Of a stretch of DNA of 64,000 bases, positions 1 to 64,000 are shown in pieces. Both the position numbers and the translations under genes were made by a program. Origin of the DNA: Hydrogenophaga sp. (lineage in GTDB: Bacteria > Pseudomonadota > Gammaproteobacteria > Burkholderiales > Burkholderiaceae_C). Location of the stretch: positions 1 to 64,000 of the forward strand of contig NZ_JAHVAB010000059.1 in assembly GCF_019264445.1 (NCBI RefSeq), given 5' to 3'. The stretch's first letter is position 1. Each line of letters begins with the position of its first letter. Below the pieces are notes generated by a model. That model was not told where the DNA came from. It searched no databases and saw only the letters and a list, made by a program, of their open reading frames with translations.

Positions 1-499
1 GGGCGACGGCCTGACCGAGGGCACGCAGATGGGCCCGCTGGCCAACCCGCGCCGCGTCACGGCCATGGCCGAGTTCACGCAGGACGCCGTGGAGCGCGGC
101 GCCACGCTGGCCACCGGCGGTGGGCGCATTGGCGAAGCGGGCAACTTCTGGCAGCCCACCATCCTGACCGACGTGCCGCTGAACGCGCGCGTGTTCAACG
201 ACGAGCCCTTCGGACCGATGGCCGCGGTGCGCAGCTTCAACACGCTGGACGAAGCCATCGCCGAGGCCAACCGCCTGCCCTACGGCCTGGCCGGCTACGC
301 ATTCACCCGCTCGCTGAAAAATGCCGATCTGCTGGCGCGCCGCGTCGAGGTGGGCATGCTGTGGGTGAACATGCCCGCCATGCCGTCGGCAGAAATGCCG
401 TTCGGCGGCATCAAGGATTCGGGCTACGGCTCCGAGGGCGGCCCGGAGGCGATGGAGGCCTACCTGAACGCCCGCGCCGTTTCCATCATGAATGTTTGA
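1..499 (+). CDS. NAD(P)-dependent aldehyde dehydrogenase, 5'-truncated by the window edge
   Basis: The window opens inside this gene: the reading frame begins at base 2 and ends in TGA at 497-499, giving about 165 C-terminal residues. The visible part matches the last third of the aldehyde dehydrogenase superfamily: a GTQMGPL segment at the start, NDEPFGP in the middle, and [15 protein letters not shown] near the end, a signature shared by succinate-semialdehyde and related dehydrogenases. The catalytic cysteine of the family normally sits some 45 residues upstream of the MGPL segment and is therefore outside the window. The enzyme should oxidise an aldehyde to an acid in the cytoplasm. The precise substrate cannot be told from this fragment. 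It converges on the DoxX gene. Confidence 0.93.
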
Positions 500-508
500 G
501 GGAGTCAC

Positions 509-614
509 CCCCCTGCGCCGCTGACGCGGCTTCCCCCCTCTGTGGCGCGCCTGCGGCGCTGCGAGGGGGGACGACACCTTGGGCAGGCGGAGCCGGACCC
601 TTGGTGTCCCTGGA
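509..614 (-). repeat. Dispersed GC-rich intergenic repeat, copy A
   Basis: Read on the minus strand, this gap holds a stretch reading CCAGGGACACC, then GTCCGGCTCCGCC, then AAGGTGTCG, then a C-run/G-run palindrome. The same succession recurs at 17764-17853 and, more diverged, at 53661-53757. Part of its second half recurs near 29003-29052. No gene fits in 500-652. The flanking C-run/G-run can fold and may help stop transcription between the convergent dehydrogenase and DoxX genes. The copies are the observation; any function is unknown. Confidence 0.6.
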
Positions 615-652
615 GGTCGCTGCCTCCTTGGCGAGTCGCCGCGCTGCGGTGT

Positions 653-1054
653 TTACCCTTTGTTCGGGCCCAGTCGGTTGGTGAAGGCCACCACCAGCGC
701 GGTCATGAAGAAGAAGGCCTGCAGTTCGAGGCGCCAGCCGCCGGTGTTGGTGATGTCGAACCAGTGGCCCATGTGCGCCAGGCCCACAGCCACGGCCATG
801 TTGATGGCGATGATCAGCGCCGCCGGCACCACCCACACGCCCGCGAGCAGCAGCAGCGGGGCCACCAGCTCACCGATGTACACGCCATAAGCCAGCAGGC
901 CGGGCAGGCCCTTGCCCACCAGCATGCCTTCGATGCCGCTCACGCCGCCGGTGACCTTGGCCCAACCGTGAAAGATCATCAGGATGGCCAGCGTCCAGCG
1001 CAGCAGAAGGACGCCGAAGCGGGGTTGGTTGAACAGGTTGTTGAGTGCGTTCAT
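653..1054 (-). CDS. DoxX family membrane protein
   Basis: This is a 133-residue, strongly hydrophobic protein starting at the ATG of MNALNNLFNQPRFG. Longer in-frame starts only add arginine-rich sequence typical of non-coding GC-rich DNA. It opens with RFGVLLLRWTLAILMIFHGWAK, where the arginine and HGW before the first helix are typical of the DoxX/DoxD family. It shows four membrane segments and the usual family length of 130-150. DoxX-type proteins are inner-membrane proteins, some linked to thiosulfate:quinone oxidation or oxidative-stress complexes. Here there is no partner gene, so only the family is assigned. It converges on the aldehyde dehydrogenase and lies downstream of the metH block in the same direction. 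Confidence 0.85.
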   Translation of the reverse strand: MNALNNLFNQPRFGVLLLRWTLAILMIFHGWAKVTGGVSGIEGMLVGKGLPGLLAYGVYIGELVAPLLLLAGVWVVPAALIIAINMAVAVGLAHMGHWFDITNTGGWRLELQAFFFMTALVVAFTNRLGPNKG

Positions 1055-1181
1055 GTGGGAGAAATAGTCAAAGCGTCCGCAGCAAAAAGGGACGTACCGA
1101 AGGCAGAGCCACTGCCGCGCGAAGAGGTTCCCGGTAAGAGGTTCCCGGTGTGTGGCCCGGCAGCGCGTCAGCGGTGAACGA

Positions 1182-1415
1182 TCAGCGGCCTTGCCGCCGC
1201 TTCCAGTCCTGGTACCCGCGCCATCCCCACAACGCCACGCACCCGGCCCCCAGCACGAGCGACAACCAGCCCAGGCCTGCGGAGCCCGCAATGATGTCCC
1301 GCAGTTCGGGCGACTGCAGGCGGTGGGGCGCGATCAGCACGAACAGGCCGATGAAAGCAAACAGCGCGGCTTTCCACAGCAGGTCGTCGTTGGGCCGCGG
1401 CTTTTTCGCGTTCAT
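1182..1415 (-). CDS. Small two-helix membrane protein, unrecognised
   Basis: This is a 77-residue protein starting MNAKKPRPNDDLLWK. It has two hydrophobic segments, about residues 14-30 and 46-66, separated by a polar loop. The tail is basic (WKRRQGR), which suggests a helical hairpin with both ends in the cytoplasm. It starts 11 bases after the stop of the metH half-gene and reads in the same direction, so it is probably co-transcribed with metH and under the same riboswitch. I do not recognise the family. The position behind metH is the only functional hint. Confidence 0.7.
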   Translation of the reverse strand: MNAKKPRPNDDLLWKAALFAFIGLFVLIAPHRLQSPELRDIIAGSAGLGWLSLVLGAGCVALWGWRGYQDWKRRQGR

Positions 1416-1426
1416 CTTGCCCGTCC

Positions 1427-4165
<2,739 letters not shown>

Positions 4166-4197
4166 GGGACTCACCAAGGCAGTTTGCGAAAAACAGA

Positions 4198-4291
4198 CCG
4201 GTGAGCGCCGTTTGGGCCTGTTCGCGCCCACTCAAGCCTGACGCACGGTGGGGGCTGTAAAAGCCCGCCGGCGCTGCAACGCTCCTTGAGA
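4198..4291 (-). ncRNA. S-adenosylhomocysteine (SAH) riboswitch in the metH leader
   Basis: On the minus strand the leader reads CTCAAGGAGCGTTGC, later GTCAGGCTTGAG, and finally CAAACGGCGCTCACC. These are the conserved blocks of the SAH riboswitch in their proper order. CTCAAG pairs with CTTGAG to close P1, and GAGCGTT can pair with AACGGCGCTC in the pseudoknot helix. The aptamer ends about 33 bases before the metH start, so it is well placed to open translation or transcription when SAH builds up. The class is known to sit before SAH-recycling genes (metH, ahcY) in proteobacteria. The assignment comes from reading conserved blocks by eye. Confidence 0.88.
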
Positions 4292-4358
4292 AGCGGCGAT
4301 TTTAGCCCGGCAGCGCGCCGGGCATGGCGCTGGTGTGATGTTTGCTTGCCCGAAACAC

Positions 4359-5951
4359 ATGTCCCACCGCTCCGACCCCGACGCCCACGGCACCGACTGG
4401 CACGCCCAGGAGCTGCTGCTCATGCGCGAGGTGATGAAGCTGGTGGGCCGCAGCCTGGCGCCAGCCTTTGTGCTGCGCGAAATGCTGCACCTGATGAGCG
4501 AGCTGCTCGGCCTGAACCGGGGCCGTATGGTGATTGCCGGTGAGGTGCGCGATGGCGGCGAGCGCACGGCGGCGGTGCGCCACGCCTATGGCCTCACGGC
4601 CGAAGAGGTGCAGCGCGGCATTTTCAAGTGGGGCGAAGGCATCACCGGGCGCGTGCTGGCCACGGGGCTGCCCGCCATCGTGCAAGACGTGGACGCCGAG
4701 CCGCTGTTTCTGTTTCGCACCGTGCCGCGCGACCGGCTGCCGCCGCAAACGGTGTCGTTCATCGCGCTGCCGATCGACGTCAACGGCGCCACCATCGGGG
4801 TGCTGGCTTGCCACCGCATCCGCAGCCGCCAGCGCCACCTCAACGACGACCTGGCCGTGCTGCGCATCCTGGCCACGCTCTCGGGCCAGCTGCTGCAGCT
4901 GGAGCAACTGGTGGCTGACCAGACGCGCCAGCTGGTCGCGCGCAACGCCGCGCTGGCCCGCGCGCTGGAGACCGCCAGCGCACGCTACGGGCTCATTGGC
5001 CAATCGCCCGCGCTGCTGCAGGCGCTGGGCGAGCTGGAGCGCGTGTCGCAGTCGCAGGCCACGGTGCTGCTGTTGGGCGAGTCGGGCACGGGCAAGGAGC
5101 TGTTTGCGCGCGCGGTGCACCTGGCCAGCGGCCGGCACGACCAGCCGTTCATCAAGGTCAACTGCTCGGCGATTCCTGACACGCTGTTCGAGTCCGAGCT
5201 GTTCGGCTACGAGCGCGGCGCCTTCACCGGGGCACACTCCGCGCGCGCCGGCTGGTTTGAGCAGGCCAACGGCGGCACCATCTTTCTGGACGAGATCGGC
5301 GAGCTGCCGCTGGCCATGCAAAGCAAGCTGCTGCGCACGCTGCAGGAAGGCACGCTGGTGCGCCTGGGCGGCACGCGCGAGGTGAAGGTGAACGTGCGCT
5401 TGGTGGCCGCCACCAACCGCGACCTGGCGCAAGAGGTGCAGGCCGGGCGCTTCCGCCAGGACCTTTATTACCGCCTCAACGTGATCCCGATCCGCCTGCC
5501 CAGCCTGCGCGAGCGCGGTGAAGACATCCGCGCGCTGGCGCTGCATTTCGTGAACCGCGCCAACCAGACGCACCAGCGCAACGTGAACCTCGCCCCCGAC
5601 GCGCTGGCGCGCCTGCAGGCGCACGACTGGCCCGGCAACATCCGCGAGCTGGGCAACCTGATCGAGCGGCTGGTGCTGCTGGCCGACCACACGCTGGTGA
5701 CCGCGGCCACGCTGGAGCGGTTCATGCCGCAGGCCACGCAAGCGCCCAACGCGGCACTGGGCCACCACGCACCAGCGCCCGCCGACGCGGGTGCGCTGGT
5801 GCGCGGCTACCAGAGCGCGCAATCGCACAGTGCGCAGTCGCTGCAGAACGCCTTGGCGCAGCACCAGGGCAACCAGTCGCGCGCGGCGCAGAGCCTGGGG
5901 CTCACACTGCGGCAATTCGCCTACCGCCTGCGCAAGGCCGGGCTGCGCTGA
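4359..5951 (+). CDS. NifA-like sigma-54-dependent activator (GAF, AAA+, Fis-type HTH)
   Basis: This 530-residue enhancer-binding protein has three parts. Residues about 30-180 form a GAF sensor domain. Residues about 208-440 form the AAA+ core, with Walker A GESGTGKE (240-247), the sigma-54 contact loop GAFTGA (287-292) and FLDEIGE Walker B. A C-terminal Fis-type helix-turn-helix ends in [15 protein letters not shown], very like NifA. Residues 180-205 look coiled-coil. GTG at 4335 and ATG at 4338 are alternative in-frame starts; none has a strong ribosome site. It lies directly upstream, in the same orientation, of a consensus -24/-12 promoter with an inverted-repeat activator site, so it very likely drives the following operon. 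The signal sensed by the GAF domain is unknown. Confidence 0.92.
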
Positions 5952-5960
5952 GCAAGCGGC

Positions 5961-5989
5961 CAATGTGTTGACAAAGTGTCGACACATTG
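5961..5989. promoter_or_regulatory. Inverted-repeat upstream activator site for the NifA-like regulator
   Basis: The arms CAATGTGTTGACA (5961-5973) and TGTCGACACATTG (5977-5989) are separated by three bases and match at 12 of 13 positions. The element starts ten bases after the activator gene's stop. It lies about 115-145 bases upstream of the -24/-12 promoter at 6104-6118, the usual distance for enhancer sites of sigma-54 activators. Binding by the adjacent regulator is inferred. Confidence 0.72.
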
Positions 5990-6029
5990 CGAAGTGCAGA
6001 GCGTCTCCAGCACCGCTGAGTCCGATGTT

Positions 6030-6050
6030 TTGCTATCTACTTAATAGCAA
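6030..6050. repeat. Short inverted repeat between enhancer and promoter
   Basis: TTGCTAT (6030-6036) and ATAGCAA (6044-6050) form perfect 7-base arms around a 7-base AT-rich spacer. The element sits in the AT-rich stretch between the activator site and the sigma-54 promoter, where a DNA bend is often needed. I found no convincing IHF consensus here. Function is unknown. Confidence 0.4.
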
Positions 6051-6103
6051 TTTCGTCAATAGAAACAACGCCTTTAAAGGTTTGCAAGGCGATACCAGCC
6101 ACC

Positions 6104-6118
6104 TGGCACGCAGGTTGC
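6104..6118 (+). promoter_or_regulatory. Sigma-54 (-24/-12) promoter
   Basis: TGGCACG, four bases, then TTGC: the invariant GG (6105-6106) and GC (6117-6118) are exactly ten bases apart. This is the textbook RpoN consensus. The start of transcription would fall near 6130, giving a leader of about 40 bases before the rhodanese ATG at 6168. An upstream AAA+ activator and a palindromic enhancer-like site support it. Confidence 0.88.
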
Positions 6119-6167
6119 GGTAGAGACCTCAGGCAATCCCGCCTTCCGCCACTTCCGCGAGGTCTCC

Positions 6168-7058
6168 ATGAGCATTGAAGCCACCCTGATCGCCCCCGCA
6201 CAGCTTGCTGCCCTGCAGTCGTCCGAATCCGTGGTCGTCATCGACACGCGCGATGCGGACACCTTTGCCGCCGGTCACATTCCCGGTGCCGTGAACCTGC
6301 GCGAGGTGTTCACGTATCTGGCCACTTCCACACCCGAAGGGCTGGAGGCGCTCAAGGCGACCTTTGCCAGCGCACTCGGCGCCGCCGGCCTCTCAGGCAA
6401 GGAAACGGCCGTGTTTTACGAAGACGCGATGAACAGCGGCTACGGCCAGTCGTGCCGTGGCTACTACCTGCTGACCTGGCTGGGCTACCCCAAGATCAAG
6501 GTGCTCAACGGCGGCTTCAGCGCGTGGAAGGCTTCGGGCCTGCCCGTGTCCACCGAAGCGGTCACGCCCACGCCCGCCACCTTCCCCGAGCTGCCCACCG
6601 CCGACGTGATGCTCACCCAGGCCGACGTGCAGGCCGCGCTGGGCACCGACACCGTGCTGCTGGACGTGCGCGACGTGGACGAGTGGATCGGCGACAGCTC
6701 CTCGCCCTACGGCAAAGACTTCGCCCCGCGCAAAGGCCGCCTGCCCGGCGCGAAGTGGGTGGAGTGGTACCGCTTCATGAAACCGTCGGCCCAAGGCCCG
6801 GTGTTCAAGACGCCCGACGAAGTGAAGGCCGAGTGCGCCACCGCCGGCATCGCGCCCGACGACACCGTGTACCTCTACTGCTTCAAGGGCGCGCGCGCGT
6901 CCAACACTTTCCTCGCGCTCAAGCAGGCCGGCTTCAGCGACGTGCGCATGTACTTCGGCTCTTGGAACGAGTGGTCGCGCGACGACAGCCTGCCCATCGA
7001 GACCGGCCTGCCCGTGGCCAAGTCCACCAAGAAACCCGCGCTGGCACTCGCTGCCTGA
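6168..7058 (+). CDS. Two-domain sulfurtransferase (rhodanese)
   Basis: This is a 296-residue tandem rhodanese. The N-terminal half (about 8-120) keeps the fold, with DTRDADTFAAGHIPGA, but is the non-catalytic copy. The C-terminal half (about 145-280) carries the active loop CFKGAR with the sulfur-accepting Cys238. Such enzymes move sulfane sulfur from thiosulfate or 3-mercaptopyruvate to a thiol or cyanide. No signal peptide is seen, so it is cytoplasmic. It is the first gene after the sigma-54 promoter, with a GAGG ribosome site 7 bases before the ATG. An OsmC-type thiol protein follows after 43 bases. The loop CxKGxR fits both thiosulfate and mercaptopyruvate types, so the donor is left open. 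Confidence 0.9.
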   Translation: MSIEATLIAPAQLAALQSSESVVVIDTRDADTFAAGHIPGAVNLREVFTYLATSTPEGLEALKATFASALGAAGLSGKETAVFYEDAMNSGYGQSCRGYYLLTWLGYPKIKVLNGGFSAWKASGLPVSTEAVTPTPATFPELPTADVMLTQADVQAALGTDTVLLDVRDVDEWIGDSSSPYGKDFAPRKGRLPGAKWVEWYRFMKPSAQGPVFKTPDEVKAECATAGIAPDDTVYLYCFKGARASNTFLALKQAGFSDVRMYFGSWNEWSRDDSLPIETGLPVAKSTKKPALALAA

Positions 7059-7101
7059 GCCCGGCCCCACGCCCTTTCCCGTTCAACACCCTGGAGACCC
7101 C

Positions 7102-7671
7102 ATGTCCGCCACCGACACCCTCGAACCCACCGCCCCCGTGACCACCGTGAAGGCCTACCTGCGCCCGATCGATGGCACCGGCCTGGCTGCCTTTGCCGCC
7201 AAAGGCAAAGCCAACCCGGCCAGCCGCGGCACCAACAAGGTCCACACCGTGATGGAGGGCCAGTACCGCTCGCTGTCGTATGTGGGCCAGCACGCGCCGG
7301 TGGTGGTGGACGAGCCCCTGCACCTGTTCGGTGAAGACACCGCGCCGGCGCCAGGCGAGATCGTGCTCTCCGGGCTGGGCGGCTGCCTGGCGGTGGGCAT
7401 CACGGCGGTGGCGACCTGGAAGGGCGTGAAGCTGAGCAAGCTCGAGGTGTTTCTGGAAGGCGACATCGGCAACCCCGCCGCGTGGGGCGCTGGTGGCGCG
7501 CTGGAGAAAACGCCGCCCGAGATGGGCTTTCAGGCGATCCGCGTGAAGGTGCTGGTGGAAGGCGATGCGACGCGCGAGGTGCTCGACGAAATCGTGCAGC
7601 ACGCCAACTTCTATTCGCCCGTGGCCAACAGCATGCGCAACCCGATTCCTTTCGAGATCGCGCTGGCCTGA
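7102..7671 (+). CDS. OsmC family protein with a single conserved cysteine
   Basis: This 189-residue protein has the OsmC/Ohr fold order: a beta-rich N-terminal half (QYRSLSYVGQHAPVVVDEP), the helix motif LSGLGGCLAVGITAVA with Cys95, and a C-terminal HANFYSPVANSM helix. Ohr/OsmC peroxidases use two cysteines, the second just before the PV of this last motif. Here that position is Ser172, so a normal two-cysteine peroxide or organic-hydroperoxide cycle seems unlikely. A single reactive cysteine beside a rhodanese suggests a persulfide or sulfur-carrier role, but this is inference. It is the second gene of the sigma-54 operon. Confidence 0.88.
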   Translation: MSATDTLEPTAPVTTVKAYLRPIDGTGLAAFAAKGKANPASRGTNKVHTVMEGQYRSLSYVGQHAPVVVDEPLHLFGEDTAPAPGEIVLSGLGGCLAVGITAVATWKGVKLSKLEVFLEGDIGNPAAWGAGGALEKTPPEMGFQAIRVKVLVEGDATREVLDEIVQHANFYSPVANSMRNPIPFEIALA

Positions 7672-7674
7672 GCC

Positions 7675-7712
7675 CTTCCTCGTTCGCCCTGAGCCTGTCG
7701 AAGGGCTCACCC
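7675..7712 (+). repeat. REP-like palindromic repeat, intergenic copy
   Basis: CGTTCGCCCTGAGCCTGTCG followed by AAGGGCT lies between the OsmC and flavoprotein genes. A second copy with the same core GAGCCTGTCGAAG lies at 8911-8937, inside the rubredoxin fusion gene. The core is a widespread proteobacterial short repeat with self-complementary ends. Two copies within 1.3 kb of one operon suggest local spread. It may form a weak hairpin in the operon mRNA. Confidence 0.65.
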
Positions 7713-7726
7713 ACCTTGGAGCCTGC

Positions 7727-8878
7727 ATGAACCCGAACGACCTGCCCCGCGAGCTGACCCACGAAACATCGGCCGACGAGCTGATCGCTGCCGTGCGCGC
7801 CGTGGCGCAAGGTCCGCTGGCCGCCGTGGTGGAAGCCTGCGACCGCGACGGCGTGTACCCGCGCGAGGTGCTGCAACAGCTGGGCGCGCTGGGCGCGTTC
7901 AGCGCGCACCTGGACGCACCCGCGGGCCGGGCCGACTACGGCCTGGCGATCCGCGCCATGGCCGAGGTCTCGCGCGTGTGCGGCGCCACCGGGTTCATGG
8001 TGTGGTGCCAGCTGGTGTGTGGCCTGTACATGCAGGCCAGCGGCAACCCCGCGCTCGGTGGCGATGCGCTGAAGGCCCTGGCCAGCGGCGTGTCGCTGGG
8101 CGGCACGGCCATGTCCAACCCCATGAAGAGCTACGCGCAGATCGAAAGCCTGCTGCTCAAGGCCACGCCCGTGGAAGGCGGCTACCTCGTGAGCGGCAGC
8201 CTGCCCTGGGTGAGCAACCTCGGCCCGGGCCACGCCTGCGGCGCCCTCGCCGCCGTGGTGGACGCAGACGGGCAACCGCTGGGCCGCGAAGCCATGTTCC
8301 TGCTGCGCTGCGACGCGCCCGGCGTGGAGCTGCGCGAGTGCCCCAGCTTCTCGGCCATGGAGGGCACGGGCACCTACGCCCTGCGCCTCAAGGACGTGTT
8401 CATCGGCGCGGGCGAGCTCATGGCCGAGCCGGCCAAGCCGTTCATTGCGCGCATCCGCGCCGCCTTCGTCATGCTCCAGTGCGGCATGGCCGTGGGCGTG
8501 ACGCAAGGCGCCATCGATTCCATGTGGGCGGTGGAGGCGCAACTGGGCCACGTGAACCAGTTTCTGGAAGACCGGCCCGATGCCCTGCAAGCCGAGCTCG
8601 ACGCGCTCACCGAGCGCGTGATGACGCTGGCCCAGACGCCCTTCAACACCTCGGTGGAGTTCTTCATCGACGTGCTCGACGCGCGCGCCCACGGCGCCGA
8701 GCTGAGCCTGCGTGCCGCGCAGTCGGCGCTGCTGCACCAGGGCGCGCGCGGCTACCTCATGAGCTCGGACGTGCAGCGCCGCGTGCGCGAGTCGCACTTT
8801 GTGGCCATCGTCACGCCCGCCATCAAGCACCTGCGCAAGGAAATCGCGCGGCTGTCGGCCGAGGTGATGCCCGCATGA
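7727..8878 (+). CDS. Acyl-CoA dehydrogenase-like flavoprotein
   Basis: This 383-residue protein has the acyl-CoA dehydrogenase fold in order: an N-terminal helical domain, a middle beta-domain ([13 protein letters not shown], about 150-250) and a C-terminal four-helix domain. The family's catalytic glutamate motif (YEGT-like) near the C-terminus is absent. The end reads [18 protein letters not shown], which resembles flavin-dependent oxygenase members such as SfnB/DszC. I therefore expect an oxidase or monooxygenase on a small molecule rather than a fatty-acid enzyme. It is the third gene of the sigma-54 operon and overlaps the next by four bases (ATGA), so the two are translationally coupled. 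A rubredoxin-type partner immediately downstream would fit an electron-transfer pair. Confidence 0.85.
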
Positions 8879-10176
8879 ACACCTTTCTTGCCGAACCCCA
8901 GCCCACCCCGCCGTTCGGGCTGAGCCTGTCGAAGCCTTCGCCAGACGTGGCCGAGGCGGCGCTCGCCCCGTACCAGCAATACATCTGCGACGCCTGTGGC
9001 TACATCTACAACGAGGCCGACGGCGACCCCGACGGCGGCCTGCCCCCCGGCACGCGCTACGCCGACATTCCCGACGACTGGGCCTGCCCGCTGTGCGGCG
9101 TGACCAAGGCCGACTTCTCGCCCTACACCCCGCCCTCGCTCGACGCCTTGCGCGCCGGCATCACCCACAGCGCGCCGGTGGCCGCACGCGGCGCAGCCGG
9201 CGTGGTGATCGTGGGCGCGGGCCGAGCAGGCTGGCAGATGGCCGAAGCCCTGCGCGCGCTCGACGCGCACCTGCCCATCACCGTGGTGACCAACTGCGCC
9301 GGCGACGTGTACGACAAGCCCATGTTGTCGATCGCGATGGCGCGCGGCCTGGCGCCCGAATCGCTCGCCCGCGAACGCGGCACCGACGCTGCCGCTCGCC
9401 TGCGCGTGCGCCTGCTCGCCCACACGCAGGCCGTGCGCATCTGCACCGACACGCGCACGCTGCGCACCACGCGCGGCACGCTGAAATACGACCGGCTGGT
9501 GCTCGCGCACGGCGCGCAGGCGGCCTTGCCACCCGCGCTGCCCGCTGAACTGTGCTGGCGCATCAACCACCTGGGCGCGTACCAGCGCCTGCGCGCCGCG
9601 CTGGGCGACTCGCCCAGAGACGTGGTCATCGTCGGCGCGGGCCTCATCGGCAGCGAGCTCGCCAACGACCTCGCACTCGGTGGCCACCGCATCACGTTGC
9701 TCGACGTGCAGGCCGCGCCCCTAGCGCGCTGGCCCGCCGAGCAGGCCGGTGCGCCGCTGCTGGACGCCTGGAAAGACCTCGCGATCCGCTTCGTGGGCGG
9801 CGTGCAGGTGGCGCAGCTCGAACAGGTGGCGGGCCGCTACCGCCTCACCACCACCTGCGGCCAGCGCTTCGCGGCCGACCAGGTGATTGCCGCCACCGGC
9901 CTGCAGACGCCGCCGCGCCTGGCAGAAAGCGCACAGCTGGCGTGGCACAACGGCATTGCGGTGGACGCCGCCACGCTGCGCACCAGCAACGACCGCATCC
10001 ACGCCATGGGCGATTGCATCGCCATCGACGGCCAGCCCAGCCGCTTCATCGAACCCATTGGCCGGCAAGCCCGCGCCATCGCCGCCCACATCTGCGGCGC
10101 TTCACCCGCGCCCTACGAGCCGCGCGCGGCGGTGGTGCGCGTCAAGACCACGTCGAGGCCGCTGACGCTGCACTGA
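8875..10176 (+). CDS. Rubredoxin fused to FAD-dependent NAD(P)H oxidoreductase
   Basis: This 433-residue fusion starts with a rubredoxin domain (about residues 34-80) whose iron ligands are Cys38, Cys41, Cys71 and Cys74 (CDACGY and CPLCGV). From about 108 follows a rubredoxin-reductase-like domain with two dinucleotide folds: GAGRAG at 114-119 and [11 protein letters not shown] near 250. The FAD motif MGDC lies near 380. It should pass electrons from NAD(P)H through FAD to the iron centre and on to a partner, most simply the flavoprotein encoded just upstream. The first 30 residues include the oddity [11 protein letters not shown], which is a translated REP-like repeat. The ATG overlaps the previous stop. 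It is the last gene of the sigma-54 operon. Confidence 0.93.
8911..8937 (+). repeat. REP-like repeat translated inside the rubredoxin fusion gene
   Basis: CCGTTCGGGCTGAGCCTGTC followed by GAAGCC shares its core with the intergenic copy at 7675-7712. It is in frame and encodes about ten residues ([10 protein letters not shown]) in the unstructured leader before the rubredoxin domain. Insertion here leaves the iron site intact. Confidence 0.65.
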
Positions 10177-10190
10177 GCGCGCCGAACGCC

Positions 10191-10592
10191 TCAGCCCTTG
10201 GGTTTGGCGTGCACCTGCGCCAGCGCCATGACGATCTCGCGCACCAGCTTGCGCTGCGGCGCGGGCAGGCTCAGGAACGCGTCAAACACCTCGCGCTCCT
10301 GATACCCCGCACCGGCGTCCCAGCGCTGGCGGTGCTCCTCCACGCGGTGGCGCACGGCCTGCCCAAAGCGCAGCACCTCCGGCTCCACCTTCAGCACTTC
10401 GGCGAGCACCAGCAATTTGTCCTGCGCGGGAATGGCCTCGCCCCGCAGCCAGCGCGAAGCCGCCTGGAACGACACCGAGCGCCCCCAGTAGTGGGCGTTG
10501 AACACGTTCAGCAGCACACCGGGCCGCGGCTCCAGGCCGGCCGCCTCCATGGCGTGGCGCAGGCGTTGGGCGAATTCGAGCTTGTGTTCCAT
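10191..10592 (-). CDS. XRE/phage-repressor-like HTH regulator
   Basis: This is a 133-residue protein starting MEHKLEFAQRLRHAMEAAGL. Residues about 5-75 form a Cro/C1-type helix-turn-helix (FNAHYWGRSVSFQAASRWLRG looks like the recognition region, AIPAQDKLLVLAEVLKVEPE the closing helices). The C-terminal 55 residues are helical and unassigned. It faces the helicase-fragment gene at 10719 across a 126-base gap holding a perfect 10-base inverted repeat, its likely operator. It converges with the sigma-54 operon. Small regulators of this type often sit beside restriction or phage-related genes, which fits the neighbour. Confidence 0.8.
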   Translation of the reverse strand: MEHKLEFAQRLRHAMEAAGLEPRPGVLLNVFNAHYWGRSVSFQAASRWLRGEAIPAQDKLLVLAEVLKVEPEVLRFGQAVRHRVEEHRQRWDAGAGYQEREVFDAFLSLPAPQRKLVREIVMALAQVHAKPKG

Positions 10593-10642
10593 GCACCGAA
10601 CGCTAGTTTTCGGCGCCACAGTGCGTCAACGTCATGTTGTAC

Positions 10643-10671
10643 GATGAATTCACGAATTGATTGAATTCATC
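10643..10671. promoter_or_regulatory. Palindromic operator between the XRE and helicase-fragment genes
   Basis: Perfect arms GATGAATTCA (10643-10652) and TGAATTCATC (10662-10671) flank a nine-base spacer. The inner TGAATTCA of each arm is itself a palindrome, so the element is two equal half-sites 17 bases apart, close to two helical turns. It lies in the shared gap of two divergent genes, one of them an XRE repressor. Binding is inferred. Confidence 0.62.
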
Positions 10672-10718
10672 AACCAAGGGCCGGCGCTCATGACCGGACC
10701 CCGCCCAGGGAGGGCAGC

Positions 10719-11495
10719 ATGACCATTTCGATCAAAGACCTGTGCACCGGTCTGGAGGCGGGCACGGCCGAGGTGCTCCAGCGCGCCACGCCGGCGACGG
10801 CAGAACTGCTGCGTTGGTGGTTCGGCCGTGCCCCGGTGCAAGCGCGTGCCGGCCTGAACTTCTCGCCCGCGCAACGGCGCGCCCTGCTGGGCGTCATCGT
10901 GGCACACGAGCTGGGCATCGGCCGGGCGCCGCCACCCGGGGCGCTGACGGTGCCCCTGCGCGCGGGCGAAGGCCGGGTGCGGGTGCTGCTCGCGCTGTTG
11001 TCATGGCAACTGCTCAACCAGCACGACGCGCAGGCCTCGGGCGTCGACGATCCGCGCTTCACGCGCCACCTCATGGTGGTCGCACCGCATCCGGCCACGC
11101 ACGAGCGTCTCCTCGTCGCTCTGTGCGGCCAGCCGCTGCCCGGTGGCCACGGCGCGCGCGACTTCGGCGCATCGGATTGGGTGCGCATGGCCGAGCTGCT
11201 GTTGCCGCCCCACCGCCGTGACACCGTATGGCGCCTGGTGTGCGCCAGCGTCTGCAGCGGCACGCGCATCGCCAGTCATGCTGCCGACGAAGGCGTCATC
11301 GCCATCACCGGCGGTCGGCTCGACGCGCTGGAGTGCCTCGCGCGCTGGCCACAGCTGATGGTGCTGGACGACGACAGCGGCGTGCGGCCCGCGCGCGCCC
11401 GTGGCTTCTCGCCTTGCGCCTGGCGCGAGCAGCTTCACCGCATGCTGGCCACGCGCGAGGGGCATGGCCTGCATGTGGTGTTGGCGGGGCGCTGA
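10719..11495 (+). CDS. Apparently inactive N-terminal domain of a type III restriction (Res)-like helicase
   Basis: This 258-residue protein follows the start of large DEAD/DEAH helicases of the type III restriction kind. LNFSPAQRRALLGVIVAHEL matches their NEGQRQAI..IYAHE segment. LLALLSWQLLNQ matches the helix after Walker A, and RHLMVVAPHPATHERL the FLLVAPG...RL strand. ARDFGASDWVRMAELLLPPHRRDTV and DEGVIAITGG match the next blocks. But where GTGKT should be there is RAGEGRV, where DEAH should be there is LDDDSG, and the end LHVVLAGR stands where SATP should be. The frame is intact although the ATPase site looks destroyed. The rest of the helicase and the nuclease are missing: an RlmN-like gene follows at once. 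It could be a decayed remnant or an exapted binding domain. The family match is from memory of conserved blocks. Confidence 0.62.
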   Translation: MTISIKDLCTGLEAGTAEVLQRATPATAELLRWWFGRAPVQARAGLNFSPAQRRALLGVIVAHELGIGRAPPPGALTVPLRAGEGRVRVLLALLSWQLLNQHDAQASGVDDPRFTRHLMVVAPHPATHERLLVALCGQPLPGGHGARDFGASDWVRMAELLLPPHRRDTVWRLVCASVCSGTRIASHAADEGVIAITGGRLDALECLARWPQLMVLDDDSGVRPARARGFSPCAWREQLHRMLATREGHGLHVVLAGR

Positions 11496-11507
11496 GGGCC
11501 TGGCGCG

Positions 11508-12551
11508 TCAGTGGCCCGCCGGGGTCGACCGCAGCGCGATCACGCGCCGCGCCGGCTTCTCGGCCCGCGCGCGCAGCTGGCCGCAGCCGCCGTCCACGTC
11601 CTGCCCGGCGGACTGGCGCAACTTGGTGAGGATGCCGCGCCGGTGCAGGCGGCGCGCGATGTCGGCGGCGCGCTCGCCGCTCGGGCGGCGGTACGGCAGC
11701 TCGTCCACGGTGTTGTACGGAATCATGTTGAGGATGGCGTACTTGCCGTGCAGCAGGCGCACGAGGCCCTCGATCTCGTCGTCGCCATCGTTGATGCCTT
11801 CGAGCAGCGTCCACTGGTACTGAATGGGGTAGTCGGTGGCGCGCGCATAGCGCTCGCCCGCGTCCACGAGTTCTTCGGGTGTCATGCGCGGCGCACGCGG
11901 CAGCAGCTGTTCGCGCAGGTCGGCCCGGGTGGTGTGCAACGAGAGCGCCAGCGCCGGCTTGACGCGGCCCTGCGGCAAGGCCTCGAACACGCGCGGATCG
12001 CCCACGGTGGAGAACACCAGGTTCTTGTGGCCGATGTTGCCCACCGTGCCCAGCAGGTCGATGGCCTCCATCACGTTGTCCAGGTTGTGCGCGGGCTCGC
12101 CCATGCCCATGAACACCACCTTCTTCACCACGCGCCGCGTGCGCGCCAGCGCCACCTGCGCCACGATCTCGGCGCTGCCCACCTGCCGCACCAGACCGCC
12201 CTGCCCCGTCATGCAGAACACGCAGCCCACCGCGCAGCCCACTTGCGTGGACACGCACAGGCCGTCGCGCGGCAGCAGCACGCTCTCCACCGTCTGCCCA
12301 TCGGCCAGCGCCACCAGCAGGCGCGCCGAACCGTCGTCACCGGGGTGCTCGGACACCAGGCGCGCCAGGCCCGCGAGCTCGTCGCTCAAGGCCGGCAGCG
12401 CGGCCACCAGCGTGGCCGGCAGAAAGTGCGACACCTCGCGCCGCCCGCTCGTTTGCGGCAGCGCCTGCGACCACAGCCGCAGCACGCGCTGCGCGTGGCG
12501 CGGGTTGGCGCCCAGGGCCTGCAGGCGCTCGCGGAGGTGTTCGATGCGCAT
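11508..12551 (-). CDS. RlmN-like radical SAM RNA methyltransferase (short form)
   Basis: This 347-residue protein has the radical-SAM cluster CAVGCVFC (Cys106, Cys110, Cys113), the preceding LCVSTQVGC with Cys99, MGMGEPAHN, and near the end DVDGGCGQL with Cys323. Cys99 and Cys323 match the two cysteines RlmN and Cfr use for the methyl-transfer adduct, so the dual-methylation chemistry (C2 of adenine in 23S rRNA or tRNA) looks intact. At 347 residues it is shorter than typical RlmN (about 370-400). It is not in the usual ndk/pilW context, so it may be a second, specialised copy. The ATG lies two bases after the stop of the upstream oxidoreductase gene, which shows tight coupling. Confidence 0.88.
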   Translation of the reverse strand: MRIEHLRERLQALGANPRHAQRVLRLWSQALPQTSGRREVSHFLPATLVAALPALSDELAGLARLVSEHPGDDGSARLLVALADGQTVESVLLPRDGLCVSTQVGCAVGCVFCMTGQGGLVRQVGSAEIVAQVALARTRRVVKKVVFMGMGEPAHNLDNVMEAIDLLGTVGNIGHKNLVFSTVGDPRVFEALPQGRVKPALALSLHTTRADLREQLLPRAPRMTPEELVDAGERYARATDYPIQYQWTLLEGINDGDDEIEGLVRLLHGKYAILNMIPYNTVDELPYRRPSGERAADIARRLHRRGILTKLRQSAGQDVDGGCGQLRARAEKPARRVIALRSTPAGH

Positions 12552-12553
12552 GG

Positions 12554-13723
12554 TCACGACCCGGTGGCGCGGTCGCCCGCGAGCACTTGCGCCACCTCGC
12601 TGGCCAGCGCGAGGCTGGCCGTGATACCCGGGCTCTCGATGCCGAACAGCTGCACCAGACCCGGCAGGCCATGGCGCGGCGGGCCGCTCACCTCGAAGTC
12701 GTTGGCGTCCAGCCCCGGCCCGCCTTGCGCCAGCTTGGGCCGGATGCCGCTGTACGCGGGTTGCAGCGCGCCGTCGGGCAGCTCGGGCCAGTAGCGGCGG
12801 ATGGCGTCGTAGAAGGCGTCGGCGCGCTGCGGGTCCACGCGGTAGTCGGGCTGGTCGTGTGCGGCCAGCGCGGGGTCGAGCGCTTCGGTGTCGGGGCCAA
12901 AGCGCGCCTGGCCACCCATGTCCAGCGTGAGGTGCACGCCCAGCCCACCGCCAGAGGGCACGGGGTAGATCAGCCGGCTGAAAGGCGCGCGGCAACCACT
13001 GAGCGAGAAGTAGCTGCCCTTGAGCCACAGCGCGGGCGGAATGTGCGCGGCGTCCAGGCCTTCGATGCGCGCGGCCACGTGCTGCGCCTGCAGGCCCGCG
13101 GCGTTCACGAGCCAGGTGCAGTCCACCTCGAACGCTTCGCCGTCGCTGCCGCGCGTGCGCACCCGCCAGTGCGGGCCCACGCGCTCGGCGCCCACGAACT
13201 CGGTGCAGGGCGCCAGGGCGGCGCCCTGCGCTTCGGCCTCGCCCTGCAGCGACAGCATGAGCGCGTGCGTGTCGACGACGCCGGTGGACGGCGACCACAG
13301 CGCGCCCACGCAGCGCAGGGCGGGCTCCATCGCCTGCACCTGCGCAGCGTCCAGCCACTGCAGGGCGTCGTCGGGCGTGGTCAGGCCGTTGGCGTGCGCG
13401 CGCTCGGCAATGGTCTTGAGCGCGGGCAGCTGCGCGGCTTCGGTGGCCACGATGAGCTTGCCCGTGCGGCGGTGCGCCACGCCGTGCTCGACGCAGTAGT
13501 CGTACAGCTGGCGCCGTCCCTGCACACAGCTGCGCGCCTTGAGCGTGCCCGCCGCGTAGTACATGCCGGCATGAATGACTTCGCTGTTGCGCGACGAGGT
13601 GCCGGTGCCGATGGCGTCTTCGCGCTCCAGCACGAGCAGCGGGCCGTGGGGCGCGAGTTCGCGCGCGATCGCCAGTCCCACCACACCGGCGCCAATGACA
13701 ACGGTTTGGACGTGATCAGCCAT
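12554..13723 (-). CDS. LhgO-like FAD-dependent oxidoreductase (DAO family)
   Basis: This 389-residue protein starts [16 protein letters not shown], with the FAD dinucleotide motif GAGVVG at 11-16. [14 protein letters not shown] follows, a hallmark of L-2-hydroxyglutarate oxidases. The C-terminal [10 protein letters not shown] and [15 protein letters not shown] also fit. LhgO-type enzymes oxidise L-2-hydroxyglutarate to 2-oxoglutarate, passing electrons to the membrane quinone pool. The true substrate could be another 2-hydroxy or amino acid. It is the first gene of a two-gene unit with the RlmN-like methylase, two bases apart, an unusual pairing with no obvious logic. A LysR gene follows upstream in the same direction. 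Confidence 0.85.
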
Positions 13724-13815
13724 GGCAGGTGGCGCCGCGGCGGCGCGGGAAAGAGGGCACAACAGGGTTCATGAAAGGACTCGGCAGAGGGACGCGGGCC
13801 ACGAGCTTAGCCGCC

Positions 13816-14706
13816 TCAGCGCTCGAAAAGGGCAGACAGCGCTGGCCCCGCCTCATCGATGAAATGGCGCAGCTTGGCCGGCACGAAGCGCTGGCCGGGG
13901 TACACGAGGTGGATGGGGTCGGTGCGCGCGTGCCAGCCGGGCAGCAGCGGCACCAGCTGGCCATGCCCCACGTCGCGGCGGCACACGTAGTCGGGCAGCA
14001 GGGCCACGCCCTGGCCGTCGAGCGCGAGCTGGCGGATGAGCCGCATGTCGTTGGCGGCAAAGGCGCTGCGCAGCGGCACCTGTGCACGCGCCTTGCCTCG
14101 GGTGAGCGTCCAGCGGTCGCGCCCCAGCGGGCTGAAGCACAGCGTGGCGTGTTGTGTGAGGTCTTTGGGCACTCGCAGGGCGGGGGCGCGCGCCAGGTAG
14201 TCGGGGTGGGCAAAGGGCGCCCAGCGCGCCTGCCCGATCTGGCGCGCGACCAGGCTGGAGTCGGCCAGTTCACCGGTGCGCAGCGCCACGTCCAGCCCCT
14301 GCGCCACCAGGTCCAGGCGCGCGTCGGAAAACACCAGTTCGATCGACACGCCCGGATGCCGCGCGCGGTAGGTGCTGAGGATGCCCAGCAGCTGCTCGTC
14401 GCCCATGTCGATGGGCAGCGTGATGCGCAAAAGGCCTTGCGCCTCGTGCCGGCCGGCATCGATCTGGGCCTCGGCCTGCAGGATGTCCTCGAGCCCGCGC
14501 GCGGCCTGGTGCAGGTAGGCCTGGCCGGCCTCGGTCAGGCGCAGGCGGCGCGTCGTGCGCTGCAGCAGCGTCACGCCCAGGCGCTTTTCCAGCCGCGACA
14601 CGCGCACGCTCAGGGTGGAGGTGGGCATGCCCAGCAGCCGCGCGGCGGCGCTGAAGCCACCGGCCTGCGCCACGCGCACAAACACCAGCGTGTCGTTCAG
14701 GTCCAT
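13816..14706 (-). CDS. LysR-type regulator
   Basis: This is a 296-residue LysR protein. Its N-terminal winged helix (MDLNDTLVFVRVAQAGGFSA, then RLEKRLGVTLLQRTTRRL) is followed by an effector-binding domain from about 90. It is divergent from the tandem pirin genes, with a 101-base gap containing TCATT-N4-AATGA at 14723-14736, a plausible LysR site (T-N-A spacing). It probably controls the pirins and itself. The effector cannot be told. Confidence 0.9.
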   Translation of the reverse strand: MDLNDTLVFVRVAQAGGFSAAARLLGMPTSTLSVRVSRLEKRLGVTLLQRTTRRLRLTEAGQAYLHQAARGLEDILQAEAQIDAGRHEAQGLLRITLPIDMGDEQLLGILSTYRARHPGVSIELVFSDARLDLVAQGLDVALRTGELADSSLVARQIGQARWAPFAHPDYLARAPALRVPKDLTQHATLCFSPLGRDRWTLTRGKARAQVPLRSAFAANDMRLIRQLALDGQGVALLPDYVCRRDVGHGQLVPLLPGWHARTDPIHLVYPGQRFVPAKLRHFIDEAGPALSALFER

Positions 14707-14722
14707 GGTGTGATTGTTCAGC

Positions 14723-14736
14723 TCATTGAAAAATGA
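14723..14736. promoter_or_regulatory. Candidate LysR operator in the LysR/pirin gap
   Basis: TCATT (14723-14727) and AATGA (14732-14736) are perfect inverted arms around four bases, 17 bases before the LysR start and 72 before the first pirin. Short and AT-rich, so the call is tentative. Confidence 0.45.
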
Positions 14737-14807
14737 TTTGCGATCTTACCGACTTATCACCCGCCGCCATGCCCGGTACAGTGCACCTTCAACCAGGAGA
14801 TCACCGC

Positions 14808-15680
14808 ATGAAAACCGTTTCCTTCATCCAGCGCAACGCCGGCGGCCACTGGGTCGGCGATGGCTTCCCCGTGCGCAACATGTTTTCGTACAACGACCGG
14901 CCCGAGCGCTTCTCGCCCTTCCTCATGCTCGACTACGGCGGCCCCACGCGCTTTGAGCCCACCACGAAGCAGCGCGGCGTGGGCCAGCACCCGCACCGGG
15001 GCTTCGAAACCGTGACCATCGTCTACGACGGTGAGGTCTCGCACCGCGACTCCAGCGGCGGTGGCGGCACCATCGGCCCCGGTGAAGTGCAGTGGATGAC
15101 GGCGGCGGCCGGCATCGTGCACGAGGAGTACCACGGCGAGCGCTTTGCCAAGACCGGTGGCGCGTTTGAAATGGTGCAGCTCTGGGTGAACCTGCCCGCG
15201 CGCGACAAGATGGCCGCACCCGGCTACCAGGGCATCACGCGCGACCAGATCCCGCAGGTGGATCTGGCCGACGGCGCCGGCGTGGCGCGCATCATCGCGG
15301 GCGCATTCCAGGGCCAGACGGGACCGGCCCGCACCTTCACGCCCATGCAGGTGTGGGACCTGCGCCTGAAGGCGGGCCACAGCGTGACGCTGCCCGCCGC
15401 CGAGGGCCACACCACGGCACCCCTGGTGCTGCGCGGCCGCCTGCGCCTGGCCGATGGCCAGGAAGTGGGCCCGGCGCAAATGCCGGTGTTCTCACGCGAT
15501 GGGCAGGACGTGCGCTTCGAGGTGCTGGAAGACGCCACCGTGCTGTGGCTCACCGGCGAACCCATCGACGAGCCGGTGGTGGGGTATGGTCCGTTCGTGA
15601 TGAATACCGAGGCCGAGATCCACCAGGCCTTCGCCGATTTCCAGAGCGGCAAGATGGGTCGAATTACGGCTGAAGCCTGA
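14808..15680 (+). CDS. Pirin family protein, copy 1
   Basis: This is a 290-residue pirin with the conserved N-terminal cupin (RFSPFLMLDYGG, then GVGQHPHRGFETVTIVYDGEV) followed by WMTAAAGIVHEE. The His-x-His and later Glu ligands needed for the iron site are present in HPHRGFE and HEE. Pirins are iron cupins with roles as quercetinase or transcription cofactor. Which applies here is open. An AGGAG site lies 8 bases before the ATG. It starts the pair under the divergent LysR and is followed after 13 bases by a second pirin with clear but diverged similarity. Confidence 0.9.
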   Translation: MKTVSFIQRNAGGHWVGDGFPVRNMFSYNDRPERFSPFLMLDYGGPTRFEPTTKQRGVGQHPHRGFETVTIVYDGEVSHRDSSGGGGTIGPGEVQWMTAAAGIVHEEYHGERFAKTGGAFEMVQLWVNLPARDKMAAPGYQGITRDQIPQVDLADGAGVARIIAGAFQGQTGPARTFTPMQVWDLRLKAGHSVTLPAAEGHTTAPLVLRGRLRLADGQEVGPAQMPVFSRDGQDVRFEVLEDATVLWLTGEPIDEPVVGYGPFVMNTEAEIHQAFADFQSGKMGRITAEA

Positions 15681-15693
15681 ACAGGAGTTCACG

Positions 15694-16560
15694 ATGCTTG
15701 AGATGGTGATCACCGCCCGCGAGGCGGACCTGGGCCACGGCCTGAAGGTGCGGCGCGTGCTGCCGTATGCCAAGCGCCGCATGGTCGGCCCGTGGATCTT
15801 CGTGGACCACGCCGGCCCCGTGACGCTGGCCGCCGAAGACACGCGCGCGGCCGATGTGCGGCCGCACCCGCACATCGGCCTGTCCACGGTGAGCTACCTG
15901 CTCAGCGGGCAGGTGTCGCACCGCGACAGCCTGGGCGTGCACCAGCTCATCAACCCCGGCGACGTGAACTGGATGACCGCCGGGCGCGGCATCTCGCATT
16001 CGGAGCGCTTCAAGCACCCCGACTCGTTCGCGGGTGGCGGGCTCGAACTCATGCAGCTGTGGGTGGCCCTGCCCGAGGCCGACGAAGAGACCGACCCCGC
16101 CTTCACCCACTACCCGTCGGCCGACCTGCCGGTGCGCGACGAGGGCGGCGTGTGGATGCGCCTGATCGCCGGCGAGGCCTACGGCATGAAGAGCCCCGTG
16201 CGCACGCACTCGCCGCTGTTTTACCTGCACACCGAGTGGCAACCTGGCGCCCGCCTGGCGCTGCCCGGCGGCTACAGCGAACAGGCCGCCTACGTGGCGC
16301 GCGGTGAAGTCGAGTACGACGGCGTCACCTACGTGCCGGGCCAGCTGCTGGTGTTCGGCAACGACACCGACGCCACCCTGAAGGCCCACACCAAGGCCAC
16401 GCTCATGGTGTTTGGCGGTGAGCCGGTGGGCGAGCGCCACGTGTTCTGGAACTTCGTGTCCTCGCGCAAGGAGCGCATCGAGCAAGCCAAGGCCGACTGG
16501 GCCGCGGGCCGCTTTGCGCTGCCCCCCGACGACAACCAGGAGTGGATTCCGCTGCCTTGA
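15694..16560 (+). CDS. Pirin family protein, copy 2
   Basis: This 288-residue pirin starts MLEMVITAREADLGHGLKVRR and keeps VRPHPHIGLSTVSYLLSGQV and WMTAAGRGISHSER. The family His ligands are therefore present, but the last motif lacks the HEE of copy 1 (here SHSE). It is a tandem paralogue of the preceding gene, co-directional and 13 bases downstream, so a two-gene unit. It ends 12 bases before the convergent YitT gene. Confidence 0.9.
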   Translation: MLEMVITAREADLGHGLKVRRVLPYAKRRMVGPWIFVDHAGPVTLAAEDTRAADVRPHPHIGLSTVSYLLSGQVSHRDSLGVHQLINPGDVNWMTAGRGISHSERFKHPDSFAGGGLELMQLWVALPEADEETDPAFTHYPSADLPVRDEGGVWMRLIAGEAYGMKSPVRTHSPLFYLHTEWQPGARLALPGGYSEQAAYVARGEVEYDGVTYVPGQLLVFGNDTDATLKAHTKATLMVFGGEPVGERHVFWNFVSSRKERIEQAKADWAAGRFALPPDDNQEWIPLP

Positions 16561-16572
16561 GCCTCGGGGTGG

Positions 16573-17187
16573 CTACACGCCGAGGTAGCGCCCGGGCCGG
16601 TGGTTGAGCGTGAGGATGGCGCCAATGGCCACCGCACCCACCACCGACTGCAGCACGCGCTGCGGCGGCACCACCGCGAGCGCGGCCAGCACCACCAGCA
16701 CGTCCACGCCCATCTGCACATGGCCCGCGCGCACGCCGCGGCTCTGCTGCAGCCACTGCGCCACGATGTTCACGCCGCCCACGCTGGCCTGGTGGCGCAG
16801 CAGGGCGAGCAAACCAAAACCAATGAGAAAGCCGCCCAGCACCGAGGCCACCCAAGGGTTGAGCAGCTCGAAGCGCACCACCTGCGGCGCCAGCGCGGTG
16901 CACAGCGACACCAGCGTGACCGCGCACAAGCTCTTGAGCGTGAACGCCACGCCCAGGCGCTGCCACGACAGCCAGAAGAACGGCAGGCTGAACAGGAAGA
17001 AGCACAACGCCAGGCTCAGCCCGGTGGCGTAACTCACCAGAAACGCCACGCCCGCCACACCCCCCGTGAGCAGGCCCGCGTGGGCAAACATGGTCATGCC
17101 CAGCGCCACAAAGAGCGAACCGGCGACCAGCGCGTGGCCATCGTCCAGCCAGGAATGGGACAGGCGGATCAGGGGTGTGGTGGGCAT
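16573..17187 (-). CDS. YitT family membrane protein
   Basis: This 204-residue protein starts MPTTPLIRLSHSWLDDGHAL. It has five to six hydrophobic segments; the motifs GMTMFAHAGLLTGGVAGVAFL and GGFLIGFGLLALLRHQASVGGVNI are typical of YitT/DUF161 transporters. The family has no firmly known substrate. It is co-directional with cyanase (start 90 bases after the cynS stop) and might be read through from that operon. The C-terminal DUF2179 domain of longer YitT proteins is missing. Confidence 0.85.
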   Translation of the reverse strand: MPTTPLIRLSHSWLDDGHALVAGSLFVALGMTMFAHAGLLTGGVAGVAFLVSYATGLSLALCFFLFSLPFFWLSWQRLGVAFTLKSLCAVTLVSLCTALAPQVVRFELLNPWVASVLGGFLIGFGLLALLRHQASVGGVNIVAQWLQQSRGVRAGHVQMGVDVLVVLAALAVVPPQRVLQSVVGAVAIGAILTLNHRPGRYLGV

Positions 17188-17277
17188 GCGGGTATCTAAG
17201 CACAACGCATGCCTCGCTGGCGGTTGCCTGCAAGCCCAGCGCACACAGCCCAGGGTGATCCGCAGGGCGCGCCTCGA

Positions 17278-17721
17278 TCAGTACTGTTTGTAGGGCAGGA
17301 ACTTGCCCGACATCACGATCTGCACGCGGTCGCCATTGGGGTCGGCCTGGCGCTGCATGTCCATCTTGAAGTCGATCGCGCTCATGATGCCGTCGCCGAA
17401 TTCTTCGTGGATCAGTTCCTTGAAGGTCGTGCCGTACACGCTCACCAGCTCGTAGAAGCGGTAGATCAGCGGGTCGGTGGGCACGGACGTGGGCAGCGAG
17501 CCCTTGTAGGGCACGACCTGCAGCCACTTCTGCTCTTCGGTGGACAGGCCGAAGATCTTGCCCAGGGCCTTGGCTTGTGCGGGTGTGGCCGTCATCTGGC
17601 CCAGGCACAGCGCGGTGGTCCATTCCTTGGACTGGCCCACCTTCTTGGCCACATCGGCCCAGCTCAGGCCCTTGGTGACTTTGGTGTTGATGATTTTTTC
17701 GGTGACGTCGAGTCGGCTCAT
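17278..17721 (-). CDS. cynS: Cyanate hydratase (cyanase)
   Basis: This 147-residue protein matches cyanase along its full length: an N-terminal XRE-like fold (LSWADVAKKVGQSKEWTTAL), then the active-site region LIYRFYELVSVYGTTFKELI. The catalytic Arg88, Glu91 and Ser114 are all present. The enzyme is a decamer that turns cyanate and bicarbonate into ammonia and CO2, detoxifying cyanate and giving nitrogen. It follows the ABC transporter genes in the same direction, but a dispersed repeat of about 90 bases lies between. A GAGG ribosome site is near the ATG. Confidence 0.96.
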   Translation of the reverse strand: MSRLDVTEKIINTKVTKGLSWADVAKKVGQSKEWTTALCLGQMTATPAQAKALGKIFGLSTEEQKWLQVVPYKGSLPTSVPTDPLIYRFYELVSVYGTTFKELIHEEFGDGIMSAIDFKMDMQRQADPNGDRVQIVMSGKFLPYKQY

Positions 17722-17763
17722 GGTGTTGCCTCTTTGTTGATGAAACGGTTGAGTGAAGGGAAG

Positions 17764-17853
17764 TGGTCCAGGGACACCGCGGGTCCGGCTCCGCCGGCCC
17801 CAGGTGTCGCCCCCCTCCCCGAGGGGGGTGGCGCCGAAGGCGACGCGGGGGGT
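17764..17853 (+). repeat. Dispersed GC-rich repeat, copy B, inside the cyanate operon
   Basis: The same blocks as copy A appear in order: CCAGGGACACC, GTCCGGCTCCGCC, CCAGGTGTCG, then CCCCCTCCCCGAGGGGGG. Its end abuts the stop codon of the ATP-binding protein (17854-17856). The terminal C-run/G-run palindrome may partly terminate, or stabilise, mRNA between the transporter and cynS. Confidence 0.65.
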
Positions 17854-18723
17854 TCAATGGGCTCGCGCACGCGAGACCAGGAAGTCCACGATGTGGTTGC
17901 GCAAGTCGTAGTAGCCATCGAGGTGATGGAGTTGCGCGCGCGTGCGGCTGCGGGGCAGCGGGTTCACCACCACCTCGGCCATGCCACCGGGCTTGTAGCC
18001 GCCGGGCGTGTCCGTGCCGTTGCTCATGAGCAGGATGCGGTCGGCCAGCAGGATGGCTTCGTCCACGTCGTGCGTGATCATGAACACCGTTTGCTGCGTC
18101 TCGCGCACGATGCCCATCAGTTCGTCCTGGATGGTCCCGCGCGTGAGCGCATCGAGCGCGCCAAAGGGCTCGTCGAGCAGCAGCATCTTGGGCTGGATGG
18201 CGAACGCCCGCGCAATGCCCACGCGCTGCTTCATGCCGCCCGAGAGCTGGCTGGGCTTCTTGTCGATGGCCGGCGACAGACCCACCAGCGCCACGAACTT
18301 TTCCACATGCGCGCTGAGCTCGGCGCGCGGCATGTCGGGCCAGCGCGACTTGACGGCAAACGCGATGTTTTGCCGCACGGTGAGCCACGGCATGAGCGCG
18401 TGGCTCTGGAACACCACGCCGCGCTCCAGGCTGGGGCCGGCGATCTCGCGGCCGTCCATGAAGCAGTGGCCGGAGGTGGCGGTGTCCAGCCCCGCGAGCA
18501 CGTTGAGAATGGTGGTCTTGCCGCAGCCGCTGTGGCCGATGATGCAGACGAACTCGCCTTTGTCGATGGCGAAGGACACGTCGGCGAACACCGGCTTGTC
18601 GGCCTGGTAGGCCTTGGCGAGTTGTTCAACCTGGAGGAAACCGGTCATCTTGGGCGCTTTCGTTGGGGCCGCTGCAATGGCTTGGGGCAAGGCGCTTTCG
18701 CGCACGCTGGTGTCACTCCACAT
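17854..18723 (-). CDS. Nitrate/cyanate-type ABC transporter ATP-binding protein (NrtD/CynD)
   Basis: This 289-residue ATPase shows Walker A GHSGCGKTT, Q-loop VVFQSHALMPW, signature LSGGMKQRV, and Walker B LLLDEPFGALDALT followed by the switch His in THD. The SH-rich and long C-terminal tail is typical of the nitrate/sulfonate/taurine subfamily. It energises the permease at 18713, with which it overlaps by 11 bases. An internal ATG (MTGFLQ) 25 residues in is a possible start, because the first residues are not conserved-looking. The cyanase downstream and the binding protein upstream point to cyanate uptake. Confidence 0.92.
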   Translation of the reverse strand: MWSDTSVRESALPQAIAAAPTKAPKMTGFLQVEQLAKAYQADKPVFADVSFAIDKGEFVCIIGHSGCGKTTILNVLAGLDTATSGHCFMDGREIAGPSLERGVVFQSHALMPWLTVRQNIAFAVKSRWPDMPRAELSAHVEKFVALVGLSPAIDKKPSQLSGGMKQRVGIARAFAIQPKMLLLDEPFGALDALTRGTIQDELMGIVRETQQTVFMITHDVDEAILLADRILLMSNGTDTPGGYKPGGMAEVVVNPLPRSRTRAQLHHLDGYYDLRNHIVDFLVSRARAH

Positions 18724-19576
18724 AGGTCACCGCCTTCTGCAGTTGGGCAAACATCAGGTCGAGCAACATGCCCACCACGCCGATCAGCAGAACGGCAAAG
18801 ATCACGTTGGTGAGCGAGAGGTTGTTCCACTCGTTCCACACGAAGTAGCCCACGCCGGTGCCGCCCACCAGCATCTCGGCGGCCACGATCACCAGCCAGG
18901 CAATGCCCATGCTGATGCGCATGCCGATGAGGATGGTGGGCGCAGCCGCCGGCAAGATCACCTGGAAGGCCTTGCGGATCGGGTTCACCTCCAGCGTGCT
19001 GGCCACGTTAAGCCACTCGCGCTTGACCGACGCCACGCCAAAGGCGGTGTTGATCAGCATGGGCCAGACCGAGCAGATGAAGATGACGAAGATGCCGCTC
19101 ACGTCGCTGTCCTTGAGCGTGTAGAGCGCCAGCGGCATCCAGGCCAGCGGGCTGATCGGCTTCAAGACCTGCACGAACGGGTCGAACGCCTTGCGCATGA
19201 GCGGCGACATCCCGATGAGAAAGCCCAGCGGAATGGCCACGGCCATGGCGAGCAGAAAGCCCAGGCCCACGCGCGCCAGCGAATGCGCGAGCTGGATGCC
19301 GATGCCCTTGTCGTTCGGTCCCTTGTCGTAGAACGGATCAGAGAGCTGCGCCCAGGTCGCCTTGGCCACTTCGATGGGCGGCGGGAAGCCGGTGCTCTTG
19401 GCCGCACCGGGGTCCTTGCCCATCATCTTGGCGTACTCGATTTCCTCGGCCGTCATGCCGGCGGAGGCGCCGCCAATGCTCGGCCCGCTGGTGGAGAGCT
19501 GCCACGCCCCGACAAAGAAGACGAAGATGAGCAGCGACACCAGGGCCGCGCGCAGGTTGAGGGTGGCGGTCTTCAT
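18713..19576 (-). CDS. Nitrate/cyanate-type ABC transporter permease (NrtB/CynB)
   Basis: This 287-residue inner-membrane protein starts at the ATG of MKTATLNLRAALVS; a GTG two codons earlier lies inside the previous stop region. About six membrane segments are visible. The long soluble stretch at about 40-90 and the EAA-like loop before the last helices (GMRISMGIAWLVIVAAEML) match NrtB/CynB permeases. It forms the channel for the binding protein at 19579 and the ATPase at 17854. The three genes are tightly packed. Confidence 0.93.
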   Translation of the reverse strand: MKTATLNLRAALVSLLIFVFFVGAWQLSTSGPSIGGASAGMTAEEIEYAKMMGKDPGAAKSTGFPPPIEVAKATWAQLSDPFYDKGPNDKGIGIQLAHSLARVGLGFLLAMAVAIPLGFLIGMSPLMRKAFDPFVQVLKPISPLAWMPLALYTLKDSDVSGIFVIFICSVWPMLINTAFGVASVKREWLNVASTLEVNPIRKAFQVILPAAAPTILIGMRISMGIAWLVIVAAEMLVGGTGVGYFVWNEWNNLSLTNVIFAVLLIGVVGMLLDLMFAQLQKAVTYVE

Positions 19577-19578
19577 GG

Positions 19579-20994
19579 TCACGCGGCCTTGCTGATGGCA
19601 AAGCTCTTGAGGTACTCGGCCGGTTTGGCGGCGTCAAACGGCTTGCCCATGATGGTGTGCTTGGTGTAGCCCGGCCCTGCGGCGAAAGGCTGACCGAGGT
19701 CCTTCATGTACTTGCGCGCGTCGGTGATGAGGAACACCCGCTCGGCAATCTGCTTGTAGTTCACGTCGCCCTTGATGTAGCCCCAGCGCTGCATCTGCGT
19801 GAGCATCCACACCGCCATGCTCTGCCACGGCATCGGGTCGAAGTCGGCGCGGTCGGGCACCGTCTGGATCTTGCCCAGGCCGTCGGCGAAGCGGCCGGTG
19901 AGCACCTGCGTGAGCACGGCTTCGGGCTGGTTGAGGTACTGCGTGGGTGCAATCACCTTGGCAATGAGCTCGCGGTTCTTCGGGTCGCGCGCCATGGCGG
20001 CCGAAGTGAGCACCGCGCGGTACAGCGCCGCGAAGGTGTTGGGGTTCTTCTGGATGAACTCGGTGCTGGTGCCGAAGGCGCAGCAGGGGTGGCCGTTCCA
20101 GAGGTCCTTGGTCAGCACGTGGATGAAGCCGACTTCGTCAAACACCGCGCGCTGGTTGAACGGATCGGGGCCGAGGAAGCCGTCGATGTTGCCGGCGCGC
20201 AGGTTGGCCACCATCTCGGCGGGCGGGATCACGCGCAGCTGCACGTCGGTGTCCGGGTTCAGGCCGTTCTCTGCGAGGTAGTAGCGCAGCAGGAAGTTGT
20301 GCATCGAGTAGTCAAACGGGATGCCGAACTTGAAGCCCTTCCAGTTCTTCGGGTCGCGGTTGTCCTTGTGCTTGAGCGCGAGCGTGATGGCCTGGCCGTT
20401 GATGTTCTGGATCGTGGCCACGTTCATCGGCGTGGCGTTGCTGCCCAGGCCCAGCGAGATGGCCAGCGGCATCGGCGAGAGGAAGTGCGACGCGTCGTAC
20501 TCCTTGTTGATCATCTTGTCGCGCACCAGCGCCCAGCCTGCGGTCTTGGTGACCTCGACGTTGAGGCCCTGCTTGCTGTAGAAGCCCAGCGGGTGCGCCA
20601 TGATCAGCGGCGTGGCGCAGGTGATCGGAATGAAGCCGATCTTCAGGTTGGTCTTCTCCAGCGTGCCGGGCTTGCCCGCCTCTTGCGCCATGGCCTGCAT
20701 GGTGCCCACGGGCAGCACGCTCGCAATGGCGGCCATGGCCGTGCCCTTGCCCACCGCGCGCAGGAAACGGCGGCGCACTTCGTCGTGCGGGAACAGCGCT
20801 TTCACCAGCGTTGCTTCAATGAACTCGTTGCTGTAGGCCTCGAACTCGGCCGTCTCGCTGCGGCGGCGCAGCTCGATCGCCGCGCTGTCTGCGGCCACCT
20901 CGGCGTGGTGGTCGGCCACGGTGTGGTCGCGCCCGCAGCTGCACTTCATCATGAGCGGACGATCGGCGTTGTAGGGGTCGAAGAATTCGGACAT
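19579..20994 (-). CDS. Nitrate/cyanate-type ABC transporter substrate-binding protein (NrtA/CynA)
   Basis: This 471-residue binding protein has the NrtA body (about 110-460: LKIGFIPITCATPLIMAHPLGFY, then DYSMHNFLLRYYLAENGL). Before it lies a twin-arginine signal, RRRFLRAVG (residues 74-82) and a hydrophobic stretch to AMAQ at about 104, so export should be by Tat. The n-region is unusually long, about 73 residues, and opens with KCSCGRDH and DHHAE: two cysteines and three to four histidines that could bind a metal. The start at MSEFFDPY fits the gap. It is the first gene of the operon, read towards cyanase. Confidence 0.93.
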   Translation of the reverse strand: MSEFFDPYNADRPLMMKCSCGRDHTVADHHAEVAADSAAIELRRRSETAEFEAYSNEFIEATLVKALFPHDEVRRRFLRAVGKGTAMAAIASVLPVGTMQAMAQEAGKPGTLEKTNLKIGFIPITCATPLIMAHPLGFYSKQGLNVEVTKTAGWALVRDKMINKEYDASHFLSPMPLAISLGLGSNATPMNVATIQNINGQAITLALKHKDNRDPKNWKGFKFGIPFDYSMHNFLLRYYLAENGLNPDTDVQLRVIPPAEMVANLRAGNIDGFLGPDPFNQRAVFDEVGFIHVLTKDLWNGHPCCAFGTSTEFIQKNPNTFAALYRAVLTSAAMARDPKNRELIAKVIAPTQYLNQPEAVLTQVLTGRFADGLGKIQTVPDRADFDPMPWQSMAVWMLTQMQRWGYIKGDVNYKQIAERVFLITDARKYMKDLGQPFAAGPGYTKHTIMGKPFDAAKPAEYLKSFAISKAA

Positions 20995-21110
20995 GGCGCA
21001 CCTCGTGTGTTGAAGACGAGGAGGTCTTTGCAAGCACCGGGCCAACCAAGCCGCCCGCAGCCGCTTTGAGCGCCCTGGGTGCGCAAGTCGTGCAGCGCTT
21101 TCCCACGCGG

Positions 21111-21128
21111 TGTAGGGCCAGCCCTACA
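21111..21128. promoter_or_regulatory. Palindrome in the nrtA/cynA promoter, candidate response-regulator site
   Basis: TGTAGGGC (21111-21118) and GCCCTACA (21121-21128) are perfect 8-base arms with a 2-base spacer. The element lies between the response-regulator stop (21141) and the binding-protein start (20994), about 120 bases upstream of that start. No T-run follows, so it does not look like a terminator. It is the best candidate site for the adjacent NarL-type regulator. Confidence 0.58.
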
Positions 21129-21140
21129 TACGGCGCGCTT

Positions 21141-21806
21141 TCAGCCGTTTTTGGGCGCGCGGGCGTGGCGCTCGGCGTACAGCGCGAGCTCCACATCGTT
21201 CTTCGTGCCGGTCTTCTCCAGCACGCGTGCACGGTAAGTGCTCACGGTGTTGGGCGCCAGGCCCAGCTGCGCACCAATTTCGCTCACGGTGCGCCCCTGC
21301 GTGAGCAGGCGGTAGACCTGGTACTCGCGGTGCGACAGCGCCTCCGGCCCCGCCTGCGCGGCCGCGCTGCCCACGGCGGCGGCCAGCGCCTCGGCCGTGG
21401 CCTGGCTCACAAACACCGCGCCACCGGCGGCCTTGCGCACCGCGGCCAGCATGTCGTCGGGGTCGGCGCTCTTGTTGAGGTAGCCGCAGGCACCCAGGCG
21501 GATGCAGCGCACCGCGTACTGCTTCTCGGGGTAGGTGCTGAGCATGAGCACCGGCAGGCGCGGGTGGTCGCGCTTGATGGCCTGCAGCACGTCCAGGCCA
21601 TCGAGGCCGGGCATGGCGATGTCGAGCAACACGAGGTCCAGCCCCAGGCTGCCGCCGAGTTCGTTCACCTGCGCCAGCACCTCTTCACCGGTTTGCGCTT
21701 CCGCCACCACCTGCACGTCGGGCGCATCGGCCAGGATCTGTTTGAGGCCTTCGCGCACGATGCGGTGGTCGTCGCCGATCAGCACGCGAATGGTCTCTGC
21801 CAGCAC
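21141..21806 (-). CDS. NarL/FixJ-type response regulator
   Basis: This 221-residue protein has a receiver domain (IRVLIGDDHRIVREGLKQIL, phospho-acceptor Asp62 in LVLLDIAMPGLDG, later LNKSADPDDML). A linker and a LuxR-type helix-turn-helix follow (LSHREYQVYRLLTQGRTVSEIGAQ). The start is uncertain: GTG at 21806 lies 15 bases after the kinase stop, while GTG at 21857 would overlap the kinase by 37 bases. Its partner kinase is encoded directly upstream. It probably regulates the transporter/cyanase operon, whose promoter gap holds a perfect palindrome. Confidence 0.88.
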   Translation of the reverse strand: MLAETIRVLIGDDHRIVREGLKQILADAPDVQVVAEAQTGEEVLAQVNELGGSLGLDLVLLDIAMPGLDGLDVLQAIKRDHPRLPVLMLSTYPEKQYAVRCIRLGACGYLNKSADPDDMLAAVRKAAGGAVFVSQATAEALAAAVGSAAAQAGPEALSHREYQVYRLLTQGRTVSEIGAQLGLAPNTVSTYRARVLEKTGTKNDVELALYAERHARAPKNG

Positions 21807-21820
21807 ATCAAAACTGGTGT

Positions 21821-23029
21821 TCAAGCTAGGTCTCCACGCAGCGCGACCGCCAGGCACATGCGCGTGCCCTGACCTGGTGCGCTGTCGATTTGAATATGGC
21901 CGCCGAAATGGCGCGCCCGCTCGCGCATGCCCATCACGCCGTAGGCATTCGCGGCCTCGAAGGCTTGCGGCGGTGCGCCCACGCCATTGTCCTGCACGGT
22001 CAGTTGCAGTGCAGTCCCCTGCACGACGATGTGCACCCCCAGGCGGTTGGCACGCGCGTGGCGCCCCACGTTGCTAAGCATTTCCTGAAAGATGCGAAAC
22101 ACCGCCATGGCCAGCGGTTCGGGCGGCTCGGGGGCGTCGGCCACCTCCATGCACCAGTCCAGCGCCATCTCGGCGGACTGCACGAATTCCTGCGCCTGCC
22201 ATTCGAGCGCCGCCCACAGGCCCTGGTGGTCCAGGATGCTGGGGCGCAGGTCCGTGATGATGCGCCCGACGTTGTCCACCGCGGTCTCGATCAGCCGGCT
22301 CATGTTCTGGCACTTGCAGCGCATGCGCTCGCGCATGTCGTGGGCGGCTTCGGCGGTGCGCTGCTCCTGCTCGGCCAGGCGCTTGTCCATCCAGTTCACG
22401 TCCATCTTGAGCGCCACCAGCAGGCTGCCGAGCTCATCGTGCACCTCGCGGGCGATGCGGGTGCGCTCGTCTTCACGCACCGTCTCGGACCGCGCAGCGA
22501 GTTCGCGCACCTGCTTGAGCGCTGTGGCCAGCGCGAGCGTGCGCTCACCCACACGTTCTTCCAGCTCGTCCTTGGCGCGCTGCAGCGCATCGGCGGCGCG
22601 CTTGCGCTCGGTGATGTCGACGAAGGTGACCACCGCGCCGCGCACCTCGCCACCGTCCAGGATGGGGTGGCTCGAATACTCCACCGGAAAGGCCGAGCCG
22701 TCGCGGCGCCAGAACACCTCGCTGTCGATGCGGCACGGCAGGCCCTGGCGAAAGGCGTTGAAGATCGGGCAATCTTCCACCGGGTAGTGCGCGCCGTCGG
22801 CGTGCGAGTGGTGGGTGAGGTCGTGCATGTTGCAGCCCAGCAGCTCCGCGGGCTCGAAGCCGATCATGCGGGCGCCCGCGTGGTTGATGAACACGCACAG
22901 GCCGTCCAGGTCCACGCCGAACACGCCCTCGCCGGTGGACGCCAGCAGCAGCGCGAGCGGGTCGCGCCAGGCACCGGCAGACGGCGTCTGCGGGCGGCTG
23001 ACCAGATGGGTGGAGGCGTCCAGGTGCAT
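21821..23029 (-). CDS. PAS-containing sensor histidine kinase (HisKA_3 type)
   Basis: This is a 402-residue kinase with no membrane segment. A PAS domain (about 25-145, ending VDITERKRA) is followed by a coiled segment. The HisKA_3 phospho-acceptor box is REVHDELGSLLVALKMD (His197), and the HATPase core carries NGVGAP and MRERARHFGGHI. It pairs with the response regulator downstream, forming a cytoplasmic NarX/UhpB-like system next to the transporter genes. The PAS domain has Cys66 and Cys87, and a CKC pair lies in the dimerisation helix; these may be a redox or metal input, but that is speculation. A TTG 12 bases upstream of the ATG is an alternative start. Confidence 0.9.
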   Translation of the reverse strand: MHLDASTHLVSRPQTPSAGAWRDPLALLLASTGEGVFGVDLDGLCVFINHAGARMIGFEPAELLGCNMHDLTHHSHADGAHYPVEDCPIFNAFRQGLPCRIDSEVFWRRDGSAFPVEYSSHPILDGGEVRGAVVTFVDITERKRAADALQRAKDELEERVGERTLALATALKQVRELAARSETVREDERTRIAREVHDELGSLLVALKMDVNWMDKRLAEQEQRTAEAAHDMRERMRCKCQNMSRLIETAVDNVGRIITDLRPSILDHQGLWAALEWQAQEFVQSAEMALDWCMEVADAPEPPEPLAMAVFRIFQEMLSNVGRHARANRLGVHIVVQGTALQLTVQDNGVGAPPQAFEAANAYGVMGMRERARHFGGHIQIDSAPGQGTRMCLAVALRGDLA

Positions 23030-23129
23030 GGTGGTGCCCAAGCAATGGATGTGCCAAAGCGGTGCACGCGGGGTGGATCATTGCGCGCAAACGCATGACA
23101 ATCGCGTGTTTTCTGCCCGCCCCACCGCC

Positions 23130-23753
23130 ATGGCCCTGTTCCACACCTTGTTTGGTACCCGCGACGACACCGCCAGCGCGCGCAAGCGCCGCTCGGTCGC
23201 GCTGCGCGAGCGTGTGAGCGCTTCAGGCACCGCCGTGCGCGCGGCCGACCTGCTGCGCTCGTCCACGGCGCTGATCCAGCTGAGCGAGGCAGAAGCCCTC
23301 ACGGTGGTGGGCTACATGCAGCTGCGCCGCTGCGCGGAGGGCGAGGCCATCATCCGCCAGGGCGACAGCGGGGGCAGCGGCGACGACGGCTTCATGGCGC
23401 TGGTGGTCGAAGGCGAGGTCACGGTGGAGGCCGTGACGGTCAGCCGCACCTCGCCGCTGACCATCAACGTGCTCGGCCCAGGCCACCTGATGGGCGAGAT
23501 GTCGCTGATGGACGGCGCGGCCCGCTCGGCCACCTGCACTGCCAGCACCGAGGTGCGCTGCGCGGTGCTCACGCGGGAGGCGCTGGAGGCCCTCATGGCC
23601 GAGGAGCCCGCCACCGCCGCCAAGCTGCTGAGCGCGGTGGCCCTGCGCCTGAGCCGCCGCCTGCGCGAGGCCGACAGCAAACTGCAGCTCTACAGCCAGC
23701 TGGTGCAGAGCATGCAGCAGGAGATCAACCGGCTGGTGCCGGACGAATCCTGA
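23130..23753 (+). CDS. Cyclic-nucleotide-binding-domain protein without an HTH
   Basis: This 207-residue protein starts MALFHTLFGTRDDTASAR. Residues about 45-165 form a cNMP-binding beta-roll (RRCAEGEAIIRQGDSGG, then GPGHLMGEMSLMDGAARSATCTA). The R-S-A of the phosphate cassette is present. A helical tail (SRRLREADSKLQLYSQLVQSMQQEI) follows and looks like a coiled coil. No DNA-binding domain is present, so it is not a Crp regulator; perhaps it is a small regulatory subunit. It is divergent from the kinase gene. Its TGA directly abuts the stop codon of the convergent TerC gene. Confidence 0.85.
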   Translation: MALFHTLFGTRDDTASARKRRSVALRERVSASGTAVRAADLLRSSTALIQLSEAEALTVVGYMQLRRCAEGEAIIRQGDSGGSGDDGFMALVVEGEVTVEAVTVSRTSPLTINVLGPGHLMGEMSLMDGAARSATCTASTEVRCAVLTREALEALMAEEPATAAKLLSAVALRLSRRLREADSKLQLYSQLVQSMQQEINRLVPDES

Positions 23754-24707
23754 TCAGCTGCTCTTCTCGGCGGTGCGGTTGCTCCACAGCATGGTGACCA
23801 CCAGGATGGCGAACACCACGCCCAGCGACACGGCCACCGGAATCTTGTAGATGTCGATCAGCAGCATCTTGGTGCCGATGAAGACCAGGATCACGGCCAG
23901 GCCGTAGTTCAGCAGGTGGAAGCGGCTGGCAGCGGCCTGCAGCAGGAAGAACATGGCGCGCAGGCCCAGGATGGCAAACACGTTGCTGGTCAGCACGATG
24001 AACGGGTCCTTGGTGATTGCGAAGATGGCGGGGATCGAGTCCACCGCAAAGATCACGTCGGTCAGGCCCACCAGGCAGATCACCATGAACAGCGGCGTGG
24101 CAATGCGCTTGCCGTTTTCCATGGTGAAGAACTTCTCGCCGTCAAAACCCTTGCTCACGGGCAGCACCTTGCGCAGCAGCTTGAGCGCGGGGTTGTCGTC
24201 CAGGTTGGGTTCCTGGCCAGCGGCCCACCACATCTTGACGCCGGTCAGCACCAGGAAGGCACCGAACACATAGAGCACCCAGTGGAACTCCGAGATCAGC
24301 CAGCCGCCGACCAGAATCATCACGGTGCGCAGCACGATGGCGCCCAGGATGCCGATCATCAGCACGCGCTTCTGGAACTCTGGCGGCACCGCGAAGTACG
24401 TGAAGATCAGCAGGAAGACGAAGATGTTGTCCACCGCCAGGCTCTTCTCGATGAGGTAGCCCGTCAGGAACTCCAGCGACTTTTCGGTGGCAAGTTCGCT
24501 GGACCCGGTGCTGTCCTTGATGGCCCACCAGAACAGCGCGTTGAACACGAAGCTCAAGGCGACCCAGATGATCGACCAGTTCAGCGCTTCCTTCACGCCC
24601 ACGGCATGGGAGCCCTGCTTCTTGAGCACCACAAAGTCGACAAACAAGGCCGCCACGACGAACACGACGAAGACGACCCACAGCCACAGCGGGGCAATGC
24701 TATCCAT
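23754..24707 (-). CDS. TerC/Alx family integral membrane protein
   Basis: This 317-residue protein with about eight hydrophobic segments has the TerC hallmarks: EKSLAVDNIFVFLLIFTYF near the first third and GLTDVIFAVDSIPAIFAITKDPF later. These acidic pairs in membrane helices are typical of the manganese exporter Alx/MeeF and TerC. The yybP-ykoY manganese riboswitch in its leader strongly suggests Mn(II) export or metal homeostasis rather than tellurite resistance. The ATG is preceded by a GAGG site. It ends back to back with the convergent cNMP-binding gene. Confidence 0.95.
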   Translation of the reverse strand: MDSIAPLWLWVVFVVFVVAALFVDFVVLKKQGSHAVGVKEALNWSIIWVALSFVFNALFWWAIKDSTGSSELATEKSLEFLTGYLIEKSLAVDNIFVFLLIFTYFAVPPEFQKRVLMIGILGAIVLRTVMILVGGWLISEFHWVLYVFGAFLVLTGVKMWWAAGQEPNLDDNPALKLLRKVLPVSKGFDGEKFFTMENGKRIATPLFMVICLVGLTDVIFAVDSIPAIFAITKDPFIVLTSNVFAILGLRAMFFLLQAAASRFHLLNYGLAVILVFIGTKMLLIDIYKIPVAVSLGVVFAILVVTMLWSNRTAEKSS

Positions 24708-24738
24708 TGAGAAACCTCAGGTTGGTGTTGAACAAACA

Positions 24739-24877
24739 CCCCAAGGTCTTGCCACGGCCACGCAATGCGGCGGGGAGTTTCCGGCGACCGGCAGGTCGCG
24801 TATTGACGAAAACTCCTCCTGCCGGACACCGACTGGGCGTCGGGCGGCAGGCTGACTACTCCCCTTGAAGGGAACCG
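24739..24877 (-). ncRNA. Manganese (yybP-ykoY) riboswitch upstream of terC
   Basis: The minus strand holds CAAGGGGAGTAG, then a middle with GTCAATAC, and finally GGCAAGACCTTGGGG. These are the two conserved internal-loop strands and the closing helix of the yybP-ykoY class; CAAGG and CCTTG pair to form P1. The 3' end lies 32 bases before the terC start. The class binds Mn(II) and is found before alx/mntP/terC-type genes. The Mn link is known for the class; the assignment here is by conserved blocks only. Confidence 0.88.
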
Positions 24878-24912
24878 CGATTGTCTTCGAGCCGGCAAGC
24901 CCCGCAAACTGA

Positions 24913-24941
24913 AAGACCTTCAGGAAAAACCTGAAGGTCTT
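24913..24941 (-). terminator. Hairpin terminator candidate downstream of the MetH homocysteine half
   Basis: Perfect 12-base arms AAGACCTTCAGG (24913-24924) and CCTGAAGGTCTT (24930-24941) enclose a five-base loop. The hairpin is 51 bases past the metH half-gene stop and upstream of the terC riboswitch. The T-run after the stem is short on the minus strand, so termination is likely but not certain. Confidence 0.6.
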
Positions 24942-24992
24942 GGCGTCATCGACAGATTGCCGGGTCACCACGTCCTGCGTGGTGCCGTCGGC

Positions 24993-26039
24993 TCAGGCCG
25001 CTTCCTTGTAGAAGTAGTCGCGCTTGAGGCCGCGTGGCGCCAGCGGCTCCACGCTCAGGCGGATCGCTTCGATGTGCTGCGGCGTGGTGCCACAGCAACC
25101 GCCGACGATGTTGACCAGGCCTTCCGCGGCGAACTCGCGCAGCAGGCGGCTGGTGTCTTCGGGCGTCTCGTCAAAGCCGGTGTCGCTCATCGGGTTGGGC
25201 AGACCGGCATTGGGGTAGCAGCTGATGAACGTGTCACCCGCGGCCTTGGCCAGCTCCTGGATGTACGGCCGCATCAGCGCCGCGCCCAGCGCGCAGTTCA
25301 ACCCCACAGCCATCGGCTGCAGGTGGCGCACGCTCGCCCAGAAGGCGGTCACGGTCTGGCCGCTCAGAATGCGGCCGGATGCGTCCGTCACGGTGCCGCT
25401 GATGATCAGCGGCAGGCGCTGGCCGCTGGTCTCGAAGAACTCGTCGATGGCAAACAGCGCGGCCTTGGCGTTGAGCGTGTCGAAGATGGTTTCGACCAGC
25501 AGCACGTCGGCCCCGCCTTCCACCAGCGCCTCGATCTGCTCGAGGTACGCCGCGCGCAGTTGCTCGAAGGTGACGTTGCGCGCACCTGCGTCGTTCACAT
25601 CGGGGCTGATGCTCGCGGTCTTGGGCGTTGGGCCCAGGGCGCCGGCCACGAAGCGCGGCTTGTCGGGTGTGCTGAACTTGTCGCAGGCTGCACGCGCCAG
25701 GCGGGCCGATGCCAGGTTCATCTCGCGCGCCAGGTGACCCATCTCGTAGTCGTCCTGTGCGATGGTGGTGGCACCGAAGGTGTTGGTCTCGATCAGGTCG
25801 GCGCCGGCGGCCAGGTAGCCTTCGTGAATGTCGCGGATCACGTCGGGGCGCGTGAGGCTGAGCAGCTCGTTGTTGCCCTTCACATCCTTGTGAAAGTCCT
25901 TGAAGCGCTCGCCCCGGTACTCGGCCTCGCCCAGCTTGAAGCGCTGGATCATGGTGCCCATGGCGCCGTCCAGGATGGCAATGCGGTGCTTGAGGATGTC
26001 GGGCAGCGACTGGGCGCGGGTGTAGGCAGGAGCGTTCAT
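24993..26039 (-). CDS. metH: Methionine synthase, homocysteine-binding part (split MetH)
   Basis: This 348-residue protein is the zinc/homocysteine module of MetH. It has [12 protein letters not shown] at 21-32, [13 protein letters not shown], and the zinc ligands Cys249 (LNCALG) and Cys315-Cys316 (GGCCGTTP). It ends where the pterin module would begin, and that module is encoded at 1427-4165. It binds homocysteine for methylation by the B12 protein. The start is the ATG of MNAPAYTR; a longer in-frame start has no support. It stands alone, divergent from a rhodanese gene, with no riboswitch visible in its 80-base leader. Confidence 0.93.
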
Positions 26040-26119
26040 GCCCGGATTGTAAGAAGCCCCCTCGGCGCGGCCCCGCGCGCCAGACCGGCGGCCCTTCGAA
26101 TTCCCCGACAATACCGGGC

Positions 26120-26539
26120 ATGAAACACCTCACGCCCCAGCAGGCCTGGGCCTGGCTGCAGGCCGAACGCGAGCAACGCGCGGCCCGTGGCGAGGAGCCC
26201 CCGCTGTTTGTCGACGTGCGCATGGAGATCGAGTCGCTCTACGTGGGCCGCCCGCCCGGCGTGGAGAACATCCCCTGGTACGAGTACCCCGACCTCACAC
26301 CCGACCCCGTGCGCTTTGCGCAGGCCGTGGAGCGCGAGGCCGGCCAGAAGAGCCGCCCGGTGCTGCTCATCTGCCGCAGCGGCAAGCGCACGCAGGACGC
26401 AGGCAAGGCACTGGAAGCGGCCGGCTTCACCAACGTGGCGCACGTGCTGCACGGCTTTGAGGGCGAACTCAACGAGGACTTCAAGCGCTCCAGCCTCAAC
26501 GGCTGGCGGTTTGACGGCCTGCCCTGGGAGCAGATGTGA
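26120..26539 (+). CDS. Single-domain rhodanese-like protein
   Basis: This 139-residue cytoplasmic rhodanese has the active loop CRSGKRT (cysteine near residue 92), [16 protein letters not shown] and a [11 protein letters not shown] end. Single-domain forms hold sulfur as a persulfide or act as sulfur-relay parts. It is divergent from the MetH homocysteine half, which is a loose link to sulfur metabolism. It is followed after 25 bases by recQ, with which it may share a transcript. Confidence 0.9.
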
Positions 26540-26564
26540 AGCTCGCCGCGCCAGAGGTGTCCGC

Positions 26565-28475
<1,911 letters not shown>

Positions 28476-28651
28476 GCTGACATCGCGCCAAGGTCATCGC
28501 GTGTCAACCAAGGTGTGACAGCGTCGACCGCCCGTCGGCACACCCTCTTTTGACCGCCCGGTCAGCTCAAGACCCGAGGCGCACTGCCGATGTTTCTGGT
28601 GAAGCGGGGGATGTGTTCTCCCAGCCAAGATCCCACGAAACGGAGCGCGTC

Positions 28652-29002
28652 ATGTTTTTCAGATTGCCATGGTTTGGCAAATCCCGGCCGATGCAGCCGC
28701 AGTACCACGACACCCAGGTGCTGGAGCTCGACTTTCTGGTGGACGAGTTCCATGAAGCCATGGCCGACATCAAGGACCCGGTGCGCCAGCGCATGCACGC
28801 GGCGCTGATGTCCTGCCAAACCCCCAAGGACCTCTGGTTCCTGCGCAGCAAGCTGTTCAACCTGATCTCCAAACACCATTGCGAAAGCGTGGCCACCGTG
28901 CGTGTGGGCCGCCTCGACCAGAAGCTGCGCTTCTTCGTGAGCAACCACCCCGACTACTCGCCCGACGAACTGCCGACCGGGCCGATGGCGTTGTTGCATT
29001 GA
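28652..29002 (+). CDS. Conserved-looking hypothetical protein
   Basis: This 116-residue protein starts MFFRLPWFGKSRPMQPQYHD, with GGAG nearby. It is soluble and helical, with an acidic middle (LELDFLVDEFHEAMADIKD) and a basic, hydrophobic second half (FLRSKLFNLISKHHCES) ending in PDYSPDELPTGPMALLH. There is no signal peptide or membrane helix. I do not recognise a domain. Codon use looks like its neighbours, so it seems real. It stands alone between recQ and a bidirectional terminator. Confidence 0.7.
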   Translation: MFFRLPWFGKSRPMQPQYHDTQVLELDFLVDEFHEAMADIKDPVRQRMHAALMSCQTPKDLWFLRSKLFNLISKHHCESVATVRVGRLDQKLRFFVSNHPDYSPDELPTGPMALLH

Positions 29003-29052
29003 TCCCCCCCGCGCCGCCTGCGGCGTCATCCCCCAGGGGGCGGCAGCTGCGG
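29003..29052. repeat. Partial copy of the dispersed GC-rich repeat
   Basis: The C-run, GCGCCGCCTGCGGCGTC, and CCCCCAGGGGGCGGC resemble the second half of copies A and B. The first-half blocks are missing. It lies just after the stop of the preceding gene and before a clear terminator. Confidence 0.4.
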
Positions 29053-29060
29053 CCCCGGAT

Positions 29061-29096
29061 AAACAAAAAGGCCACCTTCGGGTGGCCTTTTTGTTT
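29061..29096. terminator. Bidirectional terminator
   Basis: AAACAAAAAGGCCACC (29061-29076), a TTCG loop, and GGTGGCCTTTTTGTTT (29081-29096) form a perfect 16-base hairpin with A-runs and T-runs on both sides. It serves the gene at 28652 and the convergent AAA+ gene at 29110. Confidence 0.93.
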
Positions 29097-29109
29097 GGAG
29101 GGTCGGTCG

Positions 29110-31515
29110 TCAGTGTGTAAAGCCCATGGGCCGCGCCTCACGCACCTCTGGCTTGATGCGGTGCTCGGCTTCCAGCTGGGCAATGAATTCCTCGGGAGCG
29201 AGTGCTTCGGCGAGGATCTCGACCTGGCGCTTCACCGCCGCGAAGTCACCCGGGCACAACTGTTCCAGCTTGGCCAGCCGCGCGGCCAGCGCCGCATCCA
29301 GCCGCGTGGCGTCTCCGCCCAGGGCCTCCACCACGAACATCCTCTCGCGCTGCGCCAGCGTGAGCGGCTTGAAGCGGATCTTGAAAGTGAAGCGCCGCAG
29401 TGCCGCCTGATCGATGCTGTCCATCAGGTTGGTGGTGCAGATGAAGATGCCGGCAAAGCGCTCCATGCCCTGCAACATCTCATTGACCTCGGTCACCTCG
29501 TACGTGCGCTGCGCGCCCCGGCGGTCTTGCAGGAAGCTGTCGGCCTCGTCCAGCAGCAACACCGCCTTCTCCGCTTCCGCCTCCCGGAACATCGCGGCCA
29601 TCTGCTGTTCGGTCTCGCCCACGAACTTGCTCACGAGATCGCTGGCGCGGCGGATCATGAGCGGGCGCTCCAGCTGCTGCGCCAGGTGCTCGGCCAGCGC
29701 CGTCTTGCCCGTGCCCGGCGCGCCGTGGAAACACAGGCAGCCGTGGCCGCGCGCCTTGAGCGCTGCAATCACGCGCGGCAGCTCGTAGCGCGACTCGACA
29801 TTGAGCATGTCCAGGCTGTACTGCGTGGCGCTGGGGCGCTGCACCAGGTCGGGTTTTCGCCCCAGGGCCAGGTCGGCGTTCTTCAGCTGGCGTTCGATCA
29901 GCTCGTCCAGCATGGGCGCGGGCTGCGCCGGCGCGCGGGCCCGCCGTGCCGCCGGTTTGGCGGGGCTGGCCGCGAGTTGCGCGAAGCGCAGCGCGGTGCG
30001 GATCTGCGCGGGCGTGAGACCTTTGCGCTCGGTCAGGCGCGCCACCAGCGCGTCGGACACCGGCGCGCCTTCCAGCGTCTTGCGCACGAGTTGCTCACGC
30101 GCGCCTGGAGGCGGGCTCTTGAGCTCCAGGTGGTAAGCGAAGCGGCGGCGAAACGCCGGGTCGATCTGTTCAATGCGGTTGGTGACCCAAAGGGTGGGGA
30201 CCGCATTGGTTTCCAGGATCTGGTTCACCCAGGCCTTGCCGCTGACGCTGCTGGTGTGTGAAGCGGCCACGTGCTCGGCGCGCGCCATGATCTGCGCGGC
30301 CTCGCTGGAGATGGGCGGAAACACGTCCTCCACTTCGTCAAACAGGAGCGCGGAGTGCGCAGTGCCCTTGAGGAACACCTGGGCGATCTGCAGCGAGCGG
30401 TAGCGGTCGCGCCCACTGAGCGCATTGCCGTCGCGGTCGGCGTATTCGACCTCGAAGAGCTCCAGGCCCGCGGCCTGCGCGACCACGCGCGCGAGCTCGG
30501 TCTTGCCGGTGCCAGGCGGGCCGTACATGAGCACGTTCACCCCGAGTTCCTTGCGGGCCACGGCTTCGCGCAGCAAACCACACAGCAGGCGCACGTCTTC
30601 GCCCACATAGTCGAAGTCTTTCGCCGTCAACGCCGAGCGCGCGGCCGGCCGCGTGAACACCGCCATCAGCTCGCTCTGTGTGCGGTACTCGCGCATGAGC
30701 ACCGGCGGGAGTTTTTCGCTGACCTTCATCAGGTCGGCCAGGTCGGTGATGTTGTGCTCGGAGATCAGGTTCTCGACCATGCCGATGCGCTCCAGGCGAG
30801 AGCCGGCGCGCAGTGCTTCGCCGACTTCGCTGGCCTTCACGCCGGCCACATCGGCAATCGCCGCGTACGCCTCGGGCGCGTTGTTCACCTTGAACTCGAC
30901 CAGGATGGATCGCAGGTCGCGCTGGTAACGGGCCAGCGTGCCGTAGAGCAGCAGCGCGCGCTCGGCGCGGTTGAGCTGCAGCAGGCTGGCCAGCGCGTCG
31001 ATGTTTTTTTCCACCAGGGTGGACTGCTTCTTCAGCGAATGGCTGAGCCATTCACCGGTGACGGCCAGCACCGAGAGCAGGTCTTTGGGCGACTCCTTGG
31101 CGTATTCGTCCAGATAGAAGAACAGCGTGCCTTCTTCGTAGGGGCCGCGCCACACACCGTAGCGCTCCATGAAGGCGTTGGTGGCCAGGCGGTCGTGTCC
31201 ACTCCAGAGCTCGTTGTCCTTGCAGCGGCGCTGCAGGAACTCGCGCAAGCGCAGCAGCACGGTGTGCGGCCACACGAGATGGCGCCCGGCGAGCGAGAGC
31301 AGCGTGTTGAGATCGCGGCGCACATTGAAACGCGGGCCCTGGCGGGCAGCGAGCGTGAGCACGAAGTGCGAGCACATGAGGTCGAGCACCGGCGCCTGGC
31401 GCAGCCCATGCGGCACGAACACGCGCCCCTCACCCACGCCCGGGCTGCGCCCATCGCGTGCGTCAAGAACAGTGCGGGCCGCCGGTACCGCTGCTTGCGG
31501 CAAGCGCTTGGTCAT
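29110..31515 (-). CDS. Twin-domain AAA+ ATPase, function unknown
   Basis: This is an 801-residue protein with two AAA+ modules. The first Walker A is GPPGTGKT (332-339) with Walker B LLFDEVED (Asp393, Glu394). The second is GAPGTGKT (598-605) with LLLDEAD (Asp656, Glu657). IDPAFRRRF and IDQAALRRF carry candidate arginine fingers. The N-terminal 300 residues are mostly helical, without a recognised domain. The linker at about 515-560 is Ala/Pro/Arg-rich. The layout resembles classical two-ring unfoldases (Cdc48/ClpA-like), but neither the N-domain nor a protease-docking motif is obvious. The start is MTKRLPQ. It stands alone, divergent from threonine ammonia-lyase. Confidence 0.85.
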   Translation of the reverse strand: MTKRLPQAAVPAARTVLDARDGRSPGVGEGRVFVPHGLRQAPVLDLMCSHFVLTLAARQGPRFNVRRDLNTLLSLAGRHLVWPHTVLLRLREFLQRRCKDNELWSGHDRLATNAFMERYGVWRGPYEEGTLFFYLDEYAKESPKDLLSVLAVTGEWLSHSLKKQSTLVEKNIDALASLLQLNRAERALLLYGTLARYQRDLRSILVEFKVNNAPEAYAAIADVAGVKASEVGEALRAGSRLERIGMVENLISEHNITDLADLMKVSEKLPPVLMREYRTQSELMAVFTRPAARSALTAKDFDYVGEDVRLLCGLLREAVARKELGVNVLMYGPPGTGKTELARVVAQAAGLELFEVEYADRDGNALSGRDRYRSLQIAQVFLKGTAHSALLFDEVEDVFPPISSEAAQIMARAEHVAASHTSSVSGKAWVNQILETNAVPTLWVTNRIEQIDPAFRRRFAYHLELKSPPPGAREQLVRKTLEGAPVSDALVARLTERKGLTPAQIRTALRFAQLAASPAKPAARRARAPAQPAPMLDELIERQLKNADLALGRKPDLVQRPSATQYSLDMLNVESRYELPRVIAALKARGHGCLCFHGAPGTGKTALAEHLAQQLERPLMIRRASDLVSKFVGETEQQMAAMFREAEAEKAVLLLDEADSFLQDRRGAQRTYEVTEVNEMLQGMERFAGIFICTTNLMDSIDQAALRRFTFKIRFKPLTLAQRERMFVVEALGGDATRLDAALAARLAKLEQLCPGDFAAVKRQVEILAEALAPEEFIAQLEAEHRIKPEVREARPMGFTH

Positions 31516-31664
31516 CCAGACACCTCCAGTCGGGGTAGAGCCGACATTGCAGCGGACCATAACCCAGCTTGATCAATCATGGAAGAGAGTGATGCAGCCT
31601 GTCTGAGCAATTTGTCGGGCTTTCACGCCGCGCGCGGTCGGGCAGGCCAGTTCACAATCGCGCC

Positions 31665-32864
31665 ATGCTGCAACTTCATGACATCGAAACCGCCGCCGGT
31701 CGCCTCTCGGGCCATGTGCTGGACACCCCCTTCGTCGAATCGCGCACGATCTCCCAGCTCACCGGTTGCCAGGTGTTCCTCAAGTTCGAGAACCTGCAGT
31801 ACACGGCGTCCTTCAAGGAGCGTGGCGCCTGCAACAAGCTCGCGCAGCTCAGCGCCGACGAACGGGCGCGCGGCGTGATCGCGATGAGCGCCGGCAACCA
31901 CGCCCAGGGCGTGGCCTACCACGCGCAACGCCTGGGGCTGCGCGCCGTCATCGTCATGCCGCGCTTCACCCCCGGGGTGAAGGTGGAGCGCACGCGCGGC
32001 TTCGGCGCCGAGGTGGTGCTGCACGGCGACACGCTGGAGGCATCGCGCGCCCATGCCCGCGAGCTCGCCCAGCAGCAGGGCCTGGTGTTCGTGCATCCGT
32101 ACGACGACGAGGCGATCGTCGCCGGACAGGGCACCGTGGCCCTGGAGATGCTGCGCGTGCAGCCCGATCTGGACACCCTTGTGGTCGCCATCGGCGGCGG
32201 CGGCTTGATCGCCGGCATGGCCACGGCGGCCAAGGCCCTGCGGCCGGGTATCGAGATCGTGGGCGTGCAGACCGAGCGTTTCCCGGCCATGGTCAATGCC
32301 ATCAAGGGCACCCACCTGCCCCAGGGCTCCAGCACGATTGCCGAAGGCATCGCGGTGGGCACTCCCGGTGTGATCACAGAGGCCATCATCCGCCAGCGTG
32401 TGGACGATCTGCTGCTCGTGGACGAAGGCGATATCGAGCAGGCCATCGTGATGCTGCTGGAGATCGAGAAAACGCTGGTCGAAGGCGCCGGTGCCGCCGG
32501 CCTGGCCGCGCTGCTCAAGCATCCGCAGCGCTTCGCGGGCAAGCGGGTGGGGCTGGTGCTGTGTGGCGGCAACATCGACCCGCTGCTGCTGGCCTCGATC
32601 ATCGAGCGCGGCATGGTGCGCGCGGGTCGCCTGGCGCGTATTCAGGTCAACGCACGCGACGTGCCGGGCAACCTGGCGCGCATCACCGCCACCGTGGCGG
32701 AAGCCGGCGCAAACATCGACGAGGTGCACCACCAGCGCGCGTTCACACTGCTGGCAGCGCAGAACGTGGCCATCGAGCTCGTGCTCCAGACTCGAGGGCG
32801 CGAACACATCGCGCAGGTCATCGAACGCCTGCGCGAGGCCGGGTTCGAAGCCACGCTGCTCTGA
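31665..32864 (+). CDS. ilvA: Threonine ammonia-lyase with ACT domain
   Basis: This 399-residue PLP enzyme has the cofactor lysine Lys51 in TASFKERGA, the glycine loop AIGGGGLIAG, and MSAGNHAQG. The C-terminal 75 residues form one ACT domain (IQVNARDVPGNLARITATVAE), the short, single-ACT form. It deaminates threonine (and perhaps serine) to 2-oxobutyrate. The ACT domain suggests feedback by an amino acid, but the long two-ACT form of biosynthetic IlvA is not seen, so a catabolic or moonlighting role is possible. It is a single gene with a short gap to the MscS-like gene. Confidence 0.93.
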   Translation: MLQLHDIETAAGRLSGHVLDTPFVESRTISQLTGCQVFLKFENLQYTASFKERGACNKLAQLSADERARGVIAMSAGNHAQGVAYHAQRLGLRAVIVMPRFTPGVKVERTRGFGAEVVLHGDTLEASRAHARELAQQQGLVFVHPYDDEAIVAGQGTVALEMLRVQPDLDTLVVAIGGGGLIAGMATAAKALRPGIEIVGVQTERFPAMVNAIKGTHLPQGSSTIAEGIAVGTPGVITEAIIRQRVDDLLLVDEGDIEQAIVMLLEIEKTLVEGAGAAGLAALLKHPQRFAGKRVGLVLCGGNIDPLLLASIIERGMVRAGRLARIQVNARDVPGNLARITATVAEAGANIDEVHHQRAFTLLAAQNVAIELVLQTRGREHIAQVIERLREAGFEATLL

Positions 32865-32934
32865 GGCCTGGCGTCGGTTGACGCTGCGGCGGCCGCTCTG
32901 ACATCATCGGTCGGTCTTTCAACGCGCACGGGGG

Positions 32935-34422
32935 ATGAGCATGGACACCAACACCTTGTGGAACTCGCTGCAGAACACGCTGGGCACGCACATCCCCCAG
33001 CTGCTGGGCGCTCTGGCCATCTTCATTCTGGGGTGGTTCATTGCGGTGCTGGTGCGCGCTGCCGCCCGCAAGACGCTGGGCTTCGTCGGCGTCAACCACC
33101 GCTTTGGCAAGCTCACCAGCACGCACGTGGACATCGAGGGCGCGGTCGGGCTCGCGCTGTTCTGGGTGGTGATCCTGCTCACCCTCATTGCGGTGTTCAA
33201 CTCCCTCAACCTGGCTATCGTCTCTGGCCCGTTCTCGGCCTTCACCACGCAGATCTTTGTGTACGCGCCGCGCATCCTGGGCGGCTTGTTGCTGGCATTG
33301 CTGGCGTGGCTGGTCGCCAGCGTCGTGCGCGCGCTCTCCCAGCGCCTGCTCGACAAAACCACACTCGACGAGAAGCTGTCGGAGCACGCAGACATGGCGC
33401 CCATCAGCGACAGCCTCTCCGGCGCGCTGTTCTGGCTGGTGATCTTGCTCTTTGTGCCCGGCATCCTGGGTGCGCTGCAGATGGAAGGCTTGCTCGATCC
33501 GCTGCGTTCGATGGTGACCAAGACCCTGGACATCCTGCCCAACGCGCTGGCCGCGGTCGTGATCGGCGGTGTCGGCTGGATCGTGGCCACCGTGCTGCGC
33601 AACCTCACCACCCACCTGAGCCGCACCGCCGGGGTGGACAGGCTCGGTCACCGCGCCGGCCTGACCGATGCGGTCCAGCTCTCGCGCGTGATCGGCATGC
33701 TGGTCTTCATCGCCGTGTTTCTGCCCTCGCTGGTGGCCGCGCTGGACGCGCTCAAGATCGAAGCCATCTCGCGCCCGGCGACCGACATGCTCTCCACGCT
33801 GATGCAAGCGGTGCCGCACCTGATTGCAGCCGCGCTCATCCTGGTCGTCACGTGGCTGGTGGCGTCCTTCGCGAGCCAGTTGCTCGCCAGCCTGCTGGCC
33901 AGCCTCGGCTTTGACACGCTGCCCGCTCGCGTGCAGATGGCGCATGCCTTTGAGAAAACCCGCGCCTCCACCGCCGTTGGCCGGGTGGTGCTGTTCTTTG
34001 CCATGCTGTTCGCCACCGTCGAGGCGGCCGCGCAACTGGGCTTCACCCAGCTCAGCGACATGGTGGCCAACTTCATCCGCTTTGGTGGCGACATCCTGCT
34101 GGGCTCGGCCATCCTGGTGATCGGCTTCTGGCTGGCCAACCTGGCCCACGACGCGATCGACCGCGCCAGCGGCGCCGGCACCAAAGGCCTGGCGCGCATC
34201 GGCCGCTACGCCATCCTGGCCCTGGTCATCGCCATGGGCCTGCGCGCCATGGGCATTGCCGATGACATCGTCAACCTGGCCTTTGGTCTCACGCTGGGGG
34301 CGGTGGCGGTGGCGGTGGCGCTGTCGTTCGGCCTGGGCGGCAGGGAAGCCGCAGGCAAACTGATGGACCATTGGCTTTCCAAGTTTCGCCGTGAGGACCG
34401 CTCCAATGACCGCATCCCCTGA
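32935..34422 (+). CDS. MscS/CmpX-like membrane protein with TM-helix repeats
   Basis: This 495-residue protein has nine to ten hydrophobic segments and repeated blocks of the form ILGWFIAVLVRAAARKTL, AWLVASVVRALSQRLL and GWIVATVLRNLTTHL. These are the conserved TM-helix repeats of CmpX and some MscS-type channels. The end reads LALSFGLGGREAAGKLMDHWL, like the pore-lining helix of MscS. The full cytoplasmic MscS domain is not seen. It may be a mechanosensitive or small-ion channel. GGGGGATG lies at the start. It overlaps the next gene by 17 bases. Confidence 0.85.
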   Translation: MSMDTNTLWNSLQNTLGTHIPQLLGALAIFILGWFIAVLVRAAARKTLGFVGVNHRFGKLTSTHVDIEGAVGLALFWVVILLTLIAVFNSLNLAIVSGPFSAFTTQIFVYAPRILGGLLLALLAWLVASVVRALSQRLLDKTTLDEKLSEHADMAPISDSLSGALFWLVILLFVPGILGALQMEGLLDPLRSMVTKTLDILPNALAAVVIGGVGWIVATVLRNLTTHLSRTAGVDRLGHRAGLTDAVQLSRVIGMLVFIAVFLPSLVAALDALKIEAISRPATDMLSTLMQAVPHLIAAALILVVTWLVASFASQLLASLLASLGFDTLPARVQMAHAFEKTRASTAVGRVVLFFAMLFATVEAAAQLGFTQLSDMVANFIRFGGDILLGSAILVIGFWLANLAHDAIDRASGAGTKGLARIGRYAILALVIAMGLRAMGIADDIVNLAFGLTLGAVAVAVALSFGLGGREAAGKLMDHWLSKFRREDRSNDRIP

Positions 34423-34834
34423 ACCCACCCTCAGCGTCGAACTGCTCCAGGGACTGCTCCGCGAATGGTTCGCGCCCTGGATTCAGGCCATGGGCCTGCA
34501 GGTCGAGTCGTTTGCCCCTGGTGAGGTCACCCTGCGGTTGCCACAAAGCGATCAGCTCTCCCGCATTGGCGGCATGCTGTGCGGGCAAGCCATGATGTCG
34601 GCCGCCGACACCGCCATGGTGCTGGCCATCGTCACACAGCTGGGCACCCGGCGACCCATGACGACCGTGCAGCTCAACACCAGCTTTCTCAAGCCGCTCT
34701 CTGGCCAGGACGCCCGCATCACGGCCCGCGTGCTGCGGGCCGGCAAGAGCCTCGTCTTCGGAGAAATCGACATGTGCGGGGCGAACGACGGCCGCAGCGT
34801 GTGCCGCGCCAGCACCACCTACGCCCTGCTCTGA
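34406..34834 (+). CDS. PaaI-type hotdog thioesterase
   Basis: This 142-residue protein starts MTASPEPTLSVELLQ; GAGGA 9 bases before this ATG decides against an earlier GTG. It has the hotdog fold signature RIGGMLCGQAMMSAADTAMVLAI and TTVQLNTSFLKPL. It should hydrolyse acyl-CoA or aryl-CoA thioesters; the substrate is unknown. It overlaps the MscS-like gene, so the two are probably coupled. Confidence 0.9.
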   Translation: MTASPEPTLSVELLQGLLREWFAPWIQAMGLQVESFAPGEVTLRLPQSDQLSRIGGMLCGQAMMSAADTAMVLAIVTQLGTRRPMTTVQLNTSFLKPLSGQDARITARVLRAGKSLVFGEIDMCGANDGRSVCRASTTYALL

Positions 34835-34886
34835 AACACTTCCCGTAAAATCACCGGAGTTTTTGAACCCACCGACGGAGCGCGAC

Positions 34887-35030
34887 ATGTCTCACCACGA
34901 TCACCACACCCCCAGCGACCAGCCCCAGGACGTCGTGGAGTCCATCGTTCCCATGATGCCCATCGTGCTCCCCATCGCCGGTGCGGTGCTGATGTTCCTG
35001 CTGGCCTTCATCGCCATCTACATGGCCTGA
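34887..35030 (+). CDS. 47-residue His-rich single-pass membrane protein
   Basis: This short gene has its own ribosome site (GGAG 9 bases before ATG) and a clean frame. It begins MSHHDHHTPSDQPQD, followed by about 25 hydrophobic residues (IVLPIAGAVLMFLLAFIAIY) and ends MA. The N-terminus carries five histidines and four acidic residues in about 20 positions, a possible metal-binding tail facing one side of the inner membrane. It is just 52 bases after the thioesterase and before a hairpin terminator. I do not know its family. Confidence 0.72.
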   Translation: MSHHDHHTPSDQPQDVVESIVPMMPIVLPIAGAVLMFLLAFIAIYMA

Positions 35031-35048
35031 ACCGCCCAGGTTCATGAC

Positions 35049-35085
35049 AAGCCGGACGCCCGCCAGGGCCTTCGGCTTTCTTTTT
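35049..35085 (+). terminator. Terminator after the 47-residue gene
   Basis: AAGCCGGA and TTCGGCTT arms (one mismatch) are followed by TCTTTTT. The hairpin begins 19 bases after the stop at 35030. It is imperfect but shows the usual T-run. Confidence 0.6.
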
Positions 35086-35305
35086 GGGGCCGCTGGCCGC
35101 TCCAACCGTTTAATGCATCACGTTATGCGGGTTTTGCATGTAACCGGACCGTAACTTTGCGGGCGCTTTCTTAAAATCGGGGGCATAGGCCGACACGCTG
35201 ATCAAGCCCGGGTCCATCCGCCCAAGCTTCATCTCCCCTGCTGCCCCGCCATCCGCACCGCAGCCTCCACGCGCCGACCGCCCTTCTTGTCCGAAGGGAC
35301 CCTTT

Positions 35306-35344
35306 GACAGCCGCCCCGTCAGTTGCCTGACGCCAGCGGCTGTC
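35306..35344 (+). promoter_or_regulatory. Nested hairpin in the pckG mRNA leader
   Basis: GACAGCCGC (35306-35314) pairs with GCGGCTGTC (35336-35344). Inside it CGTCAG (35317-35322) pairs with CTGACG (35327-35332) around TTGC. No T-run follows, so it is not an ordinary terminator. It sits 44 bases before the pckG start and may affect stability or translation. Confidence 0.55.
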
Positions 35345-35388
35345 GGTGTCTCTGAGGCTGCCGGTTTACAAACTTCTGGAGCGACTCC

Positions 35389-37248
35389 ATGAATTCACCC
35401 GTGATGCAGGGCCTGACCCTCAACACCCCTTCCTACGTCAAGAACGCCCGTCTCATCGCCTGGGTGGCCGACATGGCCGCGCTGTGCAAGCCCGACAGCA
35501 TCTACTGGTGCGACGGCAGCGAGGAAGAGTACGCGCGCCTCTGCCAGCAACTGGTGGACGCCGGCACCCTCAAGAAGCTGGACCCGGTCAAACGCCCCAA
35601 CAGTTTCCTGGCCTGCTCCGACCCGTCGGACGTGGCCCGCGTGGAGGACCGCACGTTCATCTGCTCGCAAAAGCAGGAAGACGCCGGCCCGACCAACAAC
35701 TGGAAGGCGCCCGCCGAGATGCGCGCCACCCTGCAACCCCTCTTTGACGGTTGCATGCGCGGACGCACGATGTACGTGGTGCCTTTCAGCATGGGACCGC
35801 TGGGCAGCCCCATCGCCCACATCGGCATCGAGCTGTCTGACAGCGCGTACGTTGCGGTCAACATGAAGCTCATGACCCGCATGGGCAAAGCCGTCTTCGA
35901 CGTGCTGGGCAGCGACGGCGATTTCGTGCCCTGCGTGCACACCGTGGGCGCACCGCTGGCCGAAGGCGAAGCCGACAAGACCACCTGGCCTTGCAACCCG
36001 ACCACCAAATACATCGTCCACTACCCCGAAACGCGCGAAATCTGGAGCTACGGCTCGGGCTACGGCGGCAACGCGCTGCTGGGCAAGAAGTGCTTCGCAC
36101 TGCGCATTGCGTCCACCATGGGCAAGCAGCAGGGCTGGCTGGCCGAACACATGCTGATCCTGGGCGTGACCAACCCCCAGGGCAAGAAGTACCACGTGGC
36201 AGCGGCCTTCCCCAGCGCCTGTGGCAAGACCAACTTCGCCATGCTCATCCCGCCCAAGGGCTTCGAAGGCTGGAAGGTCACCACCATCGGTGACGACATC
36301 GCCTGGATCAAGCCCGGCAAGGACGGTCGCCTGTACGCCATCAACCCCGAAGCGGGTTACTTCGGCGTCGCCCCCGGCACCAACACGCTGACCAACCCGA
36401 ACTGCATGGCCAGCCTCGACAAGGACGTGATCTTCACCAACGTCGCGCTGACCGACGATGGCGATGTGTGGTGGGAAGGCATGAGCGATGCGCCCGCGCA
36501 CGCTATCGACTGGCAAGGCAAGGACTGGACGCCACAGATTGCCAAGGAAACCGGCGCCAAGGCCGCCCACCCCAATGCCCGCTTTACCGTGGCCGCCACC
36601 AACAACCCCGCACTCGACCCGGCCTGGGACGACCCGGCCGGTGTGGCCATCGATGCGTTCATCTTCGGCGGCCGCCGCAGCACCACCGTGCCGCTGGTGA
36701 CCGAAGCCCGCAACTGGACCGAAGGCGTCTACATGGCCGCCACCATGGGTTCGGAAACCACCGCCGCGGCCTTTGGTGCCCAGGGCGTGGTGCGCCGCGA
36801 TCCCTTCGCCATGCTGCCGTTCACCGGCTACAACATGAGCGACTACTTCCAGCACTGGCTGGACGTGGGCAACCAGCTCGCCGGCCAGGGCGCCAAGCTG
36901 CCGGCCATCTACTGCGTGAACTGGTTCCGCAAGGACGAGGCCGGCAAGTTCGTCTGGCCAGGTTTTGGCGAGAACATGCGCGTTCTGAAGTGGATGATCG
37001 ACCGCCTCGAAGGCCAGGCAGGTGCAGGCACCGAGCATGCGTTCGGCGTGAGCCCGCGCTTTGATGACATCCACTGGGAGGGCCTGAATTTCTCGGCCGA
37101 CCAGTACCGCACCGTCACCCACATTGATCGCGCCGCCTGGGTCAAAGAGCTCGAGCTGCATGCCGAGCTGTTCACCCAGCTGGCCCACCATTTGCCCCGG
37201 GAGCTCGAGGAGACAAAAGCGCAGATCGAGAAGCGCCTGGCCGCCTGA
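35389..37248 (+). CDS. pckG: Phosphoenolpyruvate carboxykinase (GTP)
   Basis: This 619-residue enzyme has the GTP-type signature [14 protein letters not shown]-loop Cys278-Gly-Lys280-Thr, with the reactive cysteine of GTP-dependent forms. [10 protein letters not shown] and the [17 protein letters not shown] end also match. Length fits the family (about 600-620). It converts oxaloacetate and GTP to PEP and CO2, opening gluconeogenesis from organic acids. A GGAG site lies near the ATG at 35389. It stands alone with a structured leader and a bidirectional terminator after it. GTP-PEPCK is less common in proteobacteria than the ATP form but occurs in Burkholderiales. Confidence 0.97.
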
Positions 37249-37330
37249 AGCTGGCCGCGCCCGACCACCGGCGGCCTGCAAGATCTGCTGGCCGCCGAAC
37301 CGCTCCTGACCCATCCCCGTCAGGGCGAAA

Positions 37331-37360
37331 AAAAAAGCCACCGGACCCGGTGGCTTTTTT
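37331..37360. terminator. Bidirectional terminator
   Basis: AAAAAAGCCACCGG (37331-37344) and CCGGTGGCTTTTTT (37347-37360) form perfect 14-base arms with a 2-base centre. It ends pckG and, on the other strand, the membrane-protein gene at 37379. Confidence 0.93.
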
Positions 37361-37378
37361 GTGGGCGCTTGACGCGTG

Positions 37379-37939
37379 TCAGATGTAGTACATCAGGCGG
37401 TTGCGTGCGCGGGCCGTGCCCAGACGCTCCCAGTAGCCCATCTCCGGCTCTGCCGTCTTCGTGGCCTCTGGCAAGCCCAGGGGTGCGAGGGCTTCGGCAA
37501 ACGCTTGAGCGGGTTCCTCTGCAGCCTCTTCGGCGTGCGTGCGAGCGGCCATCAGCTCGTTCATGAGGCGATGGTCCATGCGGGCCATTTCCCACATGCG
37601 GGTCTCGGCGCGCGCTTCGGCCAGCGCTTGCGACCAGCCGTCCAGCGACACCACAGCGCGGCGGGCCAGGGAGCGGGCGGTGTCGGCAAACAGTGCCATG
37701 CCGGCGAACACCACGACCCACAGGAACACCCAGGCCAGGAACAGCTGGCCATCGGCCCAGGTGCTGATGAGGCGGTCGGCCACCACGACCATGGCGGCCA
37801 CGACGGCGGCCAGCAACATGGCGGTCAGGCCACGCGCACTCTCGGTGCGGCGTTGAATGCCATCCACACCCTTGTGCGCGGGCATGGAAGCCGGGCGCAA
37901 GCCCAGCGGGGCAGAGGAAACAGATGTGAACGTGCTCAT
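37379..37939 (-). CDS. Two-helix membrane protein, unrecognised
   Basis: This is a 186-residue protein starting MSTFTSVSSAPLG, with AGGAG in place. Residues 37-55 and 66-85 are hydrophobic. The rest is a long, mainly helical cytoplasmic domain rich in Ala, Glu and Arg (EARAETRMWEMARMD), likely a coiled coil, ending MYYI. It faces a LysR gene across a 105-base gap with a striking palindrome. The LysR may control it. I do not recognise a family. Confidence 0.72.
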   Translation of the reverse strand: MSTFTSVSSAPLGLRPASMPAHKGVDGIQRRTESARGLTAMLLAAVVAAMVVVADRLISTWADGQLFLAWVFLWVVVFAGMALFADTARSLARRAVVSLDGWSQALAEARAETRMWEMARMDHRLMNELMAARTHAEEAAEEPAQAFAEALAPLGLPEATKTAEPEMGYWERLGTARARNRLMYYI

Positions 37940-37980
37940 GAAGAACTCCTGAAAGGGATGAATGTCTTTTGGACACCGCA

Positions 37981-38002
37981 ATACTAGGGTTAACCCTTGT
38001 AT
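37981..38002. promoter_or_regulatory. Operator-like palindrome in a divergent LysR promoter
   Basis: The 22-base element centres on GGGTTAACCC (37987-37996): outer arms ATAC and GTAT match, with a single T-T mismatch inside. It lies between the LysR gene (38045) and the membrane-protein gene (37939), about equally far from both. It is the most perfect operator-like site in the window. Confidence 0.65.
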
Positions 38003-38044
38003 CTTTCCACTTTATCTTTGTGATGTCTTACATTCACTCCGGTG

Positions 38045-39052
38045 ATGAATAACCTCAATTTCCGCACCCTCGACCTGAACCTCCTTCGCGTGTTCGACGA
38101 GGTAATGACCGAGCGCAACCTCACCCGTGCCGCCAACAACCTGGCCATGACGCAACCGGCGGTCAGCAACGCGCTGCGCCGTCTGCGCGAGGTGCTGGGG
38201 GACGAGCTCGTGCGCCGCTCCGGGTATGGCGTGGAGCCCACGCCCGCCGCACTGGCACTGTGGCCCACGGTGCGCGACGCGCTGCACATGCTGCGCGAGT
38301 CGCTCTCGCCCGGCGAGTTCGACCCCTCCAGCGCGCGCAATGCCTTTGTGCTGGCCATGGCAGATGCCACCGCCGCCAAGCTCATCCCCGGCCTGATGGA
38401 CATCTTCGAAAGTGAAGCGCCCAACGCCAACCTGCGGGTACTGCCCCTGACGACCCGCGATCCCCGTGATTTGCTGGAGTCCGGCACCGCCGATCTGGCC
38501 ATAGGCCACTTCCCCGGCGTGCTTGCCGAGCTCGGCGCGCTGCATTTGCAGGAGCACAACCCCCACTTTCACCACCAGCGGCTGTACGACGGCGAGTACG
38601 TGGTGGTGATGCGCCGCGGCCATCCGTTGGCAGGCCAGCCGCTCAGCCTCGACACCTACTGCGAGGCGCGCCACCTGCTGGTGAGCTTTTCGGGGCGCCC
38701 CTTTGGCTTTGTGGACGAGGCTCTGGCGGCCATCTCCCGGCAGCGCCGCGTGGTGCTCACGGTGAACCAGTTTTTCACCGCCGGGCGCGTGGTGGCCACC
38801 ACCGACCTGCTCACGGTGCTGCCGCGCCATTTTGTGGGCGCCACGGGGATGGAGCACGAGCTCGCCCTGTGCGAGCTGCCCCTGCAGGTGCCTGCCGTGC
38901 ATGTGGACTCCCTCTGGCACCGGCAAGCCACGCAAAACACGGCGCACCGCTGGTTGCGCCAGGCCATCGCGCGTGCGGCCGCCCTCGACTTCCGCCCGGG
39001 CATTCCCGCCAGCGAAGCCCCGGCGAAACGCCCCCGCCGCCGCGCGGGCTGA
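38045..39052 (+). CDS. LysR-type regulator
   Basis: This 335-residue LysR protein starts at ATG 38045 (GTG three bases earlier is possible). The winged helix is LNLLRVFDEVMTERNLTRAA, then AVSNALRRLREVLGDELV. The DLNLLRVFDEV start and RRSGYGVEPTPAA belong to the NodD/LinR/MexT-like branch. It has an unusually basic tail (KRPRRRAG). It is divergent from a membrane-protein gene across a palindromic operator and followed after 23 bases by a phosphoesterase gene. Confidence 0.9.
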   Translation: MNNLNFRTLDLNLLRVFDEVMTERNLTRAANNLAMTQPAVSNALRRLREVLGDELVRRSGYGVEPTPAALALWPTVRDALHMLRESLSPGEFDPSSARNAFVLAMADATAAKLIPGLMDIFESEAPNANLRVLPLTTRDPRDLLESGTADLAIGHFPGVLAELGALHLQEHNPHFHHQRLYDGEYVVVMRRGHPLAGQPLSLDTYCEARHLLVSFSGRPFGFVDEALAAISRQRRVVLTVNQFFTAGRVVATTDLLTVLPRHFVGATGMEHELALCELPLQVPAVHVDSLWHRQATQNTAHRWLRQAIARAAALDFRPGIPASEAPAKRPRRRAG

Positions 39053-39075
39053 ATGCCCTGGCCGACAATGCCTCC

Positions 39076-39870
39076 ATGAAACTCCAGCTGCTCAGCGACC
39101 TGCACCTCGAAGCCAACCCCGACTTTGTTCCGCAGCCCGCACCGGGTGCAGACCTCCTGGTGCTCGCAGGCGACGTGGGTTCCTACCAGCTGCGCCGCGA
39201 CGGCAGCGCCATGGCCGAGCCCGACTGGGGTCTGGGCCGCTTTGCGAATTGGCCGGTGCCGGTGCTGTTCGTGCCGGGCAACCACGAATACGACGCGCTC
39301 GACGTCGATGCCGCGCATGCGCAGCTGCGCGACACCTGCGAGCGGCTGGGGCTGATCTGGCTGGAGCGCCAGCAACACCATGTGCAGGGCATCAGGTTTC
39401 TGGGCACCACGCTCTGGAGCGACTACGACGCGCTCGGCGACCGCGGCAAGGCCTTTCGTGCCGCCAACCACTACCTCACCAAGATGGCAGGCCAACGCCA
39501 CGGGCAGCTTTTTGACGCCGCAGCCATGCGCGAACTCGCACTGGAGTGTCAGCGCTGGTTGCGCCAGGCGCTCGCCGAGCCGTTCGACGGCACCACCGTG
39601 GTGGTCACGCACTTCGCACCGACCTTGCACAGCATGGACCCGCGCTACGGTCGCAGCCCGGGCACGGCGGGCTTCTGCAACGGCCTGGACGACTGGTTGC
39701 CGCAGGCCGACCTCTGGCTGCACGGCCATCTGCACTGCGCGACCGATGTGCAGGTCGGTCGCTGCCGCATCGTGGCCAACCCGCTTGGCTACGCCGACAA
39801 GAACGAGCAAGACGGCTTCATCCCGCACCAACTGATCAACGTGCCCACTCGCGATCACGCCTCCGTTTGA
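39076..39870 (+). CDS. Calcineurin-like metallophosphoesterase
   Basis: This 264-residue cytoplasmic enzyme has all five metal-site blocks in order: LSDLHLE, LVLAGDVGSY, VPGNHEYD, THFAP and GHLHC. It is likely a small phosphodiesterase or phosphatase; the substrate is unknown. A short space after LysR suggests the two share a transcript. Confidence 0.9.
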   Translation: MKLQLLSDLHLEANPDFVPQPAPGADLLVLAGDVGSYQLRRDGSAMAEPDWGLGRFANWPVPVLFVPGNHEYDALDVDAAHAQLRDTCERLGLIWLERQQHHVQGIRFLGTTLWSDYDALGDRGKAFRAANHYLTKMAGQRHGQLFDAAAMRELALECQRWLRQALAEPFDGTTVVVTHFAPTLHSMDPRYGRSPGTAGFCNGLDDWLPQADLWLHGHLHCATDVQVGRCRIVANPLGYADKNEQDGFIPHQLINVPTRDHASV

Positions 39871-39939
39871 GCCAGCGCAAGGTGCAGGCTGGTCAAAGGC
39901 CTACACTGGCCGCTGACCCCAACCCGAAGGAGATGCCTC

Positions 39940-40362
39940 ATGAAGATCCTGCTCGCTGTCGATGGCAGCAAATACACCAAGAAGATGCTGGCATATCTGG
40001 CCACGCACAACGAGATGTTCGGCGCAGGCAACGCCTTCACGCTCATCACCGTGCAGGCACCGATCCCGCCGCGTGCGCGCGCTGCCGTGGGAACCTCGGT
40101 GGTCAATGAGTACTACGAGGAAGAGTCGGCCAAGGTCACGTCCCCGGTGGTCAAGTTCCTCAAGCGCCACGGCATGGACGCCAAGACGCTGCACAAAGTG
40201 GGCGCACCCGGCGAACAGATCTCCAAAGCGGCCGACAGCGGCAAGTTCGATCTGGTCGTGATGGGCTCGCACGGCCATGGTTCGCTCGGCAATCTGGTGA
40301 TGGGTTCCGTGGCCACGCAGGTGCTGGCCCATTGCGGTGTGCCGGTGCTGCTCGTGCGTTGA
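39940..40362 (+). CDS. Universal stress protein (UspA family)
   Basis: This 140-residue protein starts MKILLAVDGSKYTKKMLAY. GSHGHGSLGNLVMGSVATQVL carries the GxxG-N9-G(S/T) ATP-binding pattern, so it is an ATP-binding (UspFG-like) form. AAGGAG lies before the ATG. It is a single gene with a clear terminator. Confidence 0.92.
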   Translation: MKILLAVDGSKYTKKMLAYLATHNEMFGAGNAFTLITVQAPIPPRARAAVGTSVVNEYYEEESAKVTSPVVKFLKRHGMDAKTLHKVGAPGEQISKAADSGKFDLVVMGSHGHGSLGNLVMGSVATQVLAHCGVPVLLVR

Positions 40363-40388
40363 CCAGGCGGCAACCGCCCTGCCAATGG

Positions 40389-40417
40389 AAAAAGGCCGCA
40401 GCATGCGGCCTTTTTTT
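40389..40417. terminator. Terminator, usable both ways
   Basis: AAAAAGGCCGCA (40389-40400), a 3-base loop, and TGCGGCCTTTTTTT form a strong hairpin with A- and T-runs. It ends the stress-protein gene and the convergent TetR gene. Confidence 0.9.
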
Positions 40418-40434
40418 GTTGAACGACCCCTGAC

Positions 40435-41082
40435 TCAGCGCGACTGCAAGCCGTCAAAGCAGGTGCTCAGCACGAGGTCGATGATCTGTTCGTTGGTGTA
40501 CTGCCCACTGCCCTTGAGAAAGCCCAGCACCGGATCGCAGGCGCGCGCAAACAGTGTGTACAGCACGGCAATCGGCGGCAGGCCTGGGTTGAGGCTGCCG
40601 TCGGCCTGTGAAGCGGTGATCCAGGCACCGAGGCGATCGCTCACGTCCATCAAGCCATCGACATAGGCTTTGTTGGTGGTCAACGCGGTGCGCAGGGTGG
40701 AGTTTTCGCTGGGCAGGGAGGGCATTTCCCCCGCGAGCTGCACCTCCATGGTCCAGCGCGCCACGGCCTTGAGCTGGTCGATCGGGCGTGTGCCGGCGGG
40801 CGCGTCATGCAGCTTGTCGAGAAACGCGCGTGCGCGGTCCATCACGCGCACCATGGCCGCCGCCGCGAGGTCTTCCTTGCTGGGGAAGTGCTTGTAGAGA
40901 CTGGCCTTGGCGATGCCGACCTCGGCCGCCACCTCGTCTACCGTCATGGCGTCGAAGCCTTTTTCGGCCAGCAGGCGGTTGACCGCCGAGACGATCGCGT
41001 CTTCTCGTGCCAGATGCATCTGCGCGCGAAAACTGCGTTTGGGTGGCGTTTCGATTGGGGCTTTGAGAGCGACGCTGACCAT
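40435..41082 (-). CDS. TetR-type regulator
   Basis: This 215-residue protein has its helix-turn-helix at about 30-75 (VSAVNRLLAEKGFDAMTVDEVAAEVGIAKASLYKHFPSKEDL). The rest is a helical ligand domain. The start is ATG 41082; a TTG two codons upstream is less likely. It is divergent from the fasciclin-domain gene across 173 bases and probably represses that gene or itself. Confidence 0.88.
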   Translation of the reverse strand: MVSVALKAPIETPPKRSFRAQMHLAREDAIVSAVNRLLAEKGFDAMTVDEVAAEVGIAKASLYKHFPSKEDLAAAAMVRVMDRARAFLDKLHDAPAGTRPIDQLKAVARWTMEVQLAGEMPSLPSENSTLRTALTTNKAYVDGLMDVSDRLGAWITASQADGSLNPGLPPIAVLYTLFARACDPVLGFLKGSGQYTNEQIIDLVLSTCFDGLQSR

Positions 41083-41255
41083 GAGCAACCTTTGGATGGG
41101 AGCTGAATTCTGCCGGAGATTGACGAAGGCGTCGATATCCTTACTTCTTAGTTGATTTTGTGACTATTCAGTATCTTTTTCAACTTGAGAGGCTAGACTC
41201 CGCTCCAACCTCCGCTATCCCGCGTTGGTCAACACGATTTCATGAAGGACTCACC

Positions 41256-41711
41256 ATGAAAAAGACCCTGATCGCTTCCCTGATGGCCCTGGGCGCACTG
41301 ACCCAGGCACACGCCGCCGACATCGTCGACACCGCCGTGGCCGCTGGCTCGTTCAAGACGCTGGTCACCGCCGTTCAGGCTGCCGGCCTGGTGGACACCC
41401 TCAAGGGCCCCGGCCCGTTCACCGTGTTTGCCCCGACCGACGATGCATTTGCCAAGATCCCCAAAGCCACGCTGGATGCGCTGCTGAAAGACAAGGCGGC
41501 CCTCACCAAGGTACTGACCTACCACGTGGTGCCTGGCAAGGTGATGGCCAAGGACGTCAAGCCCGGCATGGTCAAGACCGTTCAGGGCAGCATGGTCACG
41601 GTGTCCACCACGGGTGGTGTGAAGGTGGACGCGGCCAACGTGGTGAAAACCGACATCGCTGCCGACAACGGCGTGATCCATGTGATCGACACGGTGATCA
41701 TGCCCAAGTAA
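41256..41711 (+). CDS. Secreted fasciclin (FAS1) domain protein
   Basis: This 151-residue protein has a signal peptide ([20 protein letters not shown], cut about 20-21). One FAS1 domain follows: [20 protein letters not shown], the H1 block [23 protein letters not shown] and the H2 block [12 protein letters not shown]. Periplasmic or secreted FAS1 proteins take part in adhesion and biofilm matrix. It is a single gene under the divergent TetR, with a strong terminator after it. Confidence 0.93.
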
Positions 41712-41731
41712 GGCTTGCTTCACGCCTCCAC

Positions 41732-41758
41732 AAGCCCCGCCCTGGCGGGGCTTTTTTT
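41732..41758 (+). terminator. Terminator after the fasciclin gene
   Basis: AAGCCCCGCC (41732-41741) and GGCGGGGCTT (41744-41753) are perfect arms with a 2-base loop followed by five further T residues. It begins 20 bases after the stop. Confidence 0.92.
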
Positions 41759-41760
41759 CG

Positions 41761-42690
41761 TCAGCCGGCGGCCTTGTCGACCGGGCGCAGGTTTTGCGCT
41801 GCCGCCGCGCGCAGCGCCGTGCTCAGCGCATCGAGCACATCGGAGTTGAGGTTCCAGCAATGCCAGTGCAGCGCCACGCCCAGCCGGTGGCGCGGGGCCA
41901 GGTTGACCAGCTCGCCCCGCTCCAGCAAATCGCGCACCCGCAACTCGGGCAACACGCTGGCACCCCAGCCGGCCAGCGTGGCGCGCACCTGGCCTTCGCT
42001 GGAGGGCACGAACAACTGCTTGAGCATCACGCGAGGCAAGCCAAAGGCCTTGGCCACAAACCCGTGCTGCAGGTTGTCCTTGCGGTTGAACGCCACGAAC
42101 GGCACCTTGTGAAAATTGTGCGCGGTCAGCCCTTTGGGCAGGTGTTGCGCGGCGTAGCCGGCCTGCGCCACTGCCACGTAGTCCATGGTGCCCAGCGCCT
42201 CCATCTTGCAGCCGCGCAAAGCCTGGCCGAGCGACGTCACGCAGCCCAGCACCTGCCCCTCGCGCAACCATTCGTGGGTGAACTCCTGGTCGTCGGTGAT
42301 GATTTCAATCGGCAGGCCGCCTCGCGCCAGCGCGTCCAGCGCGGGCAGTGCCCAGGTGGCGATGCTGTCGGCGTTGATGGCGACCGAAATGCGCTCTTCG
42401 TCGCGCCCGTTGCCGGTCGTGCTGGGCGCGAGTTCCTTCAGGTCTTTTTCCAGGTCGGCGCGCAGCAGCCGCATCATCTTGGCGTGCTTGAGCATGAGCT
42501 GGCCGGCCGCCGTCGGCTTGAGCGGGCGGCTGCGCACGATCAGCACTGTGCCGACCTGCGCTTCGAGCGCCCGCAGTCGTTGCGACACCGCCGACTGGGT
42601 GATGGAGAGGCGCTGCGCCGCGCGCTCGAAGCCGCCTTCTTCAATGATGGCGGCCAGGCATTCAAGGGCGTCCGGGTCAAATGTGCTCAT
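41761..42690 (-). CDS. ArgP/LysG-type LysR regulator
   Basis: This 309-residue LysR protein starts MSTFDPDALECLAAIIEEGG. Its winged helix (FERAAQRLSITQSAVSQRLRAL) and effector region (TTGNGRDEERISVAINADSIATWALPALDAL) are those of the ArgP/IciA branch. That branch senses lysine or arginine and usually controls LysE-type exporters. Here the divergent partner is a D-amino-acid dehydrogenase, so it may control amino-acid catabolism. The 149-base gap has an AT-rich inverted repeat at 42754-42772. Confidence 0.9.
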   Translation of the reverse strand: MSTFDPDALECLAAIIEEGGFERAAQRLSITQSAVSQRLRALEAQVGTVLIVRSRPLKPTAAGQLMLKHAKMMRLLRADLEKDLKELAPSTTGNGRDEERISVAINADSIATWALPALDALARGGLPIEIITDDQEFTHEWLREGQVLGCVTSLGQALRGCKMEALGTMDYVAVAQAGYAAQHLPKGLTAHNFHKVPFVAFNRKDNLQHGFVAKAFGLPRVMLKQLFVPSSEGQVRATLAGWGASVLPELRVRDLLERGELVNLAPRHRLGVALHWHCWNLNSDVLDALSTALRAAAAQNLRPVDKAAG

Positions 42691-42753
42691 GGAAAACCTC
42701 GGCAAAAGCGGCGTGTCCGGCGCATGACAGACACATAAGCGGTTCTGATGAAG

Positions 42754-42772
42754 GAAATTTTAGTTTAATTTC
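42754..42772. promoter_or_regulatory. Candidate ArgP-type operator
   Basis: GAAATT (42754-42759) and AATTTC (42767-42772) are perfect inverted arms around seven bases, in an AT-rich block of the divergent regulator/dehydrogenase gap. It is about 65 bases before both starts. Regulatory role is inferred. Confidence 0.5.
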
Positions 42773-42839
42773 ACTTCAACTACGCTCCGGAATTTCCCAT
42801 ACTGCGGCGCATTCACCCACCTCTTTTTCGGAGCGGATC

Positions 42840-44195
42840 ATGCAAGTCACGGTACTGGGCGCAGGCATCATCGGAGTCAGCACCGCCTGGCATTTGCTGC
42901 AGCGGGGCCACGAGGTCACGCTGGTCGACCGCCAGCCCGACGCCGCGCTGGAAACCAGCTTCGCCAACGCGGCGCAGATCTCGGTGAGCTACTGCGAGCC
43001 CTGGGCCAACAAGGACGCCCCGCTCAAGACGCTCAAGTGGATGTTCTCTGACGAGTCACCGCTGCTGTTTCGTCCGCAGCTGGATTGGGCGCAATGGCGC
43101 TGGGGCCTGCAGTTCCTGGCCCAGTGCAACGACGCCGCTTTCGTGCGCAACGTGGCGCAGCTGGTCGCGCTCGGCGCGTACAGCCACGCCGCACTGAAGG
43201 ACGTGGTGGCCGACACCGGCATCGAATACCACCGGCTGGAGCGCGGCATTGCGCACTACTACACCGACCAGAAATCGTTCGATGGCGCTGCCGAAGCGGC
43301 CGCCGTGATGCAGCGCTTTGGCGTGCAGCGCAGCGTCGTCTCGCGCGCCGAGTTGCTGGCCATCGAACCCGCGCTGCAGGCCTTTGGCGAACGCATTGTG
43401 GGCGGCACCTACACAAAGAGCGACGAATCGGGCGACGCGCGCGTGTTCACCCAGAAGCTCGCCGCGCTGTGTGCCCAGCGCGGTGCGCAACTGCTGTGGG
43501 GCCACGACATCGAACAGCTGGAGAGCGACGGCAGCGAGGTGCGCCAGGTGCGCGTGCGCGACCGCGCCACCGGGGTGGCGCGCGCCCTCAAGGCCGATGC
43601 CTTTGTCGTGGCCTGCGGTTCCTACACCACGCCGCTGCTCAAGTCGGTCGGACTGCACGTGCCGATCTACCCCGGCAAGGGCTACAGCGCTACGCTGCCG
43701 CTGCTGCAGCCCGAGCGCGCGCCCTCGGTGAGCATGATCGACGATCAGATGAAATGCGCGATCTCGCGACTGGGCAACCAGCTGCGCGTGGCCGGCACCA
43801 TCGAGCTGGGCGGCTTCGATCTCTCGCTGGACACACCCCTGGCGCGCAAGCGCTGCGAGATGCTGGTGCGCCGCATCGAGCAGGTGTTCCCGGGCGTGGC
43901 CGACACGCGCACGCCTGCACAAGGCGGCAACCCGCAGTTCTGGTGCGGCCTGCGCCCGGCCACGCCCACCAACATCCCGCTGATCGGCCGCACCCGACTG
44001 CGCCGGCTGTGGATCAACGCGGGCCACGGCACGCTGGGCTGGACACACGGCGCGGGCTCGGGGAAGGCGCTGGCCGAGCTCATCCACGGCGAGCAACCGG
44101 CGATGACTTTCGGCTTTCAAGGCGGCGCCGCTCGCACGAAAGTGAGCCTGCCGGCAGCGCGGCTTCAAACCTCGTCGACATCGGCGCGCAGCTGA
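42840..44195 (+). CDS. dadA: D-amino-acid dehydrogenase
   Basis: This 451-residue FAD enzyme starts MQVTVLGAGIIGVSTAWHLL with the nucleotide motif at 8-13. WANKDAPLKTLKWMF, GIEYHRLERGIAHYY and the C-terminal GWTHGAGSGKALAELI match DadA. It oxidises D-alanine and other D-amino acids to keto acids and ammonia, feeding electrons to the membrane chain. The start is the ATG after GGAGCGG. Regulation by the divergent ArgP-type protein is likely. It lacks the usual alanine racemase (dadX) neighbour. Confidence 0.92.
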   Translation: MQVTVLGAGIIGVSTAWHLLQRGHEVTLVDRQPDAALETSFANAAQISVSYCEPWANKDAPLKTLKWMFSDESPLLFRPQLDWAQWRWGLQFLAQCNDAAFVRNVAQLVALGAYSHAALKDVVADTGIEYHRLERGIAHYYTDQKSFDGAAEAAAVMQRFGVQRSVVSRAELLAIEPALQAFGERIVGGTYTKSDESGDARVFTQKLAALCAQRGAQLLWGHDIEQLESDGSEVRQVRVRDRATGVARALKADAFVVACGSYTTPLLKSVGLHVPIYPGKGYSATLPLLQPERAPSVSMIDDQMKCAISRLGNQLRVAGTIELGGFDLSLDTPLARKRCEMLVRRIEQVFPGVADTRTPAQGGNPQFWCGLRPATPTNIPLIGRTRLRRLWINAGHGTLGWTHGAGSGKALAELIHGEQPAMTFGFQGGAARTKVSLPAARLQTSSTSARS

Positions 44196-44205
44196 GGGCT
44201 GGCGC

Positions 44206-45090
44206 TCAGCCCCTCGCCTGCGCCACCACTTCCAGGACCATCGCCTGGGCGGCGATGGACAGCGCCTTGCCTTTGAGGCGGGCCAGCACGATCGGCCGGC
44301 GCAGTTGCGGGTCACGAACCGGGACAGCGCGCAAGCGGTCTCGCCGGAAGTGGAACAGCGTGAGCTCGGGCACCACGCTCACGCCCAGGCCCTGCGCGAC
44401 CAACGCGGACAGCGTGGCCAGGTGTTCGACTTCGAGCCCGTCGAGCGGCCCTTCTGACACCCCCAGCTGCACCTGAAGGTTCTGGCGCACGCTGCTGGTG
44501 CGCGCCAGATGCATCATGTCCGGCCCCATGGCCTGTGCCAGCGTGACCGAGCGCCGGCTGGCCAGCGGGTGGTCGTCGCGGCACACGAGGAAATACTTCT
44601 CCTGGCGCAGCACCTGGCAGTCGAACTCCTGCAACTCTTCGCCCGCCGTGATCGCGATGTCGACCCGGCCGTCGCGCAGCATGGACAGCCCGTTGGCGGC
44701 CAGTGTGTCGAACAGCTCCACCTTGATGCGCGGGTTGGCCGCGCGGTAACGCGCAATGACGGACGGCATCCACTCGGCGGCCACCGAAGGCAACGCGGCC
44801 ACGGCCACCCGGCCGACGCGGCGCTGGGCCAGGTCCTGCAAGCCGGTGAGCGCCTGCCGCATGTCGTTGCGAATGCGGCGCGCCTCCTCGACGAACACTT
44901 CCCCTTCGGGCGTGAGCGTGACCAGCCGGGTTGAGCGTTCGAAGAGCCGAACCCCGGCTGCGGCCTCGATCCGGCTGATCTTCTGGCTGAACGCGCTCTG
45001 GGACAGGTGGCATCGCTCCGCCGCACGGGTGAAGTGCTGGGTCTGCGCCAGCGCCAGGAAAGCCTCGAGATCGCGCGTTGAAATATTCAT
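44206..45090 (-). CDS. LysR-type regulator
   Basis: This 294-residue LysR protein starts MNISTRDLEAFLALAQTQHF. The winged helix is FTRAAERCHLSQSAFSQKIS, then RLFERSTRLVTLTPEG. It is divergent from the AtuA operon across 70 AT-rich bases and most likely controls it. The effector is unknown. Confidence 0.9.
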   Translation of the reverse strand: MNISTRDLEAFLALAQTQHFTRAAERCHLSQSAFSQKISRIEAAAGVRLFERSTRLVTLTPEGEVFVEEARRIRNDMRQALTGLQDLAQRRVGRVAVAALPSVAAEWMPSVIARYRAANPRIKVELFDTLAANGLSMLRDGRVDIAITAGEELQEFDCQVLRQEKYFLVCRDDHPLASRRSVTLAQAMGPDMMHLARTSSVRQNLQVQLGVSEGPLDGLEVEHLATLSALVAQGLGVSVVPELTLFHFRRDRLRAVPVRDPQLRRPIVLARLKGKALSIAAQAMVLEVVAQARG

Positions 45091-45160
45091 TGATGATTTC
45101 GATGAATTTAGCGTTATTTTCCATTTTACTTGTCAGTCCCGGGTCACGATCATTCGATCC

Positions 45161-46546
45161 ATGGACCACACCAACACCCCCTCTACCGACCTCCTTCGCA
45201 TCGGCTGCGGTGCAGGTTTTTCTGGCGATCGCTGGGACGCTGCCGTGGCAGTGGTCAGCACACTGGTGGCCAAGGGCGGCCCCTCTGCGCTGATTTTCGA
45301 GACGCTGGCCGAGCGCACGCTGGCCCTGGCGCAGCAACAGCGCCGCGCCGACCCCACGGCTGGATGCGAGCCCATGCTGGAGCGCTTCGTCACGCCGATC
45401 CTGCGCGAATGCACCCTGCATGGCATCCCGATCATTGGCAACTTCGGCGCGGCCAACCCGCGGGCCGCTGCCGATCGCCTGCAGAAGCTGGCCAAGAGCC
45501 TGCGCCTGCCCCCGCTGCGCATTGCCGTGGTGGAGGGCGATGACCTGCTGCAATCGCTCGACAAGGACCGCCTGCGCGGCCTGCTGCCCGAGCACCTGAC
45601 CAGCAAGCAACTGGTGAGCGCCAACGCCTACCTGGGTGCCGTGGAAATCGCACAGGCCCTCAAGGCCGGCGCACAGGTCGTGGTCACCGGCCGGGTGGCC
45701 GATCCATCGCTGGCGCTGGGCCCGATGCTCGCGCACTTCGGCTGGGCCGAAGACGACTGGGACCGTCTGGCCAGCGGCACGATGGCGGGTCATCTTCTGG
45801 AGTGCGGCGCGCAGGTGTGCGGCGGCTACTTCGCTGATCCAGGCGTCAAGGACGTGCCCGAACTCGAACGCGTGGGATTCCCCATCGTGGAGATGCGCGC
45901 CGATGGCCGCTTCGTGGTCACCAAGGCCTGGGGCACCGGCGGCTGCGTGGACCTGCGCACCGTGAAAGAACAACTGCTCTACGAGATCCACGATCCCGCC
46001 TGCTACGTCACGCCCGACGTCATCGCGGATGTGAGCGAAGCCGACATGCGGCCGGTGGGTGCCGACCGCGTTGAGGTCACAGGCGTGCGCGGCCACCCGC
46101 TGCCGCCCACGCTCAAGGCCACGCTGTGCTTTGAAGCAGGATGGCTGGCCGAGGGTGAAATCTCATACGCCGGCGCCAACGCCGTGGGACGCGGGCGGCT
46201 TGCGGGCCGGATCGTGCGCGACCGGCTGAACCAGGTGGGCCTGATGTACCTGCCCTTGCGCATCGATCTGATCGGGCAATCCAGCGTGTTTGCCGACGAC
46301 GCGGGCGACTGGAATGGACCGCCGATGGACGACAGCCTTGCCATCCACGACATCCGCCTGCGTGTGGCCGCCAACACCAGAAACCGCACCGATGCAGAAG
46401 CCGTCACACGCGAAGTGATGTCCCTGTACACCTGCGGCCCGGCTGGCGGCGGCGGCGTGCGCACACTGATCAGCAACCGCCTGGCGAGCGACTCCTGCCT
46501 GGTGCCGCGTGACTGGGTTCAACCGACCTGGAGTTTTGTGCCATGA
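45161..46546 (+). CDS. AtuA family (DUF1446) protein, main domain
   Basis: This 461-residue protein has the AtuA/DUF1446 body: LLRIGCGAGFSGDRWDAA, SANAYLGAVEIAQALKAGAQVVVTGRVADPSL, and KAWGTGGCVDLRTVKEQLLYEI. The family is known from acyclic-terpene (citronellol, geraniol) breakdown, but many members stand in other pathways, so the substrate is open. The short C-terminal module that fused forms carry is encoded separately by the next gene, which overlaps by four bases (ATGA). It is the first gene of a four-gene operon. Confidence 0.88.
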   Translation: MDHTNTPSTDLLRIGCGAGFSGDRWDAAVAVVSTLVAKGGPSALIFETLAERTLALAQQQRRADPTAGCEPMLERFVTPILRECTLHGIPIIGNFGAANPRAAADRLQKLAKSLRLPPLRIAVVEGDDLLQSLDKDRLRGLLPEHLTSKQLVSANAYLGAVEIAQALKAGAQVVVTGRVADPSLALGPMLAHFGWAEDDWDRLASGTMAGHLLECGAQVCGGYFADPGVKDVPELERVGFPIVEMRADGRFVVTKAWGTGGCVDLRTVKEQLLYEIHDPACYVTPDVIADVSEADMRPVGADRVEVTGVRGHPLPPTLKATLCFEAGWLAEGEISYAGANAVGRGRLAGRIVRDRLNQVGLMYLPLRIDLIGQSSVFADDAGDWNGPPMDDSLAIHDIRLRVAANTRNRTDAEAVTREVMSLYTCGPAGGGGVRTLISNRLASDSCLVPRDWVQPTWSFVP

Positions 46547-46929
46547 ATACACCCTCCCAACTCATCGTTCCCTTGCGCGCCCTGGCCCACAGCCGAAGCG
46601 GTGACAAGGGCAACCGCTCCAACATCAGCGTGATCCCCTACCACCCCGACTGCTGGGACCTGTTGCTCGAGCAGGTCACCGAACAGCGGGTGCGCGCGCT
46701 GTTCGAGGCGCGCCGGCCCTCGCTGGTGACGCGCTACCTGCTGCCTCGCCTGCACGCCATGAACTTCGTGCTGGACGACGTGCTGGACGGCGGCGTCAAC
46801 GGTTCGCTCAATCTCGATGCACACGGCAAGACCCTCTCGTCGCTGATGCTGACCCTTCCCGTTCAACTCGAAGTCGCCCAGGCGCGCGAGCTGAAACTTC
46901 ACCACCACCTCCACGGAGAACTGTCATGA
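46543..46929 (+). CDS. AtuA-associated small protein (C-terminal module)
   Basis: This 128-residue protein starts MNTPSQLIVPLRALAHSRSGDKGNRSN. LAHSRSGDKGNRSNIS and PRLHAMNFVLDDVLDGGVNGSL are typical of the separate AtuA C-terminal domain. It overlaps both neighbours by four bases, so it is translationally coupled and should act as a subunit of the AtuA protein in fixed ratio. Confidence 0.85.
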   Translation: MNTPSQLIVPLRALAHSRSGDKGNRSNISVIPYHPDCWDLLLEQVTEQRVRALFEARRPSLVTRYLLPRLHAMNFVLDDVLDGGVNGSLNLDAHGKTLSSLMLTLPVQLEVAQARELKLHHHLHGELS

Positions 46930-47921
46930 CCCCGAATCGCCAAGGCGCGCTGTCGCGCCTGCTCTTGCTGGCTTGCGCTGGCGCCGGTCTGTTGATGCCC
47001 TCGCTGTCGTCTGCACAGGACTATCCCAAACGACCCATCACCGCGGTGGTGCCCGTGGCCGCAGGCGGTGCCTTCGATGCCCTGGCCCGTGCCTGGGCCG
47101 ACTACCTGAGCAAGTCCATGGGCACGGCGGTGGTGGTCGACAACAAGACCGGTGCCAACGGCAGCGTGGCGGCCACCTATGTGGCCAAGCAACCCGCCGA
47201 CGGCTACACGCTGTTGTTCGGCAGCACCTCGAACATGTCGCTCAACCCGTTTTCCTACAAGTCGCTGACCTACAACCCGACGCGCGACTTTGACCCGGTG
47301 CTCATGCTCGGCAGCTCCAGCCAGGTGCTGGTGGCCCACCCGGGCTCAGGCATCAAGTCGCTGGACGATCTCGTGCGCCTGGCCAAGGCCAAACCGGGGA
47401 CCATCAACTTCGGTTCCGCCGGCAAGGGGAACTCCACGCACCTCTACGTCGAATTCGTGGCGCAACACTTTGGCCTGGATCTGGTGCACGTGCCCTACCG
47501 TGGCGCCGCGCCCGCACTCATGGGTGTGATGGCGGGCGAGACGCAGTTCATGTCGGACGCCATCGTCACGGCCTCCACGCAGGCCAAACAGGGCAAGGTG
47601 ATCCCGCTGGCCATCATCGGCGCCAAACGCTCACCCGCGCTGCCCGAGGTGCCCACCATCCTGGAGCTGGGCGTCAAGGACTTTCCCATCGGCGGTTGGT
47701 ATGGCGTGATGGCACCCAAGGGCACCCCGAAGGCGGTGATCGATCGCCTCAACGCCGAAACCCGGAAGTTCTGGGCGGACCCCGGGGTGCAGGCCCACAT
47801 GGCCAAGATGTACATCGAGCCGATGGAAACATCGGGACCGGACGCGGTGTCGCGCATGATGCAGCGCGAAGCCGCCGTGTGGGGCCCGATCATCAAGCGG
47901 CTGGACATCCAGAACGAATGA
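46926..47921 (+). CDS. Bug/TctC-type solute-binding protein (tripartite tricarboxylate family)
   Basis: This 331-residue periplasmic protein has a signal peptide (about 1-35, ending SSAQ). The Bug body follows, with YPKRPITAVVPVAAGGAFDALAR and the ligand-loop region GSAGKGNSTHLYVEF. Bug proteins bind organic acids. No TctA/TctB permease genes are near, so it is an orphan that must share a permease or act in sensing. It overlaps both neighbours by ATGA and may bind the substrate of the AtuA pathway. Confidence 0.92.
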   Translation: MTPNRQGALSRLLLLACAGAGLLMPSLSSAQDYPKRPITAVVPVAAGGAFDALARAWADYLSKSMGTAVVVDNKTGANGSVAATYVAKQPADGYTLLFGSTSNMSLNPFSYKSLTYNPTRDFDPVLMLGSSSQVLVAHPGSGIKSLDDLVRLAKAKPGTINFGSAGKGNSTHLYVEFVAQHFGLDLVHVPYRGAAPALMGVMAGETQFMSDAIVTASTQAKQGKVIPLAIIGAKRSPALPEVPTILELGVKDFPIGGWYGVMAPKGTPKAVIDRLNAETRKFWADPGVQAHMAKMYIEPMETSGPDAVSRMMQREAAVWGPIIKRLDIQNE

Positions 47922-49126
47922 GCCCGCACACCATGCCCGACACCACACCGCCAACCGCTGCCCAGGCCATCGCCCTGCCCACCGAGCACCTGCCTGACGG
48001 CGACGATTTCCTGATGTGGCCGCCTTGCCTGCAGTCGCACGGCTACCGCAATGTGGACCGCCTCTTTGCCACCCGTGTCATTGCGCGTGGCACGCCGCGC
48101 GAGCTGGCCCGTGGCCAGGAGGTTCAGGTGCAGGTGCCCGTCGGCGGCCATGCGCTGTCGCTCGGCCAGTTCATGGACCGCAACAACGTCGCCGGCCTGC
48201 TGGTGATGCGCGACGCTGCGGTGGTGCTGGAACGGTATGGCCTGGGGCTGCGCGCCGACGAGCGCTGGAGCACGATGTCCACCGTCAAGTCCATGACGGC
48301 CATGCTGGTGGGCGCTGCGGTGGGCGATGGCGCGATTGCCGACATCGCCGACCCGGTCACGCACTACCTGCCGCAGCTGACCGGCTCGGTCTACGACGGC
48401 GTGACCGTGCAACAGCTCATGACCATGTCGTCGGGCGTGCGCTGGTCGGAGGAATACGCCGACCGCGATTCCGACGTGAACCGCTACAGCCGCTCGCTCG
48501 CGGGCAAGGTCCCTGGCGGCGTGCTGCAGCTCATGCGAGGTCTGCAGCGCGCGGAGCCGGCGGGCACCACCTGGCGCTACAACACGGGCGACACCTACCT
48601 GCTGGGCGCGCTGGTGTGCGCCGCCACCGCCATGCCGCTGGCGACCTACATGTCGCAGCGCATCTGGCAGCCCTGCGGCATGGAGTTCGACGCCTACTAC
48701 ACGCTGGAGAGCGACGACGGCACCGAGATCGGTGGCAGCCGCGCAGGCATGGCGCTGCGCGACATCGGCCGCTTCGCGCAGCTGGTGCTCAACGATGGCG
48801 TGACCAGCCAGGGCGAGCGGGTGCTGCCGCAGGGCTGGGTGGATGCGGCAGCCACACCGGCATTCGCGCTGCCCGACGAGTCGCAACGCAGCCCGCACCG
48901 GCGCACGCTCGGACTGGTGGCGTACGGCTACAGCTGGTGGCTGGACAACGACGGTGGCATGTGGGCGCTGGGCCACTGCGGCCAGCGCATCTACATCCAT
49001 CGCCGCGAGCGCCTGGCGGTGGTGCAGCTCGCGGTGTACCCCGAGCCGCAGCACGCCAGCGCGCGCGAGCCTGACCGTGACGCGCAGCTGGCCAGCCTGA
49101 TCCGCGCGCTGCGCCGCGCCAGCTAG
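47918..49126 (+). CDS. Serine hydrolase (beta-lactamase/class C esterase family)
   Basis: This 402-residue protein has the Ser-x-x-Lys site STVK (Ser121-Lys124), then a YNT in RYNTGDTY (the YxN position). A late GHCG stands where KTG is in beta-lactamases; H-x-G is typical of esterases in this family (EstB type). No signal peptide is seen. It could split an ester or lactone produced by the operon. It is the last gene, joined by ATGA overlap. Confidence 0.85.
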   Translation: MSPHTMPDTTPPTAAQAIALPTEHLPDGDDFLMWPPCLQSHGYRNVDRLFATRVIARGTPRELARGQEVQVQVPVGGHALSLGQFMDRNNVAGLLVMRDAAVVLERYGLGLRADERWSTMSTVKSMTAMLVGAAVGDGAIADIADPVTHYLPQLTGSVYDGVTVQQLMTMSSGVRWSEEYADRDSDVNRYSRSLAGKVPGGVLQLMRGLQRAEPAGTTWRYNTGDTYLLGALVCAATAMPLATYMSQRIWQPCGMEFDAYYTLESDDGTEIGGSRAGMALRDIGRFAQLVLNDGVTSQGERVLPQGWVDAAATPAFALPDESQRSPHRRTLGLVAYGYSWWLDNDGGMWALGHCGQRIYIHRRERLAVVQLAVYPEPQHASAREPDRDAQLASLIRALRRAS

Positions 49127-49143
49127 CCGTGTGCGCAGCGGTG

Positions 49144-51645
49144 TCACAGCTTCGACGCGTCGGGCCTCACCACCTTGCCCGTGCCCGATTTCTGAACGGT
49201 CAGGGGCAGGGGCTTGAAGCCCCACTCGCCATAGATCTGGAGCTGGTCCTTGTAGTGCGGGCTCGTCGGGTCGGATGAGGTGCCGGGCGGGTTCGCGTCC
49301 ACGCTCTGGAGCTGCCCCGCCTTGCCGATGGCCAGGCGCTGCATGGCGCCCCGGTTGGCCGACGCGGTGAGCGCGGGCCGCTCCGTGCGCGACGCGGTCG
49401 GCACGCCTTCGTAGTTCTCCGGAAAGAAGGCCTGGGGCACCATCGGCTGCCTCACCCCCGCCAGATTCAGCGCCGGATTCCTGGCGTCGTCCTTGAGTTT
49501 CTTCACGGCCCCCTTCAGGGCGGCGAGCATGACGTCGTCGGGGTTCTTGCCCTGCAGCACATCGAAGGGGGGCACATCCAGCGGCCGCAGGTTCATGCGC
49601 GCCTGCAGGCCACGCAACGCGATCTTGGTGCCCATCGACAGGTTCACGCTGTTCTTGATGTAGGGCAGCTGCAGCGTGCCGGTGTACATGCCCCAGGCCG
49701 CAAACGCCTCCTTCGTGAGCAAGCCTCCCACCGTCATCTGGACGAGCTGGTCCAGCCACGCCTGGAAGATCGGGAGGGCCGCGTCGGCGTAGAGCGCCGG
49801 GTTGTTCGCATCGGGCAAACGTTCGCCTTTCCAGGCCAACAGCAGCGACAGGGCCTGCTGCACGTCCTTGTCTTCCTTGGCAGCACGACCGGCGTCGATG
49901 CGCTTGAGCAATGGCCCGAAGTGGTAGAAGTTGACGTCCGTCGTGGTGGCCTGCTGGTAGATCTTTCGCACGTCCTCTGGCGTGATGGGCTGGGAAGACT
50001 TGGCGCGCTCGCGCATGAGGTCGACCAGGATGTTGGCCCGGTCGCCTTGTGCCCAGCGCGGGATGTGCAGGTCCATGTTGGCGTAGTCCACCGCCGGCTT
50101 GTTGTTCCAGTTCACCAGGTAGCCCGACGGCGGGTTGTACAGAAAGAGCGTGTCGGCGTAACTGCGACCTTCGATCTCGCCGTGCTTGCCCACCGCCGGC
50201 AAGCGCGGATCGGTGCCGCCCTGGCGCGTGCGGTCTTTGGGGAACCAGCCGCCAAACAGCCAGCCGATGTTGCCGTCCTTGTCCGAGTAGTACCAGTTGT
50301 AGCCCATGGCCATGCGCTGTCCCTCGGCGTGGAAGGTGGCCCAGTCCCTGGCCTGCGTGGCGCGCTGCCAGGCCATCACGGACGTGAGTTCGTGGCCCTT
50401 CCACAGGTTCTGCTTGCTGTACACCACAGGCGCATCCAGCGGCGTGATGAAAGGCCCCCGGTGCGTGCGGTAGACCGTGAGTTTTCTGGGGGTCTTCTCG
50501 CCCTTGACGCGAATGACGATGTCGCGCGCGATCACCGCCTCGGACCCGCCTTGGGTTTCATACCGGCTTTTGTCCTTGCTCAGCGACTCCTGGAAGATGG
50601 TGGTGTGGTCACCCCCAGCCGCCGTGCTGCCCCAGGCCACATGACCGTTGTCGCCGGTGGTGATCGCCAGCAGGCCGCCCGGTGCATGACCCACCACCTG
50701 GTACCCGGGCGCGTACAGCCCCACCGTGTAGAAGTAGCTCGGCAGGAACCACCCGGGCTGCGGTCCATTGAGCTGAATGGACATGCCGTTGGCCTTCTGG
50801 CCGCCCACCAGGATCGCCATGCTGGTCGTGCTGGCCTCGGGCGACACCTCCATCGGGCCGGGAGGCACCACGGTCAATGGCGTGTTCGCCGCGACCCGCG
50901 TGGCCTCCAGCGAGACGGGGGCCTGCGCCAGCGGAAGGGTCGCGTGGTTCTCCATCGTGGTGGGGGCATAGGGGTCGTTGACCCACAGCAACGTGTCGAA
51001 AATCTGCTGGCCCAGGTGGGGCCTGGCCGGTGTGTCGTACCGCTTCTTCAAGGCGCTGTACAGCGCCGCATTGCGCTCGGCCTCGGTGTGTGAGGTGTAC
51101 GAGCTCAGGGCGTTCGTGGTGGCCGCCAGCATGTCGTCGAGCGTCCAGGCGCGCAGCTCGGTTTTGGCCAGCTCGGGGCCCCACACCTCGACGAACTGCC
51201 TTGGCAGCAGTTTGCCCCCGCTGTTCTTGACTTCCTCAATGCGTTTGTTGACACCATTGAGATAGCCCTGGATCAACCCCTTCTCGGGGTCGGTCAGTCG
51301 CATGAACTGCGCCATCAGACTCCGGGCGTCGTACTCCCGGAGGTTGCGCAGATCTTCGGCCACCGGGTCCAGCGCGGCGGCGCCGCCGGTGGACGAGGGA
51401 ATCCTGGCGGTACCGAGCACCGCCGCGAGTTGCCCGGTGGCCTGGCGGCGGCGCATCTCCAGCTGGAAGAGGCGGTCTTCGGCCACCGCGTAGCCGTAGC
51501 CGAAGAAGGCGTCGGGCACGCTGTCGCCATAGATGTGCGGCACACCGTACTTGTCACGCACGATTTCGGCAGCATCGGCGCCGCCCAGCACCGCAGCGAG
51601 TGCGACAGCAAAAGCGCCGAGGCGGCGCGTGGGGACAAGGAACAT
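49144..51645 (-). CDS. Penicillin-acylase-family N-terminal-nucleophile hydrolase
   Basis: This 833-residue protein has a signal peptide (about 1-25, ending ADA). DKYGVPHIYG and FGYGYAVAEDRLFQLEMRRR are the start of the alpha chain. At the cleavage site TTSMAILVGGQKANG, Ser275 is the expected nucleophile of the beta chain. FLPSYFYTVGLYAPGYQVVG and GNDNGHVAWGSTA-type blocks follow. Family members cleave amides such as penicillin G, cephalosporins or N-acyl-homoserine lactones, and act in the periplasm after self-processing. Substrate cannot be told here. It lies downstream of the tartrate-type genes in the same direction, 85 bases after the last. Confidence 0.92.
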   Translation of the reverse strand: MFLVPTRRLGAFAVALAAVLGGADAAEIVRDKYGVPHIYGDSVPDAFFGYGYAVAEDRLFQLEMRRRQATGQLAAVLGTARIPSSTGGAAALDPVAEDLRNLREYDARSLMAQFMRLTDPEKGLIQGYLNGVNKRIEEVKNSGGKLLPRQFVEVWGPELAKTELRAWTLDDMLAATTNALSSYTSHTEAERNAALYSALKKRYDTPARPHLGQQIFDTLLWVNDPYAPTTMENHATLPLAQAPVSLEATRVAANTPLTVVPPGPMEVSPEASTTSMAILVGGQKANGMSIQLNGPQPGWFLPSYFYTVGLYAPGYQVVGHAPGGLLAITTGDNGHVAWGSTAAGGDHTTIFQESLSKDKSRYETQGGSEAVIARDIVIRVKGEKTPRKLTVYRTHRGPFITPLDAPVVYSKQNLWKGHELTSVMAWQRATQARDWATFHAEGQRMAMGYNWYYSDKDGNIGWLFGGWFPKDRTRQGGTDPRLPAVGKHGEIEGRSYADTLFLYNPPSGYLVNWNNKPAVDYANMDLHIPRWAQGDRANILVDLMRERAKSSQPITPEDVRKIYQQATTTDVNFYHFGPLLKRIDAGRAAKEDKDVQQALSLLLAWKGERLPDANNPALYADAALPIFQAWLDQLVQMTVGGLLTKEAFAAWGMYTGTLQLPYIKNSVNLSMGTKIALRGLQARMNLRPLDVPPFDVLQGKNPDDVMLAALKGAVKKLKDDARNPALNLAGVRQPMVPQAFFPENYEGVPTASRTERPALTASANRGAMQRLAIGKAGQLQSVDANPPGTSSDPTSPHYKDQLQIYGEWGFKPLPLTVQKSGTGKVVRPDASKL

Positions 51646-51730
51646 GACAGGACTCCAATCGCATCGGGAGCCTTCAGTGTTCCGTCGGGCCACGGGGCAG
51701 ACCATCCGCCCCGCGCCGTAGGCACGGCCT

Positions 51731-52897
51731 TCAGGAGGCCAGCGCGCGCATCTCCGAGATCAGGTCGGACTTGCCTTCGAAGCCAATGCCCGGCAGGGGC
51801 GGCAGCGTCACGTGGCCTTGCTCGACCTTCACGCCATCGGGGAAGCCGCCGTAGGGCTGGAACAGGTCGGGGTAGCTTTCGTTGCCGCCCAGGCCCAGGC
51901 CGGCCGCAATGGCCAGCGACATCTGGTGCCCGCCGTGCGGAATGCAGCGGCTGGGCGACCAGCCGTTGTCCTTGAGCATGTCCAGCGTGCGCAGGTACTC
52001 CACCAGGCCGTAGCTGAGTGCGCAGTCGAACTGCAGCCAGTCGCGGTCCGGGCGCATGCCGCCATGGCGGATGAGGTTGCGCGCGTCCTGCATGGAAAAC
52101 AGGTTCTCGCCCGTGGCCATGGGGCCGGCGTAGACCTTGCCGAGCTCGGCCTGCAGCTCGTAGTCCAGCGGGTCACCGGCTTCCTCGTACCAGAACAGCG
52201 GGTACTGCGAGAGGGCCTTGCCATACGCCACGGCGGTCTTGAGGTCGAAGCGGCCGTTGGCGTCCACCGCGAGCTGCTGGCCCGGGCCGAGGATCTTCAG
52301 CACGGACTCGATGCGCTCGCAGTCGTCGGCCAGCGAAGCGCCGCCGATCTTCATCTTCACCACCGTATAGCCACGCGCCAGGTAGCTTTCCATTTCCTTG
52401 CGCAAGCCGTCCAGGCCCTTGCCCGGGTAGTAGTAGCCACCGGCGGCGTACACGAACACGCGCGGGTTGGGCGTGCCGCTGCCATAGCGCTCGGCCAGCA
52501 GCTGGTACAGCGGCTTGTTGGCGATCTTGGCCACCGCGTCCCACACGGCCATGTCGATCGTGCCCACGGCCACCGAGCGCTCACCGTGGCCGCCGGGCTT
52601 CTCGTTGATCATCATCTGCGCCCAGACCTTGTGCGGGTCGAGGTTGTCGCCGGTCTCGTCGAGCAGGGTGGCCGGGTCGGCCTCGAGCACGCGCGGGCGG
52701 AAGCGGTCGCGGATGAGGCCGCCCTGGCCGTAGCGGCCATTGGAGTTGAAGCCGTAGCCGATCACCGGCTGGCCATCGCGGATGACGTCGGTGACCACGG
52801 CCACCAGGCTCAGGGTCATCTTCGAGAAGTCGATGTAGGCGTTGCGGATGTCCGACTTGATCGGACGGGTGGATTCGGCGATGTCGACGATTTTCAT
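51731..52897 (-). CDS. D(-)-tartrate dehydratase-like enolase-superfamily enzyme
   Basis: This 388-residue enzyme matches D-tartrate dehydratase closely: RNAYIDFSKMTLSLVAVVTDV, MMINEKPGGHGER (Lys100), VVKMKIGG (Lys183 of KxK), VDANGRFD (Asp212), WYEEAGDPLDY (Glu238), ATGENLF (Glu264) and CIPHGGHQ (His321). All metal ligands and the Lys/His bases are present. It would convert D-tartrate to oxaloacetate. The neighbouring SDR, Bug protein and DapA-like lyase give a wider sugar-acid context, so a related hydroxy acid is also possible. The start is the ATG of MKIVDIAE. Confidence 0.92.
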   Translation of the reverse strand: MKIVDIAESTRPIKSDIRNAYIDFSKMTLSLVAVVTDVIRDGQPVIGYGFNSNGRYGQGGLIRDRFRPRVLEADPATLLDETGDNLDPHKVWAQMMINEKPGGHGERSVAVGTIDMAVWDAVAKIANKPLYQLLAERYGSGTPNPRVFVYAAGGYYYPGKGLDGLRKEMESYLARGYTVVKMKIGGASLADDCERIESVLKILGPGQQLAVDANGRFDLKTAVAYGKALSQYPLFWYEEAGDPLDYELQAELGKVYAGPMATGENLFSMQDARNLIRHGGMRPDRDWLQFDCALSYGLVEYLRTLDMLKDNGWSPSRCIPHGGHQMSLAIAAGLGLGGNESYPDLFQPYGGFPDGVKVEQGHVTLPPLPGIGFEGKSDLISEMRALAS

Positions 52898-52931
52898 GAG
52901 GATGGGAAGTGAAGGAACAACAGAAAAGGCA

Positions 52932-53633
52932 TCAGCGGGGCAACGACGCGCCACCGCAGATGGCGATGTCCTGCCCGGTGATGGCCGCTGCCGCAGGCGA
53001 TAGCAGGTAAGCCGCGAGCGCGGCGATTTCGGCCGGCTCGATGAGCCGGCCGATGGGGGGCACGCGCGGCGCGCTGGCGGCGCGTGCGGGGTCTTGCAAC
53101 ATGCCCGTGGCGGTGGCGGCCGGCGAGATCACGTTCACCGTCACGCCCTGCGCGGCCACTTCAGCCGCCCAGCTGCGCGCCATGGCCAGCAAGGCGGCCT
53201 TGGTCGCAGCGTACTGGCCGCGCCCGGGCATGCCCTGCGCGACGCGGCTGCCAATGAACACCACACGGCCCGAGCCGCGTGCGGCCATGCCGGGCACGAG
53301 GGCATCGGCCAGCCGCGTGGCGGCGTCCACGTGCAGGCGCCACATGAGCTCACCACCGGCGTGATCGAGCTGGCCCAGCGGGCCCACGCGCATCACACCC
53401 GCTGCGTGCACCAGGGCGTCCACCGGCCCCAGCGTGGCGGCCACAGGCGCGATGTCGGCGCCGTCGGCCAGGTTGACGGTGAGCGGTGTGAACGCCGCAT
53501 GCGACAGCGAGGCGGGAGCGACGTCCAGCCCGCTCACCCGCCAGCCCTGCGCCAGCAACGCAGAAGCCATCGCACCACCAATGCCCGCACTGGACCCGGT
53601 GACCACCGCATGACCCAAGGAGGCTCTGCTCAT
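52932..53633 (-). CDS. Short-chain dehydrogenase/reductase
   Basis: This 233-residue SDR starts MSRASLGHAVVTGSSAGIGG, with the NAD(P) motif TGSSAGIG at 12-19. The catalytic Ser is in FIGSRVAQ and YAATK provides Tyr-x-x-x-Lys. It probably oxidises a hydroxy group of the acid processed by the operon. It is 34 bases upstream of the dehydratase gene in the direction of transcription. Confidence 0.92.
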   Translation of the reverse strand: MSRASLGHAVVTGSSAGIGGAMASALLAQGWRVSGLDVAPASLSHAAFTPLTVNLADGADIAPVAATLGPVDALVHAAGVMRVGPLGQLDHAGGELMWRLHVDAATRLADALVPGMAARGSGRVVFIGSRVAQGMPGRGQYAATKAALLAMARSWAAEVAAQGVTVNVISPAATATGMLQDPARAASAPRVPPIGRLIEPAEIAALAAYLLSPAAAAITGQDIAICGGASLPR

Positions 53634-53660
53634 CACACCCCCCCGCCGAGTGAAGGGCAG

Positions 53661-53757
53661 CCCGTCCAGAAACACCGCGGAACCGGCTCCGCCGGGCCGC
53701 AGGTGTTGCCCCCGGAAGGGGGTATGCGGCTACACGCAGTGAGCAAGCAACGGGGGC
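53661..53757 (+). repeat. Dispersed GC-rich repeat, copy C
   Basis: CCAGAAACACCGCGGAACCGGCTCCGCCGGG, then CAGGTGTTGCCCCCGGAAGGGGG follow the order of copies A and B, with more changes. It lies between the Bug and SDR genes of the D-tartrate-type operon, just after the Bug stop codon. Confidence 0.55.
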
Positions 53758-53762
53758 GATGT

Positions 53763-54731
53763 TTATTCGACACGGATCTTGCCCTCGGTGACGATCTTCT
53801 GCGAGCGCGCCATGTCTTCCGTCTGGAACTTCACGAAGTCCTCGACGCTGCCGGGCGTGAGCAGCAGACCTTGGGGCGTGAGCTTCTCGCGCATGTCGCT
53901 GGCCAGGGCCTTGTTCACCTCGGCATTGAGACGGTGGGCAATGTCGGCCGGCAGGCCGGCCGGGCCCCACAGGCCGTACCAGCTGTAGAACTCGTAGCCC
54001 GGAATCGTTTCGGCCACGGTGGGCACGTCGGGCAGGCTGGCCGCGCGCTGGGCCGAGGTGACGGCCACCACGCGCAGCATGCCGTTGCGGTGGTATTGCA
54101 GCGAGCCCAGGATGGGGTCGACGAAGCCGTCGATCTGTCCGCCGATCAGGTCCTGGAAGGCCGGCGCCGTGCCCTTGTACGGCACGATGAGGTAGTCCAG
54201 GTTGCCCGCGCGCTTGAGCAGCTCGGTGGAGAGGTGACCGGCCGAGCCGATGGAGCCGACAGCGAACTTCATGTCGCCAGGGCGCGCCTTGGCGTAGGCC
54301 AGCAGGGACTTGATGTCGGTGATGGGCAGGTTCTTGTTGATCGCCACCGACAGCGGCGCCTTGGCCACCAGCGCCACCGGCGTGAAGTCCTTGGTCACCG
54401 TGTAGGGCACCGACTTCATCGTCATCGGCGCCGTGGTGAAGGTCGATGCGTTGAACAACAGGGTGTAGCCATCGGGCGTGGCCTTGGCCACCGCGTCGCC
54501 ACCAATCACCCCGTTGCCGCCGGCCTTGTTTTCCACGATGAAGGTCTGGCCCATCTGCTCGCTCAGCTTTTGCGCGAGCATGCGGCCCACGGTGTCCAGC
54601 GTGCCGCCCGGCGGGAACGGGATCACCATGCGCACGGTGCGGTTGGGATAGGTCTGGGCGAGCGCGCTGGTGGCGGCGGCCCCCAGCACGGCGGCGGCCA
54701 GCAGGCCCCGGATGAAGTGATGGCGTTGCAT
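53763..54731 (-). CDS. Bug/TctC-type solute-binding protein
   Basis: This 322-residue periplasmic protein has a signal peptide (MQRHHFIRGLLAAAVLGAAA, cut after SALA at about 25). The Bug body follows with YPNRTVRMVIPFPPGGTLDTVGR and AVGSIGSAGHLSTELLKRA. It is the second orphan Bug protein of the window, without TctA/TctB genes. It probably binds the acid that the operon degrades. Confidence 0.92.
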   Translation of the reverse strand: MQRHHFIRGLLAAAVLGAAATSALAQTYPNRTVRMVIPFPPGGTLDTVGRMLAQKLSEQMGQTFIVENKAGGNGVIGGDAVAKATPDGYTLLFNASTFTTAPMTMKSVPYTVTKDFTPVALVAKAPLSVAINKNLPITDIKSLLAYAKARPGDMKFAVGSIGSAGHLSTELLKRAGNLDYLIVPYKGTAPAFQDLIGGQIDGFVDPILGSLQYHRNGMLRVVAVTSAQRAASLPDVPTVAETIPGYEFYSWYGLWGPAGLPADIAHRLNAEVNKALASDMREKLTPQGLLLTPGSVEDFVKFQTEDMARSQKIVTEGKIRVE

Positions 54732-54786
54732 GTCTTGTCTCCTGTTGTTGAATGGAAAGGCAATCGAAAGCGGTGCCGTGTGCGCC

Positions 54787-55725
54787 TCAGCGCTTGAGCA
54801 GCCCGGCCTGCTGCACGGCCGCGCGCAGCACGGCGGTCTCGTGCGCGTTGGGCGCCTCGGTGGGCGGGCGCACCGTGGCGTCGTCGATCACACCCGCCAG
54901 GTACATGCCGCCCTTCATGCGGGCGTGGGCTTCGCCCGTGGGTTCACCGCCGCCGTACACCGCGTCCTTCAGCGGTGTGATGACGGCCTGAACGGCCATG
55001 GCCTTCTTCAGGTCGCCGGCCTTCACCGCGTTCCACAGGTCGATGATGAGTTGCGGAATGAAGGTGGCGAAGCCGACCAGCGCACCGTCCACGCCCTGCA
55101 CCATCGAGGCCAGCAGGTATTCGTCGTGGCAGGTGAGGATGGCCTTGCCGGCATCGGCCTCGCGGATCGCCTGGATGTCGCGGGCGTACTTGTTCATGTC
55201 GCGCTGGCCGACCTTGAATGCCTGCAGGTAGGGCAGCTTCGCCAGCTCGGCGAGCAGTTGCGACGAGTAGGACGCGCGCGTCCAGGCGGGGTAGACGTGG
55301 CAGACCAGATCGAGCCCGGGCGCGGCCTTGTGAATGGCCTCGAAGTACTGCAGCGCGTGGCCCGGCGTGAAGCCAAAGCGCAGCCAGTGGTGCGGGGGCA
55401 TGACGTCAAGCGCCACCGCGCCTGCGGCCTGCGCGGCACGGGCATGTTCGGCGGCCTCGGCCAGGCCTTCGCAGACGATGGACGAGATGACCGGCATGCG
55501 GCCCTTGAGCTCGTCGGCCACGATGCGCGTGACCTCGGCGCGCTCGGACGGCGTGAGGGAGAACACCTCGCCGGTGTGCCCGTTGGTCATGATGGCGACC
55601 ACGCCGTCGTGACCCGCCAGCCAGGACGCGAGCTGGCGCAGCGCGGGCTCGTCGATGCGGTGGTCGGGGGTGAAGGGGCAGGAAATCGCGGGAATGATCC
55701 CCCGATAATTCTGGATCGATGGCAT
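54787..55725 (-). CDS. DapA-family aldolase/dehydratase
   Basis: This 312-residue TIM-barrel protein has the Schiff-base Lys171 in AFKVGQRD and Tyr145 in CHVYPAW, with TNGHTGE in place of the usual GTTGE. Family members split or dehydrate keto acids (DapA, NanA, KdgD). In a sugar-acid operon a keto-deoxy-acid role is likely, lysine synthesis unlikely. The start is the ATG of MPSIQNYRG. It is the first gene of the operon, divergent from the LysR gene at 55834. Confidence 0.9.
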   Translation of the reverse strand: MPSIQNYRGIIPAISCPFTPDHRIDEPALRQLASWLAGHDGVVAIMTNGHTGEVFSLTPSERAEVTRIVADELKGRMPVISSIVCEGLAEAAEHARAAQAAGAVALDVMPPHHWLRFGFTPGHALQYFEAIHKAAPGLDLVCHVYPAWTRASYSSQLLAELAKLPYLQAFKVGQRDMNKYARDIQAIREADAGKAILTCHDEYLLASMVQGVDGALVGFATFIPQLIIDLWNAVKAGDLKKAMAVQAVITPLKDAVYGGGEPTGEAHARMKGGMYLAGVIDDATVRPPTEAPNAHETAVLRAAVQQAGLLKR

Positions 55726-55833
55726 GGGCGTTGTCTCCGTGGAATGAAAATGCGGCGAGAGCGCATGATTGCGGCGCCCCGCCGGGGCGTCCAATACCCG
55801 AATCGCATACATCTATCTGCGCGCAAACACCCC

Positions 55834-56754
55834 ATGGGCCCTGGCAACCGACCCCTTGACCTCGAATGGCTGGAAGACTTCCTGGCGCTGGCAGAAAGTG
55901 GCAACTTTTCGCGCGCGGCGCAGGCGCGCTTCATTGCCCAGCCCGCGCTCAGCCGCCACATTCGCTCGCTGGAGGAATGGGTGGGCGTGGCACTGTTTGA
56001 CCGCAGCGCGCACCCCACGGTGCTCACCCCGGCCGGCCAGCGCTTCAAGCCACTGCTCGAAGACCTGCTGGCCCGGCTTGAAGCGGCGCGCATCAAGGCG
56101 CGCGCCGCGCACGACGAAGCCGCCATCGGCCTGCGCTTTGCGGCCACGCACCTGCTTTCGCTGGCGTTCTTTCCCCCCTGGTTCTCCCGCGTGGAGCAGA
56201 CGCTGGGGCCGCGCACGGTGCAGATGTATTCGAACAACCTGGAGGCCTGCGAAGACCTGATGCTGCAGCGCAGCGTGCAGTTTTTGCTGTGCTACGGGCA
56301 CCCCGCCGTGCCGGGGCGGCTGGAAGAGTCGGGTCACCCGATGTACCCGATCGGCGACGAGACGCTGCTGCCGGTGGCCGCCGCCGCGCCCGATGGCACA
56401 CCGGCTTTCCAGCTGGGTGCCGCGGCGGTGGACGAGCTGCCCATCCTTGCGTACCACGCGTCGTCCGGGCTGGGGCGCATGCTGCAGGCCTGCCTGCGCC
56501 CGCTGCTGGGCGGTGACGTGGCGCACCGTACCGTGTTTTCCGCGCACCACGCGGTGGTGCTCAAGAGCATGGCGCTGGAAGGCCGGGGCATTGCGTGGCT
56601 GCCGCAAAGCCTGATCGCCGCCGAGCTGCAGGGCGGCCAGCTGGTGGTGGCCGGTGGCAGCGAGTGGGCGCTGCAGATGCAGATCCGGCTGTACCGCCAG
56701 CCGGTGGAGATGACGGAGTCGGCCGAAGCGCTGTGGGCGCTGGTGGCGGCCTGA
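55834..56754 (+). CDS. LysR-type regulator
   Basis: This 306-residue LysR protein starts MGPGNRPLDLEWLEDFLALA. Its winged helix (NFSRAAQARFIAQPALSRHIRSL) and the LFDRSAHPTVLTPAGQRF wing are clear. It is divergent from the DapA-family gene across 108 bases and thus likely controls the sugar-acid/D-tartrate-type operon. It converges on the M14 peptidase gene. Confidence 0.9.
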   Translation: MGPGNRPLDLEWLEDFLALAESGNFSRAAQARFIAQPALSRHIRSLEEWVGVALFDRSAHPTVLTPAGQRFKPLLEDLLARLEAARIKARAAHDEAAIGLRFAATHLLSLAFFPPWFSRVEQTLGPRTVQMYSNNLEACEDLMLQRSVQFLLCYGHPAVPGRLEESGHPMYPIGDETLLPVAAAAPDGTPAFQLGAAAVDELPILAYHASSGLGRMLQACLRPLLGGDVAHRTVFSAHHAVVLKSMALEGRGIAWLPQSLIAAELQGGQLVVAGGSEWALQMQIRLYRQPVEMTESAEALWALVAA

Positions 56755-56760
56755 CCCGGT

Positions 56761-57675
56761 TCAGCTGGTCTTGCGCGCTTTCACGGGCACTGCCGGTGCG
56801 GCCTCGTCGGGCCGCACGCGCTCGACCATCCAGCGCTGCAGGTCCATCCACATCTGCCGCATCTCGGCATCCAGCGGCGTGCGCAGGGCGCTGGGCAGTT
56901 CCACCGTCACCACCGGCATGCCCTGGTGCACGCCGCCGTAGTTGCCCAGGCTGCCGGGGAAGATGCCGACCTGGTCGAGGTAGAGCCGCCCGAGCTGCGG
57001 CGGCGGCACGCCGGGGCCGTCGAAGTCGAGCACGCCGTACGGCGCATGGATGCTCACGATCAGGTGCGGCTGGAAACGCGCCATCTCATCGTGCAGGTAG
57101 CGCGACTCCGGCTCGGACAGCGGCTCCTTGCCGGGCCAGCGGCGCGGGTCCTTGCGGGTGCGTTGTTCCCAGTAGACCTTGGCGTCGCGGTGCCAGTGGG
57201 GCGTGGGAAAGTTGCGGTTGAGGTCCACGCCGTTGGCATTGACGCGCCGCGCCGGGCGCGACAGCAGGCCGTCGGGGTTGAGCGCAGGAATGAAGCGCCA
57301 GTGCGCGTTGGCCGGCGTCTGCACGGCGTGCTGGATCCAGTGCAAGGCCACCGACGCCGAGGACAGCTCATCACCATGGATGGCCCCCACCACCAGCACG
57401 CGCAAACGGGCCTCGGGCGCCACCACGTCGCGCGCGTAGAGCGTGCGGCCCTGCACCGAGCGGCCCACGGTGGGCTTGAGCCGGGCGGCCACACACAGCG
57501 GGCGCTGGAGGTTGGGCAGGCGGGCGACGAACGCCACACAGGGGTCGGGCGGTGCGACCGTGCGGTGGTGTGCGGGACCGCGCAACGGGGGGGATGCCTG
57601 CGCCTGCGTGCAGGCCAGCGCCAGCAGCGTGGCGATCAGGGGCGAGGCGAGGCGAAACCAGGGGGCGCAATGCAT
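56761..57675 (-). CDS. Secreted M14-family metallopeptidase (MpaA-like)
   Basis: This 304-residue protein has a signal peptide (about 1-28, ending AQAS). Zinc-ligand motif GAIHGDE (His100, Glu103), NGVDLNRNFP, the third ligand in SIHAPYG and the catalytic Glu in TVELPSAL are all present. It resembles murein-tripeptide amidase MpaA but is exported, so it may trim peptidoglycan peptides in the periplasm. It is the last gene before the nic-like block and not obviously part of it. Confidence 0.9.
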   Translation of the reverse strand: MHCAPWFRLASPLIATLLALACTQAQASPPLRGPAHHRTVAPPDPCVAFVARLPNLQRPLCVAARLKPTVGRSVQGRTLYARDVVAPEARLRVLVVGAIHGDELSSASVALHWIQHAVQTPANAHWRFIPALNPDGLLSRPARRVNANGVDLNRNFPTPHWHRDAKVYWEQRTRKDPRRWPGKEPLSEPESRYLHDEMARFQPHLIVSIHAPYGVLDFDGPGVPPPQLGRLYLDQVGIFPGSLGNYGGVHQGMPVVTVELPSALRTPLDAEMRQMWMDLQRWMVERVRPDEAAPAVPVKARKTS

Positions 57676-57713
57676 CGCGGCATTCTAGGCAACGCCTGCG
57701 CGCGGCCCTGCTG

Positions 57714-58985
57714 TCACTCGTCGCGCTCGCCGGCCTCGTACAGCGTTTCGCGGCCCATGCGGTCCACGATGAGCTCGGCCGTCCAGGGCAGCATGAGCGA
57801 GCCGCAGCGGCTGTCGCGGTAGAGGCGCTCGAGGGGCAGGTGCTTCATCATGCTTTGGCCGCCGCAGGTGCGGATGGCCAGCCGCGCGATGTCGTTGGCG
57901 CCTTCCATCACGCTGTGGTGCGCGGCATAGAGGCGCAGCTTTTCGTCTTTCGACGGGTTGGGCCGGGCCTCGCTGATGGCGCGCACAAACAGGCTCTTCA
58001 TGCTCTCGAGCTGGATGCGCATCTGCGCCACGGCGATCTGCTTGGTGGGGTATTGCCTACGCTTGACGGGCGGCTCGCCGGGCACTTCGCCGCGCAGGTA
58101 TTTCACGGTGAAGTCATACGCCGCCGTGGCCAGGCCCAGGTAGGTGGGCGCGAGCGTGAAGAACATGGCCGGCCAGGTCTGCGCGCCCTTGAAGTAGATG
58201 CCGCGCGGCATGAGCTGCTCGGCATCGCTCACGAACACGTCCTTGAACGTCAGGTTGCGGCTCACCGTGCCGCGCATGCCCAGCGGGTCCCATTCACCGC
58301 TGATGGAGACGCCCTCGCTGCTGGCCGGCACGCTGATGTAGAGCGTGTCGCGCGCGTCGGGGTGCTCGTCGCCCTTGTCTTCCGTGCAGAGGATGCCGTA
58401 GTAATGCGCCGCGCCCGAGAGGCTGGCGAAGATCTTGCGGCCGTTCACGAGCCAGCCGCCATCGACCTTTTTCGCGGTGGTGCCAAACGGCGCGCGGCCT
58501 GCAGCGGCGGCACTGCCCTCGCTGAAGGGTTGGGCGTAGATCGCGCCGTCGTCGACGATGCGCTGAAAGTGCAGCTCGCGCCGCGCGAGGTGTTCGGCGC
58601 GCTGGGCGTCGGTCATGGCAATGCCGTCGGCCAGCACGCCGGTCCACATGGTGCTGCAGATGTGCATGTTCCAGGTGAGCGCGGTGGCGCCGCAGAAGCG
58701 GCCGATCTCGGCGGCCACCATCATGTAGGTGGCGTAGTCGGCGCCCAGGCCGCCGTGCGCGGTGGGCACGCAGAGCTTGAGAAAGCCGGCTTCGCGCAGG
58801 TCGTCGTAGTTGGCAAACGGGAAGCTGGCTTCGCGGTCCCACTGCGGTGCGCGCGCGGCAAAGCGGTCGCGGCCCAGGGCGTGCGCGCGGCTGAGCAGTT
58901 CGCGCTGCAGCGGCGTGAAGGTCATGTCGCCCACGGCGGGCGTGAAATCGAGCTGGCTGGTGGTGGCGGGCAGGGGCATGTTCAT
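57714..58985 (-). CDS. Acyl-CoA-dehydrogenase-fold flavoenzyme, possibly a flavin monooxygenase
   Basis: This 423-residue protein has the acyl-CoA dehydrogenase layout: helical N-domain with LCVPTAHGGLGADYATYMMVAAE, middle domain WLVNGRKIFASLSGAAHYYG, and a C-terminal helix bundle. The catalytic YEGT-like stretch is missing: the end reads CGSLMLPWTAELIVDRMG. A flavin reductase gene sits across the divergent promoter. A two-component monooxygenase acting on an aromatic or pyridine ring fits better than CoA-ester oxidation. It is the last gene of the nicX-like operon, 19 bases after the hydrolase. Confidence 0.83.
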   Translation of the reverse strand: MNMPLPATTSQLDFTPAVGDMTFTPLQRELLSRAHALGRDRFAARAPQWDREASFPFANYDDLREAGFLKLCVPTAHGGLGADYATYMMVAAEIGRFCGATALTWNMHICSTMWTGVLADGIAMTDAQRAEHLARRELHFQRIVDDGAIYAQPFSEGSAAAAGRAPFGTTAKKVDGGWLVNGRKIFASLSGAAHYYGILCTEDKGDEHPDARDTLYISVPASSEGVSISGEWDPLGMRGTVSRNLTFKDVFVSDAEQLMPRGIYFKGAQTWPAMFFTLAPTYLGLATAAYDFTVKYLRGEVPGEPPVKRRQYPTKQIAVAQMRIQLESMKSLFVRAISEARPNPSKDEKLRLYAAHHSVMEGANDIARLAIRTCGGQSMMKHLPLERLYRDSRCGSLMLPWTAELIVDRMGRETLYEAGERDE

Positions 58986-59004
58986 GGGGTGCTCCTCGGG
59001 CGGG

Positions 59005-59817
59005 TCAGTGCGTGTCGCGGGTGCGGTCGGGCGGGGTCTCGCCCAGGAAGCCGAGCAGCGCCGCGTCGAACTCGTCGGGGGCTTCCAGGTTGGTGAGGTG
59101 GCCGATGCCGGGTAGCTCCACATAGCGCGAGCGAGGAATGGCCGCGGCCATCTGCTGCATGACCGACGGCGCGGCCACGCGGTCGAACTCACCGCCAATG
59201 AGCAGGGTGGGCACGCCGATGCCGGCGAGCGCGGCCTGGCGGTCGAAGGTGACGAGGCAGTCGAGCGCGCGGCGGTAGGTGGCCGCGGGCACGCCGGCCA
59301 TGCAGTGCTCGGCCAGCCGCGCGCCTTCGGGCAGCGAGCCCGGGCCCACCATCTGCGGCACCAGCTTGCGCGCCACGTCGGCCATGGTCTGACCCGCGTC
59401 CAGCGGTGCCGTGCGCTGGGCAATGAACTGCTGCGCCCAGGCGTCGGCGCTGCGGCCGTCGGTGCGCTTGCCGAAGGCGGCCGAGGTGGCGCTGAGCACC
59501 AGCCGGCTCACGCGTCCGGGGTGGCGCGCCACCACCTCCTGCGCCACCATGCCGCCCATGCTGTGGCCCACGAGCACCACGTGCTCGCACTGCAGCGCGT
59601 CGATGAGGTCGATGCAGCTTTGCGCCAGCCCCTTGAACGTGTAGGGCTCGATGGGCGCGCTGTGGCCGTAGCCCGGCATGTCCCAGGCCACCGCACGGTA
59701 GCCCGCGCCCGCCAGCGTTTCCACCTGCGGCGCAAAGGCCACATGGCCGCCGCCAATGCCGTGCAGCATCAGCACCGTGGTGGGGCCGCTGCCCAGGGTG
59801 GTGAACTTCGGGATCAT
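59005..59817 (-). CDS. Alpha/beta hydrolase (NicD-like by context)
   Basis: This 270-residue hydrolase has VLMLHGIGGGHVAFAPQ for the oxyanion hole, nucleophile Ser86 in VGHSMGG, an Asp in GGEFDRV and His in GIGHLTNLE. In nicotinate-type pathways an alpha/beta hydrolase (NicD) deformylates N-formylmaleamate, the product of NicX. Its start overlaps the NicX-like gene by four bases (ATGA), strongly suggesting paired action. By sequence alone other ester or lactone substrates are possible. Confidence 0.88.
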   Translation of the reverse strand: MIPKFTTLGSGPTTVLMLHGIGGGHVAFAPQVETLAGAGYRAVAWDMPGYGHSAPIEPYTFKGLAQSCIDLIDALQCEHVVLVGHSMGGMVAQEVVARHPGRVSRLVLSATSAAFGKRTDGRSADAWAQQFIAQRTAPLDAGQTMADVARKLVPQMVGPGSLPEGARLAEHCMAGVPAATYRRALDCLVTFDRQAALAGIGVPTLLIGGEFDRVAAPSVMQQMAAAIPRSRYVELPGIGHLTNLEAPDEFDAALLGFLGETPPDRTRDTH

Positions 59818-60887
59818 GGGCGCACCACCTGACCGGCATCCACCACCACCGCGCCGTCCAGCGTCACGGTGCAGCCACGCAGGGGGAAGTCGAAGTGGCC
59901 ACGCGTGTGGCGGCCGGCCACCTCGTTGGCGCCGGTGCTGTAGAGGAAGTTGCCCGCGAAGGCGCGCAGCTCGGTGCCGTTGAAGTCGCGCTTGTCGTAG
60001 AGCGCCATGCTGTCCCAGCGAGCAGCGTCGTTCAGGCCGTAGCCCACGTGGCTCACTGCACAGGCTGGCGGCCGGGCGGCGGTACCGTCCAGCTCGGCCC
60101 ACGCCGCGTAGTGGCTGCGCAGCAGCTCGGCGTCCACGCCCTGGCCGTCGATGCGGGTGATGTGGTCGTTTTCAATGGTGAGCGTGATCGCGCGCTCGAT
60201 GTAGCGCTTGAAGGTGAGGTTCACGTCGCCCTCGGCCAGCACCAGCGTGCCGTTCACGCTGCCCGCCGCAGGGAACGCCAGCACCAGGCCGCCCGGCCAG
60301 TGCGTGAGCGTGCCCGGGCGTGTGGTGGTGCCCCAGTTGCCGCCCACCACCGCGCCCTGCAGCGAGATGGAGAGGTCGGTGCCTGCCGCCGAGCGCACGT
60401 GCATGGCCTGGGCCGCGCGCACGCGCCGCACATGGTCTTTCACGCGGGCTTCGGTCGCGTCGTCGGGCAAGAGGCGCACCAGCGCTTCGGGGTGTTCGTT
60501 GCTCACGTAGACCACGCGCGGCTGCGTGCTGCCGTTGCCTTGGAGGATGGCGGGCAGTTCGGGCGCGTGCATCAGCCCTTCGACCGTGCAGTCCACCACC
60601 AGCGTGCTGCCGGCGAGCGCGGCGATCACCGGGGCAAGCTGCTGGAGGGCGTCGCTGGCGCCCGTGGAACGCGACACCGGCTCGCCCGCACTGAACACGG
60701 AAGGCAACACCAGCGTGAACGAGCGCACACCGAAGCGGGAAAGCGCCAGCCGGGCCAGCTCCAGAAGCACGGGGCGGCTCTGGGTTTCACCGAGAATAGC
60801 CACCACGTCGCCAGACTGCAGGGCGCAGCGGCGAAACAAGGTCTCGAAGGCGTCGATCCAGGCGGGTTCGATCCGCTCTTGCAGCAT
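59814..60887 (-). CDS. NicX-like 2,5-dihydroxypyridine 5,6-dioxygenase
   Basis: This 357-residue protein follows NicX along its length: MHVRSAAGTDLS, GTLVLAEGDVNLTFKRYIER, SHVGYGLNDAARW, AFAGNFLYSTGANEVAG and GHFDFPLRGC. The likely Fe(II) ligands are His280, His331 and Asp333, as the His and His-x-Asp of NicX. NicX opens 2,5-dihydroxypyridine to N-formylmaleamate. The family is close to thermophilic aminopeptidase T, but the conserved ligands favour the dioxygenase. It is the first gene of its operon. The promoter is shared with the flavin reductase. Confidence 0.8.
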   Translation of the reverse strand: MLQERIEPAWIDAFETLFRRCALQSGDVVAILGETQSRPVLLELARLALSRFGVRSFTLVLPSVFSAGEPVSRSTGASDALQQLAPVIAALAGSTLVVDCTVEGLMHAPELPAILQGNGSTQPRVVYVSNEHPEALVRLLPDDATEARVKDHVRRVRAAQAMHVRSAAGTDLSISLQGAVVGGNWGTTTRPGTLTHWPGGLVLAFPAAGSVNGTLVLAEGDVNLTFKRYIERAITLTIENDHITRIDGQGVDAELLRSHYAAWAELDGTAARPPACAVSHVGYGLNDAARWDSMALYDKRDFNGTELRAFAGNFLYSTGANEVAGRHTRGHFDFPLRGCTVTLDGAVVVDAGQVVRP

Positions 60888-60944
60888 GGTGTCTCCTTGT
60901 CATGGGTCACATCGCGCTGGGTCAGGCGATGAGGCCTTGTCATT

Positions 60945-60960
60945 ATTCATGAATTTTCAT
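60945..60960. promoter_or_regulatory. Candidate MarR operator in the nic-like divergent promoter
   Basis: ATTCATGAAT (60945-60954) is a perfect palindrome; ATGAA-TT-TTCAT (60949-60960) overlaps it. Both are in the 86-base gap between the NicX-like and flavin reductase genes. Such AT-rich palindromes are typical MarR sites, and a MarR gene is in the right-hand operon. Binding is inferred. Confidence 0.55.
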
Positions 60961-60973
60961 ATAAATTCCAACC

Positions 60974-61495
60974 ATGTCCCCAGCCCGATCCGCCGGCCTC
61001 CAGGCCCGGCCTCCAGACTTCTCGGCACACGAGTTCCGGGCCACGCTGGGCATGTTTGCCACGGGTGTCACCATCGTCACCGCGCGCACCGACAGCGGTG
61101 ACCTCATTGGCCTCACGGCCAACTCCTTCAACTCCGTTTCGCTCTCGCCACCGCTGGTGCTCTGGAGCCTGGCGCGCATGGCGGGCTCGATGGCCGCTTT
61201 CTCCAACGGCCGCCACTACGCCATCAACGTGCTCGCCGCCGACCAGCAAGCCCTGGCCGAACGCTTTGCGGCCCGCGACACCGACCGCTGGGCCGGCGTG
61301 GGCTTCACCGCCGGCATGAGCGGCGCGCCCCTGCTCGACGGCGTGGCCGCAAGCTTCGAATGCTTCAACCGCAGTCAGTACGCCGAGGGCGACCACGTCA
61401 TCTTCGTCGGCGAAGTCGAACGCTGCAGCCGCCGACCCGAAGCCTCCCCCCTCCTGTTCCACGGCGGCCGCTTCTACACGGAACACCCCTTGTGA
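60974..61495 (+). CDS. Flavin reductase (HpaC-like)
   Basis: This 173-residue protein has FRATLGMFATGVTIVTART, LTANSFNSVSLSPPLVLWSL and GAPLLDGVAASFEC. This is the flavin-reductase-like split barrel of two-component monooxygenases. It should make reduced FMN or FAD for the flavoenzyme at 57714. It overlaps the MarR gene by four bases (GTGA). Confidence 0.92.
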   Translation: MSPARSAGLQARPPDFSAHEFRATLGMFATGVTIVTARTDSGDLIGLTANSFNSVSLSPPLVLWSLARMAGSMAAFSNGRHYAINVLAADQQALAERFAARDTDRWAGVGFTAGMSGAPLLDGVAASFECFNRSQYAEGDHVIFVGEVERCSRRPEASPLLFHGGRFYTEHPL

Positions 61496-61974
61496 GCACC
61501 CGCCCAGCGGCCAAGCGCGGACGCACCGGGCCAGCCGCAGCGGCGGAGCGTGGGGGCCACTTCGTGAATGATTACTTGGGCTACCTGCTCGGCCAGGCCA
61601 ACCACGCGCTGTTCAAAGACTTCGACGCCGTGGTGCGCGAGGCCGGGCTCAGCAGCATCGAGTGGCGCGTGCTCGCCACGCTCAGTGGCCAGCCCCCCAT
61701 GCCGGTGGGCCAGCTCGCGCATGAGGTGCTGAGCCAGCAACCCACCGTGACCAAACTCGTGCAACGCCTGGAAGCGCAAGCCTGGGTGACGCTGCGCGAC
61801 GACCCGAGCGACCAGCGCCGCACGCTGGTGAGCATCACCGCCACCGGGCAGAAGAAGGTGACGCCGCTGATCGCCCTGGCCCGCGAGCACGAGGCCGCAG
61901 TGCTCGGCGCCTTGAGCGCGACCGAGGTGCAGCGGCTCAAGGACCAGCTGCGCCGCCTCGCCCAGGGCACCTGA
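61492..61974 (+). CDS. MarR-type regulator
   Basis: This 160-residue MarR protein starts at GTG 61492 inside the reductase stop. The winged helix is WRVLATLSGQPPMPVGQLAHEVLSQQPTVTKLVQRLE, with the wing at DDPSDQRRTLVS. The nicotinate cluster of Pseudomonas is also run by a MarR protein (NicR). It likely represses both divergent units until the aromatic ligand binds. Confidence 0.92.
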   Translation: MSTRPAAKRGRTGPAAAAERGGHFVNDYLGYLLGQANHALFKDFDAVVREAGLSSIEWRVLATLSGQPPMPVGQLAHEVLSQQPTVTKLVQRLEAQAWVTLRDDPSDQRRTLVSITATGQKKVTPLIALAREHEAAVLGALSATEVQRLKDQLRRLAQGT

Positions 61975-62026
61975 GGCGCACGCCCACGCGACAGCCAGGG
62001 CATCGGCGCGCGCCGACAATCGCCGC

Positions 62027-62932
62027 ATGACTCCACCGGCTCAACGCAAGACACACCTCGACTCCCTCGCCATCACGCTGCTCGTGGTGTGCTGCGCCTT
62101 CTGGGGTTTCCAGCAGATCCTGATCAAGGACACCGTGGCCGAGGTGCCACCGCTGTGGCAGGCCTCGCTGCGCTTCTGGGGTGCGGCGGTGCTGATCTGG
62201 CTCTGGAGCCGGGCGCGCGGCGTGCCGCTGTTTGCGCGCGACGGCACGCTCAAGGCCGGGCTGCTCGCAGGCAGCCTGTTTGCGGGCGAGTTCGCTTTCA
62301 TCTACCTCGGGCTGCTGCACACCAGTGCCTCGCGCCTCACGGTGTTTCTGTACACCAGCCCGTTTGTGGTGGCGCTGCTGCTGCCGCGCGTGGTGCCGGG
62401 CGAGCGGCTGCGGCGCATCCAGTGGGTGGGCCTGGTGATTGCGTTTGCTGCCGTGGCGCTGGCGTTCAGCGAAGGCTTCATGCACGGCTCGCCGGTGGCC
62501 GGTGCCTGGCTGGGCGATGCCATGGCGCTGGCCGCCGGCACGCTCTGGGGCCTGACCACGCTCACCATCCGCGCCACCCGGCTCTCGGGCGCCAGCGCCG
62601 AAAAAACGCTGTTCTACCAGGTGGCCGTCACGGCGGCGGTGGCGCCGCTGATCTCGCTGGCGCTGGGCGAGGTGTGGTCGCTCGACTACTCCGCGCGCGC
62701 CTGGGGTTCACTGGGCCTGCAGACGGTGGTGGGCGCGTTCGCGAGCTACCTCACCTGGATGTGGATGCTGCGGCAGTACCCGGCCACGCAAATGTCGACC
62801 TTCACCTTCCTCACGCCGGTCTTTGCGCTGGTGTTTGGCGTGGTGCTGCTCAGCGAGCCGCTGACCTTGCAGCTGGTGCTCGCACTGATCGGCGTGGCGG
62901 TGGGCATCGTGCTGGTGAGCCGGCGCGCCTGA
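62027..62932 (+). CDS. EamA/DMT family permease
   Basis: This 301-residue protein has ten hydrophobic segments in two EamA repeats (LLVVCCAFWGFQQILIKDT, and GAFASYLTWMWMLRQYPATQMS). DMT permeases export amino acids or related metabolites. It is co-directional with the MarR gene (52 bases), so it could be a transporter for the nic-like pathway, but it may equally be independent. Confidence 0.9.
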   Translation: MTPPAQRKTHLDSLAITLLVVCCAFWGFQQILIKDTVAEVPPLWQASLRFWGAAVLIWLWSRARGVPLFARDGTLKAGLLAGSLFAGEFAFIYLGLLHTSASRLTVFLYTSPFVVALLLPRVVPGERLRRIQWVGLVIAFAAVALAFSEGFMHGSPVAGAWLGDAMALAAGTLWGLTTLTIRATRLSGASAEKTLFYQVAVTAAVAPLISLALGEVWSLDYSARAWGSLGLQTVVGAFASYLTWMWMLRQYPATQMSTFTFLTPVFALVFGVVLLSEPLTLQLVLALIGVAVGIVLVSRRA

Positions 62933-62936
62933 GGCA

Positions 62937-63875
62937 TCAGGCTCCGCGCGCCGCAAAGTGCAGCTGCAGCGCCTGCAGCGCGTGACGCACCTTGGCCGGC
63001 TGCTCGCTGCGGCGCGGCGTGACGGCAAACACGGCGGCCGGCGCCAGCCGCCAGTCGGGCAGCACGGGCACGAGCCGGCCCGCGGTCAGGGCCTGTCGCA
63101 CGTCGTCGCTCATGCCCACGTAGAGCCCCCAGCCCGCCAGTGCCATGGCCTGCAGCGCCGTCACCTGCGAAGCCAGCAGACGCGGCTCCACGCGCACCTC
63201 GAACCGCTCGCCTTCTCGCCCAGCGTCTCGTCCACCCTCTGGACCCTGAAAGTCCAGCGTGTCCGCCGTGCCGCTGCGCGGTGGCATCCCCAGCCAGTCG
63301 TGCCCGGCGAGGTCGCGCGGGTGGCTCGGCCAGCCGCGCTCGGCCAGGTAGCGCGGGGCCGCGCACAGCTGTCGCTGCAGCTCGCCCAGGCGCCTCGCCA
63401 CCAGCGATGAGTCGGTGAAGCGGCCCACGCGCAGCGCCAGGTCCACGCGCTCGGCAATCAGGTCGATCGGGGTGTCGTCCAGCAGGAGGTGCAGGCGCAG
63501 GCGCGGATGGCGGCGCAGCGGCTCCAGCGCGGTCGACAGCAGTTCGCCAAAGCCGATGGGCGCGGCCAGGCGCAGCTCGCCCTCGGGCTCGTCGCGCAGG
63601 CGCTCGAGCGCCGCGTCGGCGCTGCGGGCCTGCGCCACCATCGCCGCACAGGCCGGGTAGTAGCGCTCGCCCGCCTCGGTGAGCGTGATGCGGCGGGTGG
63701 AGCGGTGCAGCAGCACCAGGCCCAGCGCGCCTTCGAGCAGGCGCAGCTGCTGGCTCACCGCCGACGGCGTGCTGCCCACGCGGCGCGCGGCCGCGCTGAT
63801 GGAGCCGCTGTCCACGATTTCCGCGAACAGCGCCATGCGCTTGAGTTTGTCGGTCCAGGCGGCGGCGTCGCTCAT
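62937..63875 (-). CDS. LysR-type regulator
   Basis: This 312-residue LysR protein starts MSDAAAWTDKLKRMALFAEI. The winged helix is SISAAARRVGSTPSAVSQQLRLLE. It converges with the EamA gene and is divergent from a gene that starts at the window end. It probably regulates the latter. Confidence 0.9.
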   Translation of the reverse strand: MSDAAAWTDKLKRMALFAEIVDSGSISAAARRVGSTPSAVSQQLRLLEGALGLVLLHRSTRRITLTEAGERYYPACAAMVAQARSADAALERLRDEPEGELRLAAPIGFGELLSTALEPLRRHPRLRLHLLLDDTPIDLIAERVDLALRVGRFTDSSLVARRLGELQRQLCAAPRYLAERGWPSHPRDLAGHDWLGMPPRSGTADTLDFQGPEGGRDAGREGERFEVRVEPRLLASQVTALQAMALAGWGLYVGMSDDVRQALTAGRLVPVLPDWRLAPAAVFAVTPRRSEQPAKVRHALQALQLHFAARGA

Positions 63876-63936
63876 TCGTTAGCTTTTCTACAAAAAGAAA
63901 GCAAATTCTGCCGGCTACCGCCGCCTTTGTGTAGCC

Positions 63937-63999
63937 ATGACACTGAACACCTTGCCCAACCCCTTCGTTTTCCAAACCCTCTCAGGAGCCTTGTCATGA
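63937..63999 (+). other. Possible 20-codon leader ORF before the window-end gene
   Basis: ATG at 63937 opens MTLNTLPNPFVFQTLSGALS, and its TGA (63997-63999) overlaps the next ATG (63996) by ATGA. It has no obvious ribosome site of its own. It may be a leader peptide giving translational coupling, or chance. Confidence 0.3.
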
Positions 64000-64000
64000 A
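63996..64000 (+). CDS. Start of a gene cut by the window end
   Basis: ATG at 63996 is preceded by CAGGAG at a good distance, so it is very likely the start of the LysR-divergent gene. Only the first two codons lie in the window; no product can be given. Confidence 0.55.

Follow-up and report, generated by a model that had tools for sequence, protein, structure and literature searches.

The window, the whole stretch of DNA analysed here (64,000 nt from Hydrogenophaga sp.), contains a gene cluster whose open reading frames and geometry were confirmed as earlier described. The features are the following:

57714..58985, minus strand: flavoenzyme with acyl-CoA dehydrogenase (ACAD) fold, predicted group-D-like oxygenase component (423 aa)
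59005..59817, minus strand: alpha/beta hydrolase with Ser86-Asp212-His240 (270 aa; Pfam Abhydrolase_1)
59814..60887, minus strand: putative NicX-fold Fe(II) dioxygenase, placed in a sister clade of NicX (357 aa)
60942..60971, minus strand: predicted sigma-70-type promoter of the dioxygenase operon (TTGGAA-18-AATAAT; consensus scan)
60949..60960, no strand: palindrome ATGAATTTTCAT, predicted MarR operator, within the promoter spacer
60974..61495, plus strand: flavin reductase resembling the N-terminal domain of HPAH C1 (173 aa; PF01613)
61492..61974, plus strand: MarR-family regulator (160 aa from GTG; PF12802/PF01047, Pfam run from 61495)
62027..62932, plus strand: EamA-type transporter (PF00892)

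On the minus strand, the dioxygenase and hydrolase genes share a 4-nt ATGA overlap and the hydrolase is separated from the flavoenzyme by 19 nt. The dioxygenase and flavin reductase genes are divergent and 86 nt apart. The MarR start was read as GTG at nt 61492, overlapping the reductase stop, and EamA, 52 nt downstream of MarR, is the probable last gene of a plus-strand operon with which it would be co-transcribed. Pfam domains were found for the hydrolase, ACAD, Flavin_Reduct and MarR. The ATGA coupling, the hydrolase followed by the flavoenzyme, and the divergent reductase and MarR genes lie at the coordinates of the initial annotation, to which the EamA gene, the palindrome and a change in a substrate residue are here added.

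The dioxygenase matches NicX, the Pseudomonas putida 2,5-dihydroxypyridine 5,6-dioxygenase, in the PDB (E 4e-48), this being its sole solved sequence relative, and its model superposes on 7cn3. In PMC7910607, NicX is described as defining the subtype within its class of ring-cleaving Fe(II) dioxygenases, and activity is reported there on 2,5-dihydroxypyridine alone. When the roles of the iron and substrate residues are taken from the same part of that source, the Fe residues H265, S302, H318 and D320 (NicX numbering) are all kept in the window protein, four metal ligands and not three as initially annotated, and so are R293, His105 and His189. On the contrary, Glu177, which hydrogen-bonds N1 and O1 of 2,5-dihydroxypyridine in NicX (PMC7910607, available part), is replaced in the alignment by Asn184. 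Among 129 aligned homologues, this position is non-Glu in all the 110 sharing 47–100% identity with the window protein (two pairs being identical proteins), with Asn, Val, Gly, Thr, Ile or Ala found elsewhere in the clade; in the 19 homologues at 28–39% identity, the comparison NicX sequences being those still matching the window protein, it is Glu in 18 and Gln in one (L124).

Phylogeny was in line with this partition. In a tree of 77 of the 129 sequences, in which L124, L206, L181 and L125 were flagged for their long end branches, a branch supported at 100/100 has all 58 non-Glu clade members on its one side, and the NicX-type sequences are not grouped there. The separating branch is long (1.56 + 0.13 changes per column on either side of the midpoint root). 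Closest to the window dioxygenase in the tree are sequences of a Hydrogenophaga sp. and of a Comamonadaceae MAG. On this tree the clade is sister to NicX and, as judged from residues and branching, the window dioxygenase is not an orthologue of NicX. The plasmid records examined carry the clade dioxygenase under the annotation 'peptidase M29'.

The residues Ser86, Asp212 and His240 are kept in 25/25 cluster hydrolases aligned, and the nearest NCBIfam models are PcaD-type, under the cut-off. The description of this hydrolase as NicD-like did not hold, since its identity to two reference NicD proteins (annotated alpha/beta hydrolases beside NicX) is merely 22% (E 1e-4 at best) against 56% between the two NicD themselves, thus excluding a NicD orthologue.

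The predicted structure of the flavoenzyme (mean pLDDT 80.6; weak at residues 155–159, 234–241 and 387–399) has the acyl-CoA dehydrogenase fold, and its structural neighbours are mostly dehydrogenases, including acyl-CoA dehydrogenases. Among solved structures, those closest to it in sequence are 5gj7, named 'putative Acyl-CoA dehydrogenase', and 5z8t, named 'Flavin-containing monooxygenase'. No closely related protein has been characterised: the best NCBIfam score was 132 bits versus a cut-off of 600, and comparison with HsaA, C2-HPAH and DszC did not match any named member, NCBIfam scores being far under cut-off. A leucine (Leu399) is found in 28/28 relatives at the position tentatively taken for that of the ACAD catalytic Glu; the register was taken from a shared RDxR, and the HMMER dehydrogenase alignments end just before it. 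Two features of two-component group D enzymes, the ACAD fold and a flavin reductase partner in the cluster, are present in the window. Given the flavin reductase gene nearby, the most probable role predicted for the flavoenzyme is that of a two-component oxygenase.

The reductase matches NF045919 (E 5e-49; 167 bits vs cut-off 340) and PDB entry 5zc2 (E 4.5e-37), while the MarR protein has matches to HpaR and to the C-terminal portion of NF045919, both under their cut-offs. Reductase and MarR, separate genes in the window, form one open frame in 12 of the 80 loci having both; moreover, the reductase of L119 is fused to a LysR ligand-binding domain and the hydrolase of L190 to TetR. A sigma-70 consensus scan of nt 60800–61100 predicted one promoter (shuffled mean 0.0), the sole one between the two operons, and the palindrome ATGAATTTTCAT sits between its -35 and -10 boxes. 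Of 106 clade loci, 76, many of them close relatives, carry ATGAANNTTCAT in the 250 nt upstream of the dioxygenase, versus a chance mean of 0.035 and maximum of 1 in 200 random sets with the same dinucleotide transitions. This sequence is kept also in loci with 59–64% identical dioxygenases (L106, L107, L127, L131, L184 and L185). Most of the 30 loci devoid of it lie on the more divergent branches, those with TetR or fused regulators among them; L085 and L094 lack it as well. Only two exact matches of ATGAATTTTCAT were present in the genome, the other one lying on another contig inside a 237-aa open frame that we judged coding from its translation (codon score slightly negative); a wider MarR regulon was rejected on these grounds. 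Eleven further genome sites carry one mismatch, and four were read in sequence; in our own reading, the site upstream of a [2Fe-2S] subunit gene (L220) better fits a AATGAATG-TT-CATTCATT repeat for another regulator. We infer that the palindrome is a local MarR operator.

Conservation of the cluster was surveyed in loci that had been retrieved by scanning for a DNA pattern, combined with tblastn, or through genome searches. In 81 loci (the best 80 of 151, plus the window), many of which are cut by contig ends, the dioxygenase family was present in 80, the hydrolase in 77, the flavoenzyme in 70, MarR in 68, the reductase in 63 and EamA in 55. Within 8 kb of the dioxygenase, the flavoenzyme (200 bits or more) was found in 96/110 clade loci versus 0/18 Glu loci, with identical figures for the reductase (50 bits or more), and the hydrolase (90 bits) in 103/110 clade loci. 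Among the 14 clade loci without flavoenzyme, eight end less than 1.2 kb from the dioxygenase on one side, and the other six are L085, L091, L094, L110, L181 and L189, the genome of the last (G776) having the flavoenzyme on another contig.

At the genome level, both genes were detected in 46 of 147 genomes (own genome included; E at most 1e-80), the flavoenzyme only in two, G035 and G056, which are 55% and 62% complete, and the clade dioxygenase only in none; the single dioxygenase match of G032 is a 38% NicX-type protein, and the flavoenzyme was not found there. A draw across the phylum (398 genomes, own included; flavoenzyme E at most 1e-90) gave both genes in 18, the flavoenzyme only in none and the dioxygenase only in one, G232, where a divergent copy has also lost His189; in one genome of this draw the two genes lie on different contigs, and in none of the genomes with merely weaker, NicX-type matches was the flavoenzyme found. 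Absences in these searches are not exhaustive, because only a part of the ACAD-type candidate stretches was scored per genome (up to 12 in the 147 genomes, up to 4 in the phylum draw). Any dioxygenase match was seen in 15/369 genomes of a class-wide draw. The association of the cluster genes exceeds chance, and the cluster is common in Comamonadaceae.

These observations, namely the gene set, the fold, the iron site, the lost NicX carboxylate, the sister clade, the flavoenzyme-dioxygenase co-occurrence and the conserved palindrome, support at sequence level a small aromatic ring-cleavage cassette under local regulation, the ring of which would probably not be free 2,5-dihydroxypyridine, a reading that we favour with some reservation. 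All catalytic steps are deduced from gene content and homology. The reductase would provide reduced flavin, with which the ACAD-fold oxygenase would hydroxylate an aromatic compound; opening of the hydroxylated ring would then fall to the NicX-fold Fe(II) dioxygenase, and the serine hydrolase would split the ring-opened product. MarR, bound to the palindrome in the promoter spacer, may repress both divergent operons until released by the substrate, and EamA may transport substrate or product.

As to the ring, with Glu177 lost, often in favour of a small or apolar residue, the clade enzymes probably do not recognise an N-H at that edge as NicX does. Over free 2,5-dihydroxypyridine we therefore favour either a substituted hydroxypyridine or a carbocyclic ring bearing 1,4-dihydroxy or amino-hydroxy groups. 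The candidates are probably rings having no N-H at that edge (of the 1,4-dihydroxybenzene or aminophenol type), or a substituted hydroxypyridine. An attempt to read the substrate from neighbour genes failed, each neighbour being limited to some branches: an acyl-CoA ligase, a glutamine-synthetase-like enzyme with an amino-acid permease, a gentisate-type cupin, FAH, a nitrilase-type hydrolase and an SsuA-like transporter. A 1106-aa neighbour considered as nicotinate dehydrogenase proved to be an amidoligase-type protein.

The initial annotation had proposed instead a pyridine-degradation locus, with 2,5-dihydroxypyridine as the compound cleaved by the dioxygenase, NicD-like removal of formate by the hydrolase, and an unusual entry through a two-component flavin enzyme. 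This proposal has partial support: NicX is the only solved sequence relative, the model superposes on 7cn3, and His105, His189 and the Fe site are retained in the window; an Asn at position 177 could yet hold a pyridone. However, Glu177 is absent in 110/110 clade homologues, the hydrolase is distant from NicD, and relatives of nicC, nicD, nicE and nicF (30% or more, E 1e-20) lie within 8 kb of 0/110 clade loci versus 13, 16, 12 and 15, respectively, of the 18 Glu loci (query loci L121 and L122 included). A NicE relative was not found in the Hydrogenophaga genome either, in a search run without positive control; a Pfam search for PF17645 matched nothing anywhere, controls included, and carries no weight here. 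We consider a 2,5-dihydroxypyridine pathway unlikely on this evidence. An M29-type aminopeptidase with unrelated neighbours is far less credible still, and was rejected: no Pfam family, peptidase families included, was matched by the dioxygenase at E 0.001, and the NicX residues and superposition contradict it.

A different role of the flavoenzyme, leaving the dioxygenase as ring-cleaving, would be in a CoA-dependent aromatic pathway, with the ACAD-fold enzyme acting on a CoA thioester by dehydrogenation or by TdaE-like oxygenation. The annotated set comprised 39 mostly divergent loci (L109 and L128 being on the same contig); of the 32 with the ACAD-like gene, 21 carry right next to it a gene of an acyl-CoA-ligase family, one representative of which is PF00501, and this adjacency hints at a CoA-thioester step. 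Acyl-CoA dehydrogenases among the structural neighbours and the TdaE precedent, as given in the available part of PMC8283759, point in the same direction. Yet this ligase family was not seen beside the flavoenzyme in the window or in nearer relatives, a flavin reductase is present, and the presumed catalytic Glu is Leu in 28/28 relatives. A point against the hydroxylating cassette is that in three related loci, L187, L188 and L203, a reductase adjoins another protein of ACAD fold, which resembled HsaA in the case tested (L187:17306-18511; 330 bits vs cut-off 450), and may serve that protein there. Overall, action on a CoA thioester appears doubtful to us, and the hydroxylating cassette is retained as the preferred reading.

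Extending the latter, we tentatively advance, as a possibility rather than an expectation, that a second branch of the NicX fold opens a different, non-pyridine ring, for instance of the 1,4-dihydroxybenzene or aminophenol type, within a self-contained flavin-oxygenase cassette distributed across Beta- and Alphaproteobacteria, in which reductase or hydrolase has repeatedly become fused to MarR, a LysR ligand domain or TetR. The clade, with its iron site intact, the substrate carboxylate gone and a different, tightly co-occurring flavoenzyme partner, is easily misnamed. Among the matches listed in our search of open-licence papers, no title or abstract described this cluster, and the sister clade would point to a catabolic pathway, common in Comamonadaceae, without description found in the literature searched. 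Two candidate matches, riboflavin catabolism (PMC12746152) and a skatole cluster (PMC13101512), were discarded, different enzymes being described in the parts available.

As for known systems, TdaE, the internal flavoprotein dioxygenase of tropone biosynthesis, is an ACAD-like protein oxygenating CoA esters according to the available part of PMC8283759, and the window flavoenzyme can be likened to it, by description only, as an ACAD-like protein used for oxygenation. HPAH C1 of Acinetobacter baumannii combines a reductase with a MarR domain that restrains it until substrate binds (PMC10816480, available part). The neighbouring reductase and MarR genes of the window each match one of the two domains of a single family model; MarR is however a separate gene here, and the flavoenzyme is not C2 (40 bits). 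The reductase-sensor fusions of the clade offer natural variants for the study of flavin reductase gating.

The HsaABCD system of steroid ring degradation consists of an ACAD-fold oxygenase, a flavin reductase, a ring-cleaving dioxygenase and an alpha/beta hydrolase, the same kinds of four components as in the window cassette. The window dioxygenase is instead NicX-fold, and flavoenzyme and hydrolase score 66.6 bits to HsaA and 64.6 bits to HsaD, far under the cut-offs. With NicX and the nic genes, the clade has in common the fold, the Fe(II) residues, Arg293, His105 and His189, and differs from them by the lost Glu177, the long sister branch, 28–39% identity of the NicX-side proteins to the window protein and no relatives of NicC, NicD, NicE or NicF found within 8 kb. 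Should the non-pyridine reading be true, the NicX fold, hitherto linked to one reaction on 2,5-dihydroxypyridine, would gain a second branch.

In eight related loci (L032, L035, L051, L056, L060, L062, L084 and L087), a PF00144 gene sits between the genes of the hydrolase and of the flavoenzyme, the ACAD-fold protein predicted to act as the oxygenase component. A homologue of this inserted gene, together with further genes outside the cluster, is found in the window:

47918-49126, homologue of the inserted PF00144 gene, about 9 kb from the cluster and adjoining a TctC-family gene
53763-56754, TctC solute receptor, DHDPS/NAL-family lyase and divergent LysR gene
56761-57675, MpaA-like M14 peptidase, adjoining the cluster, on the same strand

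The genes at 53763-56754 look like a separate small cluster, catabolic in appearance. The MpaA-like peptidase, whose family is present in 39 of 81 loci (the window and the best 80 of 151), probably reflects conserved synteny and not a part in the pathway. Downstream of the cluster, a molybdo large subunit of xanthine-dehydrogenase type was observed in several Ramlibacter and Caenimonas loci, the family occurring in 18 loci; the one in L062 (13235-15571) is 778 aa long. Elsewhere in the window's own genome, a AATGAATG-TT-CATTCATT repeat (L220 centre, G000:C57:39747-39758) lies upstream of a [2Fe-2S] subunit gene; the subunit appears to belong to a xanthine-oxidase-type enzyme, and the repeat looks like the operator of another regulator.

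Cluster enzymes fused to sensor domains were also detected. On an Aminobacter plasmid, a LysR substrate-binding domain is fused to the flavin reductase (L119:17701-18879), and L191 and L192 hold proteins similar to this fusion in length, the only property compared. In L190 (5743-7704), the alpha/beta hydrolase is fused to a Polyketide_cyc2 domain at its N-terminus and to a TetR regulator at its C-terminus, and L182 holds a 663-aa counterpart, matched by length only.

The clade dioxygenase at L181:9353-10399 is divergent and carries Ser in place of His189 (NicX numbering), and the search of its genome (G232) found no flavoenzyme of the cluster family. In the NicX-fold homologue (30%) of L124 (G066:C1:4731000-4749500), residue 177 is Gln and residue 189 is Ala; it lies on a very long branch in the tree of dioxygenase homologues, and its genome holds a clade copy and a Glu-type copy besides.

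A flavoenzyme homologue (56% identity) is encoded on a Dolichospermum MAG plasmid (L225:9998-11245), with no dioxygenase, hydrolase or reductase annotated around it in that stretch. In L187, a second ACAD-fold protein (17306-18511) adjoins a flavin reductase, an arrangement repeated in the related L188 and L203; it resembles HsaA, the ACAD-fold oxygenase of the HsaABCD steroid-ring cassette (330 bits, below the cut-off).
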